Source: Ignatzschineria sp. RMDPL8A (GTDB taxonomy: Bacteria > Pseudomonadota > Gammaproteobacteria > Cardiobacteriales > Wohlfahrtiimonadaceae). From it: a stretch of DNA of 64,000 bases. The DNA lies in NCBI RefSeq assembly GCF_029815055.1, contig NZ_JAPPWA010000002.1, positions 1,240,001 to 1,304,000 of the forward strand, in the 5' to 3' direction. Positions 1-64,000 of this stretch are shown in pieces. Every line of letters begins with the position of its first letter. Position 1 is the stretch's first letter. The notes beneath the pieces were generated by a model. The model saw only the letters and a list, made by a program, of their open reading frames with translations. It made no database searches and was not told where the DNA came from. The translations under genes were made by a program, and so were the position numbers.

Positions 1-42
1 AATCGTTCGCCGCCGTTAATCAAATGCCATTAGATGCAATGA

Positions 43-77
43 AAGGATTAATCTCACCCGGATTAGTCCTTTTTTTA
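43..77 (+). terminator. Intrinsic terminator of an upstream unit
   Basis: An 11-bp stem (43-53 pairing with 61-71, one G-U) is followed by a T-tract. It probably ends a gene that lies off the left edge. All three forward frames stop between positions 17 and 113, so I cannot say which frame that gene used. Confidence 0.7.
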
Positions 78-392
78 TGTGGCGGATATCGATTAGGGTA
101 TGGAGATCCTTAGACGCTGCAGAAGAGCTAATCCGAAGTAATTAGTGGGACTAATCATAAAGATTCGCCCATTAGCTAATGAGGTCAATATCTTAGATTG
201 ACAAGGGTTGTTACAGTAACCCCATCAAGCGAAAAAGGATTGCTCGCTCGATAAACACAAACCATAACCCTCGAATAGGCCTGTTACGCACCGGGCCTTA
301 TGCGGCATCTTAGGTTCTCATCGGCTTAAGGTGCCGCACCCCTCATTAACAATTGAGGATACGTTCTGATAGACAAGAAAAGGAACCCAATT
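78..392 (+). promoter_or_regulatory. Structured upstream/leader region of narK
   Basis: No gene is visible here. The region holds the inverted repeat ATTAGT-ggg-ACTAAT (141-155), the perfect 12-mer palindrome CATTAGCTAATG (170-181), an imperfect palindrome with TTGA/TCAA ends (198-228), a strong hairpin (301-338) and a short hairpin (341-358). The ribosome binding site AGGA at 381-384 serves the gene at 393. I found no convincing FNR box (TTGAT-N4-ATCAA) and no good sigma-70 promoter. Calling it regulatory is inference from its structure and its position ahead of nitrate genes. Confidence 0.45.
301..338 (+). promoter_or_regulatory. Strong leader hairpin upstream of narK
   Basis: TGCGGCATCTTA (301-312) pairs with TAAGGTGCCGCA (327-338) over 12 bp with one G-U wobble, leaving a 14-nt loop. 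No T-tract follows, so it is not a simple terminator. It ends about 42 nt before the ribosome binding site. Confidence 0.6.
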
Positions 393-1634
393 ATGTTATT
401 GAATCGTAATCAACTCTCAGACAACTTTAAACGGTATTCTGTCCTTACGAGCAGTACCTTTGCATTTACCATGTGTTTCATGGTGTGGACCATGTTTTCG
501 GTCATTGCGATTCCCATTAGTGAAGAGCTTGGCCTTAACGAATTTCAATTTGGACTTTTAACCGCAATGCCGGTGTTATCGGGGTCACTTATCCGTATCC
601 CCCTTGGTATGATGACCGACCGTTTCGGCGGGCGTAAAGTCTTTCTTTGGCTCTTAGCGCTCTCAATTGTGCCGATCTATATGATTCAATCGGTGAGTAA
701 TTTCTACGCACTTCTTGGGATCGGCTTAGTGATGGGGCTTGCCGGCGGATCATTCTCCGTTGGAACGCCGTATGTGGCAAAATGGTTCCCGCCACACCGT
801 AAAGGCTTAGCGATGGGAATCTTTGGCGCTGGAAACATGGGATCATCGATCAATACGCTCATTGCACCGACGTTAGTTGCACTGGGTACATGGCATTTAG
901 TCCCGAAAGTCTATGCCGGTATGATCGCCTTTACCTTTGTCTTTTTCTTCCTCTTTAGCTTCCACGATGAAAAACATATTTCGCACGCAAATTCATCGCT
1001 TAAAGATCAATTTAAACTCTTAAAAGACCCCAAAGTGCTCTGCTATAGCCAGCTCTATAGTGTGGTATTTGGCGGATATGTGGGGCTTGCGCTCTGGTTA
1101 ACAAGCTATTATCGCGCGGAGTTTGCACTTCCTTTAACCACCGCGGGTTTCTTAGCAGCGTGCTTTTCAATGCCGGGCGGGGTGCTTCGCGCCTTTGGTG
1201 GATGGCTTTCCGATAAATTTGGGGCCTATCGCGTAACTGCTGCGGTGCTTTGGATCTGCTTTATCAGCTTCTTTATTCTCTCTTATCCAAAAACTGACTT
1301 TATTGTGGAAACCACTCGCGGGGATGTGGGCTTCCATATCTCACTCAACATCTACGTCTTTACCACAATCTTATTTGTGGTCGGCGTTGCGATGGCAGTG
1401 GGGAAAGCGTCCGTTTTTAAATTTATCTCGGACAACTACGATGAAAATATCGGTGCAGTATCGGGTATTGTGGGCTTAGCAGGCGGTTTAGGCGGCTTCT
1501 TACTCCCCATCTTATTTGGCTTTGCGTTAGATTTAACAGGCATTCGCTCATCGTGCTTTATGCTTCTTTTTGGCACAACCTGTGTGGCGCTCATCTATCT
1601 TGCTTGGTCACGCAAAACGCTCAATGAAGAGTAG
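393..1634 (+). CDS. narK: NarK-family nitrate/nitrite transporter (NarK1-like)
   Basis: A 413-residue major facilitator superfamily protein of the nitrate/nitrite porter family, predicted to bring nitrate across the inner membrane or exchange it for nitrite. About twelve hydrophobic segments are visible. The inter-helix motif around GMMTDRFGGRK (roughly residues 73-83) and the GWLSDKFG repeat in the second half are family hallmarks, as are the glycine-rich stretches ALGIG/GLAGGS and GIVGLAGGLGG. The start is set by AGGA at 381-384, eight bases upstream. It is followed by a second, divergent NarK and by narXL, the usual arrangement in denitrifiers and nitrate respirers. Whether it is a proton symporter or an antiporter cannot be told from the sequence alone. 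Confidence 0.9.
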   Translation: MLLNRNQLSDNFKRYSVLTSSTFAFTMCFMVWTMFSVIAIPISEELGLNEFQFGLLTAMPVLSGSLIRIPLGMMTDRFGGRKVFLWLLALSIVPIYMIQSVSNFYALLGIGLVMGLAGGSFSVGTPYVAKWFPPHRKGLAMGIFGAGNMGSSINTLIAPTLVALGTWHLVPKVYAGMIAFTFVFFFLFSFHDEKHISHANSSLKDQFKLLKDPKVLCYSQLYSVVFGGYVGLALWLTSYYRAEFALPLTTAGFLAACFSMPGGVLRAFGGWLSDKFGAYRVTAAVLWICFISFFILSYPKTDFIVETTRGDVGFHISLNIYVFTTILFVVGVAMAVGKASVFKFISDNYDENIGAVSGIVGLAGGLGGFLLPILFGFALDLTGIRSSCFMLLFGTTCVALIYLAWSRKTLNEE

Positions 1635-1688
1635 CCCAGCACGGTTAAAAGCATGATTAAACTTAAACAACACAATTAAACACTCGAC

Positions 1689-1746
1689 GAGGAATGATGC
1701 CGATTTTGAGATAGGGCGCTCAAACGGATCATTCCTCAGGCTTTTT
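1689..1746 (+). terminator. Long hairpin between the two narK genes
   Basis: GAGGAATGAT (1689-1698) pairs perfectly with ATCATTCCTC (1728-1737). Inside, CCG/CGG and TTTGAG/CTCAAA continue the stem around an 8-nt loop. A short T5 tract lies five bases later. It could be a partial terminator or a 3'-end stabiliser that sets the ratio of the two transporters. Confidence 0.5.
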
Positions 1747-1799
1747 CAATACAACGTTTCAAGCCCTAATTTTTAGACTCAATTATGAGGACATTTACC

Positions 1800-3179
1800 A
1801 TGAAATATCTATTAACTGATTGGCGCGTGGAAGACCCCGAATTTTGGGAAACCACCGGTAAAAAAGTGGCCCGTCGCAATCTCTGGATTTCAATCTTTGC
1901 ACTCGCACTGGCGTTTATTGTGTGGCAACTTTGGAGTGTGACCGTGGTCTATCTCCCGCAGATCGGCTTTGATCTCACAGCCAACCAGCAGGCGTGGCTC
2001 ATCGGTGCACCGGCACTCTCTGGGGCAACACTTCGAATTCTCTACTCATTTGTGGTGCCAATCTTTGGTGGACGTCGCTGGACAGCCTTTTCGACGTTGC
2101 TACTCTTAATTCCTGCCGTGGGCTTAGGAATGGCGGTGCAAAACCCTGAAACAAGCTACAGCACGCTCTTAATTCTCGCGCTTTTCTGTGGATTTGGTAG
2201 CGGTAACTTTAGCTCAAGCATGGGCAATATCAGCTACTTCTTCCCCAAAGCGAAAAAAGGTACCGCACTCGGTCTGAACGCAGGGCTTGGGAATTTAGGG
2301 ATCTCAATCATGCAGTTCTTAATCCCCATTGCGGTCGGCTTTAGTATCTTTGGCGCGCTTGGCGGAAGCGGGCAAGAAATTGTCACAAACGGCGAAACGC
2401 ACACCATTTGGTTACAAAATGCCGGTTTTATTTGGGCCCCCTTTATTGTGGCCTCGGGCATTTTAGCTTGGTTTGGCATGAATGATCTGAGCCTCATGAA
2501 AGCGAGCGTGAAAGATCAGCTCTCGATTCTCAAAAGCAAACATAACTGGTTTATGTGCTGGCTCTATCTCGGTACTTTTGGATCTTTTATCGGATTTTCG
2601 GCAGCGTTTCCTTTCTTACTTAAAAATCAATTTGCCGATCAAAATGCGCTTCATTTAGCCTTTTTAGGACCACTGATCGGGGCGATTACCCGTCCGATGG
2701 GCGGCTGGATCTCCGATAAATTAGGCGGCGCGCGAGTCACGCATTGGGTCTTTATTTTAATGGTCTTTGCGGTATGCGGCGTCATTGCATCGCTCCCAAC
2801 CGCGGGCGCTGCCGGTAACTTCGTCGGCTTCTTCGCTTCCTTTATGGCGCTCTTTGCACTGACTGGAATTGGTAACGGTTCAACCTTTATGCAAATTCCA
2901 ATTATCTTCTCAAAAGTGCACGGCTATCGCGCGGAAGCGGGATTAGTAACACAAGCAGAAGCGGAAAAAACCGCAGCCAAAGAGGGCGCAACAGTAGTTG
3001 GATTTAGTGCGGCGATTGCAGCGTATGGCGGATTCTTTATCCCGAAAAGCTACGGAATTGCACTAGAATTAACCGGAAGTATTAGTACTGCATTAATTGG
3101 CTTTATAATTTTCTACATCAGCTGTATCGTATTAAATTATTGGTACTATGCACGTAAAAATGCGCGTTACAAATGTTAA
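1800..3179 (+). CDS. narK: NarK-family nitrate/nitrite transporter (NarK2-like)
   Basis: A 459-residue major facilitator nitrate/nitrite porter. It is longer than its upstream neighbour, with an inserted loop near residues 200-215 and another near 380-400. The GGWISDKLGG motif and the glycine-rich GIGNGSTF segment mark the family. An in-frame ATG exists at 1785, but the GAGG at 1787-1790 lies inside that extension and nine bases before the ATG at 1800, so I take 1800 as the start. Paired NarK1/NarK2 transporters usually divide the work between nitrate/proton symport and nitrate/nitrite exchange; which copy does which is not decided here. narX follows after 12 bp, so the two are very likely co-transcribed. 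Confidence 0.9.
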   Translation: MKYLLTDWRVEDPEFWETTGKKVARRNLWISIFALALAFIVWQLWSVTVVYLPQIGFDLTANQQAWLIGAPALSGATLRILYSFVVPIFGGRRWTAFSTLLLLIPAVGLGMAVQNPETSYSTLLILALFCGFGSGNFSSSMGNISYFFPKAKKGTALGLNAGLGNLGISIMQFLIPIAVGFSIFGALGGSGQEIVTNGETHTIWLQNAGFIWAPFIVASGILAWFGMNDLSLMKASVKDQLSILKSKHNWFMCWLYLGTFGSFIGFSAAFPFLLKNQFADQNALHLAFLGPLIGAITRPMGGWISDKLGGARVTHWVFILMVFAVCGVIASLPTAGAAGNFVGFFASFMALFALTGIGNGSTFMQIPIIFSKVHGYRAEAGLVTQAEAEKTAAKEGATVVGFSAAIAAYGGFFIPKSYGIALELTGSISTALIGFIIFYISCIVLNYWYYARKNARYKC

Positions 3180-3191
3180 AGGATAGATAAT

Positions 3192-5093
3192 ATGGCGTTT
3201 ACTGAGCTACCCCTCCGGAAAAAGGTTTCAACCAAACTTTTTATCCTCACCACAATTTGGTGGCTCGGTGCTTTATTGGCGATCTTCTTCACCCTCTCTC
3301 TGCTTTGGCAGCTTGAGGGGGCAGGAGGAGCGATCAACGATGCCGGTAGCTTGCGAATGCGAGTCTATCGGCTCGTCATTTTAGATCAATCGGACGATAA
3401 AGTACCTGTACTCGATGCGGTCGAGGATTTTACCAATGTATTAACCGGGATTGTCGAAGGCGATCCGAAACGGCCGCTGATGCTGCCCCAAGAAGATCCC
3501 ATCTATTGGCAGGCAGAATCGGTATTGCGAGCATGGAAAGATCAAATCCTACCCAATCTTATTGAAAATGATGGCACCCCGTTTACCTACACTGAGGCCA
3601 ATGCCTTTATCAGTGAGATTGATGCGCTTGTGAAAATGGTGGAAACGAGTAATGCATCAACGTTAAAGCGGCTTCACTTTTACCAAGATCTCTTAATTGT
3701 GTTAGTGGTTGCCGGTTCGCTGACGATGCTCTATATTCTGTTTCACCTTATTATTCGCCCGCTTCAGCGTCTCAATTATGCGCTCTCATTGGCGGAAAAA
3801 GGGGATTTCTCCTATCGTGAAACCTTAAATAATCGTGAGGATGAGTTTGGGCTTTTAAGCATTGGTTATAATAAAATGGCCACTCGTTTAGAGGCGCTTT
3901 ATCGCGGGATGGAAGAGACGATCGAGGAGCAAACCCAAGATCTAAAACAGCGCAATTCCGAGCTTGAATCGCTCTACACGATCACCTCTTATTTGCACAA
4001 TCAGCACGATATTAAGATCATCTGTGAAGGCTTTTTAGCGAGCATTATGCCGATCGTTCATGCCGATGCCGGTGCGATTCGTCTGCATGATTATAATGAT
4101 CAAAAGATGAAGCTCATTGCAGAGGTCAATCTCTCGGAAGATCTGCAAAATTCGGTGCGCTGTCAACATTTTGATCATTGCTACTGCGGGAAATTTGCAC
4201 AGACAGAATCGATTTCAGAAGAGATGGCGATCCAGGATCTGCTTGAAAAGACACCACCATGTCAAGAGGGTGCATTTAAAGCGCTCAATATCTTCCCGAT
4301 TTTTTACGATCAGGAGAAGATTGGGATTGTGACGCTCTTTAGTCATGATGGTAAAGCCTTTTCAGAGGCGAAGAAAAACCTGCTCAATTCACTGAGCAAT
4401 CAGTTAGGCGTTGCCATTGGTGGCGTGCGCTTGATGGAAAGATCGCGTAAAATGGCGGTATTAGAAGAGCGTAATATCTTCGCGCAAGACCTGCATGATT
4501 CCATTGCACAGATTTTAAACTTCCTCAATTGGCAGGTGCAAATGCTTGAAAAAGCGCTTAAAAATGGTCATAAAGAGGAAGCGCGGGAAAATCTTGCTTT
4601 TATTAAAGATGGGGTGAAAGAGAGTTACGAAAATGTGCGTCAATTGTTGTTAAATTTTAGAACGCCCCTTCGTCTTGAATCCTTTTCATACCATTTAGAA
4701 GAGCTGATTAAACGCTTTAAAACGCAAACTGAGATAGAAGTCAATGCGATGGTGGATGCGTCCAATATTCATCTTTCCGATAAGGAAAAATTGGAGGTAG
4801 TCTTCATTATTCAAGAGGCGCTTTCAAATATTCGCAAGCACGCCAACGCGACGAAAGTCTCGCTCCAGATCTACACCGATGAGAAAAATTACATCATCCG
4901 CGTCACTGATAATGGGCAAGGGTTTGCAGAAGAGATTTTAACGGAGAAATCCTTGGAACACGTTGGAATCTTGATTATGGAAGAGCGGGCGCAGAAGATT
5001 GGCGGGCAGTTGGCCGTTCTTTCTGAACCCGGTGAGGGCACCGAACTTCGTTTAATTATTCCAAGAAAAGAGGCAAAGGCAGAGCATGAGTAA
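3192..5093 (+). CDS. narX: Nitrate/nitrite sensor histidine kinase NarX
   Basis: A 633-residue membrane sensor kinase that phosphorylates NarL in response to nitrate or nitrite. The first membrane helix (about 18-40) is followed by the periplasmic P-box INDAGSLRMRVYRL (48-61), the nitrate-binding element of NarX/NarQ. A second helix (about 167-187) leads into a HAMP linker. A GAF-like central module carries a cysteine cluster at C324, C330, C332 and C357, as in NarX rather than NarQ. The HisKA_3 box has the phospho-acceptor His435 in DLHDSIAQ. The ATPase domain shows NIRKHANA, DNGQGF and a glycine-rich motif near the end. AAAGGA lies about eight bases before the start, and the gene overlaps narL by eight bases, which implies translational coupling. 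Confidence 0.94.
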   Translation: MAFTELPLRKKVSTKLFILTTIWWLGALLAIFFTLSLLWQLEGAGGAINDAGSLRMRVYRLVILDQSDDKVPVLDAVEDFTNVLTGIVEGDPKRPLMLPQEDPIYWQAESVLRAWKDQILPNLIENDGTPFTYTEANAFISEIDALVKMVETSNASTLKRLHFYQDLLIVLVVAGSLTMLYILFHLIIRPLQRLNYALSLAEKGDFSYRETLNNREDEFGLLSIGYNKMATRLEALYRGMEETIEEQTQDLKQRNSELESLYTITSYLHNQHDIKIICEGFLASIMPIVHADAGAIRLHDYNDQKMKLIAEVNLSEDLQNSVRCQHFDHCYCGKFAQTESISEEMAIQDLLEKTPPCQEGAFKALNIFPIFYDQEKIGIVTLFSHDGKAFSEAKKNLLNSLSNQLGVAIGGVRLMERSRKMAVLEERNIFAQDLHDSIAQILNFLNWQVQMLEKALKNGHKEEARENLAFIKDGVKESYENVRQLLLNFRTPLRLESFSYHLEELIKRFKTQTEIEVNAMVDASNIHLSDKEKLEVVFIIQEALSNIRKHANATKVSLQIYTDEKNYIIRVTDNGQGFAEEILTEKSLEHVGILIMEERAQKIGGQLAVLSEPGEGTELRLIIPRKEAKAEHE

Positions 5094-5781
5094 TAATCAG
5101 AAGATTAAGATTTTAATTATCGATGATCACACCCTTTTTAGAAGCGGATTAAAGTCGCTCATTCAGCGTGAATCTGAGTATGAAATTGTCGCCGAAGCCG
5201 CCGATGGTCTCGAGGGGATCAAGCAGATGGCCAAACACAATCCGGACATCGTTCTGCTCGATCTAAATATGCCGATTATGAACGGAAAAGAGACGCTCGC
5301 GCAGGTGATGAATATCAATCCTGAACAGGTGGTCTTGATGCTCACGGTCTCTGAAGATGCAAGCGATCTGACTGAATGCATGCAACTTGGGGCACGCGGA
5401 TTTTTGCTCAAAAATGTGGACTCCGATTTTCTCCTTGAATCGATTAATAAAGCGTTAAGCGGCGATACGGTTTTTTCACCAGAGATGACGCAAAAACTTG
5501 TCAATCAGCTGATTTCAAAAACCGCAAAGCCAGGTGAGAGCACGGATGAGGCGGAAACGCACGATGAAGATGAAGCGAAAGTGGCTGAATTAACCAGTCG
5601 CGAGCGCCAAATTTTGGGCTATATCGCCACCGGCGAGAGCAATAAGCAGATCGCACGGATTTTGGATGTCGCCGAAAATACCGTCAAAGTTCATGTGCAA
5701 AACATCTTAAAGAAACTGGGCGTTAATAGCCGTGTCCAAGCAGCGGTGATCGCGGTTAGGCTCAATATTCAAGCGGATTGA
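5086..5781 (+). CDS. narL: Nitrate/nitrite response regulator NarL
   Basis: A 231-residue cytoplasmic DNA-binding response regulator, partner of NarX. The receiver domain has the acidic pair DD at 13-14, the phospho-acceptor D59 in LLDLNMP and a conserved Lys near 109 (LLKNVD). An acidic linker (about 148-165) joins it to a LuxR/GerE-type helix-turn-helix (about 168-226: SRERQILGYIATGESNKQIA, then NTVKVHVQNILKKLGV). It starts inside the 3' end of narX. Targets are expected to include the upstream narK pair and nitrate reductase genes outside the window. I did not find an unambiguous TACYYMT heptamer pair near narK. Confidence 0.94.
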   Translation: MSNNQKIKILIIDDHTLFRSGLKSLIQRESEYEIVAEAADGLEGIKQMAKHNPDIVLLDLNMPIMNGKETLAQVMNINPEQVVLMLTVSEDASDLTECMQLGARGFLLKNVDSDFLLESINKALSGDTVFSPEMTQKLVNQLISKTAKPGESTDEAETHDEDEAKVAELTSRERQILGYIATGESNKQIARILDVAENTVKVHVQNILKKLGVNSRVQAAVIAVRLNIQAD

Positions 5782-5830
5782 TTCATCGCAGATTTAGAAA
5801 AAAATTAGAAAAAATTAGAATCGATCCATA

Positions 5831-5876
5831 AAAAAAGCCCTTTCAGTTTTGTAAAATCTTCTGAAAGGGCTTTTTT
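5831..5876 (+). terminator. Intrinsic terminator after narL
   Basis: GCCCTTTCAG (5837-5846) pairs perfectly with CTGAAAGGGC (5861-5870), flanked by A6 and T6. It ends the nar operon and probably also works on the minus strand for the convergent gene. Confidence 0.9.
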
Positions 5877-5935
5877 GTGTCTGCTCAATCTAAAATTGAT
5901 TCTGATTGCTCTGAGTATATTGATCCGAGCGTGGT

Positions 5936-6844
5936 TTAGAGCGCTTTAATGTGCGATCCAATCTGTTCACGAACGCGTTCAACCGTGGCGGGCGCTTTAA
6001 AGAACTCCAGATCCATCACTTCTTGACGGGTAAAAGGAATGCGGTGCGATTTAAAGAGATGCTCTAGGCGGAGCGTTGTGGTGCGATAGGTCTCAAAGTT
6101 TTGTTGATAGTCACGCATCGCCTCATCAAAGATCTTCTCGTGCGCGGTTAAAATTACCACCTCATCGAGTTTCCAGTAGAGCACATGGCCACTGCCGAGG
6201 GTTTGTAATTCTTCACTTAAATTAAAGATTACTGCTTTAATAATATGCCACAGCTCTTCAAGCCCGATTTGGATCAGTTGCGCCGCAAAAAGCCCGTTAA
6301 TATCGGCGAGCGTTGCGATACTGATATTGTCGATCTCAAGACCAAAGAGGTTTTCTAGGCGCTCGGTCATCGCGTTTGAAAGTGGGGTATTGGTGGTAAG
6401 TGATTCATTGAGCTCATCGAAAAAGGCGCGCGCTTCATCGTTATCGGGCATCACTGTTAAAAAGGGAAGCACTTGGAGCACTTCTTTAAAGTCGCTCGTC
6501 TCTTTATTGAAGATATCGATATCAAATTTCTCAGCTTCTGTGCCGATTCCCACGATTAGAGGCTTAAAGTTTTTCGCGCGGAAACGAACTTTAGCAAGCT
6601 CAAAGAGTTGCGTATAGATGGGGAAATTGGGGCGAATGATCTGGTTTAAATGATAGATCGATCCGATGCCGATGAGGCCTGTTTCCTGCATTTTAGGGAA
6701 TTGCGTTGCGATATTTTGTCCGATCTCTTGGAGGAGCGCATTGGTCTGATCCTTATCTAAATAACGCGGGGCATCAGTTTGGCTCGATTCCTTATATTGA
6801 ATTACAAGGCAAAACTCTAACGGAAGTAGATTGGTGGTTGTCAT
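5936..6844 (-). CDS. Unknown protein, about 302 residues
   Basis: I do not recognise this protein. It is soluble-looking with no signal peptide or membrane helix, and has mixed alpha/beta character (LPLEFCLVIQYKE near the start, PLIVGIGTEAEKFDI in the middle, a helical C-terminus). An ATG 45 bases further upstream is possible, but the start at 6844 has an AGAGAG purine-rich ribosome site close by while the longer form has none. It stands alone between the nar operon (convergent) and apt (divergent), so neighbours give no functional clue. It ends near the shared terminator at 5831-5876. Confidence 0.7.
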   Translation of the reverse strand: MTTTNLLPLEFCLVIQYKESSQTDAPRYLDKDQTNALLQEIGQNIATQFPKMQETGLIGIGSIYHLNQIIRPNFPIYTQLFELAKVRFRAKNFKPLIVGIGTEAEKFDIDIFNKETSDFKEVLQVLPFLTVMPDNDEARAFFDELNESLTTNTPLSNAMTERLENLFGLEIDNISIATLADINGLFAAQLIQIGLEELWHIIKAVIFNLSEELQTLGSGHVLYWKLDEVVILTAHEKIFDEAMRDYQQNFETYRTTTLRLEHLFKSHRIPFTRQEVMDLEFFKAPATVERVREQIGSHIKAL

Positions 6845-7118
6845 GAATAGCTCTCTCTTTAGGGCAAAACCGATCGAATCGCCCGACATGGATAGGGTAC
6901 AAAATAAAACGAATAGGTTCGATTGTACGTCTTTTTATCGTAAAAGCACAAGGGGTGGCGCGCGGGATTGGAGAAAATCGCGCTTAAGATCAAGCAGGGT
7001 GCGCTAAAGGGTTAAGATCGGTCAAGAATGGGTAAAGATTCTTCGGCTTGCATACTCAAATGGGGGAATGTTTAGTATAATTACTCTTTTGCTTGACTCA
7101 TTTTGAAGGATGGTCGCG

Positions 7119-7655
7119 GTGGCGATCAAGAAGGAAATGGATTTAAAAAAACATATCAAAAGCGTGCTCGACTACCCAAAAGATGGGGTGGATTTTAAGG
7201 ATATTACTCCGCTTTTTAATAATGTGGATGCGCTGCAACATACGATCAATGCGATGTCGGAATTTGTGAAATCCTGTGGCGCGAATGTGATCGTAGCACC
7301 GGAAGCGCGTGGGTTTCTCTTTGGGCCGGCGGTGGCGTTTAATACTAAAACACGCTTTGTTCTTGTGCGTAAACCAGGTAAACTTCCACGAGAAGTCCAT
7401 TCCGTTGAGTATGCGCTTGAATATGGCACCGATGAGCAGCAGATGCATAAAGATGATTTAAATCCTGGCGATAAAGTGGTGATTATCGATGATATTTTAG
7501 CCACCGGTGGCACTATGGAAGCGATCATTAAATTGATTGAGATGCAGGGCGCAACCATTGAAGGCATCAGCTTTTTAGCAGATTTAGAATATCTGCACGA
7601 TCCTGAGTTTTTAAGCGAATATAAAACCCAACGCTTAGTCTCTTACGCCGATTAA
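7119..7655 (+). CDS. apt: Adenine phosphoribosyltransferase
   Basis: Converts adenine and PRPP to AMP in purine salvage; cytoplasmic. The phosphoribosyltransferase signature VVIIDDILATGGT is near residues 125-137, the APEARGFLFGPAVA segment is present, and the length (about 178 residues) fits the E. coli-type enzyme. Starts are possible at ATG 7110, GTG 7119 or ATG 7137. GAAGGA at 7105-7110 overlaps the first, sits eight bases before the GTG, and would be too far from the third, so I favour GTG 7119. A TATAAT lies at 7076-7081 with a poor -35, so the promoter is likely just upstream. Confidence 0.92.
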   Translation: MAIKKEMDLKKHIKSVLDYPKDGVDFKDITPLFNNVDALQHTINAMSEFVKSCGANVIVAPEARGFLFGPAVAFNTKTRFVLVRKPGKLPREVHSVEYALEYGTDEQQMHKDDLNPGDKVVIIDDILATGGTMEAIIKLIEMQGATIEGISFLADLEYLHDPEFLSEYKTQRLVSYAD

Positions 7656-7691
7656 GAGGCATACAAAGAGAAATATAAGTAGAAATACGAG

Positions 7692-7733
7692 AAAAGCCTG
7701 AGACTGTTTGATTACGAATACTCAGGCTTTTTT
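7692..7733 (+). terminator. Intrinsic terminator after apt
   Basis: AAAAGCCTGAG (7692-7702) pairs with CTCAGGCTTTT (7721-7731), followed by more T. It may also serve the convergent gene at 7774. Confidence 0.88.
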
Positions 7734-7773
7734 ATGGCCCATTGTTTATTATTTTCTGTTTATTGACTATTGT

Positions 7774-8178
7774 CTATGAATCCGAATCCCGACCTTGGAG
7801 CGGGGCAAGCCGTTTGACTTCTTGATCAATCTCAGCAATCTCTTGGTCGATCTTTTTAAGCGATTCACTCATCTCACTCTCTTTATGGCGCTTTTTCGCT
7901 TTCAGTTTTTCGATCTCAAGCAGAATATAATTACGTTTCTTTTCACTCTCCTCAAAATCAAGTAACGAGGTGAGAGAGGCAACCATATCGTCGCACAGCT
8001 CGATCACCTCAAGGCTATTGACCTTAGTATGATGGCGGATATCACTTAAAAGCAATTGCCGGCTCATCAGATTGTTTTGATAGGAAAGTTTCTCTTTGGT
8101 GTGATCGAGCTCTTTGCGCGGTTTAACAATTAAAAAGACCACAAGCGTTGCCACCGCGATAATAAAAGCATAAAACAT
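7774..8178 (-). CDS. Small membrane-anchored coiled-coil protein, unknown function
   Basis: A 134-residue protein with one N-terminal hydrophobic helix (MFYAFIIAVATLVVFLIV, residues 1-18), then a basic turn and a highly charged helical region rich in Glu/Lys/Leu that looks like a coiled coil (about 75-125). I do not recognise a family. The start is firm: AGGAGG lies five bases upstream. It diverges from macA across 127 bp, so the two share an upstream region. A structural or scaffold role at the inner membrane is possible but not shown. Confidence 0.75.
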   Translation of the reverse strand: MFYAFIIAVATLVVFLIVKPRKELDHTKEKLSYQNNLMSRQLLLSDIRHHTKVNSLEVIELCDDMVASLTSLLDFEESEKKRNYILLEIEKLKAKKRHKESEMSESLKKIDQEIAEIDQEVKRLAPLQGRDSDS

Positions 8179-8305
8179 GAGAACCTCCTTTTAGGTCACA
8201 GGCGCGTAAAAATGGGGTATAATCGCCTCTAGTGTATACGTTTATTTACAAAAAATCTGTAATCCTAGGAACATTTAATTCTACCAACTTAGAAGTAGCT
8301 TAACG

Positions 8306-9517
8306 ATGAAATTACTAAAAAATCGATGGATCCTCCTTGGCGGAATCGCCCTTATTGCGCTAGGTGCGTTTTTTCTGTTTCGCGATAACATGGTCACCAC
8401 CTATCTAAGTGAGCCGGCAACGAAAGGGGATATTGAAGTCAATATTCTCGCAGATGGCAAGATGGAGGCCTTTGAGCAGATTGAAGTAGGCGCGCAGGTT
8501 TCAGGCCAGATCAAAAAGATGCACGTTAAGCTTGGGCAAATGGTGAAAAAGGGCGATCTCATTGCAGAAATTGATGACCTTCCCCAGCAAAATGCGGTGA
8601 AAGATAGTGACGCGCGTCTTAAAAATGTGATCGCTTCGAAAGTCGCGAAAGAGGCGCAGTTAGTCAATGCTCGAATCAATTATGAGCGTCAAACTCGTCT
8701 GATTAAAAGCGGGGCGACCACCCAATCAGATTTAGATGTGGCGGAAGCGAATCTTAAAGTTTACGAGGCGGAACTTGAAGCGCTCGAGGCGCAAGTTGCG
8801 CAAGCACAGATCGCCTTAGATACCGCAGAGCTTGATTTAACCTATACTAAAATCGTCGCGCCCATTGATGGGACGGTTGTGGCGATTGTGGTCAAAGAGG
8901 GGCAAACGGTGAACGCGGTGCAGACAGCGCCGACCATTGTTAAGGTAGCAAATCTTTCCAAAATGACCATTAAAGCGCAAATTTCCGAGGCGGATATTCC
9001 CAAAGTGGATCTCGGGATGCGGGCCTATTTCACCATTTTAGGTGAGCCGAATGAAAAATATGAAGCGATCTTAAAACAGATCGAACCGGCGACGGAAAAA
9101 TTCCAAAATAGCACCGGCAACACGCTGACTGATGTGAATGAGGCGATCTATTATAACGGGCTTTTTTACGTTGATAACGTCGATCAAACATTTTATATCG
9201 ATATGACAAGCCAGATCTATCTGGTGATCGATGAGGCAAACGATGTGCTCACTATTCCAACGATGGCAACGCGCTATAAACCAACGAGTATTGATAAGCC
9301 TGAGAAACGTCCGGGCTATCAAATCGTATGGGTATTAACTGATAAAGCGAACCAAAAAATCGAACCACGATACATTAAAACCGGCCTCTCCAATAATGTT
9401 GTTACTGAGGTGAAAGAGGGCTTAAACGCTGGCGAGCTGGTGGTTTTATCTGAAACAGAAGTGAAAAAATCAAAAGCGGTGATTAGTCATCCCCGTGGGA
9501 TTCGTCGAGGGTTTTAA
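8306..9517 (+). CDS. macA: MacA-like periplasmic adaptor (membrane fusion protein)
   Basis: A 403-residue adaptor of the RND/MacA family that would link the MacB ABC transporter to an outer-membrane TolC-type channel. It has one N-terminal membrane helix (about 8-25), a lipoyl-like half-motif (VGAQVSGQIKKMHVKLGQMV near 59-78), a long alpha-helical hairpin (about 95-170) and the second lipoyl half (IVAPIDGTVVAIVVKEGQTV near 190-208), followed by beta-barrel and membrane-proximal domains. macB starts three bases after its stop. The ribosome site is weak (AGAAG about ten bases upstream). A TATAAT at 8218-8223 may be the -10 but lacks a good -35. No TolC gene is in the window. Confidence 0.88.
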   Translation: MKLLKNRWILLGGIALIALGAFFLFRDNMVTTYLSEPATKGDIEVNILADGKMEAFEQIEVGAQVSGQIKKMHVKLGQMVKKGDLIAEIDDLPQQNAVKDSDARLKNVIASKVAKEAQLVNARINYERQTRLIKSGATTQSDLDVAEANLKVYEAELEALEAQVAQAQIALDTAELDLTYTKIVAPIDGTVVAIVVKEGQTVNAVQTAPTIVKVANLSKMTIKAQISEADIPKVDLGMRAYFTILGEPNEKYEAILKQIEPATEKFQNSTGNTLTDVNEAIYYNGLFYVDNVDQTFYIDMTSQIYLVIDEANDVLTIPTMATRYKPTSIDKPEKRPGYQIVWVLTDKANQKIEPRYIKTGLSNNVVTEVKEGLNAGELVVLSETEVKKSKAVISHPRGIRRGF

Positions 9518-9519
9518 TC

Positions 9520-11484
9520 ATGACGGCACCACTCATTCAGCTCGATCATCTAGAGCGCTCGTTTCAGACGGGCGAGGTTGAAGTTCGCGTTCTAAAAGGG
9601 ATTTCACTTACCGTAGAAGAGGGCGAATTTTTAGCGATTATGGGCGCGTCCGGTTCGGGGAAATCAACGCTGATGAATCTGATCGGCGGGCTCGATTATC
9701 CTTCCGGCGGGAGCTACTATTTTAAAGGGCGTGAGATTGCCAATTACTCCCAAGAGGAGCTCGCGAAACTGCGCCGTGAACATTTTGGCTTTATCTTCCA
9801 GCGCTATCATCTTCTGAATACATTAACCGCGAAAGGCAATGTTGAGATGCCGGCAATCTATTCGGGCGTCAGTGCCGGGGATCGTGATCGTCGTGCGCGA
9901 GATCTTCTAAAAGCGCTTGGACTTGGGGATCGGGTGGATTATTACCCAACGCAACTCTCGGGCGGACAGCAACAACGGGTGAGTATTGCGCGGGCGCTCA
10001 TGAACGGGGGCGAGATTATTCTTGCCGATGAGCCGACCGGGGCGCTCGATAGTGCGAGCGGAAAAGCGGTGTTAGAGATTCTCAAAGAGCTCAATGCGAA
10101 GGGGCATACGGTGATTATGGTGACCCATGATCCAGACGTTGCCGCCCACGCAAAACGGGTGATTGAATTAAAAGATGGGCTTGTGATTCGCGATACCAAA
10201 CAAGCGCCGCCACCGGTCTCGTCAAATCATATCGATCTACATGAAGAGGCGGAGCCAAAAAAAGTCGGGCTCTATGGGCAACTTCTACAGCGGATCAGCA
10301 ATGCCTTTAAAATGGCGGTAATCTCCATGGCGATGCAGAGGATGCGCACTTTTTTGACGATGCTCGGGATTATTATCGGGATCGCTTCGGTGGTGCTGGT
10401 GATTGCGCTCGGGCGGGGAACGACCGATCGAATTTTAGAAAATATTAACGCCATGGGAACGAGTACGCTTACGGTTTTCCCTGGGTCAGGCTTTGGGGAT
10501 CGGCGTTCAGGGCGGATCCAGAGTCTTCGTCCAAGTGATGTAGCAGTGCTCGAAAAGCAGAGCTTTATTCACAGTGTGACGCCGGTGGTCTCCCATTCGG
10601 TAAGCGTGCGCTATCACAATATTACCGCGGTCAATGTGAGCCTTCAGGGGGTGGGTTTTCAATATTTTGATGTGGAAGGCTACGATATCACCCAAGGCGT
10701 TGGCTTTGATCGTGAGAGTGAAGATGAGTTAAAACTTGAAGCGGTGATTGATGAAAATACGGTGGAAACACTCTTTCCGAATGGCGAAAACCCCATTGGC
10801 GAGGTGATTATGCTCGATCATCTTCCGGTACAGGTGATTGGCGTTGCCACCTCGAAATCGACGGGGATGCGCGGAAGCAATAATATGAATGTCTGGGTAC
10901 CATATTCAACCTTGATGAAGCGGATGCTCGGGCAGAACTTTTTACGCAATATCACTATTCGCGTCGATGAAGATGTGAATCTTAAACTTGCCGAAAAGAG
11001 CATTACTGACATCTTAACGGTTCTTCATGGCAAAAAAGACTTCTTTATCTTTAACGCTGATACCATTCGCGAAACCATTGAAGAGACGACGATGACGATG
11101 CGGATTTTAGTCACTTCCATTGCGCTCATTTCACTTCTTGTCGGCGGGATTGGAGTGATGAATATTATGCTGGTGTCGGTGGCTGAACGTACGCGTGAGA
11201 TCGGCATGCGAATGGCGGTTGGGGCGCGTCAAAGCGATGTCTCTCAACAATTTTTAATCGAGGCGGTACTGGTCTGTCTTTTAGGCGGAGTGCTCGGATT
11301 AAGCTTAGCGCTTGGCCTTGGATTTATTATGGGACAAGTCAACACAGATTTCCCCCTTCGATTCTCCATGAGTTCAATTATCCTTGCATTTTTCGCCTCC
11401 TTTTTAATCGGCATTATCTTCGGATATTTCCCAGCAAAAAGAGCGTCAGAACTCGCACCAATAGAGGCGCTTGAGCGATCCTAG
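9520..11484 (+). CDS. macB: MacB-like ABC transporter, fused ATPase and permease
   Basis: A 654-residue protein close to the length of E. coli MacB (648). The N-terminal ATPase has Walker A GASGSGKST (42-50), a Q-loop in FIFQRYH, the signature LSGGQQQR, and Walker B IILADEPTGALD. A first membrane helix (about 278-300) follows, then the periplasmic MacB domain. Three C-terminal helices of the FtsX type include the GGIGVMNIMLVSVAERTREI motif region. It couples ATP hydrolysis to periplasmic efflux with MacA and a TolC-type pore; substrates may be macrolides, heme precursors or secreted peptides, which sequence cannot distinguish. GAGGG near the end of macA provides the ribosome site. Confidence 0.92.
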   Translation: MTAPLIQLDHLERSFQTGEVEVRVLKGISLTVEEGEFLAIMGASGSGKSTLMNLIGGLDYPSGGSYYFKGREIANYSQEELAKLRREHFGFIFQRYHLLNTLTAKGNVEMPAIYSGVSAGDRDRRARDLLKALGLGDRVDYYPTQLSGGQQQRVSIARALMNGGEIILADEPTGALDSASGKAVLEILKELNAKGHTVIMVTHDPDVAAHAKRVIELKDGLVIRDTKQAPPPVSSNHIDLHEEAEPKKVGLYGQLLQRISNAFKMAVISMAMQRMRTFLTMLGIIIGIASVVLVIALGRGTTDRILENINAMGTSTLTVFPGSGFGDRRSGRIQSLRPSDVAVLEKQSFIHSVTPVVSHSVSVRYHNITAVNVSLQGVGFQYFDVEGYDITQGVGFDRESEDELKLEAVIDENTVETLFPNGENPIGEVIMLDHLPVQVIGVATSKSTGMRGSNNMNVWVPYSTLMKRMLGQNFLRNITIRVDEDVNLKLAEKSITDILTVLHGKKDFFIFNADTIRETIEETTMTMRILVTSIALISLLVGGIGVMNIMLVSVAERTREIGMRMAVGARQSDVSQQFLIEAVLVCLLGGVLGLSLALGLGFIMGQVNTDFPLRFSMSSIILAFFASFLIGIIFGYFPAKRASELAPIEALERS

Positions 11485-11492
11485 GTCGAGAA

Positions 11493-11520
11493 TTGATTAA
11501 AATGGTTAAAATATGATAAT
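11493..11520 (+). promoter_or_regulatory. Candidate sigma-70 promoter for sdhCDAB
   Basis: TTGATT (11493-11498), a 16-bp spacer, then GATAAT (11515-11520). Downstream, CAAGTTT (11528-11534) and AAACTTG (11549-11555) form an inverted repeat in the leader. Confidence 0.5.
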
Positions 11521-11611
11521 TGTATTGCAAGTTTACGGATAACTTGGCAAACTTGTATGTTGTAGTAGTTGTGTTGTATTAAAATTTTATTAACTTTAAG
11601 GGGGACACTTT

Positions 11612-12001
11612 ATGAGTCAAAATAAACGACCATTATCGCCTTTTATGTTAGGGGATGCGTATAAGTTCCAAATCACTTCGGTGATGAGCTTTTTACATCG
11701 TCTTTCAGGGATCGCGCTCGTTTTCATCATGTTCGTCATTGCAGCTTGGTTTGCGGGTATCGCAGCTGGGCCTGATGCGTATCACGCGGTACAAGGATTT
11801 TTAACCAACTGGTTTGTGTTGATTTTCGTGTTCATTGGTACGTTTGCGGCATGCTATCACTTCTGTAATGGTATCCGTCACCTATTTTGGGATGCGGGTA
11901 AAGGAATTGATATGGATTCAGCACGTAAATCAGCGCGTTTAGTTCAAATCGGTGCAATCGTACTTGGACTTATCATCATTGTTGCTGGTTTTATGGCATA
12001 A
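11612..12001 (+). CDS. sdhC: Succinate dehydrogenase cytochrome b556 subunit SdhC
   Basis: A 129-residue inner-membrane anchor of respiratory complex II. It has three membrane helices (about 30-50, 66-88, 106-128), the N-terminal RPLSPFM motif and SFLHRLSG, and the heme-ligand region YHFCNGIRHLFWDAG, where the His before the second helix end corresponds to the axial ligand in E. coli SdhC. It opens the sdhCDAB operon, preceded by AAGGGGGA ten bases upstream. Confidence 0.95.
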   Translation: MSQNKRPLSPFMLGDAYKFQITSVMSFLHRLSGIALVFIMFVIAAWFAGIAAGPDAYHAVQGFLTNWFVLIFVFIGTFAACYHFCNGIRHLFWDAGKGIDMDSARKSARLVQIGAIVLGLIIIVAGFMA

Positions 12002-12013
12002 GGAGAGCGAATA

Positions 12014-12406
12014 ATGAGACATCAAACAGCATTAGGCCGTGTAAAAGGCTTAGGATCTGCTCGTAGCGGTTCGCGCCAATGGGTTGCACAGAAAGTGAGC
12101 GCAGTGGTGTTAGCCGTTCTTTTTTTATGGTTTGCATTTAGTTTTGCAACAAACCTCACCGCAAGCTACAGAGACGTTGTAACGTGGTTAGCAAAACCGA
12201 CCACCACAGTTCTCGTCATCACTTTTATCGTGACTGCGTTTTATCACGCCATTTTAGGATTACAAGTTTTCCTTGAGGACTATATTGGGAAAGCGTGCGT
12301 TCGCCTAATGGTAGTTAACGCAATGCGTGTAATCATGATGATTATCGGCCTTTCAGCAGTATACGCGGTTGTGCGTATTTCATCTGTTGCGAGCGTTTTA
12401 GGTTAG
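12014..12406 (+). CDS. sdhD: Succinate dehydrogenase membrane anchor SdhD
   Basis: A 130-residue second membrane anchor of complex II, sharing heme b and the quinone pocket with SdhC. It shows the N-terminal SGSRQWVAQKVSAV segment and three helices. The motif FYHAILGLQVFLEDY holds the predicted heme-ligand His and the Asp-Tyr pair near the quinone site. It lies 12 bp after sdhC with AGGAGAG as ribosome site. Confidence 0.94.
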   Translation: MRHQTALGRVKGLGSARSGSRQWVAQKVSAVVLAVLFLWFAFSFATNLTASYRDVVTWLAKPTTTVLVITFIVTAFYHAILGLQVFLEDYIGKACVRLMVVNAMRVIMMIIGLSAVYAVVRISSVASVLG

Positions 12407-12449
12407 TCATTGGGATAAAAGAATCGATACAGGATTTTGAGGTTAACAA

Positions 12450-14249
12450 ATGAATTTAAAAGAATATAAAGATTATAAAATTACCGAACACGTGTATGAC
12501 GTGGTAGTTGTCGGTGCAGGTGGTTCAGGACTTCGTGCAACGCTCGGTATGGCGGAAAAAGGCTTTAAAACCGCTTGTGTAACAAAAGTGTTCCCAACTC
12601 GTTCACATACTGTTGCGGCTCAAGGGGGCGTATCGGCGGCTCTTGGAAATATGGGTGAAGATGATTGGCGCTGGCACATGTATGACACCGTTAAAGGGTC
12701 AGACTGGTTAGGTGACCAAGACGCCATCGAATATATGTGTCGTGAAGCGATTCCTTCAATTTTAGAGCTTGAGCACTACGGTCTTCCTTTCTCAAGAACC
12801 GAAGAAGGTAAAATCTACCAACGTCCATTTGGTGGTATGACGACGCACTACGGTGAAGCGCAAGCACAAAGAACGTGTGCAGCAGCGGACAGAACCGGTC
12901 ACGCAATGCTTCATACGCTCTATCAACAATCTTTAAAACACAATGCAGAATTCTACATTGAGTACTTCGCAATCGACCTAATTATGGAAGAGGGCGAGTG
13001 CCGTGGGGTGATCGCATGGAACTTAGCGGACGGTACCATTCATGTATTCCGTTCACAAATGGTGGTATTAGCGACGGGCGGTTATGGCCGTGCATACTTC
13101 TCAGCAACGAGCGCGCATACCTGTACTGGTGACGGTAACGGAATGGCAGCACGTGCGGGAATTGCTCTTCAAGATATGGAATTCGTACAATTCCACCCAA
13201 CCGGTATCTACGGCGCAGGCTGTTTGATCACTGAAGGGGTTCGTGGAGAAGGCGGTTACTTAACCAACGCCAGCGGCGAACGCTTTATGGAGCGCTACGC
13301 GCCTAACGCAAAAGACTTAGCATCGCGCGACGTTGTTTCACGCTCAATTCTTCTAGAAGTTCGTGACGGACGCGGTGTGGGCGAACATAAAGACCATGTA
13401 TATCTCAACTTAATGCACTTAGGTCCTGAAGTGATCGAAGAGCGTTTACCGAGTATCGCTGAAAGTGCGCGTATTTTCGCAGGCGTTGACGTTCGTAAAG
13501 AGCCAATTCCTGTTATCCCAACGGTTCACTACAACATGGGTGGGGTTCCAACGAACTATCACGCAGAAGTGGTAACGCTTAAAGATGGTGATCCTGACTA
13601 TGTGATTCCAGGTTTAATGGCAATTGGTGAAGCGGCGTGTGTATCTGTACACGGGGCAAACCGTTTAGGTTCAAACTCGCTGTTAGACTTAGTGGTATTT
13701 GGTCGTGCGGCGGCAAATCGTTGTGCTGAAATTTTAGAGCCTAATGCCTCGCAAAAAGATCTTCCAGAGTCTGAAATTATCCGTATCTTAGATCGTTTCG
13801 ATCGCATTCGTTACGCTGATGGAACCATCTCAACGGCGGATCTACGTGATAAAATGCAGCGCGCAATGCAACGTGATGCAGCCGTATTCCGTACTAAAGA
13901 GACCCTTAAAGAAGGGGTTGTGGCGATCACAGAAGCGTTTAAACTCTTTAAAGACGTTAAAGTGCATGACCGCAGCTTAATCTGGAACTCAGACTTAGTT
14001 GAAACATTAGAATTGTCAAACCTTCTCATCTCAGCGTTAGCGACGATTGTTTCAGCAGAAGCACGTCACGAATCACGCGGTGCGCACGCACACGAAGATT
14101 TCCCGAAACGTGATGATGAAAATTGGATGAAACACACTCTTGCTTGGGTAAGCGAAGAGGGTGACGTGGAGCTTGATTATCGTCCGGTGCATAACTACAC
14201 CTTAACTGATGAAGTCGAGTATTTTCCGCCTAAAGAGCGTACCTACTAA
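12450..14249 (+). CDS. sdhA: Succinate dehydrogenase flavoprotein subunit SdhA
   Basis: The 599-residue catalytic subunit, which oxidises succinate to fumarate in the TCA cycle and passes electrons to SdhB. The dinucleotide-binding fold [15 protein letters not shown] is near the start. His53 in [10 protein letters not shown] is the expected covalent FAD attachment site. The substrate region includes [17 protein letters not shown] with TEGVRGEGG, and [10 protein letters not shown] and [10 protein letters not shown] complete the family signatures. Length matches E. coli (588). It lies within sdhCDAB, 43 bp after sdhD. Confidence 0.97.
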
Positions 14250-14304
14250 TTGTGGTGGTATGGAACTTTAGGAATCATCATATTTGAGATAGAGGAAAAA
14301 TATT

Positions 14305-15090
14305 ATGGCTGAATTTAAATTACCAGAAAATTCAATCGTTCAAAAAGGTCAACACTTTGCGGACGATAACGCAACGAATAAATGCGTATTTAAAGTGTAT
14401 CGTTGGGATCCCGATAGTGGTGAAAACCCCCGTTACGATACCTACGATGTGAACTTAGACGCGTGTGGTCCGATGGTGCTTGATGCGCTTTTATACATCA
14501 AAAACAAAATCGACCCAACCTTGACGCTTCGCCGTTCATGCCGTGAAGGGGTGTGTGGTTCATGTGCGATGAATATCGGCGGAACAAACACGCTTGCTTG
14601 TACTAAAGCGACAGCGGATGTGCCAAAAAATCGTCAAGGTGAGGTGGTGATTAATCCGCTTCCCCATATGCACGTTGTAAAAGACTTAGTGCCTGATTTA
14701 ACGCACTTCTATGCACAACACGCATCGGTACAACCTTGGCTTAAAACCGATACACCGAATCCTCCGCGCGAGCGTCTACAATCGATTGAAGAGCGTAGAA
14801 AAGTCGACGGATACTATGAGTGTATTCTCTGTGCATGTTGTTCAACTTCATGCCCAAGCTACTGGTGGAACTCTGAGAAATACTTAGGTCCAGCGGTATT
14901 ACTTCAAGCGTATCGTTTCATCGTTGATACTCGTGATGAGCATACGGGTGAGCGTTTAGATGAGTTAGAAGATCCGTTCAAACTCTATCGTTGTCACACC
15001 ATTATGAACTGTACTAATACCTGTCCGAAAGGCTTAAACCCTGCAAAAGCAATTGCAGAGATTAAGAAATTAATGGTATTACGTCACTGA
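14305..15090 (+). CDS. sdhB: Succinate dehydrogenase iron-sulfur subunit SdhB
   Basis: A 261-residue electron-transfer subunit of complex II. It carries the plant-type [2Fe-2S] ligands in [13 protein letters not shown] plus a later Cys (TLACTKA), and the two Cys-rich motifs [16 protein letters not shown] and [17 protein letters not shown] for the [4Fe-4S] and [3Fe-4S] clusters. It is slightly longer than E. coli SdhB (238), mainly at the N-terminus. It is last in the operon, with GAGGAAAAA upstream and a terminator downstream. Confidence 0.97.
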
Positions 15091-15103
15091 TCATAAGACG
15101 ATC

Positions 15104-15134
15104 AAACAATGATTATAGGCAATAATAATTGTTT
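15104..15134 (+). other. AT-rich hairpin after sdhB
   Basis: AAACAATGATTAT (15104-15116) pairs with ATAATAATTGTTT (15122-15134) with one mismatch and a 5-nt loop. It lies just before the terminator and may protect the 3' end of the sdh transcript. Confidence 0.5.
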
Positions 15135-15148
15135 ATAATCAGTTAATT

Positions 15149-15187
15149 AAAAACTCCAGTCGGTATCAATCACTGACTGGAGTTTTT
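15149..15187 (+). terminator. Intrinsic terminator after sdhB
   Basis: AAAAACTCCAGTC (15149-15161) pairs with GACTGGAGTTTTT (15175-15187). A and T flanks allow it to work in both directions, so it probably also ends the minus-strand glt/lipoprotein transcript. Confidence 0.92.
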
Positions 15188-15251
15188 TATGGGGATTTAT
15201 TTTTGAGGCTCTGTTTTAAGTAGCAAATATTTAACTATTGAGCGCGAGGCG

Positions 15252-15440
15252 TTAATTGCCAAAGTTATAGCCGTAACGAATACTGCCATAGACTTTTGGG
15301 CTCGAATCGCGGTCACTGCTGACTTTCTGGCTCGCTGAAACGCCAATATCACCATCGGTAGAAGCGCTTGTGGTGGCACTGCAAGCGGTGAGTAATCCGA
15401 GCATGAGCCCCGCAACAAGAAGGGTAAACGATTGCTTCAT
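15252..15440 (-). CDS. Small predicted lipoprotein (62 residues)
   Basis: A short lipoprotein. A basic Met-Lys start and hydrophobic core end in the lipobox LLTAC (Cys20 would be lipidated). The mature part of about 43 residues is Ser/Asp-rich and ends in GSIRYGYNFGN, which resembles a beta-strand terminus. AAGGAGT lies about seven bases before the ATG. It sits 80 bp downstream of gltL on the same strand and before the bidirectional terminator, so it may be read with the glutamate transporter. I do not recognise a family, and its role is unknown. An overlapping frame at 15197-15418 lacks any such features. Confidence 0.75.
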   Translation of the reverse strand: MKQSFTLLVAGLMLGLLTACSATTSASTDGDIGVSASQKVSSDRDSSPKVYGSIRYGYNFGN

Positions 15441-15520
15441 CTTGACTCCTTTTATTAAGGTGAAAATGCAGATTGGTGTGAATAGATTAATGCGTTAATC
15501 GTTTAAGTGTAACAAGATCC

Positions 15521-16252
15521 TTAATCATATTGAAAGATGTTTTTCAAAAAGGCTTTGGCTCGATCGCTCGGATCCCCTTCAAAAAAGGCTTCTTTTGAGA
15601 GATCATCATGAATTTCACCGCCATCAATAAAGATCACCCGATCCGCCACTTGTCGAGCAAATCCCATTTCGTGGGTAACGCACATCATTGTCATTCCGCT
15701 TTGTGCCAGCTCGACCATCACCGCTAACACCTCATGAATCATCTCGGGGTCAAGGGCAGAAGTTGGTTCATCAAAGAGCATAACAACAGGATCCATCGCA
15801 AGCGCACGAGCAATCGCAACCCGCTGTTGTTGCCCACCTGAGAGCTGGGTGGGGTATTTTCCAAGATGGTTTTTAAGCCCCACGCGATCTAATAGGCTAA
15901 TCGCCTTTTCATAGGCTTCATCTTTGCCACGTTTGAGCACTTTTTGTTGTGCAAGCATCAGGTTATTTTCGATCGACATATGCGGGAAAAGCTCAAAGTG
16001 TTGGAAGACCATACCCACCTCAGAGCGAACTTTCGAGAGATTCACCTTTGGGTTTGAGAGCGAATGGCCATTGATGATGATGTCGCCTTCTTGATAGGGT
16101 TCGAGACCATTAGCGCATTGAATCAGAGTGGATTTTCCTGAACCGGAAGGGCCACAGACCACCACTACCTCTTTCTCAGCAATCTCAGTGGAGCAGTTGT
16201 TGAGAACCTTAAAATCTCCATAATATTTACTCACGTTTTTGAAGGTAATCAT
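15521..16252 (-). CDS. gltL: Glutamate/aspartate ABC transporter ATPase GltL
   Basis: The 243-residue ATP-binding subunit of a polar amino acid importer. Walker A is GPSGSGKST near residue 34, the signature is [15 protein letters not shown], Walker B is [14 protein letters not shown], and the switch His lies in CVTHEMGFA. It overlaps the upstream permease gene by four bases (ATGA). Sequence and gene order match GltL of the E. coli gltIJKL system. Confidence 0.93.
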
Positions 16253-16941
16253 ATACGTTTTTTCCTTGTTTGCAGATATCTCACACCACTTGAGAGGGTA
16301 AAACAGATGATAAAATAGATAAATCCGGCAAAGAGAATCAGCTCCATTTTGGCATTATTGTTGTAGCCGATAATGTCAGTTGCGCGGAAGAAATCATTTA
16401 AACTCATGATGTAAACAAGCGAGGTATCTTGAAAGAGAATAATCGCTTGGGTTAACAAAAGGGGCACCATGTTACGAAGCGCTTGCGGTAAAATGACGTT
16501 AAAAATCGCTTGTAAACGGGTCATGCCGAGCGCAAGTGCGGCGTTCATTTGCTGTTTGCGTACACTTAAAAAGCCTGCGCGAATGATCTCTGAGTAGTAA
16601 GCCGCTTCAAAGAGTGAAAAGGCCACAATCGCCCAGATTAAGCGAACGCTTGCGCTATTATCAAGCCCAAAAAGATGCTGAATGCTTGGGCCAATGGCGA
16701 TATAGAACCACATCAACACCATAATCAGCGGAATGGAGCGGAAGAGATTGACATAGCCGGTGGCAAGTAGCGCGATCGGTTTTGGCGCATAGAGACGAAT
16801 GATGGTTAAAATCGTTCCCCAAACGATGCCGACAATAATCGCGATCACGGTAATTTGCAAGCTCACCGCCATCCCTTGCCATAAAAACGCGCGGTTCTCA
16901 TTGAGGAGGGTGAACAGATCAGAAAAAGGAAGAAGATCCAT
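16249..16941 (-). CDS. gltK: Glutamate/aspartate ABC transporter permease GltK
   Basis: A 230-residue inner-membrane permease of the HisMQ/GlnP type with about five membrane helices. The cytoplasmic EAA loop is visible around [22 protein letters not shown]. It pairs with GltJ to form the pore and overlaps gltL by four bases. Only one base separates it from gltJ, so the operon is tightly coupled. Confidence 0.92.
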
Positions 16942-16942
16942 A

Positions 16943-17674
16943 TTACGCTCCTTGTTTTAATGAGGGAATTTGGGAATAGTGCTCAACTGCTTTCATAATC
17001 AGCATTAAGGCTAGATTGATGATGATGTAGGCGATTGTGACCACGATAAACGACTCATAGGCTTTTGCGGTATAGTCATTAATTTGCGCCGCTTGACGGG
17101 TTAATTCTGCAAGCCCAATGGTCTGTAAGACCGAGGAGTTTTTAAAGATATTGAGTAACTCGGAGGTCATGGGCGGAATAATAATCCGCAGCGCCTGCGG
17201 TAAGATCACATAGCGATACGCTTGAGGAAGGGTGAGCCCGGTTGCAAGCGCTGCCCGCATCTGTCCTCCTGCAAGTGATTCAATGCTTGAGCGCACCTGT
17301 TCGGCAACTCGCGCCGAGGTGAAAAGCCCTAAGCAGAGAATCCCCGCAGTCATCATCTGCACGATTGGATCTTGCATCTTAATCCAGATCTCAAGGGGTT
17401 CTGGAAGCATATTGGGCCAAACGTAATACCAGAAAAAGAGCTGAACAATCAGCGGTACGTTACGCAGACATTCCACATAGGTTGCACCGATGAAACGAAA
17501 AAAACGACTCGGTAGGGTACGCATCGTGCCCACGATAATCCCGAGCGTTAGGGCGAGAAACCAGCTCGCGCTTGAAGTGATAATGGTCCATTTTGCCCCT
17601 TCAAACAGCCAGTCGAGGTAGGTCTCGTTGATTACCGCTTCTTGGAGCAGAATTGAAAAATCTAATCCAAACAT
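16943..17674 (-). CDS. gltJ: Glutamate/aspartate ABC transporter permease GltJ
   Basis: A 243-residue permease partner of GltK with the EAA loop [22 protein letters not shown]-like segment and about five helices. A longer reading frame begins at 17746, but AAGGA lies eight bases before the ATG at 17674 (MFGLDFSILLQ) and the shorter form matches the length of E. coli GltJ (246), so I use 17674. An intergenic hairpin (17724-17744) separates it from gltI. Confidence 0.92.
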   Translation of the reverse strand: MFGLDFSILLQEAVINETYLDWLFEGAKWTIITSSASWFLALTLGIIVGTMRTLPSRFFRFIGATYVECLRNVPLIVQLFFWYYVWPNMLPEPLEIWIKMQDPIVQMMTAGILCLGLFTSARVAEQVRSSIESLAGGQMRAALATGLTLPQAYRYVILPQALRIIIPPMTSELLNIFKNSSVLQTIGLAELTRQAAQINDYTAKAYESFIVVTIAYIIINLALMLIMKAVEHYSQIPSLKQGA

Positions 17675-17723
17675 AGGTCGATCCTTTCTAACCTGAAAAT
17701 TTATGACATGACCACAAAGAGGC

Positions 17724-17744
17724 GAGGGCTGATTATAGGCCCTC
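17724..17744 (-). other. Intergenic hairpin between gltI and gltJ
   Basis: GAGGGC (17724-17729) and GCCCTC (17739-17744) form a GC-rich 6-bp stem with a 9-nt loop and no T-tract. This position is typical of hairpins that stabilise the binding-protein message relative to the permease message. Confidence 0.5.
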
Positions 17745-17781
17745 ACCCGTTGTGATTAGAGAGTTGACGGATTGATCCGTT

Positions 17782-18675
17782 TTATTGGAAAGGTACGTCG
17801 CTTGGGTTTTCAAAGAGCTCGCGCATGCTATCCGATAGCGGGAAATCTAAATTGACATTGCGTGGTGGAATCGGATTCATAAACCATTTGTTGTAGAGTG
17901 CTTCCATTTCACCGGATTTTGACATCTCCGCAATGACTTCATCGGCAACCGCTTTAAACTGAGCATCGCCTTTACGCATCATACAGGCATACGCCTCTTT
18001 TCCTTGGGATTCACCAACCACAACCCAGCGATCCGGTTGAGGCGATTTTGCGCGCTCTCCATAGAGAAGGGAGTCATCCATCACAAATGCCACGCCACGT
18101 TTATCGGCGAGCATCATAAATGCATCACCATGGTCTTTCGCCGCTTGAATGCGCATGCCCATTTTTTTCTCGGCTTCCATATTGCGTAAAATACGCTCTG
18201 AGGTGGTGCCGGCGGTGGTAATGACAACTTTTTTAGCAAGATCATCGAAGCTTTGAATGCCAGAGGCTTTATCGGTAATCATGCGAATATTGATGATGAA
18301 AATCGTATTACTGAAACCGGCCTCTTCAGCGCGCGAGGTATTGTGCGTGGTTGAGCCACACTCAAGGTCAATCGTGCCATTTTTCATTAACGGAATGCGG
18401 TTTTGCGAGGTGATTGGCGTGAGTTTTACATTGACTTTTTTACCCAATTTTTTCTCAACGCCTTCCACAATTTTTAAGCTCACATCATGGGAATAACCAA
18501 TGACGTTTTGCTGATTGTCGTAGTAAGAGTAGGGAATTGATGATTCGCGGTGACCGAGGGTGATCGTGCCGGTTTCATCAATCTTTTTAAGGGTTCCAGT
18601 TAATTCTTCCGCCATGGTTAAACCAGGCATGCTCATTAATCCACACACAGTTAGGGCTAACAGTGACTTTTTCAT
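17782..18675 (-). CDS. gltI: Glutamate/aspartate periplasmic binding protein GltI
   Basis: A 297-residue secreted solute-binding protein. The signal peptide ends near SMPGLTMAEE (cleavage about residue 22). Family matches include GHRESSIPYSYYD, the NGTIDLECGSTTHNTSR ligand-binding segment and TTAGTTSERILRN, close to E. coli GltI. It captures glutamate and aspartate for GltJKL. GGAGG lies close before the start, and it is first in the operon with its own promoter. Confidence 0.94.
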   Translation of the reverse strand: MKKSLLALTVCGLMSMPGLTMAEELTGTLKKIDETGTITLGHRESSIPYSYYDNQQNVIGYSHDVSLKIVEGVEKKLGKKVNVKLTPITSQNRIPLMKNGTIDLECGSTTHNTSRAEEAGFSNTIFIINIRMITDKASGIQSFDDLAKKVVITTAGTTSERILRNMEAEKKMGMRIQAAKDHGDAFMMLADKRGVAFVMDDSLLYGERAKSPQPDRWVVVGESQGKEAYACMMRKGDAQFKAVADEVIAEMSKSGEMEALYNKWFMNPIPPRNVNLDFPLSDSMRELFENPSDVPFQ

Positions 18676-18765
18676 GCTTCCTCCAGATACAATCGTTTTT
18701 TATTTATTATTATTCAAATAATGACGCATTGATTATTGATTTAATTGTTGCTAGCGTCTTACTTA

Positions 18766-18794
18766 GATATAGATCACTCTAAGGAATAATTCAA
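18766..18794 (-). promoter_or_regulatory. Sigma-70-type promoter of gltIJKL
   Basis: On the minus strand, TTGAAT (18794-18789) and TATATC (18771-18766) are separated by 17 bp, about 90 bp upstream of gltI. Confidence 0.6.
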
Positions 18795-18826
18795 GTACTT
18801 TTGCTAAAAACAGTAGGATTAATGGC

Positions 18827-18860
18827 AAAAAAAGGATAGATTATTCGATCTATCCCTTTG
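18827..18860 (-). terminator. Intrinsic terminator after lptD
   Basis: On the minus strand, GGATAGAT and ATCTATCC (18848-18855 with 18834-18841) form a stem with a 6-nt loop, followed by T7. Confidence 0.85.
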
Positions 18861-18896
18861 AAAGTTGAATCTAATTGTGTGAGATGAGATGCTGGA

Positions 18897-21173
18897 TTAA
18901 AACCCGCGGTAACGATATCCGGTAATATGATCTTGAAGTAGAGCTTCGGTACTTTGGCCAAAACTGCCCATATTTTTAAGATCAAACATCAGATAAAAAC
19001 GCCATTGTGTCTCTTTCGCTTGAGGCGTATCTCGATAATAACGGGTAATCGCTTGGACGCGCACGCAACAGGTATCATATTGGAAACCAGCCATGGTATC
19101 GATCATCTGATTATTATTGAGCGAATGATTATATCGGCCAATAAGGCTCCATTTTTCATCGAGCTCCCAAAATCCAGAGAGATCAATTTGATTGATGGTG
19201 TTGTCGGGATTGCCATCATTTCGGGTATAGCGATAGCCAAGATTGAGGATTTTATCTTGCTCAGGTTGATAACGCAGATCAAAGGTGGTTTTAGTGGTTT
19301 TACTCTTTTTCGGAGACCATTGCCAAGTGAGATTGGTATAGAGTTTTGGAATCACTTCAAATTCCCCCTCCATGAACCATTCTGAGCGGTTTTTATTGGC
19401 CTCTTCTTCACTTAAATCATCGCCTAAGCGGATGCGATTTTTCTCAAAATATTGAATTTGTCCGGCAGATAGACGAAGCTTTTCCACGCCGCTATTGGCA
19501 TTAATAAAGCGGGTGGTGAGCGCGGTCGTTACTTGGTTTGCATCATTTTGACGGTCAGCGCCGGTAAAATTGGTGGTGTTGAAGAGCGCTGAATAGCTCG
19601 GGCTATAGAGCGAGGTATCAAACATCGGGATATGTGATTGCGTGCGGTAGGGCACATAGAGATAAAAGAGGCGAGGCTCTAACGTTTGTACATATTCTCC
19701 ACCGCCAAAGAGTGATTTCAGCTCTAAATCACGCTCAAAAAAGAGTCCAGTATCGACGCTAAAAATGGGCATCGAGCGATGGAAACGTTCAGGATCATTG
19801 CGAGGATTTTTTCGATGATCGATCGAATAATCGGTATAGCGGAAGGCAATTTCAGGTCTAAAAAAGCCCCACGAATTCTCTAAATTAAGGCGCATATAGG
19901 GTTTAACATCAAATCGATCGCCCCCCTTTGCGCGCGTATCATTTTTGCCAAGCTCGGTGATAAAGCGTGTAAATTCAGCACTCACCCCATATTCAAGTAG
20001 GCCATAGGTTTGATGGCTCGCTACCGAAATTTGTGGTAGGCGTGAATAGGGTTTTAGGCGAATCGCCTCTTTATCGATAATTTGGAAATCTTGGAAGCGA
20101 ATCGATGCACTCACATATTCATCGTTATAGGTAAGAGAAGCGTAGCGCTCTAGATTCGTTTTCGATAAAAGGCCGATGGTGTCATCGAGATCTTTAAGGT
20201 AATCATCATCAGAGATCTTTTGATAGAGAATCGCACCGCTTAATCGATCGCTAAAAGTTAGATTTTGATTAAAGAAGAGTGACCAGCGTTTTTCATCATT
20301 TTTTTGGCGATCTTCAGGAATGTATTCAAGGTTTAAAATCGAGTTTTGCCACTCATTTAGATAGCGTAGTTCTCCATCAAAAATAAAACCACGCTTACTC
20401 ATCACCCCAACGCCAAGCGTTGCATCCATATTCGGCGCTAGATTGAAATAGTAGGGGAGACGAAAGGTAAACCCATTATTGCGATCAAATTGTACTTTCG
20501 GCGATAAAAATCCGCTATGACGCTGTCCATCAATGGGAAAGGAGAGATAGGGGAAATAGAGAACCGATTGCCCGCGCACCGCAAAAAACGCATGTTTGGC
20601 AACGGCGCGTCCCGTGGCGTGATTGATGCGGAGGTTTTTACTCTTAATGGTCCATGTTTCGTTATCGACCTCACAGGCAGAATAAGTGGCCTCCTCAAGA
20701 TCCGAGCGTTCCTCGAGCGCCTCATGATGCATGGTTTTAGCACGCCCTTGAGCCGGACGATCACCGCTTAAATAATATTCACCGCCGATGAGATCGGTGA
20801 TTTCATCATTAAGATAATGTTTGAAGGTTTCCCCGCGAACCGCAACAGCATCAGACCCATAATAGATCGGGTCATCTTTTGAAAAAATTACATTATTGAC
20901 GCGATCTAAAAAGAGCGAATCGGAGTAGAAATTTCCCTCTTTTTCCTGAACAATGACATTCCCAAAAAGAGCCCCTTCCGTTGGGGTAATCGCCCCATCA
21001 TCGGAGAGTAAAATCATCTCATCTTTTGGCAGATTATTGGGCGAATCGAGAAGATAATCTGCAAGGGGGGAGATTTTACAACTTTTTGGCGCAGCATAAA
21101 GCGGCGAAAGACTCATCGCAGACGCAATAGAGAGTGCAATTAATGTATGGAGGACTAGGGGTTTTCTACGCAC
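18897..21173 (-). CDS. lptD: LPS-assembly protein LptD
   Basis: A 758-residue outer-membrane beta-barrel that inserts lipopolysaccharide into the outer leaflet with LptE. The signal peptide ends near residue 28 (PLYAAPK). An N-terminal LptA-like (OstA) domain is followed by the long barrel, which ends in an aromatic residue (GYRYRGF). The four cysteines of the E. coli disulfide system are conserved in pattern: C32, C167 and the adjacent pair C702-C703. DsbD, which keeps the DsbC pathway reduced, is also in this window. Unlike E. coli, surA-pdxA do not follow. Its upstream region is shared with the divergent gene at 21429. Confidence 0.96.
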   Translation of the reverse strand: MRRKPLVLHTLIALSIASAMSLSPLYAAPKSCKISPLADYLLDSPNNLPKDEMILLSDDGAITPTEGALFGNVIVQEKEGNFYSDSLFLDRVNNVIFSKDDPIYYGSDAVAVRGETFKHYLNDEITDLIGGEYYLSGDRPAQGRAKTMHHEALEERSDLEEATYSACEVDNETWTIKSKNLRINHATGRAVAKHAFFAVRGQSVLYFPYLSFPIDGQRHSGFLSPKVQFDRNNGFTFRLPYYFNLAPNMDATLGVGVMSKRGFIFDGELRYLNEWQNSILNLEYIPEDRQKNDEKRWSLFFNQNLTFSDRLSGAILYQKISDDDYLKDLDDTIGLLSKTNLERYASLTYNDEYVSASIRFQDFQIIDKEAIRLKPYSRLPQISVASHQTYGLLEYGVSAEFTRFITELGKNDTRAKGGDRFDVKPYMRLNLENSWGFFRPEIAFRYTDYSIDHRKNPRNDPERFHRSMPIFSVDTGLFFERDLELKSLFGGGEYVQTLEPRLFYLYVPYRTQSHIPMFDTSLYSPSYSALFNTTNFTGADRQNDANQVTTALTTRFINANSGVEKLRLSAGQIQYFEKNRIRLGDDLSEEEANKNRSEWFMEGEFEVIPKLYTNLTWQWSPKKSKTTKTTFDLRYQPEQDKILNLGYRYTRNDGNPDNTINQIDLSGFWELDEKWSLIGRYNHSLNNNQMIDTMAGFQYDTCCVRVQAITRYYRDTPQAKETQWRFYLMFDLKNMGSFGQSTEALLQDHITGYRYRGF

Positions 21174-21428
21174 GAATTGATCTATCTATACAGGGGCCCG
21201 TGGGCGTTAACGTGATTATAATTTAGCTTCAATAATATCAGTGCGATTATAACAGGTCTCATGGCGATCGGCATATTTTGCAACGGTTTTACCAAAAAGT
21301 GATTAATTTTTAAGCAGGAGAGGTGATCCGATCATTTGAGGAAATATCGTCTGAAAATAGGAACTTTTGCAGGAAATTTATATAATAGGCGAGACAAATT
21401 GGATTTGGGCAGGATTTAGGAGCGCGCT

Positions 21429-22190
21429 GTGTTGGATGAATTGACAGAACTTGAGAAAAAACCGATCACCAAAGAGCGGATAAATGCGCTTCTTACGCGA
21501 GTGCGCCGGCATTATATCTCGCCACTTTCGAAAGTGTATACCGAGATTGAGGCGTTTGAACATCTTTTGGGGATCCGTCCGCTAACGATTCAGGTAAATG
21601 ATCCCTTTTCATGGCGCCATCTTGAGACTAAAGCGGAACTGTCTGGCATCTCAAAAGAGGAGGCCTTTGAGCGGCTCTCGCTCATTGCTGATTATCTTGA
21701 AAATGGGCATTACCCCTTTAGTGGCGATAGTCCGCTTGAGCTCGGCGAATCCTTTCCCTATTTTGAGTGGATTAATCAGGGCGAGCAATACACGCTAACC
21801 CAAGGTTTGGGCGATTGGCAGCTCATTGTGCTTGAGCGAAAAGAGCAGATGGCCAATCTCAGTACTATTTTTGAGCTACTTGAAGATGACAAACGGCTCT
21901 TTACTGGGCGAATTTTGGTGGTGGGTAAGATGCCGATGGGATTATCATCGACGATTTTGGCCCATTTTGAGGCGCTACGGGATCAGCTCTATTGGATCGA
22001 GCCAAAGTATCTGCCGGCCATTCAAGGGGAGAGCGGATTTGGGCATTCAAAATCCTTTGCCTCGCTCTTTAGAGGGGGCTCGCAAATTCTCGTCGTGGAT
22101 CCAAAAGGGCGCTATCATGCGGGTCTAACGCGTTTAGATTTACAAAAACAATTAACGGCACTGTTTACCGAAGAGGAGAGTAAGGAATGA
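21429..22190 (+). CDS. Unknown protein, about 253 residues
   Basis: I do not recognise this protein. It begins with GTG, supported by TAGGAG six to seven bases upstream. The N-terminal half is helical and charged (an ELEKKPITKERINAL start). The C-terminal half has alternating strands and helices (RILVVGKMPMGLSSTILAHF, then QILVVDPKGRYHAGL) that vaguely suggest a thioredoxin-like or Rossmann-like fold, without a CxxC or a nucleotide motif. It overlaps the following alpha/beta hydrolase by four bases (ATGA), so the two are translationally coupled and probably act together. Confidence 0.75.
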   Translation: MLDELTELEKKPITKERINALLTRVRRHYISPLSKVYTEIEAFEHLLGIRPLTIQVNDPFSWRHLETKAELSGISKEEAFERLSLIADYLENGHYPFSGDSPLELGESFPYFEWINQGEQYTLTQGLGDWQLIVLERKEQMANLSTIFELLEDDKRLFTGRILVVGKMPMGLSSTILAHFEALRDQLYWIEPKYLPAIQGESGFGHSKSFASLFRGGSQILVVDPKGRYHAGLTRLDLQKQLTALFTEEESKE

Positions 22191-22933
22191 TCTATTATGA
22201 AGTATTTGGCGAGGGTGAGCCACTTATCGTCTTGCATTCAGGGGGTATGAGTCACGAAGAGTGGTTGCCGCAGATTAAGGTGTGGGAAAAGCGCTTTAAA
22301 GTGATCGCCATCGATCAGCCAGGTCATGGGTGCAGTGCGTTAAAAGGGGAGAAACTTTCGATTTCTGAATGCGGGCACGCGGTATTAGAGGTGATGGAAA
22401 AAGAGGGTGTGACGAGCGCTTATTTTTGCGGATCGAGCATGGGCGGAGCGACGGCGCTTTGGGTGACGATGAATCGCCCGGAGCGCGTTAAAAAACTTGT
22501 GCTCTATCGCTGTAATTATCGTAAAAATATGGCAACGTTTCGCAGTACCACCTCAATGAGCGACCCCGATTATTGGATCAGTTTGGGCGTGGATCGCTAT
22601 CTGTCGCGTCTTCATCGCGGGCAAGGCGGGGATGAGGCGTGGAAAACGGTGATTACGCGGGTGAGTGATGCGCTCAATCCTGATACTACCGATCATGATT
22701 ATCGTCTCTCAGCGCTTGAAGCGATTGAGTGTCCGGTAATGATTGTCTCCGGTGATCGCGATCCTTTGGTGCCGATGGAGGATATTATTGCGATGTATCA
22801 AGCGATTCCCACCTCATCGCTGTGGGTGCTTCCTCATGCAAGCCATGTCACGGCGACAAATACTTGGCGCGCCACGATCTTTGCTGAAGAAGTGGAGCGT
22901 TTCTTAACGCGAAAACGCGAGCTTACCATATAA
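22187..22933 (+). CDS. Alpha/beta-fold hydrolase
   Basis: A 248-residue serine hydrolase of the alpha/beta superfamily. The oxyanion region is LIVLHSGGMSHEEW, the nucleophile is S84 in CGSSMGGA, the acid is the Asp in VSGDRDPLVP, and the catalytic His lies in LPHASHV. The overall form resembles esterases, 3-oxoadipate enol-lactonases and MenH-like enzymes, but the substrate cannot be assigned. It is coupled to the unknown gene upstream. Confidence 0.85.
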   Translation: MIYYEVFGEGEPLIVLHSGGMSHEEWLPQIKVWEKRFKVIAIDQPGHGCSALKGEKLSISECGHAVLEVMEKEGVTSAYFCGSSMGGATALWVTMNRPERVKKLVLYRCNYRKNMATFRSTTSMSDPDYWISLGVDRYLSRLHRGQGGDEAWKTVITRVSDALNPDTTDHDYRLSALEAIECPVMIVSGDRDPLVPMEDIIAMYQAIPTSSLWVLPHASHVTATNTWRATIFAEEVERFLTRKRELTI

Positions 22934-23011
22934 AATCATACAATTTATGCGATAATGAGCTCGATTAGATTAGGGCTTTAAACCTTTGTATAGAAACATA
23001 AAGAGGGCAAT

Positions 23012-24994
23012 ATGGGGCAATTTGAACGGATATTTCAGCTAAAAGCGACATCATTTCGCCTGATTGCGCTCTTTGTACTTTCGTATGCTTTTATCTCGCT
23101 ATTATTATCGGTCACGGTGACGGCGGGGATCTTTTTCTTTTCCCCTAAACAGGCCAATCCTCATTATTTTGGCTACTTTTTATTGATTTTCACCGCTTCG
23201 ATGTTCTTTGTTTTTGGCATGGTCTATTCAAAATATCATGCGCTTAAAGTGGGCGTTCCGTCAGTGATGGAGATGCTTGGCGCGGTACGTGTACACGGGC
23301 TTCAACACAATGAATTGTTGCGCCGTTTTCATCAAGTGGCCGAAGAGGTGGCACTCGCTGCCAATCTCAAAACGCCGAAAACCTATCTCATTAATTCGAT
23401 GGATATTAATGCGCTTGCAGTGGCCTCAAGTGAGGAAGATGTGGGGATCGCGGTAACCGAAGGGGCGATTACACGGCTGTCTCGCGAGGAATTGCGGGCG
23501 CTGGTTGGGCACGAAATGAGTCATATTCTCCATAAAGATTGCCTGCTTAATTTTAAACTTGTGATCTGGCTCTATGGGCTTCAATGCGTCTATCTTTATG
23601 GGCGCGATCTCTTTCATTCCATTACCGATATTTACCCCTTTCGTCTTGATCGCCTCTGTCTTGGCTATGCGCCGGAATTTCAAAAAGGGAAGAGTGCCGG
23701 CTCGCTCAGTATTGGGTATTTCCCGCTCTTTTTTATCTCGATGATTGTGCTGTGGATCGGTTCGATGGGGGCGATTATTGCGCGTCTGTTAAAATCGGCA
23801 ATTTCGCGTAAGAGAGAGTTTTTAGCCGATGCAGAATCGGTGCGATTGACACGAAGCGACGCCATTGTGGATGTGTTAAAAAAAATCGCTTTTTTAGAGG
23901 TGGATGATGAGAGTCTTGCGATGCGCTCGGAATCGGTCTATCACGAATTTTCCCACTTTTATTTAACTGATTATCAAGATCTTGAAACGCCTGGGCGCTT
24001 TGATACCCATCCGCCCATTATTGCGCGGATTCGAGCGATTGATCCCGAGTTTGAGCTCCCAACGGATGCGGAGCTCATTGCGATGAATCGATACTATTAT
24101 CATGATTTTTCCGAAGAGAGTGACGAGCTTGTGAGCGCTCATGGGCGGTATGCTAATACGAAACTGCATGGGCGGAAACGTTCGCGTGGGTTTGATGCGC
24201 TTTTAGGTAAGCCCATTGAATATGATCGTTTGCAAGGCGGCGTGATCGCGGTTTACCAGCTCTTTTTAAGCGATCAGCGTCTCATTGTTAAAGCGCAACT
24301 TGAGTATCTAAAAGGTGCGCTTCCGGCGACATTATTTGATGAATTGAGTCAGACTCTCGATGAAGTTATGGCGCTTTCGGCATTTGATAAGGCGGTGCTG
24401 TTAATTAAAAGCGTCGATCCGATTCGTGAGCTTCATGAGGCCGATCGTGAGGCATTTGACGCGAAACTTAAGGTATTACGTCGGCTCAATCGCAGGCACT
24501 CCCGCCTTTCCGTTGCGATGGCGTGTTATCTCGATGAAATGCTGCACAGAATCGATGTGGATCGCCATGAAGATGGGCTTGTCTTTGAGCTGAATGAAAA
24601 GACGCTCTTTGATGAAAAATCGGCAGTGCTTTTCTTTTTTGAAATGTTACTCGGAAGTGGGAAGCCCCACACCTTTAGTACACGATTTTTAATGGAGCTT
24701 GCAGAAAGTCTTTCGCTTGAAAATCATCCTGCAACGCCGCTTGAATCACCCAATCAAGAAGCATTGAAGACGTTTTCGGAGATGATCTCTTTTTTTAGTA
24801 CACTCAATCTCGCTAATCGCAACCAGTTGAGTACATGGTTTGATGAAATCTATCGGCATGAAGTTGCCACATCCGAAACGCGGGCGCTTATCTATCTCAT
24901 TTCGCTCACGGCCAAATTAACCCTTCCGATGGCGCTTCGCTTAAAAAATGAGCCGGATCAAAAACCGGTGAGCAGGCTCAATTTTATGAGTTAA
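23012..24994 (+). CDS. M48-family membrane zinc metallopeptidase with long C-terminal extension
   Basis: A 660-residue inner-membrane protease related to HtpX/Ste24. Two N-terminal membrane helices (about 15-40 and 48-70) precede the zinc motif HEMSH (H167-H171). Two further helices (about 180-200 and 235-258) precede the third ligand E269 in REFLADAESV. The M48 domain ends near residue 350. About 300 more residues follow, soluble and helical, with no family that I recognise. HtpX itself is about 290 residues, so the extension is unusual. AGAGGG provides the ribosome site. A role in membrane-protein quality control is likely from the family; the extension may recruit substrates. Confidence 0.85.
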   Translation: MGQFERIFQLKATSFRLIALFVLSYAFISLLLSVTVTAGIFFFSPKQANPHYFGYFLLIFTASMFFVFGMVYSKYHALKVGVPSVMEMLGAVRVHGLQHNELLRRFHQVAEEVALAANLKTPKTYLINSMDINALAVASSEEDVGIAVTEGAITRLSREELRALVGHEMSHILHKDCLLNFKLVIWLYGLQCVYLYGRDLFHSITDIYPFRLDRLCLGYAPEFQKGKSAGSLSIGYFPLFFISMIVLWIGSMGAIIARLLKSAISRKREFLADAESVRLTRSDAIVDVLKKIAFLEVDDESLAMRSESVYHEFSHFYLTDYQDLETPGRFDTHPPIIARIRAIDPEFELPTDAELIAMNRYYYHDFSEESDELVSAHGRYANTKLHGRKRSRGFDALLGKPIEYDRLQGGVIAVYQLFLSDQRLIVKAQLEYLKGALPATLFDELSQTLDEVMALSAFDKAVLLIKSVDPIRELHEADREAFDAKLKVLRRLNRRHSRLSVAMACYLDEMLHRIDVDRHEDGLVFELNEKTLFDEKSAVLFFFEMLLGSGKPHTFSTRFLMELAESLSLENHPATPLESPNQEALKTFSEMISFFSTLNLANRNQLSTWFDEIYRHEVATSETRALIYLISLTAKLTLPMALRLKNEPDQKPVSRLNFMS

Positions 24995-25026
24995 ATGGCA
25001 AAACTCAATAGGCAATCATCTAGCAT

Positions 25027-26223
25027 CTAGCCGAGTGTTTGTTGATAACGGCCTGAACCGATATTGGCCACAAACCCTTCAAGCTCTAAGGTGAGGAGAG
25101 TGGTCATCAAGGTAGAGGTCTCGAGCTCTAAACGTTCGACAAGTTCATCGATGGTCAGCGGGGTTTGCAGTGCCTCAAAGAGTTTTCGCTCGGTAGGATC
25201 GCTTGGTGCATTTAGGGGTGCATTTGGAGGCGCGCTAATCGAACTATTGATCGGCGATGGTACTGGTTTTTGTCGCGAATTAGGCTCGATGCTAGGTATG
25301 GATTTAGCTTTAGGTTCAGAGCTGGTTTCAGATTTCGATTCAAGCGTAGAATCATACCAACCGCTCAGTTCGCGTAAAATATCCGCGACCGATTCTGTAA
25401 GCGTTGCGCCGTCCCGTATGAGTTGATGGGTGCCTTTGGCGTGCGGATTATGAATCGATCCGGGAATGGCAAATACTTCGCGATTATACTCAAGGGCAAG
25501 CCGTGCAGTGATCAGCGATCCGGAGCGCTTTGCCGCTTCAACGACGAGTGTTCCCAAGCTTAATCCTGCAATAATGCGATTTCGACGGGGGAAATTGGTC
25601 GCTTTTGGCGGTGTTCCAAGGGGAAATTCACTTACAAGGGCGCCCCCTCGATCAATTATCGATTCACTAAGCGATTGATGACGTTTAGGATAGATCGATT
25701 CAAGTCCCGTTCCCAATACGCCGATCGTACGATTATTCGCCTCAACCACCGCTCGGTGCGCCTCACCATCAACACCCATGGCAAGGCCGCTTGTGATGAC
25801 AAATCCGCGCATGGAGAGTTCTCTTGCAAAGGCGTGGCTGTGACGTTTCCCCTCTTCCGTTGGATGCCGCGTTCCGACAATTGCAAGCTGTGGTTCACTT
25901 AACATTGTGGGATTGCCTTTAATGAAGAGCAGCGGCGGCGCATCGGGGAGCGTTTTTAACAGCGGCGGATAGAGCGCATGATCGAGCGTAATAATATGAT
26001 GGAGGGGTGAGGCGTTTAGCCATGTAAGACTTGTCTCTACTTCGCGTCCAATTTTAGGGTCATCACGACGAGATTGCGCACTTTGGGGAATCCCGACCGC
26101 TTGCCATGCTCGATTGTCGGCGCTTAAAATTTCATGAATATCCGTAAAGGATTGTAAAAGATGGTGAAATCGGCGAATCCCGATCTGCGGGGTAAAATAG
26201 AGAGTGAGCCAATCTTTAATCAT
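25027..26223 (-). CDS. dprA: DNA-processing protein DprA
   Basis: A 398-residue protein that protects incoming single-stranded DNA and loads RecA during natural transformation. It has an N-terminal SAM-like region (YFTPQIGIRRFHHLL), then the Rossmann-type core with AIVGTRHPTEEGK, ITSGLAMGVDGEAHRA, LGTGLESIYPKRH and FPRRNRIIAGLS. A Ser/Pro-rich linker leads to a C-terminal winged-helix domain (about 340-398). The open frame extends to 26430, but that extension is hydrophobic and overlaps the divergent bcp, so the ATG at 26223 is preferred even though its ribosome site is weak. Confidence 0.92.
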   Translation of the reverse strand: MIKDWLTLYFTPQIGIRRFHHLLQSFTDIHEILSADNRAWQAVGIPQSAQSRRDDPKIGREVETSLTWLNASPLHHIITLDHALYPPLLKTLPDAPPLLFIKGNPTMLSEPQLAIVGTRHPTEEGKRHSHAFARELSMRGFVITSGLAMGVDGEAHRAVVEANNRTIGVLGTGLESIYPKRHQSLSESIIDRGGALVSEFPLGTPPKATNFPRRNRIIAGLSLGTLVVEAAKRSGSLITARLALEYNREVFAIPGSIHNPHAKGTHQLIRDGATLTESVADILRELSGWYDSTLESKSETSSEPKAKSIPSIEPNSRQKPVPSPINSSISAPPNAPLNAPSDPTERKLFEALQTPLTIDELVERLELETSTLMTTLLTLELEGFVANIGSGRYQQTLG

Positions 26224-26341
26224 AAGAGAATACCTGCTATAACTATAGGTAAGAGAAGAATTTCGTACATTATCGATCCAATCAAATAAATAGATTATTA
26301 GGATAGATATAAATTTAAATAAAATCAAAGAGTTAAATATT

Positions 26342-26800
26342 ATGAGCAAAATTGATTCTGCTGTTTGGAGCCAATCGTTCTCCACACAAACCGACTCTCT
26401 TACCCTCTCCGCGCTCGACGCAAAGCACATTGTGCTCTTTTTCTACCCAAAAGATAATACGCCTGGTTGCAGTAACGAGGTGCAGGATTTTAATGGGCTG
26501 TTAAATGAGTTTTCAATGCACGGGGTTGAGGTGATTGGTGTCTCGCGCGATAGCGTTAAATCGCATCAAAAATTTGCGGAGAAGTTCTCCCTTCATTTCC
26601 CCCTCATTTCCGATCCCGATGAGACTTTATGCCGAGCGCTTGATGTCATCAAAGAGAAAAATATGTTCGGTAAAATTGGCTTTGGAATTGAGCGTAGCAC
26701 CTTTATTTTGACGGCAGAGGGAGAGATTGTAAACGAGTGGCGCAAGGTGAAAGTCCCGGGCCATGCAAATGAGGTATTGGAAGCGGTAAAAGCCCTTTAA
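26342..26800 (+). CDS. bcp: Peroxiredoxin, Bcp/PrxQ type
   Basis: A 152-residue thiol peroxidase that reduces hydroperoxides. The peroxidatic cysteine is C43 in DNTPGCSNEVQDF, and the family segment FYPKDNTPGC is intact. The resolving cysteine normally five residues later (C50 in E. coli Bcp) is replaced by Gln48, so this would work as a 1-Cys form or use the Cys near residue 98 (DETLCRALDV). It diverges from dprA. Confidence 0.92.
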   Translation: MSKIDSAVWSQSFSTQTDSLTLSALDAKHIVLFFYPKDNTPGCSNEVQDFNGLLNEFSMHGVEVIGVSRDSVKSHQKFAEKFSLHFPLISDPDETLCRALDVIKEKNMFGKIGFGIERSTFILTAEGEIVNEWRKVKVPGHANEVLEAVKAL

Positions 26801-26895
26801 TTACCTTAAACGCATCTACGATTTGTCTAATAGATTGATATTTATTCCCGCTTATTGTGATCAACAAGCGACTCACACGAGGAGAAACCAAGAGT

Positions 26896-28302
26896 ATGAC
26901 AACGCTAAAACCCCATCGTTCTAAAAAGATTTTTGTTTTAGATACTAACGTTTTAATGCATGATTCCACATCGATTTTCCGTTTCCATGAGCATGATATC
27001 TACTTGCCCATGATTGTGTTAGAGGAGCTTGACCGCAATAAAGGGGGGCGCTCGGAGCCATCGCGAAATGCCCGTCAAGCGAGCCGTTTTATCAACGATA
27101 TGCTCGAGGATTTTGATGGCGATCTCAATGATGGTGTACCGATTGTGCCGCAAATTCAAAACGATGATTGCAAACTCTGTACCGGTCGCCTTTTTTTCCA
27201 AACTCGTCCGCTTGAAGAGACGGCAGAGGGTTCGCGCCTTGTGAAAGGGGTGAACGATAATATTATTCTGCAAGTGGCGTTATCGCTTGAAGAGCAATAT
27301 CCTGAGCGGGTGATTTTAGTCTCAAAAGATATTAACCTTCGCATTAAAGCGACGATTGTTGGCATTGAGGCGGAAGATTATTTTAACGACCAAATCCTCG
27401 ATGATGCCAATCTTTTGTACAAAGGATTTTCCGAATATGACACTCATTTTTGGGAGCAGTTTGATACCAATTTAGAGTCGTGGACCGAAGAAGAGGGCCG
27501 TAGTTTTTACAAAGTGCAGGCCGATGAAGTGAAAAACTGGATCGTTGGACAAGGGCTCTTTGTTGGCAGCGATAATATGGATTACATCGTCCGCGATAAA
27601 GAGGGCGATACCGCGATTATTGAGCCATTACACGATTATCACGATAATGGCGTGTGGGGCATTAAAGCACGCAATAAAGGGCAAAACTTTGCACTTAATA
27701 TCTTGCTTGATCCCGATATTGATTTCGTCACGCTCCTTGGGGCAGCGGGAACGGGGAAAACCCTTCTAGCGCTTGCGGCGGGGCTGCATGAAGTTTTAGA
27801 GACGAAAAAATATGATCAAATCATCATGACTCGAGCAACGGTATCGGTGGGTGAAGACATTGGATTTCTACCCGGTACGGAAGAGGAAAAAATGGCACCG
27901 TGGATGGGCGCACTCATGGATAACCTTGAGGTATTGATGGGCGATCATCAAAAAGATGATTGGAGCAAAGGCGCAACGAATGATCTATTAGCGCATCGCA
28001 TCAAAATTAAATCGCTCAACTTTATGCGCGGACGGACGTTCCAAAATAAATGGGTGATTATCGATGAAGCGCAAAACCTCACCTCAAAACAGATGAAAAC
28101 ACTCATCACGCGCGCCGGTGAAAATACTAAAGTGATCTGTCTAGGAAATATTGGTCAGATCGATACGCCGTACTTAACCGAAACCACGTCTGGTTTAACT
28201 TATGTGGTCGAAAAATTCCAAGGCTGGAAATATAGCGCGCACATCACTTTACAGCAAGGCGAACGTTCACGCTTAGCGCTCTACGCCTCTGACAATCTGT
28301 AA
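26896..28302 (+). CDS. PIN-PhoH fusion ATPase (PhoH2-like)
   Basis: A 468-residue protein with an N-terminal PIN ribonuclease-like domain (FVLDTNVLMHD near residues 11-21, acidic residues in VLEELDR and the DIN segment) and a C-terminal PhoH ATPase. Walker A is LLGAAGTGKTLLAL and Walker B is WVIIDEAQNLT. Proteins with this architecture act as RNA helicase/ribonucleases in some bacteria. A GTG start at 26857 is possible, but GAGGAG at 26879-26884 fits the ATG at 26896. Confidence 0.9.
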   Translation: MTTLKPHRSKKIFVLDTNVLMHDSTSIFRFHEHDIYLPMIVLEELDRNKGGRSEPSRNARQASRFINDMLEDFDGDLNDGVPIVPQIQNDDCKLCTGRLFFQTRPLEETAEGSRLVKGVNDNIILQVALSLEEQYPERVILVSKDINLRIKATIVGIEAEDYFNDQILDDANLLYKGFSEYDTHFWEQFDTNLESWTEEEGRSFYKVQADEVKNWIVGQGLFVGSDNMDYIVRDKEGDTAIIEPLHDYHDNGVWGIKARNKGQNFALNILLDPDIDFVTLLGAAGTGKTLLALAAGLHEVLETKKYDQIIMTRATVSVGEDIGFLPGTEEEKMAPWMGALMDNLEVLMGDHQKDDWSKGATNDLLAHRIKIKSLNFMRGRTFQNKWVIIDEAQNLTSKQMKTLITRAGENTKVICLGNIGQIDTPYLTETTSGLTYVVEKFQGWKYSAHITLQQGERSRLALYASDNL

Positions 28303-28324
28303 GACTCAATTAATCAGCAATAAT

Positions 28325-28363
28325 AAAAGCCCCGACCTGTCATCGCTACACGTCGGGGCTTTT
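28325..28363. terminator. Bidirectional terminator between phoH and hemJ
   Basis: AAAAGCCCCGAC (28325-28336) pairs perfectly with GTCGGGGCTTTT (28352-28363). It serves two convergent genes. Confidence 0.92.
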
Positions 28364-28385
28364 GATTAATTTTTTATTTTTATTG

Positions 28386-28826
28386 CTACACCCCAATCGT
28401 TGGGCGTTTTAGGATAACAAGTAACACCACTGCAACGATAATAATGGAGGGGATTTCATTGAAGAAGCGATAGAATTTATGCGTTTTTTTGTTGCCATCG
28501 ACGCGGAATACCATCATATAGTGATAGCAAAATCCGTGGTAGACAAAGAGTAAAAAGACGAGCGTTAATTTAATGTGCATCCATGGCATTTTAAGCAAAA
28601 GCGGGGTTTTCATCAGCGTCAACAGCCCGAAAATCAGCGTCAGTGTGCCACCGATATGAGTCATAATCATCAATTTTCGCTCCATCACCTTAAAGGTTTC
28701 GATGGTTTTAGTATCTCTATTCATCGCATGATAGACATAGATGCGCGGGAGATAGAAAAGACCTGCAAACCAGGTCACCATAAAGATGATATGAAACGCT
28801 TTGTAAATTTCAATTTCGTATATCAT
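28386..28826 (-). CDS. hemJ: Protoporphyrinogen IX oxidase HemJ
   Basis: A 146-residue inner-membrane heme-biosynthesis enzyme that oxidises protoporphyrinogen IX. It has four hydrophobic helices, conserved His in YKAFHIIFMVTWFAGLFYLPR, the ERKL segment and MPWMHIKLTLV, all diagnostic of HemJ (formerly the UPF0093/CopD-like family). Its presence suggests that HemG and HemY are not needed. It is convergent with phoH. Confidence 0.93.
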   Translation of the reverse strand: MIYEIEIYKAFHIIFMVTWFAGLFYLPRIYVYHAMNRDTKTIETFKVMERKLMIMTHIGGTLTLIFGLLTLMKTPLLLKMPWMHIKLTLVFLLFVYHGFCYHYMMVFRVDGNKKTHKFYRFFNEIPSIIIVAVVLLVILKRPTIGV

Positions 28827-28925
28827 GACACCGCTCCTTATCGGATTATATAAAATGAATATTCCCTTAATTTACCACAAAGAACGGCTAAATGATATGC
28901 ACAGCAACGGGCTTCGGTGATAACG

Positions 28926-28954
28926 CTTCTTATTAGATCGCTTAATGCTATAAT
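28926..28954 (+). promoter_or_regulatory. Extended -10 promoter upstream of ispG
   Basis: TGCTATAAT (28946-28954) is an extended -10 with no good -35. It lies about 48 bp before the ispG start. Confidence 0.5.
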
Positions 28955-29001
28955 GACACGTTAACTTTATTATGACGAATGAATAGGGAAAGGATTTATT
29001 C

Positions 29002-30225
29002 ATGGTGTACTCCATAAAACGTAGAGAAACCAGTCAAGTCATGGTGGGCAATGTGGGAATCGGCTCTGATCATCCCATTCGCGTCCAATCGATGACCAAT
29101 ACCAATACCGAAGAGATCGATGCGACCATTGAGCAGATTATCGAGCTTGCCGATGCGGGCTCTGAGCTTGTGCGCGTGACGGTCAATACGGAAAAAGCGG
29201 CGAAAGCGGTTCCCCATATTGTTGAGGGGCTCGATAAACGGGGCTACCAAACACCGGTTGTGGGCGATTTTCACTTTAATGGACACCGTCTATTAGCGGC
29301 GGAACCGGAATGTGCGAAAATGCTGGCAAAACTTCGGATTAATCCCGGTAACGTCGGTCGTGGTGAGCGTAAAGATGAGCAGTTTAGCGCGATCATTAAT
29401 GAGGCGTTAAAATATGATAAGCCGGTACGAATTGGCGTCAATTGGGGCTCGCTTGACCAGAGCGTTTTAAAACGTTTGATGGATGAGAATTTAACCCGTA
29501 CCAATCCGCTAACCAATGATGAACTTATGTGTGAGGCGATGATTGTCTCGGCTCTTGAGAGCGTGAAATTTGCGAAAAGCCTTGGAATGACTGATGAAAA
29601 GATGATCCTTTCCGTCAAAGTGAGTCAATCACAACAGCTGATTAAGGTCTACCAAGATATCGCAACGCAAACCAATCTCCCGCTGCACTTAGGGCTTACC
29701 GAAGCAGGTATGGGAATGAAGGGGGCGGTTGCTTCAACGGCGGCACTTTCGGTGCTGCTTCAGCAAGGGCTTGGCGATACCATTCGCATCTCCTTAACGC
29801 CAGAGCCGGGCGCATCGCGCATTGAAGAGGTGCTCGTTGGAAAAGAGATTCTCCAGAGTTTGCAGATTCGCAATTTCTCCCCGAAAGTGGTGGCATGCCC
29901 AGGATGTGGGCGAACGAGCAGTGATTATTTCCAACATCTTGCGCAAGAAGTGCAGGGGTATTTGGACGATAATATGCCGATCTGGAAAGAACAATATCCC
30001 GGCGTTGAAACCATGGTGGTTGCCGTTATGGGGTGCGTTGTAAACGGGCCGGGTGAATCGAAATTGGCCGATATCGGTATCAGTCTCCCGGGAAGTGGTG
30101 AGCGTCCGGTTGCGCCAGTTTATGTTGATGGTGAGCGCCTTGTTACCTTGAAAGGGGATGGGCTTGCCGATGAATTTAAAACGATTGTAGAAGAGTATGT
30201 CATTAAACGTTATGGAAAACAGTAA
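29002..30225 (+). CDS. ispG: 4-hydroxy-3-methylbut-2-enyl diphosphate synthase IspG
   Basis: A 407-residue [4Fe-4S] enzyme of the MEP isoprenoid pathway that converts methylerythritol cyclodiphosphate to HMBPP. N-terminal TIM-barrel motifs ([34 protein letters not shown]) and the cluster ligands C299 and C302 ([10 protein letters not shown]) and C345 (GCVVNGPGE) are present. AAGGA lies seven bases before the ATG. trmB starts just after its stop. Confidence 0.96.
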
Positions 30226-30235
30226 AGAAGTGAGC

Positions 30236-30928
30236 ATGGAAGAGGAAAAGAAGCACCTCCGGACGATCCGTTCGTTCGTTAAACGTGAAGGGCGCCTAAC
30301 GAAAGGCCAAGAGCGAATTTTGGAAGAGAGTCCTTACTTAATTCCCCATGAAATGGTGGAAAACGAGTGGGATCTTGATGCGCTCTTTGGGCGTGAAAAT
30401 CGTGAGCGTACCTTAGAGATTGGCTTTGGTAATGGTGCGTCGCTCGTTGAAATGGCAGAAATGCATCCTGAGCGGGACTTTTTAGGCGTGGAAGTGCATC
30501 GCCCGGGTGTTGGTCATCTTTTGCTCGCCGTGGAAGAAAAAGGACTGACAAATCTTCGCGCAATCGATTATGATGCTGTTCATATTATCGACAAATGTCT
30601 GCCAGTGGAATCGCTTGAATGTGTGCAAATTTTCTTTCCCGATCCTTGGCATAAAAAGCGTCATAATAAGCGCCGTTTAGTGCAAGTGCCCTTTGTGAAT
30701 AAATTATTGCGCGTCTTGCAACACAATGGCCGAATCTGCATGGCAACCGACTGGGAGCCCTATGCGGAGCATATGATGGAAGTGATGAATGAGATCGATG
30801 CGCTTGAAAATACGTTTGGTAACGGATTTGCGCCCGATAGTAATCATCGCCCGACCACTAAATTTGAGCGTCGTGGCATTCGTCTTGGGCATGGTGTCTG
30901 GGATCTGATTTTTAAAAAGATACAATAA
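30236..30928 (+). CDS. trmB: tRNA (guanine-N7)-methyltransferase TrmB
   Basis: A roughly 230-residue SAM-dependent enzyme that forms m7G46 in tRNA. Matches to E. coli TrmB include IRSFVKREGRLTKGQ, the SAM motif LEIGFGNGASL, FLGVEVHRPGVG, the FFPDPWHKKRHNKRRLVQ catalytic region and TKFERRG with LGHGVWDL at the C-terminus. Upstream ATGs at 30197 and 30212 overlap ispG. The AAGAAGTGAG just after the ispG stop favours 30236. It is probably co-transcribed with ispG. Confidence 0.93.
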   Translation: MEEEKKHLRTIRSFVKREGRLTKGQERILEESPYLIPHEMVENEWDLDALFGRENRERTLEIGFGNGASLVEMAEMHPERDFLGVEVHRPGVGHLLLAVEEKGLTNLRAIDYDAVHIIDKCLPVESLECVQIFFPDPWHKKRHNKRRLVQVPFVNKLLRVLQHNGRICMATDWEPYAEHMMEVMNEIDALENTFGNGFAPDSNHRPTTKFERRGIRLGHGVWDLIFKKIQ

Positions 30929-30997
30929 ATCCAAAAAAACGCGCTAATCTTAGGCAGTCTTAAATAAGTGTTAATGTAGTTAAAGAAAGGTAAAGAG

Positions 30998-31627
30998 ATG
31001 GGTAATTGGGTATTAATTGCAGGGAGTGGGATCATCGTGCTCCTCATTCTTGTGATTGTTTTATTATTGGTCTCCCGCGGAAAAGCCCCTAAAGTCGAAG
31101 TTGTGCCCAATGCAGCACCCGACGAGCTACAGATTGATCGCATTAAAGTGCTGGTGATCAAATCGAAAAAACGGATTGATGAGCTTAAGGCTGAGAGTGA
31201 AAAACTGCGGGATCGTCTTAATATTGCCCTCATTGAAAATGAGAAGTACATTGACGAAAATCGTGATCTTTCAGCGCGTGTGCACTTTTTAGAAGAAAAT
31301 GTTGTGGGCGATGTCGATAATTTAAGTTATCGCCCTAATGATGTGGTCACCTCAAAAAGGATCGCCGATGCAGTGGCTGAATGGCAGGATAAAGTGATCG
31401 AGCTTGAGACTAAAATCAGCCTGATGTCGATCCAAGAAAATACCGATTCGGATCTCTTAAAGCGCATTAAAGAACTGATGATTGAGAATGAAAAGATCAG
31501 CGTAAAAATCAATCAAAAAGAGGAAGAGAATGTGGATCTTACGCTTAAACTGACGAAAGCCGTTTCTGCCTACGATAAACTCAATAAACGCTATAAAGAG
31601 CTCATTCTCGGACGCCCGTCAAAATAA
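30998..31627 (+). CDS. Membrane-anchored coiled-coil protein, unknown function
   Basis: A 209-residue protein. One N-terminal helix (WVLIAGSGIIVLLILVIVLL, about 4-23) anchors it in the membrane, and residues 50-205 are almost continuous charged heptads rich in Glu, Lys, Leu and Ile, so a long cytoplasmic or periplasmic coiled coil is expected. No enzymatic motif and no family that I recognise. It lies between trmB and a lytic transglycosylase on the same strand. A scaffold role in envelope or division is conceivable but unsupported. Confidence 0.78.
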   Translation: MGNWVLIAGSGIIVLLILVIVLLLVSRGKAPKVEVVPNAAPDELQIDRIKVLVIKSKKRIDELKAESEKLRDRLNIALIENEKYIDENRDLSARVHFLEENVVGDVDNLSYRPNDVVTSKRIADAVAEWQDKVIELETKISLMSIQENTDSDLLKRIKELMIENEKISVKINQKEEENVDLTLKLTKAVSAYDKLNKRYKELILGRPSK

Positions 31628-31698
31628 TCTCGGTAAAATCCCGTATGATGGGAGCACACATTGCATATTTTTGTTTGATCGGTTATACATTTAAATCT

Positions 31699-32517
31699 AT
31701 GGATAAAACGCAGTCACAAAAGAGACGTAAACGATGGGTCGCTACGGGGGTTATTACGCTTTCGTCAGCGCTTTTTGCGTTTGCGGATATCTATATGTAT
31801 ATCGACGATGAAGGCGGTAAACATTTTGTGAATCACTATGTGCAAAATGCGGAGCTCGTTAAAAAAGTGTCGCCCATTATCGCAAGTGACGATCAGCATG
31901 GTTCTGATACGCAGACGCTGTTAGAGATGCCCCGTTTTAATCGCACGCCGTCGGTGCAAGATCAGCAGGTGAGCAGTTTTCAAGGAAATTTCCCCAATCG
32001 TTATCTCTTAGGGCCCGAGCGTAAACCAGCTTATTTAGAGAACTTCACTCAAAATCATAAAGCGAAAAGTGAGCTTGTGAGTGCGAACTTTGCCAATCGC
32101 TCCATCTATACGCCTTTTATTGATCAGATCGCCAAAGAGATTGGGGTTCCGCCGGCGCTTGTGCATGCGGTGATCTCCGTTGAGTCCGCTTATAATCCCA
32201 AAGCTCGTTCACACGTTGGGGCGCAAGGGCTCATGCAATTGATGCCGATGACGGCAAAACGGTTTGGCGTCGTCGATGCGTATGATCCGCTCCAAAATAT
32301 TCGCGGGGGCACCACTTACTTGAAGTTTTTATTAGAGAAATTTGAAGATGTGGAACTTGCGCTTGCGGGCTATAACGCAGGTGAGGGCGCGGTGATGCGC
32401 TATGGCAATAAAATTCCGCCCTTTAAAGAGACGCAAAACTATGTCCCGCGGGTGATGGCGTACTATTATCGCTACCTCAAGCAAGAGCGTGAGGCGCGAC
32501 TGTACGGGCGTTATTAA
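31699..32517 (+). CDS. Lytic transglycosylase (SLT domain) with N-terminal DUF4124-like segment
   Basis: A 272-residue exported murein hydrolase. A basic stretch (QKRRKRW) and hydrophobic core give a signal peptide ending near FAFA. A short DUF4124-like strand pair follows (DIYMYIDDEGGKHFVNHY). The C-terminal SLT domain has the catalytic Glu162 in ISVESAYNPKARSHVGAQ, GLMQLMP and the LALAGYNAGEGAVMRYG motif. The open frame begins at 31645, but the ATG at 31699 gives the better signal peptide. Neither start has a clear ribosome site. It cleaves peptidoglycan glycan strands with 1,6-anhydro product formation. Confidence 0.88.
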   Translation: MDKTQSQKRRKRWVATGVITLSSALFAFADIYMYIDDEGGKHFVNHYVQNAELVKKVSPIIASDDQHGSDTQTLLEMPRFNRTPSVQDQQVSSFQGNFPNRYLLGPERKPAYLENFTQNHKAKSELVSANFANRSIYTPFIDQIAKEIGVPPALVHAVISVESAYNPKARSHVGAQGLMQLMPMTAKRFGVVDAYDPLQNIRGGTTYLKFLLEKFEDVELALAGYNAGEGAVMRYGNKIPPFKETQNYVPRVMAYYYRYLKQEREARLYGRY

Positions 32518-32566
32518 CCATTATTAATTTAATTACAGATTGCTGTAAGCGGATACGGTTAGAAAT

Positions 32567-33037
32567 TTAGAGCGGTTTATATTCAATATCAATCACAAAA
32601 TAGCGTACCGGCCCCATTTCGAGTTTTAGCAAAATCTCATCATCGAACGTCTTTCCAATTAGCGCTCTCGCTAAGGGCGAATTGATGGAAATATAGCACG
32701 GATCATTATCAAACTCATCACTTCCCACAATGCGCACTACGCGCTCTTTTCCTACCTCATCTTCGAGGGTGATATAAGCCCCAAAGAAGATCTTATCTTG
32801 GTTTGCGGGAAGGGCATCAACAATGGTGAGTTCATCTAAACGCTTACTTAAAAAACGCACGCGACGATCGATCTCGCGGAGCATCTTTTTTCCGTAGATA
32901 TACTCAGCGTTCTCCGAGCGATCGCCTAGCGCTGCGGCTTCACTCACCGCTTGTGTTACTTTAGGGCGTTTATCTTTCCAGAGATAATTGAGTTCATCCG
33001 AAAGTTTCTGAAATCCGTGTTTCGTAATGTAATTCAT
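32567..33037 (-). CDS. greB: Transcription elongation factor GreB
   Basis: A 156-residue RNA-polymerase secondary-channel factor that promotes transcript cleavage. The N-terminal coiled coil contains RPKVTQAVSEAAALGDRSEN with the acidic tip (GDRSENAEY) and REIDRRVRFLSKRL, specific to GreB rather than GreA. The C-terminal FKBP-like domain follows. AGGA lies about six bases before the ATG. It is 42 bp downstream of the helicase-like gene on the same strand. Confidence 0.95.
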   Translation of the reverse strand: MNYITKHGFQKLSDELNYLWKDKRPKVTQAVSEAAALGDRSENAEYIYGKKMLREIDRRVRFLSKRLDELTIVDALPANQDKIFFGAYITLEDEVGKERVVRIVGSDEFDNDPCYISINSPLARALIGKTFDDEILLKLEMGPVRYFVIDIEYKPL

Positions 33038-33079
33038 CGTCGTCCTTTCATGCAGCAGTTGCGCGCGATCGTTGCGCGA

Positions 33080-35017
33080 TTAATGATTCCCTTTATTATT
33101 GTTGGGATTATTATTTCGGCGCGGGTTGCGTTGATTGCGGCGGCGCTGATTATTTGAGTTCGAATTGTGATGGCTATTGGGATTATGATTTGGGCTACTC
33201 TCTTGAGTAAAGAGATTGCCATGATTTTGAATATTGCGCTGCTGATTTGAAAATACTTGACGCATGCGATTTTTATTCACTTTTGCAATGTTCGCTTCAA
33301 ACGAACCGCTCTCAAAGGGGAGGCGATTTTTATTCACGATATTGAGTTGCTCATTGCCTTCATCAATGCGGTTGAAGTTCGGTTCATCTTGATAATCGTG
33401 TTGCTCACGGCGTGGTCTACGAGTTTGATTGCGCGAGGTGCGTTTATTGTCGCGATTATCTCGATTGTCTCTATTATCTCGGCTCTCCCGACGATCTTGT
33501 TGTTGGTCGTTACGATCATTTCGATCTTGGCGACGGCCTCGATTTTGTTGCGGTCTACGGCGGTTATCGCGCTGTTCGCGTTCCCTTGTTGGTGTCTGAG
33601 CATCCGCATCTTGCGCATTCTCTGATTGACTCTCTGTTCGTGCTTGATTATCAGCGGATTGACGGCGTTGTTGCGAGCGATTTTGCTCGGGGCGTTCACG
33701 GCGCTCACGATTTTCCCGTGGTTCACGTTCTTTACGAGCGGAAAGTGGGGTGATCGTGAGCTTGAGATCAGGACATTCCTCTTTTAAAGAGGTGACCCAA
33801 ACCTCTTCATTTTCGCTCGCAAGAGATAGCGTTGTTTTTGGGGTAAGGCGATCCATGGCATCGCTTAATCGATCGGTAAATTCCACATACGCCACCGGAA
33901 GCTGATAGAAAATAACTTTGTTAACGCCTTCCACTTTCCCTTCAATTAGATTGATATCACGCTGATTGAGGATTAAGACGGCGATATTGCCATGATTAAA
34001 ACGCTCGATAAAATTCTCGCGGGCATCTTCTTTGAGGCGCTCGTGCAAAATGCGTGATTGAATGCGCGCACGATAGAGATAATTGCCGAGCTGTTTTGAA
34101 TGTTGGCGTGAGTGGCTGATGACCACAACGCGGGTTAAGGATTCTGAACGGATGAGATCGCGGATATATTGGCGCTCAAAGTTCTTCTTCACAAAGGCAA
34201 CTTCATGGGAATCATCGGCAGGAAGTTCTTTCGGAGCCGGTTTTTTCCCTTCGAGTTTTTCGCTGGTTGCTTCTTTAGAGGGTTCTTTTTGAGTCTCTTC
34301 GAGTGAGGCTTTTGGAGCTTCCGCTACGGCAGTATCGGCTACTTTGCTTTCGATCGCATCAGGCGCAAGTGTTTTCTTCGCTTTTGATTTAATGCTGATT
34401 TTTGTCTTTTCGGATGCGGGTTCTTCAATAACCTCTTTTTTCACAGGTTCAGCATCAAGAGTCTCTTTACGATTGAGTGAGATCTTTTTCGCTGGTACCG
34501 GCACTTCCTCGGTCTCGGTTAACGTATGGTAATTAAGCGGCACGAGGCAAAAATCGCTCAGGCGTTTGTCTTCATGAAGATCGCTTAATAATTTAGACGT
34601 TGAGAGTGAGAGGCGGGGGAAGGTATTAAAGAAGAGGCAATTGAAAGCGCTTAAATCGAAGGATTCGTGCGTAGTGAGCTGCGCATTGATGGCGGGATAG
34701 AGCAGGAGCTGAACGCTCTTTTTAATCTCAATCTCTTGGTGCGGTAACAGATAATCGATCTCAAGACTCGGCATCATCGCTTCAATTAAATAGCGCAGTG
34801 TGATCGCATCGCTGACCGAATCGGTAACCATGAGCGCTTTTTGCTCCGGGTGCTCTTTCAGCGTTTTTAGGGCGCTTGAGAGAAAGAGAAGGGTGTGCTC
34901 AATGGTGAGCGCGATCAGTTTTTCCTGCTGGACTCGTTTCGTGTCGATAATTTTTTTAACATGAGCCGAGAGGTCCTCCCACGATTTAGGGAGGTGAGAG
35001 AGAGTCGATTGATTCAT
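33080..35017 (-). CDS. Degenerate DEAD-box-helicase-like protein with disordered Arg/Asn-rich tail
   Basis: A 645-residue protein. Residues about 1-175 read like a helicase N-lobe (LMVTDSVSDAITLRYLIEAM at the motif Ia position) but have no GxGKT and no DEAD box; FFNTFPRLS stands there instead. A Lys/Glu/Ala-rich linker (about 175-272) follows. Residues about 273-415 align with a helicase C-lobe (VVVISHSRQHSKQLGNYL, then RENFIERFNHGNIAVLIL), yet motif V is LNQRDINLIEG and motif VI is EFTDRLSDA rather than HRxGRxxR. Residues about 424-645 are low-complexity Arg/Asn/Gln/Asp with RDN repeats. The ATG lacks a Shine-Dalgarno. It is upstream of greB, so an RNA or transcription role is inferred; ATPase activity is unlikely. 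Confidence 0.8.
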   Translation of the reverse strand: MNQSTLSHLPKSWEDLSAHVKKIIDTKRVQQEKLIALTIEHTLLFLSSALKTLKEHPEQKALMVTDSVSDAITLRYLIEAMMPSLEIDYLLPHQEIEIKKSVQLLLYPAINAQLTTHESFDLSAFNCLFFNTFPRLSLSTSKLLSDLHEDKRLSDFCLVPLNYHTLTETEEVPVPAKKISLNRKETLDAEPVKKEVIEEPASEKTKISIKSKAKKTLAPDAIESKVADTAVAEAPKASLEETQKEPSKEATSEKLEGKKPAPKELPADDSHEVAFVKKNFERQYIRDLIRSESLTRVVVISHSRQHSKQLGNYLYRARIQSRILHERLKEDARENFIERFNHGNIAVLILNQRDINLIEGKVEGVNKVIFYQLPVAYVEFTDRLSDAMDRLTPKTTLSLASENEEVWVTSLKEECPDLKLTITPLSARKEREPRENRERRERPEQNRSQQRRQSADNQARTESQSENAQDADAQTPTREREQRDNRRRPQQNRGRRQDRNDRNDQQQDRRESRDNRDNRDNRDNKRTSRNQTRRPRREQHDYQDEPNFNRIDEGNEQLNIVNKNRLPFESGSFEANIAKVNKNRMRQVFSNQQRNIQNHGNLFTQESSPNHNPNSHHNSNSNNQRRRNQRNPRRNNNPNNNKGNH

Positions 35018-35377
35018 AGATTATATATTTAATTTCACAATAGAAGTTAATGGGTAAGTTTTCTTCGACATTGTATATGGCTAATAGTGACCGGCAATTG
35101 ACCGGTGTAATCGTTAACGAGCGCCCAAATAATGCGGATTGACGAAGTATAAGAGTCTAATTTTTTTAATTATGTAGAAGTGGGAGCAAAGCTCACCATA
35201 ATAAGAGTCACTTCGGCTTCGTTGCAAGGCGCATAGCTCGATAATATGAGGGTTAGGGCATCCGTTCCGCTAAATTTCCTTTATAATTTACCATGAAGCA
35301 GGTAAAATGCCAAAATATATCTTATTTATTAAATGAGTTTCATCGACACCAGATGCTTTAGGAGAGTATGCAGTATT
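35018..35377. other. Intergenic region between the helicase-like gene and lapA
   Basis: A 360-bp divergent spacer. It contains a GACCGG direct repeat around CAATTG (near 35090-35105) and a TATAAT at 35282-35287 (plus strand) without a good -35. AGGAGAG at 35360-35366 is the ribosome site for lapA. I see no gene or RNA here. Confidence 0.5.
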
Positions 35378-35677
35378 ATGAAAAAGATCGCTTTTTGGGC
35401 CAAAATTGTTTTAAGTCTTCTCTTTCTCTTAGCATTATTAATGCTCTTTTTTCAAAACCGTGATACCGCCATTGTTTTCAATTATTTAGCGGGTAAAGGC
35501 GAGATCCAACTGACAACGCTCCTCTTCCTATCGTTTGCCCTCGGCGCGATTTTTACGCTGGCACAACTCTTTTTAACGAACGTGCGTAAAGGCTATAATA
35601 AAATGATTTTAGAAGCGCGCGTTAAAGAACTCACGGACGAAAACGAACGTTTAGAGCGTGAACTCAATCGTCTTTAA
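35378..35677 (+). CDS. lapA: Lipopolysaccharide assembly protein LapA
   Basis: A 99-residue inner-membrane protein with two helices (about 8-24 and 44-64) and a short coiled-coil tail (ARVKELTDENERLERELNRL). The NRDTAIVFNYLAG segment and position before lapB identify LapA (YciS). With LapB it controls LpxC turnover and so LPS synthesis. The open frame starts at 35333, but AGGAGAG is placed for the ATG at 35378. Confidence 0.9.
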   Translation: MKKIAFWAKIVLSLLFLLALLMLFFQNRDTAIVFNYLAGKGEIQLTTLLFLSFALGAIFTLAQLFLTNVRKGYNKMILEARVKELTDENERLERELNRL

Positions 35678-35746
35678 TTGCACGATGATTAAAGCGCTCG
35701 ATCCGGATCGAAATCGCTTTAATTGAGGTGAGGCATTAAATCAACA

Positions 35747-36913
35747 ATGTTTGAATATATATGGATTTTACTTCCGATCGGCCTTTTGATCGGGTGGTTT
35801 GCAGCGAAGAAAGATATTGCGAAGAAACAGCGGATTTTGCATTATCTCAATTTGCGCTATCTGCTCGAGGATCAGACGCAGAAAGATTATGAAAATCTTG
35901 CGCTTGAGATGCCGCTCGATTCGGACGTTGAAGCCCTTAAATTCTCATTGTTGCTCGGCGATGCGTTTCGTAAGCGTGGTGAGATTGATAAAGCGATTAA
36001 TCTCCATGAAACCCTAATTCGCCAAGCCCAAACGCCGGATTTACGCGCAAGTGCTTACTTATCCCTTGCAAAAGATTATTTAAGTGCCGGGATTTTAAAT
36101 CATGCCGAAGAGACGCTGCGCCTTGTGGTTGATGGTGAATTTGAAGCACAGCATAAAAATAAGGCGCTGATTAAGCTTGCCCATCTTTATAAGCAGCAGC
36201 GGGACTGGCTGCAATCGCTCTCCATGCTTGAAAAAATCAGCGATAAAGATCCGCTTATTTTGGAAGAGATGGCGCACCTTTATTGTGAGCTCGCCGAAGA
36301 GGATCTCGCGAAAGATCTTAAAGGGGAGCGTGAGCGGATTTTTGTGTGGTTAACCAAAGCCCTTGAATGCGATGAAAATTGCGCGCGCGTCAGTCTTATT
36401 ACGGCATTTATCTACCTTAAAGAGAAAAATTACGCCGCAGCGCTTGAAGCGCTCCTCCATATTGAAAAGCAAAAGCATGCACTCGTTCCAATAACTGCGC
36501 CGATGATCTGTGATTTAGCCTTTCGTTTAGAACGGCCGCATTTCTTTATCCATTGGCTTGATCGCCTGCTTGCTGAGAGTGATCGCCATTTTATTTTAGT
36601 CTTGTGGAAGGCCCACTATTTGGTGCGTTCCGAATCGATCCATGAGGCGATTGATTATCTTAAATCGGTCTTAAGTGCCGAGAATAATCTGCGAGGCTTG
36701 CTCCTGTTAAACGAGCTGTTATCTTACGCCGAAACGAGCAATGAAAGTCTCATAATTTACAAAAAAACGCTCAACAGCGTGATTGACCGATATTCAAACT
36801 TCCAGTGCGAAAATTGCGGGTTTACCAGCAAGACACTCCACTGGAATTGTCCAAGTTGTAATCATTGGAATACGAGCGCACCGGTATCCGATATAATAGC
36901 GCTCAAACATTAA
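35747..36913 (+). CDS. lapB: Lipopolysaccharide assembly protein LapB
   Basis: A 388-residue protein. An N-terminal membrane helix (WILLPIGLLIGWFAA) is followed by TPR repeats and a C-terminal rubredoxin-type metal site (CENCGF and CPSCNHWN). This is the LapB (YciM) architecture and length. It acts with FtsH to regulate LpxC degradation. It is 69 bp after lapA. Confidence 0.94.
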   Translation: MFEYIWILLPIGLLIGWFAAKKDIAKKQRILHYLNLRYLLEDQTQKDYENLALEMPLDSDVEALKFSLLLGDAFRKRGEIDKAINLHETLIRQAQTPDLRASAYLSLAKDYLSAGILNHAEETLRLVVDGEFEAQHKNKALIKLAHLYKQQRDWLQSLSMLEKISDKDPLILEEMAHLYCELAEEDLAKDLKGERERIFVWLTKALECDENCARVSLITAFIYLKEKNYAAALEALLHIEKQKHALVPITAPMICDLAFRLERPHFFIHWLDRLLAESDRHFILVLWKAHYLVRSESIHEAIDYLKSVLSAENNLRGLLLLNELLSYAETSNESLIIYKKTLNSVIDRYSNFQCENCGFTSKTLHWNCPSCNHWNTSAPVSDIIALKH

Positions 36914-36962
36914 CGAATTCATTTTATTGATCTAGGTTTATGACTATAGGAGTTGACCCATT

Positions 36963-37202
36963 ATGATGACGAAAGAAGCCATTCAAAAATTAATTACAAG
37001 CAGCCTAGAGTGCACTTTTATTGAAGTAAAAGGCGACGACGGCACGCATTTTGAAGCGATTGTTGTGAGTCCTGCTTTTGAAGGTATTTCGATGTTAAAA
37101 CAGCATAAAATGGTTTATGCCACCTTAGGGGATCGCCTTGAAACAGAAGAGATCCATGCGCTTGCGCTTAAAACCTATACACCAGCCCAATGGGATAAAT
37201 AA
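36963..37202 (+). CDS. ibaG: BolA-family protein IbaG
   Basis: A 79-residue BolA-like protein. The class II KH-like fold is visible, with FEGISMLKQHKMVYATLGDRL and the conserved His in KQHKMVY. It precedes murA, as IbaG (YrbA) does in many gammaproteobacteria. BolA-family proteins bind monothiol glutaredoxins and [2Fe-2S] clusters. AGGAG lies ten bases before the first ATG, and its stop overlaps the murA start by one base. Confidence 0.92.
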   Translation: MMTKEAIQKLITSSLECTFIEVKGDDGTHFEAIVVSPAFEGISMLKQHKMVYATLGDRLETEEIHALALKTYTPAQWDK

Positions 37203-38500
37203 TGATGAAAACAGATAATGAACGCCTCCTCGTTGTGGGAAATGGCCCATTATCGGGCACCATTCAAGCAAGCGGTGCGAAAAATGCGGTATTGCCGATT
37301 TTAGCGGCAACCATTTTAGCCTCCGAGCCGGTAACGCTTCACAATGTTCCGAAACTGCAAGATGTGCTAATTTTGGAAAGTTTGCTAGAGAGTTTTGGCG
37401 CAACGGTTAGTGAAGTGGGTGAAAACTCCATTGAGATTGATCCCCGCGGGATTACTGAAATTCGCGCAAGTCACGATTTAGTGAAATTGATGCGTGCGTC
37501 GATCTTAGTGCTTGGGCCGCTCCTTGCCCGTTTTGGTGAGGCGGAAGTATCGCTTCCGGGGGGCTGCGCGATTGGCAGTCGTCCGGTGGATCAACATCTA
37601 AAAGGGATGGAAGCGCTTGGCGCCAATATTACCCTTAAAAATGGCTACGTCTTTGCAAAAACGCCCAATGCTCGCCTAAAAGGGGGGCACTACGCGTTTG
37701 ATATGGTCACGGTAACGGGCGTTGAAAACGTCATTATGGCGGCGGTATTAGCGGACGGTGTCACCATTTTAGATAACTGCGCGAAAGAGCCCGAAGTGAC
37801 CGATCTTGTGGAGATGCTGATCTCGCTTGGCGCTAAAATTGAAGGCGTTGGCACGGATCGACTCACCATTACCGGGGTTGAAAAACTCTCGGGCGGTGAA
37901 TATACCATTATGCCGGACCGAATCGAGATCGGAACGTACTTAGTTGCCGGTGCGATGACCTTTGGTGACATCACTGTCGAACGCTGTATTCCCGCGCATC
38001 TTGAGGCGGTCAATCATAAATTGATTGAAGCAGGGTGTCAGATCGAGACGGGCGCTGATTTTGTGCGCGTTTTTCCCGGTACCTCCATTTTAAAACCGCT
38101 CGATATTCGCACAGCACCTTATCCGCTCTTTGCAACGGATATGCAGGCGCAATTTATGGCGATGGCAGCGATCTCACAAGGCACATCAACGATTGTGGAA
38201 ACGATCTTTGAAAATCGCTTTATGCATGCCAATGAATTGATGCGTATGGGCGCGGACATTCATGTGGAAGAGCGCATGGCGGTGATTCAAGGGGTTGAAA
38301 AACTCTCCGGAACGGAAGTGACGGCAACGGACCTTCGCGCGTCAGCGGCGCTTATTTTAGCGGGATTAGTCGCCGATGGAACCACGACTATCGATGGACT
38401 GCATCACCTTGATCGCGGCTATGATGGCATTGAGAGAAAGCTCACCGGAATTGGTGCGAAAATCGAACGGATTACCCTCGATGAGGCATCACCTCTTTAA
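37202..38500 (+). CDS. murA: UDP-N-acetylglucosamine 1-carboxyvinyltransferase MurA
   Basis: A 432-residue cytoplasmic enzyme for the first committed step of peptidoglycan synthesis (enolpyruvyl transfer from PEP). The catalytic, fosfomycin-reactive cysteine is C122 in SLPGGCAIGSRPVD, so the fosfomycin target form is intact. ISGAKNA-like ASGAKNAVLPILAA, TDMQAQFMAMAA, ENRFMHANELMRMGA and TDLRASAALILAGL complete the signatures. It overlaps ibaG by one base (TAATG), which indicates coupled translation. Confidence 0.97.
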   Translation: MMKTDNERLLVVGNGPLSGTIQASGAKNAVLPILAATILASEPVTLHNVPKLQDVLILESLLESFGATVSEVGENSIEIDPRGITEIRASHDLVKLMRASILVLGPLLARFGEAEVSLPGGCAIGSRPVDQHLKGMEALGANITLKNGYVFAKTPNARLKGGHYAFDMVTVTGVENVIMAAVLADGVTILDNCAKEPEVTDLVEMLISLGAKIEGVGTDRLTITGVEKLSGGEYTIMPDRIEIGTYLVAGAMTFGDITVERCIPAHLEAVNHKLIEAGCQIETGADFVRVFPGTSILKPLDIRTAPYPLFATDMQAQFMAMAAISQGTSTIVETIFENRFMHANELMRMGADIHVEERMAVIQGVEKLSGTEVTATDLRASAALILAGLVADGTTTIDGLHHLDRGYDGIERKLTGIGAKIERITLDEASPL

Positions 38501-38551
38501 TCGGTAATTGGATCCGTTGAGGTCTAATTAAGATTTAGATAAACAAGAGAT

Positions 38552-38592
38552 AAAAAAAGGAATCGCTTTTTAATGAGACGATTCCTTTTTTA
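38552..38592. terminator. Terminator between murA and dsbD
   Basis: A7GGAATCG (38552-38565) pairs with CGATTCC-T6 (38579-38591). It is suitable for both convergent genes. Confidence 0.9.
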
Positions 38593-38629
38593 TTGCGTGC
38601 TATTTATCGGCGTTATTTATAAAGTCCGA

Positions 38630-40492
38630 TTAAGGCGTTTCTTGTGGTGTGAGCTCAGGATTTTCATCGAGGAGCTCAAGCGGAACTGGCACGCCCATGT
38701 TCTCATACAGTAGGGTGATGTGCGCGGTAAAACTCTCTTTTGAAACCGATCCCATAATGCGGTAGGGTTCTAACTCATTGCCTTGATGATCGAAAAAGAG
38801 AATCGCCGGCGGTCCATAGATTGAAAAGTGCTTTTGCAGCTGCTGATCGAGCGCATCATTGGCGGTCACATCGCTGCTTAAGAGCTGAATCGGTTTAAGC
38901 AGTGTTTTTACCGAATCATGGCTAAAGACATATTTCTCCATCTCTTTACAGGCAACGCACCAGTCAGCGTTAAATTCGAGCATCGTTAGCGGTAGCGTAT
39001 TCTCTGCAAGCGCGCTATTTAAACCTTCAATCCCTTTAATTTCGGTAAAGTCGATCGTTTCAATGACGCGGGTCGATTCTTTAATGGAATAGAGCCCGAA
39101 GATCAGGGACGCAATCGCAACAAGCGAGAAAAAGGAGAGATAGGCTTTTGATTTTTTCACATAGATAAAGAGCCAAGTTGCCGCGGACAGTGCGACAAGG
39201 GCATAGAGCCACTGCTCCCATTTAAAGGGAACAATGCGCCCGATAAAGTAGGCCGCAATGCCGAGCAAAATAAACCCAAAGAGGATTTTTACCTGCGTCA
39301 TCCAGCCACCAGCTTTTGGCAATAGATGGCCTGACGAGGCCCCTAGAATCAGCAGCGGTACGCCCATTCCCATGCTCATGCTAAATAAAATCGTGCCCCC
39401 TAAGAGATAATCTTGCGATTGCGCCACAAGGCCAATCACACCAATGAGCGGTGCAGTGACGCAAGGGCCCACAATGAGCGCCGAGAGCATTCCCATAATA
39501 ATAACGCCCGCATAGCCACTTTTGCCTTCTTGATTTTGGCTAATGCGATTGAGGTAATTTTGCACTTTTGCAGGCATTTGCAGTTCGTAAAGCCCAAACA
39601 TACTCAGCGCGAGCAGCACGAAGATGGCGGCAAAGCCGATTAGGACATAAGGGTGCTGTAGATAGGCGGCAAAGCCTTTACCAAAGAAGGCGGCAAGGAG
39701 GCCAAGCAGTACATAGATTGACGCCATGGAGAGCACATAAATGAGCGAAACCACAAAGCCATTTTTAGCGGTTTCTACGCCACGACTTGTTAAAATGCCC
39801 GATAAAATAGGGAGCATCGGCAAGACGCAAGGGGTAAAGGTGAGAAGTAGCCCAAAGATAAAAAAGAGCGGGATCGCCATATATTTTTTATCAAGCAGAT
39901 ATTGGGTGAGGCGATCGTGTTCTGCCATTGGAATATCGAGCGCGAGCGTCTCTTCAAGGGAGATGAGCGCATCATCAATCTTTAAATTTGGATTGATCGA
40001 AAGTGTCTCTTCCCAGCGGTGTGGGGGAAAACAGAGCCCTTTTTTGGCGCACCCTTGCGCTTCAATAAAAAGATGTAAATTTTTAACCTGAGCAAAATCG
40101 CCCTTGGGATTGATAGGAATCACAATGGGGAAATCATAGATCATTTGACGACCAAAAAATTCATCCTCATGCCAAACGCCTTCAGGAAGTGCCACTTCAT
40201 CGAGTGTGAGTACCTCATTTAATACTCGGATTTTAATGCGATCCCGATAGAGATAGTAATCGGGATGAATCTCAAAATGGAGATTAATGCGCCCATCATC
40301 AAAGCGTGTCAGTGTCGGGACAAAAGCGCGATCGGGCGGTAATAGTTCATCATTTTGACGAATTTTTCCGGTGAGCGATTGCCCACCAAAGCCACTATTA
40401 CTTGGCGATTGAAAAAGCTGCGCCTGTGCGGTTAGCGTGGTTAAAAAGAGGATCAGGAGCGTCCCAATCGTCGTAAGAATCTGTTTTCTCAT
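38630..40492 (-). CDS. dsbD: Thiol:disulfide interchange protein DsbD
   Basis: A 620-residue protein that moves electrons from cytoplasmic thioredoxin to periplasmic DsbC and other partners. After a signal peptide (ends TTLTAQAQ) comes the N-terminal domain with its cysteine pair in EAQGCAKKGLCFPP. The membrane domain has eight helices and the redox cysteines in TPCVLPML and GPCVTAPLIG. A C-terminal thioredoxin domain carries WCVAC. The open frame extends to 40567, but the ATG at 40492 gives the signal peptide. It is relevant to LptD disulfide formation here. Confidence 0.94.
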   Translation of the reverse strand: MRKQILTTIGTLLILFLTTLTAQAQLFQSPSNSGFGGQSLTGKIRQNDELLPPDRAFVPTLTRFDDGRINLHFEIHPDYYLYRDRIKIRVLNEVLTLDEVALPEGVWHEDEFFGRQMIYDFPIVIPINPKGDFAQVKNLHLFIEAQGCAKKGLCFPPHRWEETLSINPNLKIDDALISLEETLALDIPMAEHDRLTQYLLDKKYMAIPLFFIFGLLLTFTPCVLPMLPILSGILTSRGVETAKNGFVVSLIYVLSMASIYVLLGLLAAFFGKGFAAYLQHPYVLIGFAAIFVLLALSMFGLYELQMPAKVQNYLNRISQNQEGKSGYAGVIIMGMLSALIVGPCVTAPLIGVIGLVAQSQDYLLGGTILFSMSMGMGVPLLILGASSGHLLPKAGGWMTQVKILFGFILLGIAAYFIGRIVPFKWEQWLYALVALSAATWLFIYVKKSKAYLSFFSLVAIASLIFGLYSIKESTRVIETIDFTEIKGIEGLNSALAENTLPLTMLEFNADWCVACKEMEKYVFSHDSVKTLLKPIQLLSSDVTANDALDQQLQKHFSIYGPPAILFFDHQGNELEPYRIMGSVSKESFTAHITLLYENMGVPVPLELLDENPELTPQETP

Positions 40493-40635
40493 AGGTGGTT
40501 GGTTCCTAATGTAACAATGGATCGGGTAGATGCAGCGTAGCCAATTTGTTGTCGTTATAAGCGCCAAAGGGCTACATCTACGAGAATAAAAATAGGTGAT
40601 TCAAGTATTATCAAGATCACCTATCTGTTCCAAAA

Positions 40636-41061
40636 TTATGACACTTTTTTCGCTCGGTTTTGCCTGCGGCGCTCGATAAAGAGCGGAAGCGAGCCACCGA
40701 TAAAGATAATGAGTCCAAGACCGCCGAAAATGGTGCCTTGCCATGTCGCTAAAAAGGATTGAATACGCGCATTATCGGGCGCATCAATGGGGTAGTGAAC
40801 GATAAATTCTTCCCCTTTTTCAAAGGGTGGCGTCTGTTTGCCGTAATCGAGTTTGACAAAGTGCCGGCGATCGAGTTGATCTTTAAAATGGACATAGAGT
40901 GCATTGCTCGAATCGGAGAGTTCAACGCTATCGACCGTTGCGCGCGCTGTTTCTGATTCTTTAATAAAGTTGCGCAGTTCATAGGTTAAATACCCGCCAA
41001 AGGCGAAGATAATTAGCCCGAAAATACGCAATCCGCGTAGCCACATTTGTTGCTTATTCAC
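40636..41061 (-). CDS. DUF3592-like membrane protein
   Basis: A 141-residue protein with N-terminal (about 13-29) and C-terminal (about 106-126) membrane helices around a beta-rich extracytoplasmic domain (ARATVDSVELSD, GEEFIVHYPIDAPDNARI). This is the DUF3592 layout; no function is known. It lies just upstream of dsbD on the same strand, separated by 143 bp, and diverges from the moxR operon. Confidence 0.75.
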   Translation of the reverse strand: MNKQQMWLRGLRIFGLIIFAFGGYLTYELRNFIKESETARATVDSVELSDSSNALYVHFKDQLDRRHFVKLDYGKQTPPFEKGEEFIVHYPIDAPDNARIQSFLATWQGTIFGGLGLIIFIGGSLPLFIERRRQNRAKKVS

Positions 41062-41273
41062 TCGATTCTCCTTGTGAAAGACTCATTAAATTGTGTCAAA
41101 TTAGGGCACTATTGTAACCTGTTTTAACGTGAAGAACAGCATAAAGATTGCCAGAGTTTATGTACCAAATCGTAATTTTCACGGACAATTAATAGAAGAA
41201 ATTGAGCGAAAAGGCTACACTATCAGAGATTATTTACAAGCATATCGGAAACAAATTGAGAGAGGGGCAACAT

Positions 41274-42188
41274 ATGAGTCAGGCGGAGTTAGCAGGAGTG
41301 ATTGATCTCCTTGAAGAGGTGTTATTAGGGAAGCGGCGCGAGATTAAATTGAGTCTTGCGTGCCTTTTAGCCCGCGGACACTTGCTCCTGGAGGATCTTC
41401 CCGGTATGGGGAAAACAACGCTCTCTCACGCGCTTGCCAAAGTGCTCGGGCTCACCTATCAGCGCATTCAATTTACCTCCGATCTTCTGCCGGGCGATAT
41501 TTTGGGCGGTGAGGTCTTTAATCCGCAGACCCAAGAATTTACCCTCCATAAAGGGCCGATCTTTACCGAAGTGCTCCTCGCCGATGAGATTAATCGTACT
41601 ACGCCAAAAAGCCAGAGTGCGCTCCTTGAGGCTATGGAAGAGCGTCAAGTGACGATTGGGAATCATAGCTATGATCTGCCCGAAAGTTTCTTTGTGATTG
41701 CAACGCAAAATCCCGTATCGTACGCCGCGGGAACCTATCCGCTTCCGGATTCTCAGCTTGACCGATTTTTAATGCGCATCTCGCTCGGATATCCCTCATT
41801 TGAGGCGGAAAAATCGATCTTAAAAGGGGAAAATCGCGCCGCCTCGAGTGCTTTACCGGAGCGTTTTTCTCGGGAAGCGCTACAGACAGCGCAAGCAGCG
41901 GTTGCCACGATTCATGCCTCCGATGAGATCATTCATTACATTTTAAATATTGCTCAATACACGCGTACGCACTCTGAGTTTTCGATTGGCCTTTCCCCGA
42001 GGGGAACGCAAGCGCTCCTGGGTGCGAGCCGTGCCTATGCTTATCTTTCAGGGCGCGATTATGTGATTCCGGAAGATGTGAAGATGGTGATGCCATCGGT
42101 CTGTACCCATCGTTTGCGCGATCAACATCGAAGCGGTGAGGAGCATCGGTTAGTCGAGCGAATTTTAACGGATGTCAATATTTTATAG
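41274..42188 (+). CDS. MoxR-family AAA+ ATPase
   Basis: A 304-residue AAA+ chaperone-like ATPase. Walker A is EDLPGMGKTTL, Walker B is VLLADEINRT, and sensor 1 is ATQNP, followed by the LDRFLMRISLGYPS motif and a winged helical lid with SPRGTQALLGASRAYAYL. A TTG start at 41202 would add 24 residues, but GAGAGGGG seven bases before the ATG at 41274 supports the shorter form. It is first in a MoxR-DUF58-transglutaminase operon, a conserved module linked to metal insertion or envelope maturation in other bacteria. Confidence 0.92.
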   Translation: MSQAELAGVIDLLEEVLLGKRREIKLSLACLLARGHLLLEDLPGMGKTTLSHALAKVLGLTYQRIQFTSDLLPGDILGGEVFNPQTQEFTLHKGPIFTEVLLADEINRTTPKSQSALLEAMEERQVTIGNHSYDLPESFFVIATQNPVSYAAGTYPLPDSQLDRFLMRISLGYPSFEAEKSILKGENRAASSALPERFSREALQTAQAAVATIHASDEIIHYILNIAQYTRTHSEFSIGLSPRGTQALLGASRAYAYLSGRDYVIPEDVKMVMPSVCTHRLRDQHRSGEEHRLVERILTDVNIL

Positions 42189-42237
42189 TGGTGGGTGACG
42201 GGTTTAACCCCGAGAAAAAAGAGGCGAGAAAAGCAAA

Positions 42238-43191
42238 ATGAGCGGGTGGTTTCAGAAAAAAATGGAGGCGTTTTATGCGCGCCGAGCGCCTAAAGGGGTG
42301 ACGGAAAAACGGCTTGGGCATCGTGAAATTTACATTGTGCCGCGTCGGCAAGGTTTTCTCTTTTTAGGCTTTATTCTGCTTTTACTGATTCTGGCCATTA
42401 ACTTCCAAAATCCGCTGGTGCATCTGCTCCTTTTTTGGCTCTTAAGCCTTTTAGGGGTGAGCATGATTTTTAGTTGGCGTAATATTTTAGGATTACGACT
42501 CTTTTCAAGTGCAGCAAGTGCTATTTTCGCCGGCGATAATGCTAAATTTAATGTCGTGCTTGAGGGGCGAGAGCGCCATCATATGGCCATTGGGCTTGGA
42601 TTTGGACGATCGATTTTCGTAAAAACGGATCTTAAAAAGGGCGAGCGCCGAGAGTTATCTCTTTTCTTAGAAGCGCCGGAACGAGGCCTGCTTGAGATGC
42701 CCCGTTTACGCATTGAGAGTCACTATCCGTTTGGGTTTTTTAAGGTGTGGAGCTATGTCTGGCTCGATGAATCGGTGCTCTGTTATCCCATGCCAGTGGA
42801 GTCTGAAAAACCGCCCCTTAGAGCGCTGAACTTTCTCGATGAAAAAGAGAGTGGGCAACGGGCAACCGAAAAAGAGGGCATCGATGATTTTGACGAGCTT
42901 GTGCGCTATACGCCGGGACATTCATTACGCCGCATTGATTGGCAGGCTTATGCAAAAGGACAGGGGCTCTATGTGAAATCCTTTGTTGCCGAAGAGGGAA
43001 CCCCAAATTGGTATCATTTGGCCGATTATTCCGGCGGGACGGAAGCGGCGCTTTCCAAATTGTGTTATCACATTTTAAAGGCGGAAGAGAGAGGAGAGCA
43101 ATATGGCGCGGTGATCGGTAAAGAGGTGATTTTGCCAAGTCGTGGCGAGGCGCATTTAACCCAAATTTTAACGGCGCTCGCGCTCTATTAA
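42238..43191 (+). CDS. DUF58-domain protein
   Basis: A 317-residue membrane protein with two adjacent N-terminal helices (about 38-72) and a long soluble region containing the DUF58 signature (FDELVRYTPGHSLRRIDWQAYAKG near 218-241; only parts shared with the family are cited). DUF58 proteins have a von Willebrand A-like fold and are partners of MoxR ATPases. It is second in the operon. Molecular function is unknown. Confidence 0.88.
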   Translation: MSGWFQKKMEAFYARRAPKGVTEKRLGHREIYIVPRRQGFLFLGFILLLLILAINFQNPLVHLLLFWLLSLLGVSMIFSWRNILGLRLFSSAASAIFAGDNAKFNVVLEGRERHHMAIGLGFGRSIFVKTDLKKGERRELSLFLEAPERGLLEMPRLRIESHYPFGFFKVWSYVWLDESVLCYPMPVESEKPPLRALNFLDEKESGQRATEKEGIDDFDELVRYTPGHSLRRIDWQAYAKGQGLYVKSFVAEEGTPNWYHLADYSGGTEAALSKLCYHILKAEERGEQYGAVIGKEVILPSRGEAHLTQILTALALY

Positions 43192-43210
43192 ACCGCTTGA
43201 TAAGGAATGA

Positions 43211-45304
43211 ATGATGGAGACGATGAGTCGAGATAATCACAGCATAGGACGTTTTCCTTGGGGAAAAACAGTGCCGAAACGCTCAAAACGCCCGAAAACA
43301 GAAAAGCCGATTCCACGCAGCAGTCTGACCTGGCTCTTGGTGGCCTATATTGCGGTAGTGATTCCGCACTTTATTCTCTATCTACCGCTTTGGATTCTTC
43401 CCATTGCACTTGCGGCATTTTATTGGCGTTATGAGATCTATCGCATGCGCCGCACCTATCCCAGTGGCCTTGTCAAAACGTTGGTGGTTGTTGCACTTTT
43501 AGCAGTGATGGGCGGGGTGTATGGAAACTTTTTTAATACGATTGGAAGCAGCGTTCTTTTAGTTGCGCTCTTTTCCCTTAAGTTTGTCGAGGCGCGGACG
43601 CTTCGCGATGGGTGGGTGCTTGTGTTGCTTGCCTATTTTACCCTTGCGGTGGGATTTATTTTCGATACCTCGATGTGGATGGCACTCTTTAGCCTCATTC
43701 CTCTTTGGGCAACGACAATGGCACTATTGGGGTTTGAGCAGAGCGATGATGCGCCCTTTAAAAATAGGTTTATGTTTAAAGAGGTGACGATCGCGCTTTT
43801 TGCCGCGCTTCCCTTAATGATTGCGCTCTTTTTTGTCTTTCCTCGTTTTCCGTCTCTTTTATCGCTCAATCAAGATAAGACGGAGATTGCGAGTAAAATG
43901 GGGGTGGGCGATCGGCTCAATCCCGGTGATATTTCAGAGCTTGCCGAGAATGATGAGCTGATGTTTTGGGCTGAATTTGATGGCATGATGCCTCGCCGAG
44001 AAGATCTCTATTGGCGCGTTTTAACGCTCGATCATTTTGATGGAAAAGGGTGGTCGCGTTCTCCGCAATTTGAGCATTCGAATATGCCCGCCCGAGTGAT
44101 TCCCCGTGGGCCGCAATATGCTTATTTTATTTTGTATGAACCGACGCACCGTAAAGATGTGGTGGCGCTCGATATTTCGATGAATCCTCAAGGGGAGCGT
44201 TATCGCCAGCATTTTGATTATCGATTTGAGGCGCCGTATCCGGTCACCAGTAAAATTCGTTATGAGCTTGTGGCCTTCCCGATGGCCTCGCTCGATCGGG
44301 ATCTTCCGCCAAATCATCCCCGTTTAGAGAGGTATCGTGAGGTGGAAGCGTGGAGTAATCCGGAAACGGCGGCGTGGGTCTTAGGTGAAAAGCTCAAAGT
44401 CTCCTCCCCTGAAGCGCTCGTTAATCGCATTTTGACTCATATTCATAATGAAGAATATGTCTATACCTTAAAGCCTGGGCGATTGACGGGGAATGTGATC
44501 GATCAGTTTTTTATCGATTCGAAACGCGGGTTTTGTGAGCACTATGCGAGCTCGCTTGCGTTTATGCTCCGCGTTGCCGATATTCCCTCGCGGATTGTGA
44601 TGGGCTATCACGGCGGTTTGATCGATGCGGAAAAACGGCGCATTCAGGTACGCGGATCTCATGCCCATGCGTGGGTTGAGTATTGGCTCGAAGGGCGGGG
44701 TTGGGTGCGCGTTGATCCAACCGGCGCGATTCATCCGAGCCGAATTGAAGATGGGATTGAAGGCTTGCAAGGGGATTTAGGCGATCGGAATCGCGTTGAT
44801 TTAGGGCTATTTGGTCAGATATCTTATTCGTTCACTGCCTTTAAAGAGCAACTTGAATATTTTTGGGCAAAAACTATTTTAGGCTACAAGCCTTCGCAAT
44901 TGATGGAAGGATTAAGCGATCTATTTGGCGTATTATCGTTACGAAAATTGTTGCTACTCTTGGCGGGATTCTTTGGGATTTTATTTGGCGGCATTACGCT
45001 GATGATCTTAAAACCGTGGCAAATGATGCGTTTTGATGAAGGGCGAAGCTACCAGAAATTGATCGATAAACTCAATCAGCGGACAGAAAAAAGGGGTGGG
45101 GTAGAGATTTTACGTTCCGATTCCCATAAAGAGATTTTAGCGAAACTTGAGGGCGTTTTAGATGCGCCTGAAAGAGCGGTGCTTGAGGATCTCTTTCAAG
45201 AATTTGAGCGTCTGCATTACGCCCCTGAAATGAATGGGAAGTCCGCTAAAGCTCGTAAAAACGCACGGAAAAAGCTCTATCAATCCCTCTTTCGCGCGTT
45301 ATAA
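43211..45304 (+). CDS. Transglutaminase-like membrane protein (TgpA/DUF3488)
   Basis: A 697-residue protein. Six or so N-terminal membrane helices (DUF3488, about 35-215) precede a periplasmic transglutaminase-core domain with the triad Cys in KRGFCEHYASSL, His in GSHAHAWVEYW and Asp in WVRVDPTGA. A late membrane helix (about 575-600) and a DUF4129-like tail follow. It matches Pseudomonas TgpA, an essential periplasmic protein of uncertain substrate. AAGGA lies before the start. It is last in the MoxR-DUF58-TgpA operon. Confidence 0.92.
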   Translation: MMETMSRDNHSIGRFPWGKTVPKRSKRPKTEKPIPRSSLTWLLVAYIAVVIPHFILYLPLWILPIALAAFYWRYEIYRMRRTYPSGLVKTLVVVALLAVMGGVYGNFFNTIGSSVLLVALFSLKFVEARTLRDGWVLVLLAYFTLAVGFIFDTSMWMALFSLIPLWATTMALLGFEQSDDAPFKNRFMFKEVTIALFAALPLMIALFFVFPRFPSLLSLNQDKTEIASKMGVGDRLNPGDISELAENDELMFWAEFDGMMPRREDLYWRVLTLDHFDGKGWSRSPQFEHSNMPARVIPRGPQYAYFILYEPTHRKDVVALDISMNPQGERYRQHFDYRFEAPYPVTSKIRYELVAFPMASLDRDLPPNHPRLERYREVEAWSNPETAAWVLGEKLKVSSPEALVNRILTHIHNEEYVYTLKPGRLTGNVIDQFFIDSKRGFCEHYASSLAFMLRVADIPSRIVMGYHGGLIDAEKRRIQVRGSHAHAWVEYWLEGRGWVRVDPTGAIHPSRIEDGIEGLQGDLGDRNRVDLGLFGQISYSFTAFKEQLEYFWAKTILGYKPSQLMEGLSDLFGVLSLRKLLLLLAGFFGILFGGITLMILKPWQMMRFDEGRSYQKLIDKLNQRTEKRGGVEILRSDSHKEILAKLEGVLDAPERAVLEDLFQEFERLHYAPEMNGKSAKARKNARKKLYQSLFRAL

Positions 45305-45383
45305 TATGCCTGCCGTTTGGAGATTTCTTACGATTTTAAGAATCCCTTTTGAATACAATGAATTAACATGAAAAGGAAAAACG

Positions 45384-45617
45384 ATGAGTATTGAGAGCAG
45401 AGTGAATGAGCTTGAAGAGCGCATCATTGAATTAGAAAGTCGTGAAGGCTTTCATGAGCATACTATTGAGATCTTAAACGAGACGCTAATTGAACAGGCA
45501 AAACAGATCGAATTGTTAACGCGCGCGCATCAATTATTGCTCGAAAAACTGAAGAATTTACCGGCGGAAGAGGGCACACAATATTCCGCCGTCGATGAAA
45601 AACCGCCCCATTACTGA
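45384..45617 (+). CDS. slyX: SlyX family protein
   Basis: A 77-residue coiled-coil protein beginning with ESRVNELEERIIELESREGF and ending in a Pro/His/Tyr tail (EKPPHY), the hallmark of SlyX. Its function is unknown; in E. coli it lies near slyD. AAAGGAAAA lies upstream, and TATAAT at 45300-45305 may be its own -10. Confidence 0.9.
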   Translation: MSIESRVNELEERIIELESREGFHEHTIEILNETLIEQAKQIELLTRAHQLLLEKLKNLPAEEGTQYSAVDEKPPHY

Positions 45618-45829
45618 TTATTTATAAAATCTATCGCAATTATTTAAAAAAAATATAAAGATGGGGTAAATAAAGCTAGCCTTTTGGGCAAAATGCTCTA
45701 AAATTCTCCGGTCTTTCTTCGAAAAAGAAAAATGTTGTTGGCAATACCATAATCCCATTGTAGGTATTCAATTCGATTATAAAAAATGGTTATTGCTCCC
45801 TTTAAACCCTGACTTTAAAGGAGTGCGTG

Positions 45830-47254
45830 ATGGAATATACTGCAAGACTCCCCCAGGCAACAGTTTCTACTGATTCTTCTTCAACCCTGAAAAAAACATT
45901 GGTGTTATGGCAAGTGGTCATGATTGGCCTTGCGTATATGCAACCGATGACCGTTTACGATACCTTTGGTATTGTGAGCAAAGATAGTGGTGGGCACGTG
46001 CCTACCTCGTATATCGTCGCATTGATTGCGATGCTTTTTACCGCATTGAGTTACGGAAAAATGGTGCGTCGATATCCATCGGCGGGGTCTGCTTATACCT
46101 ATACGCAGCGTTCGATTAACAAAAACCTTGGGTTTATGGTGGGCTGGTGTTCGCTCCTTGACTACCTCTTTAATCCCATGATTAACATCTTATTGGCGAC
46201 AATTTATCTCCATGCATTGTTCCCCAATATTCCGGTGCCCTATTTTGTAGTGGGATTATCGTTAATGATGACGGTGATTAACTTAAAAGGCGTGGAATTA
46301 GTGGCGAATTTTAATGGGTTAATTGTATTTTTCCAGATGCTTTTAATGGCGGTTTTCCTCTTCCTTGTGATTCAAGGAATCGTGGCAGATCAGCAAATCG
46401 TTGTCGATGGTATCGTACAACCGCGTCCAGAGCCAATGAGTCTGTTTAGTCTTCAGCCCTTTATTTCAGAAGATATGAAAATCTCTCCCATCTTAATGGG
46501 CGCGACGATTCTCTGCTTCTCGTTTTTAGGATTTGATGGCTTAAGCTCCCTCTCAGAAGAGACGAAAGATGCTGAAAATGTGATTCCAAAAGCGATTCTC
46601 CTCACCACATTAATTGGGGGCGTTGTCTTTATTATCACGACTTATTTCTTGCAGATTTTCTTCCCGGATGCGAGCATCTTTAAGCAACCTGATGAAAGCC
46701 AGCCAGAGATTTTACTCTATGTTGCTGGAAAAGCGTTCCAATCCTTTGCACTCACCTTTTCAATCATTACGGTGTTTGCGTCAGGACTTGCGGCGCACAC
46801 AGGTGTTTCACGCTTAATGTATGTAATGGGCCGTGATGGCGCATTTCCGAAAAAAGGATTTGCATACATCCACCCAAAATGGAGAACGCCATCGTTTAAC
46901 GTTATTTTAGTGGGCATTATTTCACTCTCTGCATGCTTCTTTAATCTTGAGATTGCTCTGCATTTAGTGAACTTTGGAGCGCTCACCGCGTTTACCTTTG
47001 TAAACCTCTCGGTGATCTTCCAATACTACATTAAAGATGGCAGACGCGTGACCATGAAAGATCACTTGCTCTATCTCGTATTACCGCTCTACGGCGCGAT
47101 TTCGATCGGAGTGCTCTGGTACTATTTAAGTGCAGAATCCCTAAAATGGGGGCTCTCATGGGCGGCGCTTGGGGCAGTTTACTTAGGATTTTTACTCTAT
47201 CGTAAACGGGTTCAAGGCAAAAGCATTCCAGCACTGCGTGAGCGTGAATTTTAG
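45830..47254 (+). CDS. puuP: Putrescine importer PuuP-like (APC family)
   Basis: A 474-residue APC-superfamily permease with about twelve helices. It is close to E. coli PuuP along its length: IGLAYMQPMTVYDTFGIVS, TALSYGKMVRRYPSAGSAYT, ATILCFSFLGFDGLSSLSEE, ASQPEI-like ESQPEILLYVAGKAFQ, and SRLMYVMGRDGAFPKK. It is predicted to import putrescine by proton symport. A GTG lies directly before, but AAGGAG six bases upstream of the ATG at 45830 sets the start. No puuABCD genes are nearby, so polyamine catabolism would be encoded elsewhere or absent. Confidence 0.88.
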   Translation: MEYTARLPQATVSTDSSSTLKKTLVLWQVVMIGLAYMQPMTVYDTFGIVSKDSGGHVPTSYIVALIAMLFTALSYGKMVRRYPSAGSAYTYTQRSINKNLGFMVGWCSLLDYLFNPMINILLATIYLHALFPNIPVPYFVVGLSLMMTVINLKGVELVANFNGLIVFFQMLLMAVFLFLVIQGIVADQQIVVDGIVQPRPEPMSLFSLQPFISEDMKISPILMGATILCFSFLGFDGLSSLSEETKDAENVIPKAILLTTLIGGVVFIITTYFLQIFFPDASIFKQPDESQPEILLYVAGKAFQSFALTFSIITVFASGLAAHTGVSRLMYVMGRDGAFPKKGFAYIHPKWRTPSFNVILVGIISLSACFFNLEIALHLVNFGALTAFTFVNLSVIFQYYIKDGRRVTMKDHLLYLVLPLYGAISIGVLWYYLSAESLKWGLSWAALGAVYLGFLLYRKRVQGKSIPALREREF

Positions 47255-47360
47255 TTTAAGTTTTATATTTCTTTGAAGAGAAAGACACTCCGTTTTGAGT
47301 CAGCATAGTTAGGTCTCGACACGAGCATAAAAAATATTGCTAACAACTTAAAAACGATTT

Positions 47361-47396
47361 AAAACCGCACCGAGCGAACGTTCCGTGCGGTTTTTT
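47361..47396. terminator. Bidirectional terminator after puuP
   Basis: AAAACCGCAC (47361-47370) pairs with GTGCGGTTTT (47385-47394), flanked by A and T tracts. It separates two convergent genes. Confidence 0.9.
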
Positions 47397-47411
47397 AATT
47401 TTCAGTTTTTA

Positions 47412-48314
47412 TTACTCTTCGCTACCGTGATCGGTTTGAGCGAGCACCCAATAATGATTTTGATTGTGTGCGTCCATATAAGCGAAAAATTCCTCAGATT
47501 GATAGATGCGTTTTATTGCCTTAGCCCAATCACTCTGTTCCATCCCCTCATTGACGACCACTAAAATCTCAAGCTCTGGAATGATATTTTCTTGAAGCAA
47601 TCCTCTTTCAGAAGGAATCCCCGCTGAATAGACAATGCTCCCCGGAATCACAGCGTAATCGATATCGATCATAATGCGTGGAATGGTCGCGGAATCCACC
47701 TCAATAATCTCTAAATTAAGCGGGTTAGAGGTGATGTCATTGTGGGTTACAAGTAGTGGCGAATCGGACTCTTTTAAAGTGATCCAACCGGCTTTTGCAA
47801 GCAAATTATAGGCCCGCGCCGCATTTGATGGATCTTGCGGGATGGCGATTTTCATCTTAGGGGTAATAGCATCAAGGGAGCTGTATTTATCGGAAAAGAT
47901 CGCTGCAGGCACCGAGGGGACGGCAACCACCGGCTTTAGATGAGCATTACGCTCTTTATTAAACACCTTCATATAGGCGGAATGTTGCGCGACGGTTAGG
48001 TCAACGCCTTTTTCGATCGTGCCTATGTTCGATTCCAAGAGATTGGAAAAGTTAACGAGTTTTATCGTATACCCTTCACGCTCTAAAATGGGTTTTACCG
48101 CGTCATTAAATAGATCGTTATAAGGCCCAGGCGATACGCCCACACGAAGGGTCATTTTAGTGAGCTCTGATTCGGCTGAATTTTGATTGCCACAGCTGAT
48201 TAAAACAACGCTTGCGATGAGTAACAATAGCCCTTTAAAGATGGCTTTTGAGGTTAAGTTAAATAAAGGACGTAAACGAAGCGCACCTTTTGGCGCGCGA
48301 TAAAAAATAGCCAT
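47412..48314 (-). CDS. NlpA/MetQ-family substrate-binding lipoprotein
   Basis: A 300-residue lipoprotein of the NLPA family (D-methionine-binding MetQ and relatives). An unusually long n-region (about 25 residues) leads into a hydrophobic core and the lipobox LISC (Cys41). The mature domain has RVGVSPGPYNDLF, DLTVAQHSAYM, KIAIPQDPSNAARA and DYAVIPGSIVYSAG, typical of the family. AGGAGA lies eight bases before the ATG. No metN or metI neighbours are present, so it is an orphan binding protein or works with a distant transporter. Its leader contains a poly-Cys ORF, so cysteine or cystine is a plausible ligand; this is inference. Confidence 0.88.
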   Translation of the reverse strand: MAIFYRAPKGALRLRPLFNLTSKAIFKGLLLLIASVVLISCGNQNSAESELTKMTLRVGVSPGPYNDLFNDAVKPILEREGYTIKLVNFSNLLESNIGTIEKGVDLTVAQHSAYMKVFNKERNAHLKPVVAVPSVPAAIFSDKYSSLDAITPKMKIAIPQDPSNAARAYNLLAKAGWITLKESDSPLLVTHNDITSNPLNLEIIEVDSATIPRIMIDIDYAVIPGSIVYSAGIPSERGLLQENIIPELEILVVVNEGMEQSDWAKAIKRIYQSEEFFAYMDAHNQNHYWVLAQTDHGSEE

Positions 48315-48429
48315 GGGAAAATCTCCTAGTTAGGCAGTGAATAAAGAGGTTGTGAATGGTTTGAGTTTAATGAAAAGTTAAATATGAATTTAAACGGGGA
48401 CGATCTAATCGATTGTCAGCGCATGCCCA

Positions 48430-48455
48430 TTAAGCCCTCGTAAAGAGAGGCTTAA
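48430..48455 (-). promoter_or_regulatory. Leader hairpin upstream of the NlpA-type gene
   Basis: TTAAGCC (48430-48436) and GGCTTAA (48449-48455) form a perfect 7-bp stem, extended by two more pairs around a bulge. It lies between the leader ORF stop and the structural gene. The adjacent GCATGC (48421-48426) can instead pair with GCGTGC of the leader ORF. Confidence 0.5.
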
Positions 48456-48476
48456 GATAAAAACTCTGTTCGATTG

Positions 48477-48515
48477 AAAAAATTATGCGTGTGAGAAACG
48501 ACAACAACAGCACGC
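48477..48515 (-). terminator. Candidate attenuator hairpin over the poly-Cys codons
   Basis: On the minus strand, GCGTG (48515-48511) pairs with CACGC (48491-48487). The loop contains the four cysteine codons, and ATAATTTTTT follows. The stem is short, so terminator activity is uncertain. Confidence 0.4.
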
Positions 48516-48578
48516 CATCGATTTATTGCAAACCGTGGTGGAGAGGGCGTGGTGATGAATGAATGTCGCAGTTGTCAT
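48483..48578 (-). CDS. Leader peptide ORF with four consecutive Cys codons
   Basis: A 31-codon ORF on the minus strand, 168 bp upstream of the NlpA-type lipoprotein. It starts MTTATFIHHHALSTT and continues VCNKSMACCCCRFSHA to a TAA. The run TGC-TGT-TGT-TGT occupies 48512-48501, with a further Cys codon six codons earlier. Only a weak GAG-type ribosome site precedes the ATG. Poly-Cys leader ORFs that act as cysteine-responsive attenuators are known from mycobacteria; a similar role here is inferred. It is too short to judge by composition alone. Confidence 0.55.
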   Translation of the reverse strand: MTTATFIHHHALSTTVCNKSMACCCCRFSHA

Positions 48579-48806
48579 GAGGGTCTCAAAAAAGTTTCTC
48601 AACGATATAAAGGAAGTTACCTCTTAACAAATAGCATAGCTTTTTAACCGTTGCAAACAGTACTTAATTGTTTTAACTATTAAAGAGTAGATTGACAGAA
48701 GAAGGTGGCGCAAAATTGATGCTACGGAATGCGCGATTTTCTACACAATAAAATGCTATGATAGCGAGAGTTTATACCGTGTTGACAGGTTAGAAGAGGA
48801 GGCTTC

Positions 48807-48971
48807 ATGCTGTTTTTTGCCATCTTAATTATTTTATTGCTCGCATTTTTTATCGATCCTGTGGTGTTTATGGGAGCGCTTTTATTACTGGTAATGGCGT
48901 TAATTACCATTCGATTATTGGCTAAAAAAGAGGAGCGGAAAGAGGCAGAGCGGTCAGAGCATCTTGAGTGA
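48807..48971 (+). CDS. Small membrane protein, 54 residues
   Basis: A short gene that is easily missed. AGAGGAGG (48795-48802) lies four to five bases before the ATG, one of the strongest ribosome sites in the window. The peptide has two hydrophobic stretches (about 2-16 and 19-38) separated by an Asp-Pro, then a charged tail (KKEERKEAERSEHLE). It ends 50 bp before mepA on the same strand, so they may be co-transcribed. I do not recognise the family. Confidence 0.75.
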   Translation: MLFFAILIILLLAFFIDPVVFMGALLLLVMALITIRLLAKKEERKEAERSEHLE

Positions 48972-49021
48972 TAGCAAGTTTAGATCTTGGATTCTAATGA
49001 TTAAAAATAGAGGAGTAAGAG

Positions 49022-49861
49022 ATGGGGCAGATGAAACGAGCGATGGCGATTGCACTGGGTGCAATTTTTTGCCTTAGCGTGGCTGAAGGGCGCGCCTTTA
49101 ATGAGTTTAAAACACCGACGCTTCATGAGACAGAAGTGATTGGAAGTTATGCAAATGGCTGTCTATTAGGAGCTGAAAAGCTCGCGGATAAGGGCCCCGG
49201 CTACCAAACCATGCGCCAGAGTCGAAATCGCCATTTTGGGCATCCGGCGCTCATTGACTATATTGAAAAACTCGCGAAAATTCGTGAGAAAAAGGGTGTG
49301 CTGCTTTTTGTTGGGGATATGAGCCAACCGCGCGGTGGATTGATGAATTCCTCTCATGCAAGTCATCAAATTGGGCTCGATGTGGATATTTGGTTATACA
49401 CGATGAAGCCAAGTGCCTTTAAACCCGCTTATATTGAAAAGATCGGATCGCCCTCTGTGGTAGATAAAGTTAAAGGCATCGTTAATTCCGATTGGCGCGA
49501 TGAGATTTTTGAGTTTGTTGGGGAAGCGGCGAGCTTTCCTGAGGTGGACCGAATTTTTATCAATCCGGTGATCAAAAAAGAGCTCTGTAAAATCGACCCC
49601 AATGCGCCGTGGCAATATAAAATCCGCCCGTGGTTTGGGCATGATTCTCACTTTCACGTGCGCTTAAAATGTCCGAAAGGGGAGGCAAGCTGCTTGCCAC
49701 AAGCGCCGATTCCTAAAACCTCAGGTTGTACGGCCGATCTGGATAATTGGATTCGGGATCAATCCGATTACGCAATTAATGGGCCAAAGCCAGGAAGCGG
49801 GAAAGCAAAACCCCGTCCACCGATGCCACTTCGTTGTCAGCAATTATTACAAGAACAGTAA
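49022..49861 (+). CDS. mepA: Penicillin-insensitive murein endopeptidase MepA
   Basis: A 279-residue periplasmic LAS-type zinc endopeptidase that cleaves D-Ala-meso-DAP crosslinks. The signal peptide ends near VAEGRAF. Zinc ligands lie in HASHQIGLDVDIW and in GHDSHFHVRLKCP. Cysteines in CLLGAE, KELCKIDP, KCPKGEASC and SGCTAD fit the disulfide pattern of MepA. AGAGG lies upstream. Confidence 0.95.
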   Translation: MGQMKRAMAIALGAIFCLSVAEGRAFNEFKTPTLHETEVIGSYANGCLLGAEKLADKGPGYQTMRQSRNRHFGHPALIDYIEKLAKIREKKGVLLFVGDMSQPRGGLMNSSHASHQIGLDVDIWLYTMKPSAFKPAYIEKIGSPSVVDKVKGIVNSDWRDEIFEFVGEAASFPEVDRIFINPVIKKELCKIDPNAPWQYKIRPWFGHDSHFHVRLKCPKGEASCLPQAPIPKTSGCTADLDNWIRDQSDYAINGPKPGSGKAKPRPPMPLRCQQLLQEQ

Positions 49862-49893
49862 ATAGCCAAAGTTGCTGAATTCATTGAGGCAAT

Positions 49894-49940
49894 AAAAAAG
49901 CGAACTTAGGTTGAACAAATGATTCCTAAGTTCGCTTTTT
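49894..49940. terminator. Bidirectional terminator after mepA
   Basis: AAAAAGCGAACTTAGG (49895-49910) pairs with CCTAAGTTCGCTTTTT (49925-49940). It serves mepA and the convergent minus-strand gene. Confidence 0.93.
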
Positions 49941-49968
49941 AATGGTTCGTTTTAAACGAATTATTGTA

Positions 49969-50322
49969 TTATTTAGCTGTTTTCAGTGCTGAAATCCAGC
50001 CAAAGAGTGTATATAACACGATTGTTGCGCCGATAAAGCCAAGACCGTAGACAAGCGCGATTAAGAACCAGTCTGCCGGGCCACCTGCGTCAGTAAAGCC
50101 TGATGAGGAGACCTTTGCCATGATGATAAGGGCAACCACACCGCCCAAAAGACCTGCTGCTTGTGAGCGAACCATGCGCGTTGATACGATGCCTTTTTCA
50201 AACATGATAAGCGCGATAAACGCTAAGGTTCCAAAAATAATGATCGCCATTAATACCCATAAAAGTGGGCCAAGCATCTCTTGGAAGACGGAAACAATCG
50301 TTAATAGATCAAATTCTTGCAT
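49969..50322 (-). CDS. Small three-helix membrane protein next to SQR
   Basis: A 117-residue protein with three hydrophobic helices (about 18-40, 54-68, 84-110) and few charged residues. It starts ten bases after the oxidoreductase stop with AGGAG upstream, so it is in the same operon. I do not assign a family with certainty. From context, a membrane or quinone-side partner of the sulfide:quinone oxidoreductase is plausible. Confidence 0.78.
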   Translation of the reverse strand: MQEFDLLTIVSVFQEMLGPLLWVLMAIIIFGTLAFIALIMFEKGIVSTRMVRSQAAGLLGGVVALIIMAKVSSSGFTDAGGPADWFLIALVYGLGFIGATIVLYTLFGWISALKTAK

Positions 50323-50332
50323 GCTGTTCTCC

Positions 50333-51712
50333 TTATGCGCGACCGCGTAACATACTAATGTAGGTGGGTTTAAGCGCCATGGTTTTCATTACCCAGCTAA
50401 TCCACAGCTCTTCGAGCGGTGCGATAATGCCCGGGAATGATGGGGTTAAGTTGTTGTGATAATCGAACTCAACGAGCATTGCTTGACCAAGACGGGTAAT
50501 CATTGGGCACGAGGTATAACCATCGTAATGAGCGTCGGAGGTTTTTCCTTCAAGCTCTGCCACTAAATGATCCACTGCAACGGGCACCTGCCATTTAACC
50601 GATGCCGCAGTTTTCCCTTTCGGAACCCCTGCGATATCACCCACACCAAATACGTTGCGATAGCGAACGTGACGAAGCGTTGATTTTTCAACTTCCATCC
50701 AGCCATCAAAGGCCCAGATGCCATCTTTCCACGCAAGCGGGCTATAACGCACAGGATCAGGCGCACGCATTGGTGGAATCACGTTGATAAAATCGTATTG
50801 ATATTCTTCGGTCCCTTCAGGCTTTGCAAACGTTGCAATGCGCTTACCCGGGTCGATCGCAATCAGATCGCGGTCGTGGTTGATATGAATATCACGCTCT
50901 TCAAAGAGCATTCTGACTTTCTCAGAAACAATCGGCACACTGAAGAGGGCTTTATTGTTTGAGTTATAGATGATTTCCGCTTTGCTGCGGTTGCCGCGAC
51001 GGGTTAAATAATCTTCGGTGATGAAGGTATATTTAAGCGGTGCGCCGGCACACTTCATCTCAGTATTGGGGCGATGGAAGATACCCACGCCGCCATTGTC
51101 TGCAAATTTAGACATCTGTTCCCAGGTGCGTTTTGCCGACTCAGGGCCGTGATAGATACTGCCCATCCCGTTTTGACCGATTAAGGACTCATCCATTCCT
51201 TCGATCGCTGCGTAATCGAGTTTTAATCCCATGGCAACAAAGAGATAGTCATAGGCAACGGTTTTCCCGCTTTCAGTGACGACTTTGTTCGCATCAGGAT
51301 CGATTTCAGCCACACGCTCTTCGATTAAATCGATGCCTTTTGGAAGGTAATCTTTAGTTTTTGAAACCGGGTAATCACCGGGCTTAATGCCTGCTGCAAC
51401 GAGGGTAAAACCAGGTTGATAGTAATGCTCTTTACGGGCATCAATGATGGTGATTTTCGCGCCTTCTAAACGGTCAGCTAAACGTGATGCTGTCGCTAAT
51501 CCTGCAGCACCGGCTCCAGCGATTACGATATTAACGCTGGTTTTAACTTTTTTAACGGAAGGTTTGCTTAATAGAACGGTTGCGCCCGTACCTGCAGCTC
51601 CAAGTACGACAGAACCTGCTCCAGCAGCCCCAAGATAGCGTAATGCATCGCGGCGGCTTGGATTGTGAGCAGCTTCCGGAGATTGGACATCTTTCTCTTT
51701 TTGATCTGTCAT
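50333..51712 (-). CDS. sqr: Sulfide:quinone oxidoreductase with Tat-like signal
   Basis: A 459-residue flavoprotein. A twin-arginine segment (PSRRDALRYLGAAG) precedes a hydrophobic region, so export by Tat is likely. The FAD fold begins with VIAGAGAAGLATASRLA. Redox cysteines C221 (MKCAGAPLKYTF) and C402 (YTSCPMITRLGQAML) match those needed for sulfide oxidation, and GVGDIAGVPKGKTAASVKWQ is the second FAD signature. It would oxidise sulfide and pass electrons to quinone at the membrane surface. Flavocytochrome c sulfide dehydrogenase flavoproteins are the nearest alternative. Its upstream region has a long inverted repeat. Confidence 0.88.
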   Translation of the reverse strand: MTDQKEKDVQSPEAAHNPSRRDALRYLGAAGAGSVVLGAAGTGATVLLSKPSVKKVKTSVNIVIAGAGAAGLATASRLADRLEGAKITIIDARKEHYYQPGFTLVAAGIKPGDYPVSKTKDYLPKGIDLIEERVAEIDPDANKVVTESGKTVAYDYLFVAMGLKLDYAAIEGMDESLIGQNGMGSIYHGPESAKRTWEQMSKFADNGGVGIFHRPNTEMKCAGAPLKYTFITEDYLTRRGNRSKAEIIYNSNNKALFSVPIVSEKVRMLFEERDIHINHDRDLIAIDPGKRIATFAKPEGTEEYQYDFINVIPPMRAPDPVRYSPLAWKDGIWAFDGWMEVEKSTLRHVRYRNVFGVGDIAGVPKGKTAASVKWQVPVAVDHLVAELEGKTSDAHYDGYTSCPMITRLGQAMLVEFDYHNNLTPSFPGIIAPLEELWISWVMKTMALKPTYISMLRGRA

Positions 51713-52179
51713 TTGACAATGCCTTTAACTTTAAATAAACGAGTGGGTCTGCAAAACTAAAAGCGTTCCTTTTGCAGAAAATTCTATATATTAATTTTAA
51801 TTACATTAATCTATTGAAATTATAAGCCTTATAGAGGTGAGTGTCGCGATATAGAACAATTTTAGCGACTTTATAAGGCTCTAATAATTGTAATGAGATC
51901 TACAAGAATCTTCAAGCTTGCATAAAAAACATATTATCAATGAATAAATTAATTTGATGTAAAAAAAGCGCTATTAATAGAATTTATTACTCACGTCCTT
52001 CATTTAAAAGGGGGTATTTTCGGTGCTCGGAAGTGTTAAGAAGTGTGAATTACCAATGGGTTTAATCAACACAGCCTCTTTTGAACGGGCATTCAATAAC
52101 GAGGCTGCATAATTGTTGCGCTTCGAGCATTAATTAGATGGATTTTGCAAAAATACTCACAATTTATTGCACAAATAGG
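51713..52179. other. Intergenic region upstream of sqr
   Basis: 467 bp, AT-rich, without a convincing ORF on either strand. It contains the inverted repeat described at 51825-51880. No clear terminator was found for the HAD gene on the minus strand, so read-through from that side is possible. Confidence 0.5.
51825..51880 (-). promoter_or_regulatory. Two-part inverted repeat upstream of sqr
   Basis: AGCCTTATA (51825-51833) pairs with TATAAGGCT (51872-51880), and inside it GTCGC (51842-51846) pairs with GCGAC (51865-51869). It lies 113-168 bp upstream of sqr and could be an operator or a leader structure. Confidence 0.4.
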
Positions 52180-52788
52180 CTATGAATTCGTTAAATGTTC
52201 TAAGATTGCGGCACAATCGGCGAAGTAAAAATCAGTGATCTCCGGCCAGAAGTTCTCCGGTTGATTGACTAAGATTGTAGACGTTCCTGCATTGCGCCCA
52301 CAGTTAAGATCAAAGGTAAAATCGCCTACCATCACCGCTTTTTGAGGTGTTCCATTCCAGCGATTTAAGAGATGTAAAATCCCATCAGGATCGGGTTTTG
52401 GCGCAGCTTCATCACGGCCTAAAATATCGTCCATTTCAAAATATTTAAGCGCGTCAATGGCTTCTAATGTTTTAAGTGCGACGTTCCGATTATTGCGGGT
52501 TAATAACCCGAGCTTTGCCCCCTTTTCGTGGGTGAGATAATCAAGTAGCTCAATGGCGCCGCGATTGGGTTTTGAGTCGGCGGCTTTAGTGAGCCCGTAA
52601 TTTAACAGCCACGCATGCTTCTCTTTGGCTTCTTTTTCGGGTAAGGAACGAATATAACGGAGCATGTCATGGGCCTCTTCCTCCGGGACTTCAAGGGCGC
52701 GTTTCATCTCATCGAAATTATGATTTTGCACGGTTAACGTGCCGTCCATATCGAAAATCCAGTAGGGTAAAGTATGCAATGTTGCCAT
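52180..52788 (-). CDS. HAD-family hydrolase (phosphoglycolate phosphatase-like)
   Basis: A 202-residue cytoplasmic phosphatase of the HAD superfamily, subfamily IA. Motif I is FDMDGTLT (nucleophile Asp), motif II is the Thr in LLTRNN, motif III is the Lys in AAPKPDP, and motif IV is MVGDFTFDLN. The alpha-helical cap lies between motifs I and II. The substrate cannot be read from sequence. Confidence 0.88.
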   Translation of the reverse strand: MATLHTLPYWIFDMDGTLTVQNHNFDEMKRALEVPEEEAHDMLRYIRSLPEKEAKEKHAWLLNYGLTKAADSKPNRGAIELLDYLTHEKGAKLGLLTRNNRNVALKTLEAIDALKYFEMDDILGRDEAAPKPDPDGILHLLNRWNGTPQKAVMVGDFTFDLNCGRNAGTSTILVNQPENFWPEITDFYFADCAAILEHLTNS

Positions 52789-52876
52789 GGTGACTCCTTC
52801 AAAATTAAAAAGATCGCGCGGAGGCGTTAATTTGATTATTATAAGGGAAATATAAAAATAAACGAATGGAGGAGCG

Positions 52877-53197
52877 ATGTATCAAGTTGTTTTTCATCTA
52901 AGTGATCTGCCACGTTGGAATCGTGCGATCAACAATATTCAAAATTTCCTAAAAGCCGAACCGAGCGCAACACTTGTATTAGTGGTAAATGGCGATGCGG
53001 TGAAGGGCTTTGTCTATCCGGAAGTGATCGATAAGCTCGATGGATTACTGAGCCAAGTGTTAGTCTGCGCGTGCGCTAATTCCCTTAAAGGCAATGATAT
53101 CGAGCTTTCTCATGATACGGGGATTAAGACGATTCAAGCGGGCGTTGTGGCGATTGCTCAATATCAAGCGGATGGGTTTGCTTATATTAAGCCGTAA
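52877..53197 (+). CDS. DsrE/YchN-like sulfur-relay family protein
   Basis: A 106-residue protein of the DsrE/DsrF-like fold. The segments VVFHLSDLPRWNRAINNIQN and TLVLVVNGDAVKGF, the conserved-position cysteines in VLVCACANSL and the C-terminal GVVAIAQYQADGFAYIKP match small DsrE-like proteins. These often sit near sulfur-oxidation genes, and here an SQR lies 1.2 kb away. Sulfur-carrier function is inferred only. GGAGGAG gives the ribosome site. Confidence 0.82.
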   Translation: MYQVVFHLSDLPRWNRAINNIQNFLKAEPSATLVLVVNGDAVKGFVYPEVIDKLDGLLSQVLVCACANSLKGNDIELSHDTGIKTIQAGVVAIAQYQADGFAYIKP

Positions 53198-53247
53198 GCC
53201 GCCGTAATTCGTAAGGCGATGTTAAATAAACTCTGGATTTAGGTTGA

Positions 53248-54153
53248 TTACCAGCGGCGAAAGGATGTTTTAACCGCTAGGGGAAGCGTATGAGGCGCTT
53301 GCTCTTTAAGCGCATCGAGCTCCGTTTCTGCTGGGTCTGATAGCGTCTTTTCGCCCGTTTCACTCCAATATTCGATCGGCTCAACGAGCGTACCGTTTTG
53401 ATAGGTCGCGCGTTTTGCTAGCTCGCCACTTGGGTAGCGTTCAAGCCACTGTCCATTAGGTACGCCATTTTGATACTGTTTTTCCGTTTTTAGTTGGCCG
53501 GTTTGATACCAAGTTACCCAAAAGCCGGTTTTTTGATCAGCGCGATAAACCCCTTTTGCGGAGAGCTTTCCATTTTGATAATACTCGCGGTATTCCCCCT
53601 CTTTATGGCCCTTTTCATCAAAATTGGCGAGACGTTTTAATTCGCCGGAAGGATACCATGAGCGCCAAAGATTGACGCGCGTGCCATTTTGATAATCGCC
53701 CATCACATGGAGCTTTCCATTTTGATAGTAGGTGATGAGCGGGCCGGTAAATCCGGTTTTTTGACAATATTTCTGATAGCGCGCTTCATCATCGATGGCG
53801 TAGCAAAAATCATGGAGATCGGTTTTCCGCATTAAGAGAAAGGGTTCAGTGCGCGTTTGCCCAACGTGATCGGCATAGTGATCTTGTACGAGATAGAATC
53901 CTTCGGTGGTGATCCCTAAGAATTTACGATAGATGGGGCCATTATAATCGCCTTTTGCAACGACCGATCCGAGTAACCAAGGGGCTTCGGCGGTGGCGAT
54001 TAGATCAATTTGGGTGGAATTTTGGGGCGTGCTTGGTGTTTTAGCAGTCTGTTTCGGACTTGATGAAGGGCTCACCGATTGATCCGCAAAGAGCGGGGAA
54101 AAAAGTGGTGAAAATACAGCGATGGTAACCATGGAAACAGCTAAAAAACGCAT
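53248..54153 (-). CDS. Exported MORN-repeat (YwqK-like) protein
   Basis: A 301-residue protein with a signal peptide (MRFLAVSMVTIAVFSPLFS..., cleaved near FADQS) and at least five antitoxin-like/MORN repeats of the form YxNGxLxxxGxYxxGxxxGxW (for example YYQNGKLSAKGVYRADQKTG). This is the YwqK family. The open frame extends to 54261, but AAGGAGC lies six bases before the ATG at 54153 and only that start gives a signal peptide. Function is unknown; despite the antitoxin family label, no toxin gene is adjacent. Confidence 0.8.
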   Translation of the reverse strand: MRFLAVSMVTIAVFSPLFSPLFADQSVSPSSSPKQTAKTPSTPQNSTQIDLIATAEAPWLLGSVVAKGDYNGPIYRKFLGITTEGFYLVQDHYADHVGQTRTEPFLLMRKTDLHDFCYAIDDEARYQKYCQKTGFTGPLITYYQNGKLHVMGDYQNGTRVNLWRSWYPSGELKRLANFDEKGHKEGEYREYYQNGKLSAKGVYRADQKTGFWVTWYQTGQLKTEKQYQNGVPNGQWLERYPSGELAKRATYQNGTLVEPIEYWSETGEKTLSDPAETELDALKEQAPHTLPLAVKTSFRRW

Positions 54154-54238
54154 CAAGTGCTCCTTTAAACAACCTGCTAAAGCAGTTAGCGATCTGTATA
54201 GTATAACGAATTTTGGCAAAAAGCGACAAAACTGCACG

Positions 54239-54526
54239 CTATGAGCCAATTTTTTTAGCATAAATCAAGCGTTCTTTTTGTGCTCGGTTTAGTTTTTTGA
54301 TGGCATATTCCCGTTGCATTGCGCTCTGTTTGGTAGGAAAGATCTCATGATAGATCAGCGTGACAGGGGTGCGTCCTTGGGTATATTTAGCGCCTTTTTT
54401 GGCATTGTGCGTCGCAACGCGAGCGAGGAGATCGTTAGTGTAGCCGGTGTAATAGCTATTATCGGCGCACTTAACAATATAGACGTAGTGGTGCGGTGTT
54501 TCCGCGCTGTTGGAGGTATCAGACAT
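54239..54526 (-). CDS. GIY-YIG domain protein (YhbQ/UPF0213-like)
   Basis: A 95-residue protein with the GIY-YIG core: YVYIVKCADNSYYTGYTND, the Arg in LLARVATHN and the Glu-containing segment AMQREYAIKKLNR. Such small proteins have nuclease folds and are linked to DNA repair in E. coli YhbQ. The ATG follows directly after the T-tract of a terminator-like hairpin and has no free Shine-Dalgarno sequence. Confidence 0.86.
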   Translation of the reverse strand: MSDTSNSAETPHHYVYIVKCADNSYYTGYTNDLLARVATHNAKKGAKYTQGRTPVTLIYHEIFPTKQSAMQREYAIKKLNRAQKERLIYAKKIGS

Positions 54527-54560
54527 AAAAAACCATCCGGATCAAAATTGATGGATGGTT
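54527..54560 (-). terminator. Hairpin and T-tract abutting the GIY-YIG start
   Basis: On the minus strand, AACCATCC (54560-54553) pairs with GGATGGTT (54538-54531), followed by T to 54527, and the ATG begins at 54526. It is either the terminator of the upstream gene or an attenuator for the GIY-YIG gene. Confidence 0.7.
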
Positions 54561-54610
54561 AGTGTAGCATACGAGGTGTGCCTGAAGGGGGATACGGGTC
54601 GTCTGATCGA

Positions 54611-55219
54611 TCAACCATTGGCCACCTCCGGTGTTTTATCAAAGTAATTGAGTGCAAGCTCGTAGAGTTTTAAAATTTGTTCAGTGTAACTTGAGATAAA
54701 CGAATACTCTTTTTCAAGATTTTCTTGCAAACTATCATCGCGCATCACATACGGCTGACGAATCTCCATAAAAAGCTCAAGTTGATCGCGATAATCCTCA
54801 TTAATAAAGAGATGTTCTTTTAGATGATGAAAATTGTTAACGTGATCTTTCGAGGTTTCAGTGGATTTTTTATAGATGACATAATCGAGTGTATTGCGCA
54901 GATAATTGCAGATCATCTCATCGGAAAGATTAACCGCGCGTTCATCTAAACAAAGGTCGTGAAGCGTTGTGGTTAAATATTCTTCTTGTTCGGTATAAAG
55001 GCTGAGACGCATGGCTAAAATTTCATCGATCGAGTATTCATCGAGCGCGTCGATGCGTTCGTTATAGATGGTAAAACAGCTTTCAGGCAACAACTTATCC
55101 GGATAGACGAGCGCAGGGCAGGACAAATCAAATATCTCAAGCGAGGTAAAATCATTTGTCTTACCGACATATTGATAGATGGTTTCTGCCTTCTGGGGCG
55201 TGGTGATTTGCATTTTCAT
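54611..55219 (-). CDS. Unknown soluble protein, about 202 residues
   Basis: I do not recognise this protein. It is acidic, mostly helical and rich in Tyr, Glu and Leu, with no signal peptide, membrane helix or catalytic motif (LYTEQEEYLTTTLHDLCLDE; DYRDQLELFMEIRQPYVM). It stands alone, with a terminator 50 bp downstream and a long spacer upstream. The ribosome site is weak. Confidence 0.7.
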   Translation of the reverse strand: MKMQITTPQKAETIYQYVGKTNDFTSLEIFDLSCPALVYPDKLLPESCFTIYNERIDALDEYSIDEILAMRLSLYTEQEEYLTTTLHDLCLDERAVNLSDEMICNYLRNTLDYVIYKKSTETSKDHVNNFHHLKEHLFINEDYRDQLELFMEIRQPYVMRDDSLQENLEKEYSFISSYTEQILKLYELALNYFDKTPEVANG

Positions 55220-55864
55220 AATATGTTATCTTTTGTTAAGTCGTTCAATGAGCTTTCCTCGGAGCTCAAATTCATTCTAGAGTGCTGTGATGAAAAAGTG
55301 TGAGATAGTTCCCGTTTTTCTGACTTGAGTCATGTATGAATCCTCGCAATGAAGTGGATAAAATAGGGAGGTTTCACCGATAGCCCACACAGATTCGTCT
55401 CTTGCCTCAATTCACTATCAGTTTTTGTATTGTTAGCCGAAAGTGGTGTTATTGTCCCCATCAGAAAACAGATCATTTAGGTGTACTTTATAGAGGAAAT
55501 TGTAAGGAAAAAGTGCAACAAAGAAAATGGTTAAGAAGATTTTTGAACTGTAAGGCGATCGGCCTAATTCAGAGGGATTAGGGAGGCAGTCCTTAGTAAC
55601 TATTTGTTTTAATTTTGAGAGTGGTAGAATGAAGCCACTTAACTCTCTTTGATTAATTTAATAATGTAAATTGTCGAATTTTTTGAGTTTGGGATCGTTT
55701 ATCGTTTGATTGATATTCATCCAGATTTAGTCTGAAAATTTAGCGTCTCGTTGGCTGGAAATAGACTATTTTATAAGGATAAAGAATTGTAAGCGATTTG
55801 TCTCAGTCTGAGACGTTTGCCTCGTGATAGGCGAATACATTAGGCAATTGAAAAGGAAAATAAA
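55220..55864. other. Long spacer upstream of the TOBE protein
   Basis: 645 bp without a supported gene. A 26-codon plus-strand frame (55223-55303) has no ribosome site. Close to the downstream gene are two tandem hairpins: GTCTCA-gtc-TGAGAC (55800-55814) and TTTGCCT with AGGCGAA (55816-55835). AAGGA near 55852 is the ribosome site of the TOBE gene. The middle part (55370-55560) may hold decayed coding sequence, but I cannot identify it. Confidence 0.45.
55800..55835 (+). promoter_or_regulatory. Tandem hairpins in the leader of the TOBE gene
   Basis: Two adjacent stem-loops end 30 bp before the start codon. The first has a 6-bp perfect stem and a 3-nt loop; the second has a 7-bp stem with one wobble and a 6-nt loop. 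No T-tract follows. A regulatory RNA role is inferred. Confidence 0.4.
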
Positions 55865-56296
55865 ATGAAAACAACAGCACGTAACCAATTTCATGGCGTA
55901 GTAAAATCCATTCATTCGGGCGCGACTAATGACGAAGTGATTGTTGATATTGGCGGCGGTTTAGAAGTCGTTGCAGGCATTACCCAATCGAGCACAAAAC
56001 GCTTAGGCCTCGAAGAGGGTAAAGAAGTTTTAGCGTTTGTAAAAGCGCCGTGGATCATCCTCGCGCGTCACTCAGCGGATTATGAGTTTTCAACTCGCAA
56101 CCTCTTTGTTGGTGAAATCGTCGATCTTAAAGAAGGAGCGGTCAATAGTGAAGTCTTCATTCGCGTTAATGATGAGGTGGAGCTTGTGGCGATCATCACG
56201 AACGAAAGTGTGAAAAATTTAGATCTTTTCGTTGGTGAAAACATTAAAGCACTCTTTAAAGCACCGCACGTAATTTTAGCGACTAAAAAAGCGTAA
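55865..56296 (+). CDS. Double-TOBE molybdate-binding protein (Mop-like)
   Basis: A 143-residue protein made of two tandem TOBE (Mop) domains: RNQFHGVVKSIHSGATNDEV to AFVKAPWIILA, then RNLFVGEIVDLKEGAVNSEV to ALFKAPHVILA. Such di-domain molbindins store or buffer molybdate in the cytoplasm for molybdenum cofactor enzymes. A molybdenum need fits the nitrate genes at the other end of the window. A terminator follows. Confidence 0.93.
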   Translation: MKTTARNQFHGVVKSIHSGATNDEVIVDIGGGLEVVAGITQSSTKRLGLEEGKEVLAFVKAPWIILARHSADYEFSTRNLFVGEIVDLKEGAVNSEVFIRVNDEVELVAIITNESVKNLDLFVGENIKALFKAPHVILATKKA

Positions 56297-56343
56297 ATTA
56301 AGCCGTAGCGCTGAAAATAGCGCAGAGCAGATTTGATATACTA

Positions 56344-56380
56344 ACCATCTCGTTTGATAAGAGCGAGGTGGTATTTTTTT
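56344..56380 (+). terminator. Intrinsic terminator after the TOBE gene
   Basis: ACCATCTCG (56344-56352) pairs with CGAGGTGGT (56364-56372, one wobble), followed by T7. Confidence 0.88.
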
Positions 56381-56422
56381 GTCTGTCTGTTTTATTGTAG
56401 ATGATTATAAAAAGGATTGAGC

Positions 56423-56860
56423 GTGGGGAAAAAGCGCATGCAAAGCAGAAAAAAGGAAGGATTAAGTGGGGCGATCGACGAGGCGAAAAATTGCCCGTGT
56501 GGATCGAATCGAACCTATCAAACCTGTTGCGGGGTGCTCCATCAAGGTGGAAAAGCAGAATCGGCTGAAGCATTAATGCGCTCCCGCTATAGTGCCTTTG
56601 TGCTTGAAGATGAGGCCTATCTCAAAATGAGCTGGCATTCGACGACCCGTCCCGAGTCAATTTCTTTTGACGAGGAGACCAAATGGCTTCGCCTGATTGT
56701 GCGAGAGCATTATCTGGGAGAATCTGAAAATGAGGCTTTTGTGCGTTATGAAGCGCGATATAGCATTCACGGAAAAGCCCATAAATTGATTGAACTGAGC
56801 CGATTTTTAATCGAAGAGGGGGCGTGGCGCTATGTTGATGGCGAGATTTTTGACGCATAA
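56423..56860 (+). CDS. YchJ-family protein (SEC-C motif)
   Basis: A roughly 145-residue protein with the N-terminal SEC-C-like zinc motif (CPCGSNRTYQTCCGVLHQG) and the YchJ middle domain (EALMRSRYSAFVLEDEAYLKMSW). This is the UPF0225/YchJ family of unknown function. TTG 56417, GTG 56423 and ATG 56438 are all possible starts; AAGGA (56412-56416) fits GTG 56423 best. Confidence 0.85.
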   Translation: MGKKRMQSRKKEGLSGAIDEAKNCPCGSNRTYQTCCGVLHQGGKAESAEALMRSRYSAFVLEDEAYLKMSWHSTTRPESISFDEETKWLRLIVREHYLGESENEAFVRYEARYSIHGKAHKLIELSRFLIEEGAWRYVDGEIFDA

Positions 56861-56924
56861 GTTGGGATCCGTTTTACAAGATAAAAGATTTATCCGCCTG
56901 AATGCTTGAAAGAGGAGGGATAAT

Positions 56925-57005
56925 TTGGCTATTATCGTTGATGGGCTCTTTAATTGTCGAGAAATACTCGATCGGGGGAGCAAAAGGTCAACGATGGCTA
57001 TTTGA
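56925..57005 (+). CDS. Possible short leader ORF upstream of ilvD
   Basis: A 26-codon frame starting with TTG, six bases after the strong AGGAGG (56913-56918). The peptide would begin MAIIVDGLFNC. It ends 48 bp before ilvD. Two GGCTAT copies (56927-56932 and 56996-57001) can pair alternatively with ATAGCC (57015-57020). It may be a leader peptide, or the Shine-Dalgarno may be incidental. Confidence 0.3.
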   Translation: MAIIVDGLFNCREILDRGSKRSTMAI

Positions 57006-57053
57006 GCGGATCTTATAGCCATTTATCTACACAACAATAATAAGAGGTCGGCA

Positions 57054-58907
57054 ATGCCAAACTATCCTAAATATCGTTCTCACACATCCACCCAAGGTCG
57101 CAATATGGCTGGGGCACGTGCACTTTGGCGCGCAACGGGCATGAAAGATGAAGACTTTAAAAAACCGATTATTGCGGTGGTCAACTCATTTACTCAGTTC
57201 GTTCCAGGGCACGTTCACCTGAAGGATCTCGGGCAAATGGTCGCGCGTGAGATTGAGAAAGCGGGCGGGGTGGCGAAAGAATTTAATACAATCGCGGTAG
57301 ATGACGGAATTGCCATGGGGCACGATGGTATGCTCTATTCGCTTCCAAGCCGTGATTTGATCGCCGATTCCGTTGAATATATGGTCAATGCGCACTGCGC
57401 CGATGCGATGATCTGTATCTCAAACTGTGACAAAATTACCCCGGGCATGTTAATGGCGTCAATGCGTCTTAATATCCCGACGATCTTTGTTTCGGGTGGG
57501 CCGATGGAATCCGGAAAAGTCGTTTGGGATGGGGAAAATCTCCGTCTTGACCTTGTTGATGCGATGGTGATGGCGGCCGATGATTCAGAGAGCGATGATA
57601 AGGTGAATGCGATTGAATCGGCTGCGTGTCCAACCTGTGGTTCGTGTTCAGGAATGTTTACCGCAAACTCGATGAACTGTTTAACCGAAGCGCTCGGTCT
57701 TTCACTTCCGGGAAATGGCTCGATGTTAGCAACGCATGCGCGCCGTAAAGAGCTCTTTTTAGAAGCGGCACGTCGCATTGTGACGGTAACGAAAGAGTAT
57801 TACGAGAAGGGCAATGAAGCAGTACTTCCACGTTCGATTGCAAGTTTCAAAGCGTTTGAAAATGCGATGATGCTTGATATTGCCATGGGTGGCTCAAGTA
57901 ACACCGTTCTTCACTTATTAGCGGCGGCGCAGGAAGCGGGCGTTGATTTTACTATGCAGGATATCGATCGTTTATCCCGTAAAGTTCCGCATCTCTGTAA
58001 AGTCTCTCCATCGACCAGCCAATATCATATGGAAGATGTGCACCGTGCCGGAGGAATCTTCGGAATTTTAGGGGAGCTCGATCGTGCAGGGCTCTTCCAT
58101 AGCGATCTTCCGACCATTCACAGTGCTTCATTTAAAGAGGCGCTTGAGAAATGGGATGTAATGCGAAGTGATGCTTCAGGTGATTTCTATCGCGCAGCTC
58201 CTGGCGGCGTTCGCACGACTGAAGCATTTAGCCAAGACCGATATTTTGATTCACTCGATACTGATCGTGTCTCAGGGTGTATTCGTGATATTGAGCACGC
58301 CTTTAGTCAAGATGGTGGTATTGCTGTTCTCTACGGGAATCTTGCAGAAGATGGCTGCATTGTAAAAACCGCTGGGGTTGATGAATCGATTCTTAAATTT
58401 ACCGGGAAAGCGCGCGTATTTGAGAGCCAAGATTCAGCGGTTCGTGGAATTTTAAATGATGAAGTGAAAGCGGGCGAAGTGGTGATCATTCGTTACGAAG
58501 GCCCTAAAGGCGGTCCGGGAATGCAAGAGATGCTCTATCCCACCTCATACCTTAAATCAAAAGGGTTAGGTGCGGCTTGTGCGCTACTTACAGACGGACG
58601 CTTCTCAGGCGGTACTTCAGGTTTATCAATTGGGCATGCATCCCCCGAGGCAGCCGATGGCGGGGTGATTGCCGTAGTTGAAACGGGCGATCTGATTGAG
58701 ATCGATATCCCGAATCGTTCAATTAACTTAAAGGTTGACGCGAGCGAGATTGAAAAGCGTCTAGCAGCGCAACGTGAAAAAGGCTTTGTTCCTGCGGAAA
58801 AACGTGAGCGTAAAATCAGCCCTGCACTTAAAGTGTATGGTGCGCTTGCAACCTCTGCGGCATTTGGTGCTGTACGTGATGTAACGCGTTTAGAGAAACT
58901 TAAATAA
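57054..58907 (+). CDS. ilvD: Dihydroxy-acid dehydratase IlvD
   Basis: A 617-residue iron-sulfur dehydratase for the third step of isoleucine and valine synthesis. Length and motifs match E. coli Ilv[12 protein letters not shown] with its cluster Cys, [19 protein letters not shown] with the second and third, [12 protein letters not shown], and [17 protein letters not shown] with [24 protein letters not shown] lies seven bases before the ATG. No other ilv genes are adjacent. Confidence 0.97.
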
Positions 58908-58941
58908 GTAGAATTAAATAAGCAAAACATAGTAAAGTCTC

Positions 58942-58979
58942 AAAACCTCTTAGTGAGCCCGTCTCTTAAGAGGTTTTTT
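58942..58979 (+). terminator. Intrinsic terminator after ilvD
   Basis: AAAACCTCTTA (58942-58952) pairs with TAAGAGGTTTT (58967-58977), followed by T. Confidence 0.9.
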
Positions 58980-59036
58980 ATGCTCCCGATTTACTGAGTA
59001 CTTTACCAAGTGACTAAGCGGTTTCTTTTAGATAAC

Positions 59037-59064
59037 AAAAAAGCTCTAACAATGTTAGAGCTTT
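59037..59064 (-). terminator. Intrinsic terminator after rpsU
   Basis: On the minus strand, GCTCTAAC and GTTAGAGC flank a 3-nt loop and are followed by T6. Confidence 0.9.
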
Positions 59065-59093
59065 GAAATCATTTGATTTGAATTCGATAACTA

Positions 59094-59309
59094 CTAGTAG
59101 TAACGAATACGACGGTTTGATTCACGCATTATACGTTTATAATGACGTTTTTTTGCCGCCGCTGCCTTACGCTTTCTTTCTTGCGTTGGTTTTTCATAGA
59201 ATTCACGTGCACGAACTTCTGAAACAATACCAGCTTTTTCACAAGAACGTCTGAAACGACGCATAGCGACGTCAAATGGTTCATTTTCACGAATCTTGAC
59301 GGAAGGCAT
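59094..59309 (-). CDS. rpsU: 30S ribosomal protein S21
   Basis: A 71-residue basic ribosomal protein: [20 protein letters not shown] at the start, CEKAGI, and a Lys/Arg-rich tail ending RRIRYY. Length and sequence match gammaproteobacterial S21. GAGGTGA lies six bases before the ATG. It has its own promoter, not the rpsU-dnaG-rpoD arrangement, since dnaG does not follow. Confidence 0.97.
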
Positions 59310-59375
59310 CTATATCACCTCAATTAATAATAATTTAAATAAAAATGTTCTTATTTAAAAGAACTCGAATTGACT

Positions 59376-59405
59376 ATTATACACAAAATAAAAGCCTTTT
59401 GTAAA
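59376..59405 (-). promoter_or_regulatory. Sigma-70 promoter of rpsU
   Basis: On the minus strand, TTTACA (59405-59400) and TATAAT (59381-59376) are 18 bp apart. It overlaps the terminator hairpin of tig. Confidence 0.7.
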
Positions 59406-59424
59406 GTTCAAAAGGCTTTTATTG
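59387..59424 (-). terminator. Intrinsic terminator after tig
   Basis: AATAAAAGCCTTTT (59387-59400) pairs with AAAAGGCTTTTATT (59410-59423). On the minus strand the stem is followed by TTTT-rich sequence. Confidence 0.85.
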
Positions 59425-59462
59425 TCAAATTTACATTTCGCGTAGGGCGAAAGTGTTGCTGC

Positions 59463-60764
59463 TTACTGGAAGCTTGCGTTCATTACGTCTTGGAATGCTT
59501 TTTCTTCAGTAACGATCTCGGCTTTTTCAGCAAGAACGTCAACGATTTGATCTTCTAGCGCGATGTTTTGAATTTGGCGCATGTTCTCTTCGTTAGAGCG
59601 GAAGTAAGCAAGTACTTCTTCAGGATCTTCATAGGTTTCAGCAAGCATGTTTAGGCGTGCTTCAACGTATTTATCGTCGAGTTCAATTTTGTTATCTTCG
59701 ATCACTTTCGCGATTAAAAGACCAAGGCGTGCGCGTTTTTTCGCTTCTTCACCAAATGAGCTCATAGCAATTTCCATTAATTGAGCCGCTTGCTCTTGGT
59801 TTTGCGCTTCTGGGAAGTTTGATTGGCGTGCCATGTTTTGAACTTCAGCATTCACTAACGCATTTGGAACTTCGATCTCATTTGCCGCAGCAAGTGATTC
59901 CATCATTGAGTTTTTGAAGCTGTTTTGTAGCGCTGATTTAAGCTCGCGCTCCATGTTTTTCTTAAGCTCTGCACGAAGTGATTCAACTTTACCATCCTCG
60001 ATGCCTAAGTTTTTCGCGAATTCTTCATCAATGGCAGGAAGTTCCATTTCAGCAACTTCATTCACAGTGATGTCAAACTCAGCGGCTTTGCCTTTTAAGT
60101 TTTCTGAATGATACTCTTCAGGGAAGGTCACTTCGATGGTTTTGGTATCGCCGGTTGAAAGACCTACGATTTGGTCTTCAAAACCTGGGATCATTGAACC
60201 TGAACCAAGCACTAAAGGAACGTCTGTACCTTTACCACCTTCGAATTCTTCGCCATCAACGCGGCCTACGAAATCGATTTTAACGCGGTCATCGTTTGCA
60301 GCTGCGCGCTCAACAACGTTCCATTTAGATTGTTGTTTTTGTAAACGCTCAAGCATAAGGTCAAGATCTTCATCTTTTACTTCAGCTTCGATTTTCGTTG
60401 CTTTAAGACCGTCTAACCCTTGAAGTTCAAATTCTGGCATTACTTCAAAGTTAACGTTGAATTTGTACTCTTCGCCTTCGACCACTGAAATTTCAGGATA
60501 GCCTGCAGTTTTAAGATCTTTGTTTTCTTCTAGGAATGCGCGGTATGCCTGACCAATTTGATCATTGATAACTTCGTATTTCACTTGATCACCGTGCATT
60601 TTTTGCACAACGCTTACTGGCACTTTACCAGGGCGGAAGCCGTCTAAACGAATGCGTTTAGATAGATCTTTTAAACGTGTTTTAACTTCAGCTTGAACAG
60701 CAGCTTGGTCAAGCTCGATAACGGTGTGACGTTTAAGTCCTTCTAATGTTTCAATGGTTGACAT
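59463..60764 (-). CDS. tig: Trigger factor
   Basis: A 433-residue ribosome-associated chaperone and prolyl isomerase. The ribosome-binding signature GFRPGKVP (residues about 42-49) is intact. The FKBP-type PPIase domain spans about 150-245 (DDRVKIDFVGRVDGEEFEGG), and the helical C-terminal chaperone domain follows. Length matches E. coli (432). No clpP-clpX-lon follows, unlike E. coli. It lies just downstream of tRNA-Leu, with little room for its own promoter. Confidence 0.97.
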   Translation of the reverse strand: MSTIETLEGLKRHTVIELDQAAVQAEVKTRLKDLSKRIRLDGFRPGKVPVSVVQKMHGDQVKYEVINDQIGQAYRAFLEENKDLKTAGYPEISVVEGEEYKFNVNFEVMPEFELQGLDGLKATKIEAEVKDEDLDLMLERLQKQQSKWNVVERAAANDDRVKIDFVGRVDGEEFEGGKGTDVPLVLGSGSMIPGFEDQIVGLSTGDTKTIEVTFPEEYHSENLKGKAAEFDITVNEVAEMELPAIDEEFAKNLGIEDGKVESLRAELKKNMERELKSALQNSFKNSMMESLAAANEIEVPNALVNAEVQNMARQSNFPEAQNQEQAAQLMEIAMSSFGEEAKKRARLGLLIAKVIEDNKIELDDKYVEARLNMLAETYEDPEEVLAYFRSNEENMRQIQNIALEDQIVDVLAEKAEIVTEEKAFQDVMNASFQ

Positions 60765-60804
60765 ATCTTTTATACCTGAAATTTAATTATGGTTGTGTAT
60801 AAAC

Positions 60805-60834
60805 AAAAAAAAAGGCGCCATATAAGCACCTTTT
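60805..60834 (-). terminator. Terminator between tRNA-Leu and tig
   Basis: On the minus strand, AAAAGGTGC (60834-60826) pairs with GCGCCTTTT (60818-60810, one wobble), followed by a T-tract. Confidence 0.75.
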
Positions 60835-60872
60835 CTTTTATTAAGGTGAATATTCATCACCATAAACTTGTA

Positions 60873-60956
60873 TGGTGCGAGTGGAGAGACTCGAACTCTC
60901 ACGGATGAACCACTAGATCCTAAGTCTAGCGCGTATACCAATTTCGCCACACTCGC
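60873..60956 (-). tRNA. tRNA-Leu, anticodon UAG
   Basis: 84 nt including an encoded CCA (60873-60875). The acceptor stem GCGAGTG pairs near the 3' end with CACTCGC. The anticodon arm CTAGA-CTTAGGA-TCTAG gives the anticodon UAG, reading CUN leucine codons. A short variable arm and the T-loop GTTCGAGTC are present. Confidence 0.96.
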
Positions 60957-60968
60957 AATAAGCTGTAA

Positions 60969-60996
60969 ATTATACAGACTTTTTCAGTTTCGTCAA
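60969..60996 (-). promoter_or_regulatory. Strong promoter of tRNA-Leu
   Basis: On the minus strand, TTGACG (60996-60991), a 16-bp spacer and TATAAT (60974-60969), about 13 bp upstream of the tRNA. Confidence 0.88.
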
Positions 60997-61317
60997 ACCT
61001 AAATTTTAATCATTTTAGGATTTTGTTTTGCTCTCAAATTTTGAGAGGTGAAACCGAATCAACGAGGACTATTCTACGGTTTTTTCGTTAAATGTAAAGC
61101 CCCAAATTAGGCAAATTTTAGTCAAATCGATAAAAAGATTTGTGCTCATTGTTTTATGGGATGGTTTTTGCCGAAAACGATTGTTCTATGAGTGAAACAG
61201 TGCGTTTGGCGTGTCGCTATTTATCAAAAAAGCAAAGTTTTGTATGATAGGCGGGTAGGCAGAGCGTGATGTTAAATGAAAACGCCTTTGCAAAATAGAC
61301 AATATAAGGAGTGCTAT
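60997..61317. other. Intergenic region between tRNA-Leu and the nitroreductase gene
   Basis: About 320 bp, AT-rich, without a supported gene. TATGAT at 61243-61248 may be the -10 for the nitroreductase. AAGGAG before 61318 is its ribosome site. I see no other structure. Confidence 0.5.
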
Positions 61318-61914
61318 ATGAGCTTTACACAATTATTGAAAACCCGTCGCTCGATCTATCATTTAGGAAAAAATGTAACCATGGCGCCCGATGCGATTGA
61401 AGCATTGGTGAAAAAGGTTTTACGGGAATCCCCTTCGGCGTTTAATTCACAAAGTTCGCGTGCGTTAGTCTTACTTGGTGAAGAGCATCAACGCGTGTGG
61501 GATATTGCTAAAGAGATTTTACGTCAAATGGTGCCGGCAGAAGCGTTTACGGCGACGGAAACGAAACTCAATAGCTTTGCGGCAGGCTTTGGAACAGTGC
61601 TCTTTTTTGAAGATCAAGCCGTGGTCGAAGGGCTTCAGGAACAGTTTGCGCTCTATGCGGATAATTTCCCAATTTGGTCAGAGCAGGCGAGCGGTATGGC
61701 ACAATTAGCGTTATGGCTGGCCTTTAGTGAAGCGGGAATCGGCGCATCGTTACAGCATTACAATCCTCTTATTGATGAAGAAGTGCGTAAAGCGTGGGAT
61801 ATTCCAAAAACTTGGTCACTTCGCGCGCAGATGCCGTTTGGCTCGATTGAATCGCCCGCCGCAGAAAAAACATTTATGGATGACGACGAGCGTGTGATCG
61901 TTGCCGGAAAATAA
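61318..61914 (+). CDS. Nitroreductase-family protein
   Basis: A 198-residue FMN-dependent oxidoreductase-fold protein. The flavin-contact start LLKTRRSIYHLG, the segment SPSAFNSQSSRALVLLG and the late GIGASLQHYNPLID are typical of YdgI/YfkO-like nitroreductases. The open frame begins at 61276, but AAGGAG six bases before the ATG at 61318 sets the start. It probably uses NAD(P)H; the substrate is unknown. Confidence 0.88.
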   Translation: MSFTQLLKTRRSIYHLGKNVTMAPDAIEALVKKVLRESPSAFNSQSSRALVLLGEEHQRVWDIAKEILRQMVPAEAFTATETKLNSFAAGFGTVLFFEDQAVVEGLQEQFALYADNFPIWSEQASGMAQLALWLAFSEAGIGASLQHYNPLIDEEVRKAWDIPKTWSLRAQMPFGSIESPAAEKTFMDDDERVIVAGK

Positions 61915-61939
61915 TTTTCCTATATAGGATTGCGGTAAC

Positions 61940-61974
61940 AAAAAAGGATCTCTTATAGATAGAGATCCTTTTTT
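61940..61974. terminator. Bidirectional terminator between nitroreductase and rnd
   Basis: A6GGATCTCT (61940-61953) pairs with AGAGATCC-T6 (61961-61974). It serves both convergent genes. Confidence 0.9.
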
Positions 61975-61986
61975 ATGCCACGCATT

Positions 61987-62880
61987 TTAAAGTGAGGTCG
62001 AGCTGTCGCGACCGAGATCCCAAAAATTGGTGATCGCCTCTTCGAGTGTCTTTTTAATATCGGGATTAAATTTATTTAAGATCTCATCGGTGTCGAGATT
62101 ATTATTCTGTGATGAAAACCGCTTGGAAAGTTCGGTGAGCTCTTGATCTTTAATAATCCAGCGTTTTGGAAGATTGCGGCGTACGGCCATAATTTCCCGT
62201 GCTTTTGCGAGTTTCATTAAGAGCTGTTTTTCAATACGGCGGAGGCGCTTATACCCTTTCACCTTTTTCCACGCATTTTCACAATCAGGTTCATAATGAG
62301 CACGATCTTCAAAGACTTTATGCGCATTTTTAAGATTGGACCCAAGGCCTTTATCGGCAATTTGATACTCAAGAATCTCATAGCAATTGATGAGATAGCG
62401 CACATCGTCGTACGCATATTCAATTTGACGGGGCGAGAGCGGGCGATGATCCCACTGCGTGCGCGCTTGATCCTTTTCAAGATGAATGCCTTGATAACGA
62501 TCGATCATCTCTTGATAACTCATCAAATTATCGTGTTCTCCCATCACATTGATGGCGATCTGCGTATCAAAAATGGGCGCGGGGAGAATGTCGAGCTCGT
62601 GGACAATCGCTTCAATGTCTTGGCTTGCGGCGTGGAGAATTTTTAAGATATTCGGCGCCGTTAACAGATTGCTTAAACTCGATAAATCATCAATGGCGAG
62701 CGGATCGACGCAGACAAGCTCCGTTTCGGTTGCTAATTGGATCAGACACAATTTCGGGAAATAGGTCTTTACCCGCATAAACTCGGTATCGACCGCGAGT
62801 AGCGAAATAGTGTTATATTGCGCCCGACACCATTTGTCGAGGCTAGTTTGATCCTGAATAAAACGAAGCGTATGTTCCAT
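61987..62880 (-). CDS. rnd: Ribonuclease D
   Basis: A 297-residue DEDD-type 3'-5' exoribonuclease for tRNA 3'-end maturation. Exo I is LAVDTEFMR, Exo II includes HAASQDIEAIV with PIFDTQIA, and Exo III is YAYDDVRYL. One HRDC-like domain follows (about 200-280). E. coli RNase D is about 375 residues, so the second HRDC domain appears to be missing. A GTG start at 62931 is possible; I use the ATG at 62880, though neither has a good ribosome site. Confidence 0.9.
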   Translation of the reverse strand: MEHTLRFIQDQTSLDKWCRAQYNTISLLAVDTEFMRVKTYFPKLCLIQLATETELVCVDPLAIDDLSSLSNLLTAPNILKILHAASQDIEAIVHELDILPAPIFDTQIAINVMGEHDNLMSYQEMIDRYQGIHLEKDQARTQWDHRPLSPRQIEYAYDDVRYLINCYEILEYQIADKGLGSNLKNAHKVFEDRAHYEPDCENAWKKVKGYKRLRRIEKQLLMKLAKAREIMAVRRNLPKRWIIKDQELTELSKRFSSQNNNLDTDEILNKFNPDIKKTLEEAITNFWDLGRDSSTSL

Positions 62881-62987
62881 AATTTTGATGCTTTTAACGG
62901 CTTTGAAAACGTTTATTATAGGTTGCGCCACTCAATTTAGCGACGAATCGCCTAATAATTGGTTGATTATTTCTTAAAGCGGCGCGA

Positions 62988-64000
62988 TTAGTGGGACGGT
63001 TTTTCCCCTTTACGACGTTTGCCTTGGAGCCACGTTTCCGCAAGATCGATCTCATAAATGAGCTTATCGGCAGTCTCTAAACTGATCGCTTTTGCAGCTT
63101 TTAACCGGTAAACCTCCCCGCGCTGTGATTGAAGGGCGGTAAGACGAATACGAAGCTCGAGCTCTTGCGCCTCGGGGCTGTAATCGGTTTGTCCGTTATA
63201 ACGCTCAACCTCATGGAGCACTTGCCCAACGACTTGCTTAATATGTTGTTGCTCTTCTTCACTCTCGGTATTGTTGCAGAGTCTTTCTTGCAGAGTCTGC
63301 ACGCCGTGGGTCGCCGCAACGGTCATCAGCTCTTTGGCTTTCGTCTCCTCTTCCACTTGAAAGGCGAGATCGAGGGTAAACCCTTTAAGTAGAATCGGCA
63401 AAATAATCACCCCAACAATTAACGAGAGAACAATCACGCCGGCCGCTAAAAAAATCACTTGATAGCGGGTGCCAATAATAAGGGGAATTGAAAGCGCTGC
63501 CGCAAGCGTGACCGCACCACGAACGCCGGAAAAGGTGAGAATGAGGAGCTCGCGCACGCTAAAATCGCGAAATTGCATGGGAAAGCGTTTAAACACAAAT
63601 TGGCTAAAGAGCTTCATCGTCAACAGCCAACTAAAACGAAGCAGCATTAAAAATGCGTAGATCCAAAAAACATCGATAAAGAGCGTCATAAAATTGATCG
63701 TTACTTCCGCATTTGCCCGCTCCATCGAGTATTCAATAATGCCCGGGATTTGCAGGCCTAGCAGAATAAATACGACGCCGTTTAAAACATATTCAAGGAG
63801 CGACCAAGCGCTATTGGCGCGAAATCGCATCTGAATCGGCGCGCGGGTCATAAGCCCTGAGTGCCCCACAAGCATCCCGGAGGCCACCGCGGCCAAAATT
63901 CCCGATACACCGGCCTCTTCGGCAATTACATAAATAAAGAAGGGCACCAGCATTAAAAAGATCGTTTGTACCGCCGGATCATCATCTTTTGTTTTACTAA
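62988..64000 (-). CDS. CPA1-family Na+/H+ antiporter, partial (5' end off the window)
   Basis: The C-terminal part (over 330 residues) of a cation/proton antiporter. The frame stays open to the right edge (DDPAVQTIFLML before the first in-window Met). Seen: IAEEAGVSGILAAVASGMLVG, the ELLILTFSGVRGAVTLAAALSIP signature (cited in part), several membrane helices, and a soluble C-terminal tail of about 110 residues with charged helices. It fits NhaP/YjcE-type antiporters for sodium or pH control. Confidence 0.88.
   Translation of the reverse strand, partial: SKTKDDDPAVQTIFLMLVPFFIYVIAEEAGVSGILAAVASGMLVGHSGLMTRAPIQMRFRANSAWSLLEYVLNGVVFILLGLQIPGIIEYSMERANAEVTINFMTLFIDVFWIYAFLMLLRFSWLLTMKLFSQFVFKRFPMQFRDFSVRELLILTFSGVRGAVTLAAALSIPLIIGTRYQVIFLAAGVIVLSLIVGVIILPILLKGFTLDLAFQVEEETKAKELMTVAATHGVQTLQERLCNNTESEEEQQHIKQVVGQVLHEVERYNGQTDYSPEAQELELRIRLTALQSQRGEVYRLKAAKAISLETADKLIYEIDLAETWLQGKRRKGEKPSH

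Follow-up and report, generated by a model that had tools for sequence, protein, structure and literature searches.

Does the short, cysteine-rich open reading frame (ORF) ahead of an orphan NlpA-type lipoprotein gene in Ignatzschineria sp. RMDPL8A sense the supply of cysteine, and how might it pass this signal on to the gene? The locus lies in a stretch of 64,000 nucleotides of contig NZ_JAPPWA010000002.1 (positions 1,240,001 to 1,304,000), which is called the window below. Our main reading, to which we give a probability of roughly 60 %, is that the ORF is a gene for a cysteine-sensing leader peptide and that stalling of the ribosome at scarce charged tRNA-Cys would let the lipoprotein gene be expressed. 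The features of the locus are collected in Table 1.

Table 1 Features of the leader and of the lipoprotein gene (positions in the window)
Feature	Position	Strand	Basis
Candidate promoter TTGCAA-N17-TATTTG, TG one base before the -10	48628..48656	-	By eye
Leader ORF, 31 codons, MTTATFIHHHALSTTVCNKSMACCCCRFSHA	48483..48578	-	ATG at 48578, stop codon 48485-48483
Candidate regulatory Cys codons TGC-TGT-TGT-TGT	48501..48512	-	One of six distinct TGY x4 sites in the genome
Run of six T directly 3' of the leader stop codon	48477..48482	-	Sequence
Long-range stem (predicted): 48607-48594 with 48499-48484 (interrupted) and 48576-48571 with 48505-48500	48484..48607	-	Predicted fold
Hairpin 1, GCGTG/CACGC; unsupported as a structure	48487..48515	-	Folding tests
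Hairpin 2, TTAAGCC/GGCTTAA arms	48430..48455	-	-11.9 kcal/mol, z -4.4
C-rich, G-poor stretch, possible Rho loading site	48327..48404	-	C minus G composition
Shine-Dalgarno sequence AGGAG of the lipoprotein gene	48323..48327	-	Sequence
NlpA-family lipoprotein gene, orphan by eye	47412..48314	-	PF03180, E 3.4e-51

The leader ORF and the gene behind it

The poly-Cys ORF of 31 codons was found on the minus strand as the earlier note had described it, and its ribosome-binding site is indeed weak. It is separated by 168 bases from the lipoprotein gene, which has the same orientation. The promoter in Table 1 is a guess, as a consensus promoter scan did not report this site, nor any other at the right place; the scan gave three sites against 4.0 in shuffled sequences, with two weak ones further upstream (48856-48828 and 48785-48758). 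When the leader was compared with Rfam, no family reached its gathering score, and the only two matches below that score were at chance level and on the opposite strand. A plasmid copy of the locus was looked for, no match was obtained, and the idea was rejected. An ORF for a small hydrophobic protein of 54 aa lies on the plus strand (48807-48971) between the leader and a murein endopeptidase gene; it has no family match in NCBIfam or Pfam.

The gene downstream was correctly described as that of an orphan NlpA-type lipoprotein: its product matches PF03180, and by eye no ABC partner is seen among the ORFs listed for 44-53 kb. Three NCBIfam models match the protein, each below its cut-off, and the curated MetQ model gives 108.5 bits with a cut-off of 374. 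The best matches among solved structures are the GNA1946 lipoproteins, which we take to be MetQ of Neisseria. The ligand-site residues of MetQ were not found in the lipoprotein, in which NGN is replaced by PGS in the motif alignment; PGS is also present in eight of the nine orthologous loci and PGG in the ninth, and four of the seven paralogues in the genome have NGN at this place, with TGN, PGN and NGG in the others. The Asn of NGN that is replaced in the lipoprotein is presumably a methionine-binding residue. The gene preceded by the four Cys codons belongs to the MetQ/NlpA family and is a candidate for sulfur amino acid uptake; in the TcyP and metN leaders described below, the codons do match the amino acid to which the downstream gene is related. 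Elsewhere in the window, on the minus strand, a sulfide:quinone reductase-like protein is encoded (50333-51712), which scores below the cut-off of a type III selenoprotein model (211.9 of 525 bits).

The genome (2.18 Mb in three contigs) was scanned on both strands for runs of Cys codons. Only six distinct sites carry four or more TGY codons in succession (eight overlapping places; the reversed pattern gives two). Two of these are in-frame runs in short ORFs, namely the one studied here, ahead of the NlpA-family gene, and that in MKMSRHSTQRINIAHLAANVCCCCCPISRSC, ahead of a TcyP-like gene; three others lie opposite long ORFs of 190, 427, and 286 aa, on the antisense strand, and one is out of frame within an ORF of 530 aa. 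A census of runs of three or more, which covered 100 of 115 places, yielded 94 distinct sites. Of these, 82 lie within ORFs at least 100 aa in length, and 12 are outside of such ORFs. Four of these 12 sites belong to three leader ORFs ahead of uptake genes. Three of the other eight have no in-frame start, one is in a short ORF antisense to a gene start, and one is antisense to a gene end. Another, reading CCCGC, falls in a short ORF in sense orientation that precedes, by about 180 bases, a gene that we take to be dapB-like (L216) and that has no sulfur link; Cys runs are therefore not exclusive to sulfur genes.

G002, the only other genome of the genus found, is listed as the same species and is 96 % identical over 849 aligned bases. 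It keeps the leader ORF, the 96 bases of which differ by three substitutions (T3A, R27H, and a silent one), with the Cys run intact. No substitution is seen in the 61 bases upstream of the ATG or in the 106 bases that precede the gene (48420-48315), and changes are present at 10 of the 40 bases in the region of hairpin 2 (48460-48421) and at 11 in the first 150 bases of the gene. In the nine orthologous loci of genera g3 and g4 (44-50 % identity), no run of three or more TGY codons occurs in the 700 bases upstream. A wider comparison of the upstream regions of 31 NlpA-type loci revealed a TGY run, besides the locus studied here (L001, L002) and that of G002 (L020), only in L027, at -635. The frame and the run, the conservation of which the earlier note had named as a check on its idea, are kept in one genome only, of the same species, and are missing before the nine orthologues from other genera. 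ACATRTA/TAYRTGT-like repeats were seen by eye near the start in promoters of several lipoprotein relatives of g3 and g4 and of metN genes of g4 (L004, L008-L013, L021, and L222-L225), and none were seen by eye before the lipoprotein gene studied here; they are possibly sites of a protein regulator used in place of a leader.

These data also bear on the view that the Cys run arose by chance in an ordinary 5' region, or that another frame counts, in which CTG-TTG-TTG reads Leu-Leu-Leu within a GTG-started ORF of 27 codons. The weak ribosome-binding site, the missing leader before the nine orthologues, and the existence of the other frame are in line with this view. We nevertheless hold it to be unlikely, given that the genome has so few runs of four, two of them before uptake genes, and that a one-base deletion in G002 shortens the other frame while the Cys frame is kept.

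Predicted structures and possible outputs of the leader RNA

The Cys codons had been placed by the earlier note inside a hairpin (hairpin 1) followed by a T-run. The complementary letters and the T6 are present, but as a structure the hairpin is no better than shuffled sequences (-3.1 kcal/mol vs -4.25 +/- 1.94, z +0.6), it forms with a probability of 0 to 0.02 when the leader is folded, and it was missing from the output of a terminator scan that covered loops of 3-8. Hairpin 1 was rejected as a terminator on the grounds of this z value and probability. The alternative fold between GCGTGC over the Cys codons and GCATGC downstream did not survive either: whichever of the six ribosome states was modelled, its folding probability is 0 in both genomes, and it was rejected as a switch. 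The second hairpin that had been proposed holds, with no U-run behind it; in G002 its arms are unchanged and its loop and flanks are changed (-7.2 kcal/mol).

The dominant fold up to the T-run, absent from the folds of the earlier note, is predicted to be a long-range stem that pairs the start of the ORF with the Cys codons and ends one base before the T-run. Folding of 48634-48476, from the presumed start to the T-run, gave -33.6 kcal/mol (z -2.0), an energy reached by 9 of 300 shuffles; in G002 z is -1.5, and 25 of 300 shuffles were as low. In the full leader the predicted probability of the stem is 0.97 here and 0.39 in G002. These models lend weak support to the existence of a long-range stem before T6.

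Masks representing a ribosome at Cys2, Cys4, or the stop codon abolish the long-range stem in the models; a mask at Cys1 mostly does not. Occupation of the Cys region, which the earlier note had proposed to compare by folding, could not be told from occupation of the stop codon in the cases of Cys2 and Cys4, and hairpin 2 and the accessibility of the Shine-Dalgarno (SD) sequence of the lipoprotein gene barely shifted; the SD is unpaired with a probability of 0.22-0.27 across six ribosome states and two genomes. Since the masks fail to separate the stalled from the stop state, a clean switch does not emerge from folding alone. Base pairs between the Cys region and the downstream RNA were no stronger than in shuffles (78 of 500). 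Structures alternating with the position of the ribosome, combined with an intrinsic terminator or with SD masking, were not found in this leader. The leader may work like the known Cys leader attenuators, but because a supported alternative structure was tested for and not found, this assignment is only provisional.

In the proposed mechanism, scarcity of charged tRNA-Cys would cause the ribosome to stall in the four-Cys run of the leader ORF, and the stalled ribosome would alter the downstream RNA such that the lipoprotein gene is expressed. With enough cysteine, the ribosome would read through and leave at the stop codon, and the leader would go back to its repressing state. The likeliest output, which is a guess, is that the long-range stem ending before T6 would be the OFF structure and that a stalled ribosome would block it. 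The main alternative output would be Rho termination in the C-rich stretch.

In the Rho-dependent version, in which sensing is the same, Rho would load on the C-rich RNA, which is little paired, once the ribosome has left at the stop codon, and would terminate transcription ahead of the gene; a stalled ribosome would somehow prevent this. C minus G in the C-rich stretch is at the 99.8th percentile of the 78-base windows in the window, a value reached by 2.8 % of 168-base stretches, and the stretch falls in the 106 bases that are identical in both genomes. The leader of the TcyP-like gene is likewise C-rich right after its stop codon (95th percentile), where by eye no terminator is present; yet 19.5 % of stretches reach the value of that leader. 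The C-rich stretch of the lipoprotein leader, moreover, begins about 80 bases past the stop codon and would therefore be left uncovered by a stalled ribosome. We consider Rho a less probable output than attenuation by a leader structure, with perhaps a small share of the odds.

Leaders before the TcyP-like and metN genes

The leader before the TcyP-like gene, MKMSRHSTQRINIAHLAANVCCCCCPISRSC, is an ORF of 31 codons with CCCCC and a strong SD, GGAGAG, and TTGCAA-N17-TATAAC was seen by eye ahead of it. It ends 181 bases before the carrier gene, the product of which shares 35 % identity, over 451 aa, with TcyP of E. coli, a protein annotated as a cystine/sulfocysteine:cation symporter. The leader is also present, with one changed residue, in G002 and in the MAG locus L092, which is perhaps from the same genome as G002. 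All 18 genomes of the family have a TcyP match, and the Cys-run leader is found only in the genome studied here, in G002, and in L092. A screen for ORFs shorter than 90 aa that contain at least three Cys and a CC or CxC motif revealed no Cys-run leader in the 600 bases upstream of 20 TcyP loci from 16 genomes of the three other genera of the family; a 62-aa ORF at -513 in L075 passed the screen and was left uncounted, and L093 is a fragment without upstream sequence.

When the leader peptide was compared with 369 genomes of the class, it gave, besides its own genome, only weak matches (89 genomes at E up to 10, the best at 0.002), and a screen of 29 further loci from such matches for short ORFs with Cys runs gave no ORF that we would call a leader with a suitable gene behind it. 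At E 1e-60, TcyP itself was found in 9 of the 369 genomes; a search with the E. coli protein matched six of the 369, none of them new. Three of the eight other TcyP loci of the class, all from one genus, have Cys ORFs, one has a five-codon MSRCC ORF, and four have none. The three, from family f106 (L124, L127, and L128), have a TcyP homologue 33-34 % identical to ours with Cys-terminated ORFs upstream. The first of these ORFs reads [MV]KR[GE]LHYNQ[NS]SSLFG[CR]CC-stop, thus ending in GCCC or GRCC. A second, tandem Cys-rich ORF ends in CCIWRCC-stop in two of the genomes, and in L128 its Trp codon has become a TGA stop before the last Cys pair. L129, from the same order, carries MSRCC-stop, five codons in length, 72 bases before its TcyP gene; this is possibly a minimal Cys leader.

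A third leader in the same genome, the Met/Cys ORF MNRSIMMMCCCSMCCCAMNSYTQTIPDNPPYIRDIPDD (beginning with MNRSIMMMCCCSMCCCAM), is preceded by a good SD sequence, CGGAG, and runs into metN, so that 8 bases are shared by its stop and the start of metN. Judged by eye, metN is followed on the same strand by metI and by two metQ-like genes, with an acyl-CoA dehydrogenase-like gene (L212:3714-4913, minus strand) lying between metI and the metQ-like pair. In the family, metN is present in 17 of 18 genomes, and 17 loci were scored, one per genome, the fragment L236 being dropped. An upstream ORF with a Met+Cys count of six or more (start Met included) was found at 15 of these loci, in three genera; examples are MKKLMSMMCCCEMRV, MQMLMSMMCCCSMQM, MKNLMTMMCC-stop, MCKMMKNPMIQMIMCCCILT, and MSMMIPRLMMTSRMLCSMARCC. 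The Met+Cys count was unmatched in 300 shuffles at ten of the 17 loci, matched by 1 at one locus, by 4-5 at two, and by 12-18 at two; L233 and L234 did not rise above chance, as 58 and 92 of the shuffles reached their counts. Nothing was seen upstream of the metN paralogues L238 and L239. As metN is only 66-74 % identical to ours outside the genus, the Met/Cys codons stay while the rest drifts. Of eight other metN loci in the class, three lack a candidate ORF and the rest showed nothing convincing; L242 (MGKCLCCNLMIPDACYK) is perhaps a metN leader of the class outside the family.

At six metN loci of genus g4, the codons ATGATGTGCT of the Met-Cys region form base pairs with the metN SD region, all in a single register. 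In this register 88.3 % of 60 cells are paired, compared with 16.7-70 % in six slid versions, and a consensus fold gives the same ten pairs. The pairing energy was beaten by 25, 24, 24, 114, and 150 of 500 shuffles at five loci (without L225), so that two of the five are not beyond shuffles. The 5' side is invariant in g4; two-sided changes are therefore lacking, and the letter-shuffle control says nothing. Such pairing with the metN SD was not seen in g1 (424 of 500 shuffles) or at five g3 loci (184-455 of 500).

Translational attenuation of the g4 metN type, in which Met/Cys codons pair with the SD region and a stalled ribosome would free the SD, offers a further conceivable output for the lipoprotein gene. 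The single register in g4 and the ten pairs recurring in its consensus fold argue for the principle, whereas the invariant 5' side and the absence of the pairing in g1 and in the five g3 metN loci weaken it. In the leader of the lipoprotein gene, pairing with the start region is worse than in most shuffles (449 of 500 as low) and the accessibility of the SD hardly changes. SD masking was rejected for this leader on these grounds, and SD pairing is disfavoured as its output; we rate it as very improbable.

With its sister leaders before TcyP and metN in this genome, the recurrence of the metN leaders, and the ORFs of f106, leaders with Cys and Met codons seem to be a real theme among genes for the uptake of sulfur amino acids, and the lipoprotein leader is the third and weakest case of it. 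The DNA itself shows the ORF with its Cys run, where it lies, that a second genome of the species has it as well, and the two sister leaders; we infer translation of the ORF, stalling as the signal, and the direction in which control works. Sensing of Cys-tRNA by the lipoprotein leader, the core of the earlier note, is likely in view of the sister leaders, which support it indirectly together with the conservation of the metN leader; the terminator and the alternative fold with which it had been combined fail. Going further, the family may run sulfur amino acid uptake through Cys/Met leader peptides, as may an unrelated family, such leaders having arisen several times with different outputs, among them SD masking of metN in one genus; the chances of this broader view seem to us evenly balanced.

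Relation to known cysteine leaders and significance

Polycysteine short ORFs of mycobacteria are called a cysteine-responsive attenuator in the title of a paper of 2020 by Canestrari et al.; they are reportedly leaderless and placed on biosynthesis operons. They resemble the leader described here in being short upstream ORFs with a run of Cys codons. They differ in being leaderless and tied to biosynthesis, whereas the leader described here lies in a gammaproteobacterial 5' leader before an uptake lipoprotein gene. Leader peptides of cys genes of Mycobacterium and Propionibacterium and of cbs of Bifidobacterium were predicted computationally (Seliverstov et al. 2005, PMC1262725). These leaders have, as here, Cys runs near the stop codon and no conserved terminator hairpin, and the authors suggest Rho; they belong to another phylum and, unlike ours, to cys operon and cbs genes. 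In Rhodobacterales, the motif uORFC-8-2 was predicted computationally before cysS (PMC8632094). It is likewise a proteobacterial upstream ORF with tandem Cys codons, these lying inside a stem with a U run at the end, and it differs in having two Cys codons, cysS as the target, and two prominent stems.

The leader metL (MSTTSDRTPATEATTTPGARCMCRRMCAF) before metNIQ of Streptomyces lividans is described as methionine-dependent in its source (PMC8079986). It has, like the metN leaders described here, mixed Met/Cys codons before metNIQ and lacks a typical terminator; it differs from them in being leaderless and from Actinobacteria. A literature search that mostly did not cover subscription papers gave, among the matches listed, no title or abstract on a Cys leader of tcyP, nlpA, or metN in gammaproteobacteria. 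Judging from the accessible parts of these sources, Cys-codon leaders so far reported or predicted are those of Actinobacteria and those before cysS in one alphaproteobacterial order.

The leaders described here suggest that a shortage of cysteine at its ribosomes leads the bacterium to turn on the uptake of sulfur amino acids. If this is true, Cys leaders on gammaproteobacterial genes for the uptake of cystine and methionine, and on an orphan NlpA gene, would extend this kind of control to uptake. The lipoprotein leader would then also provide a clue to the substrate, cysteine or a cysteine compound, of an NlpA subfamily with a ligand-site motif unlike that of MetQ.
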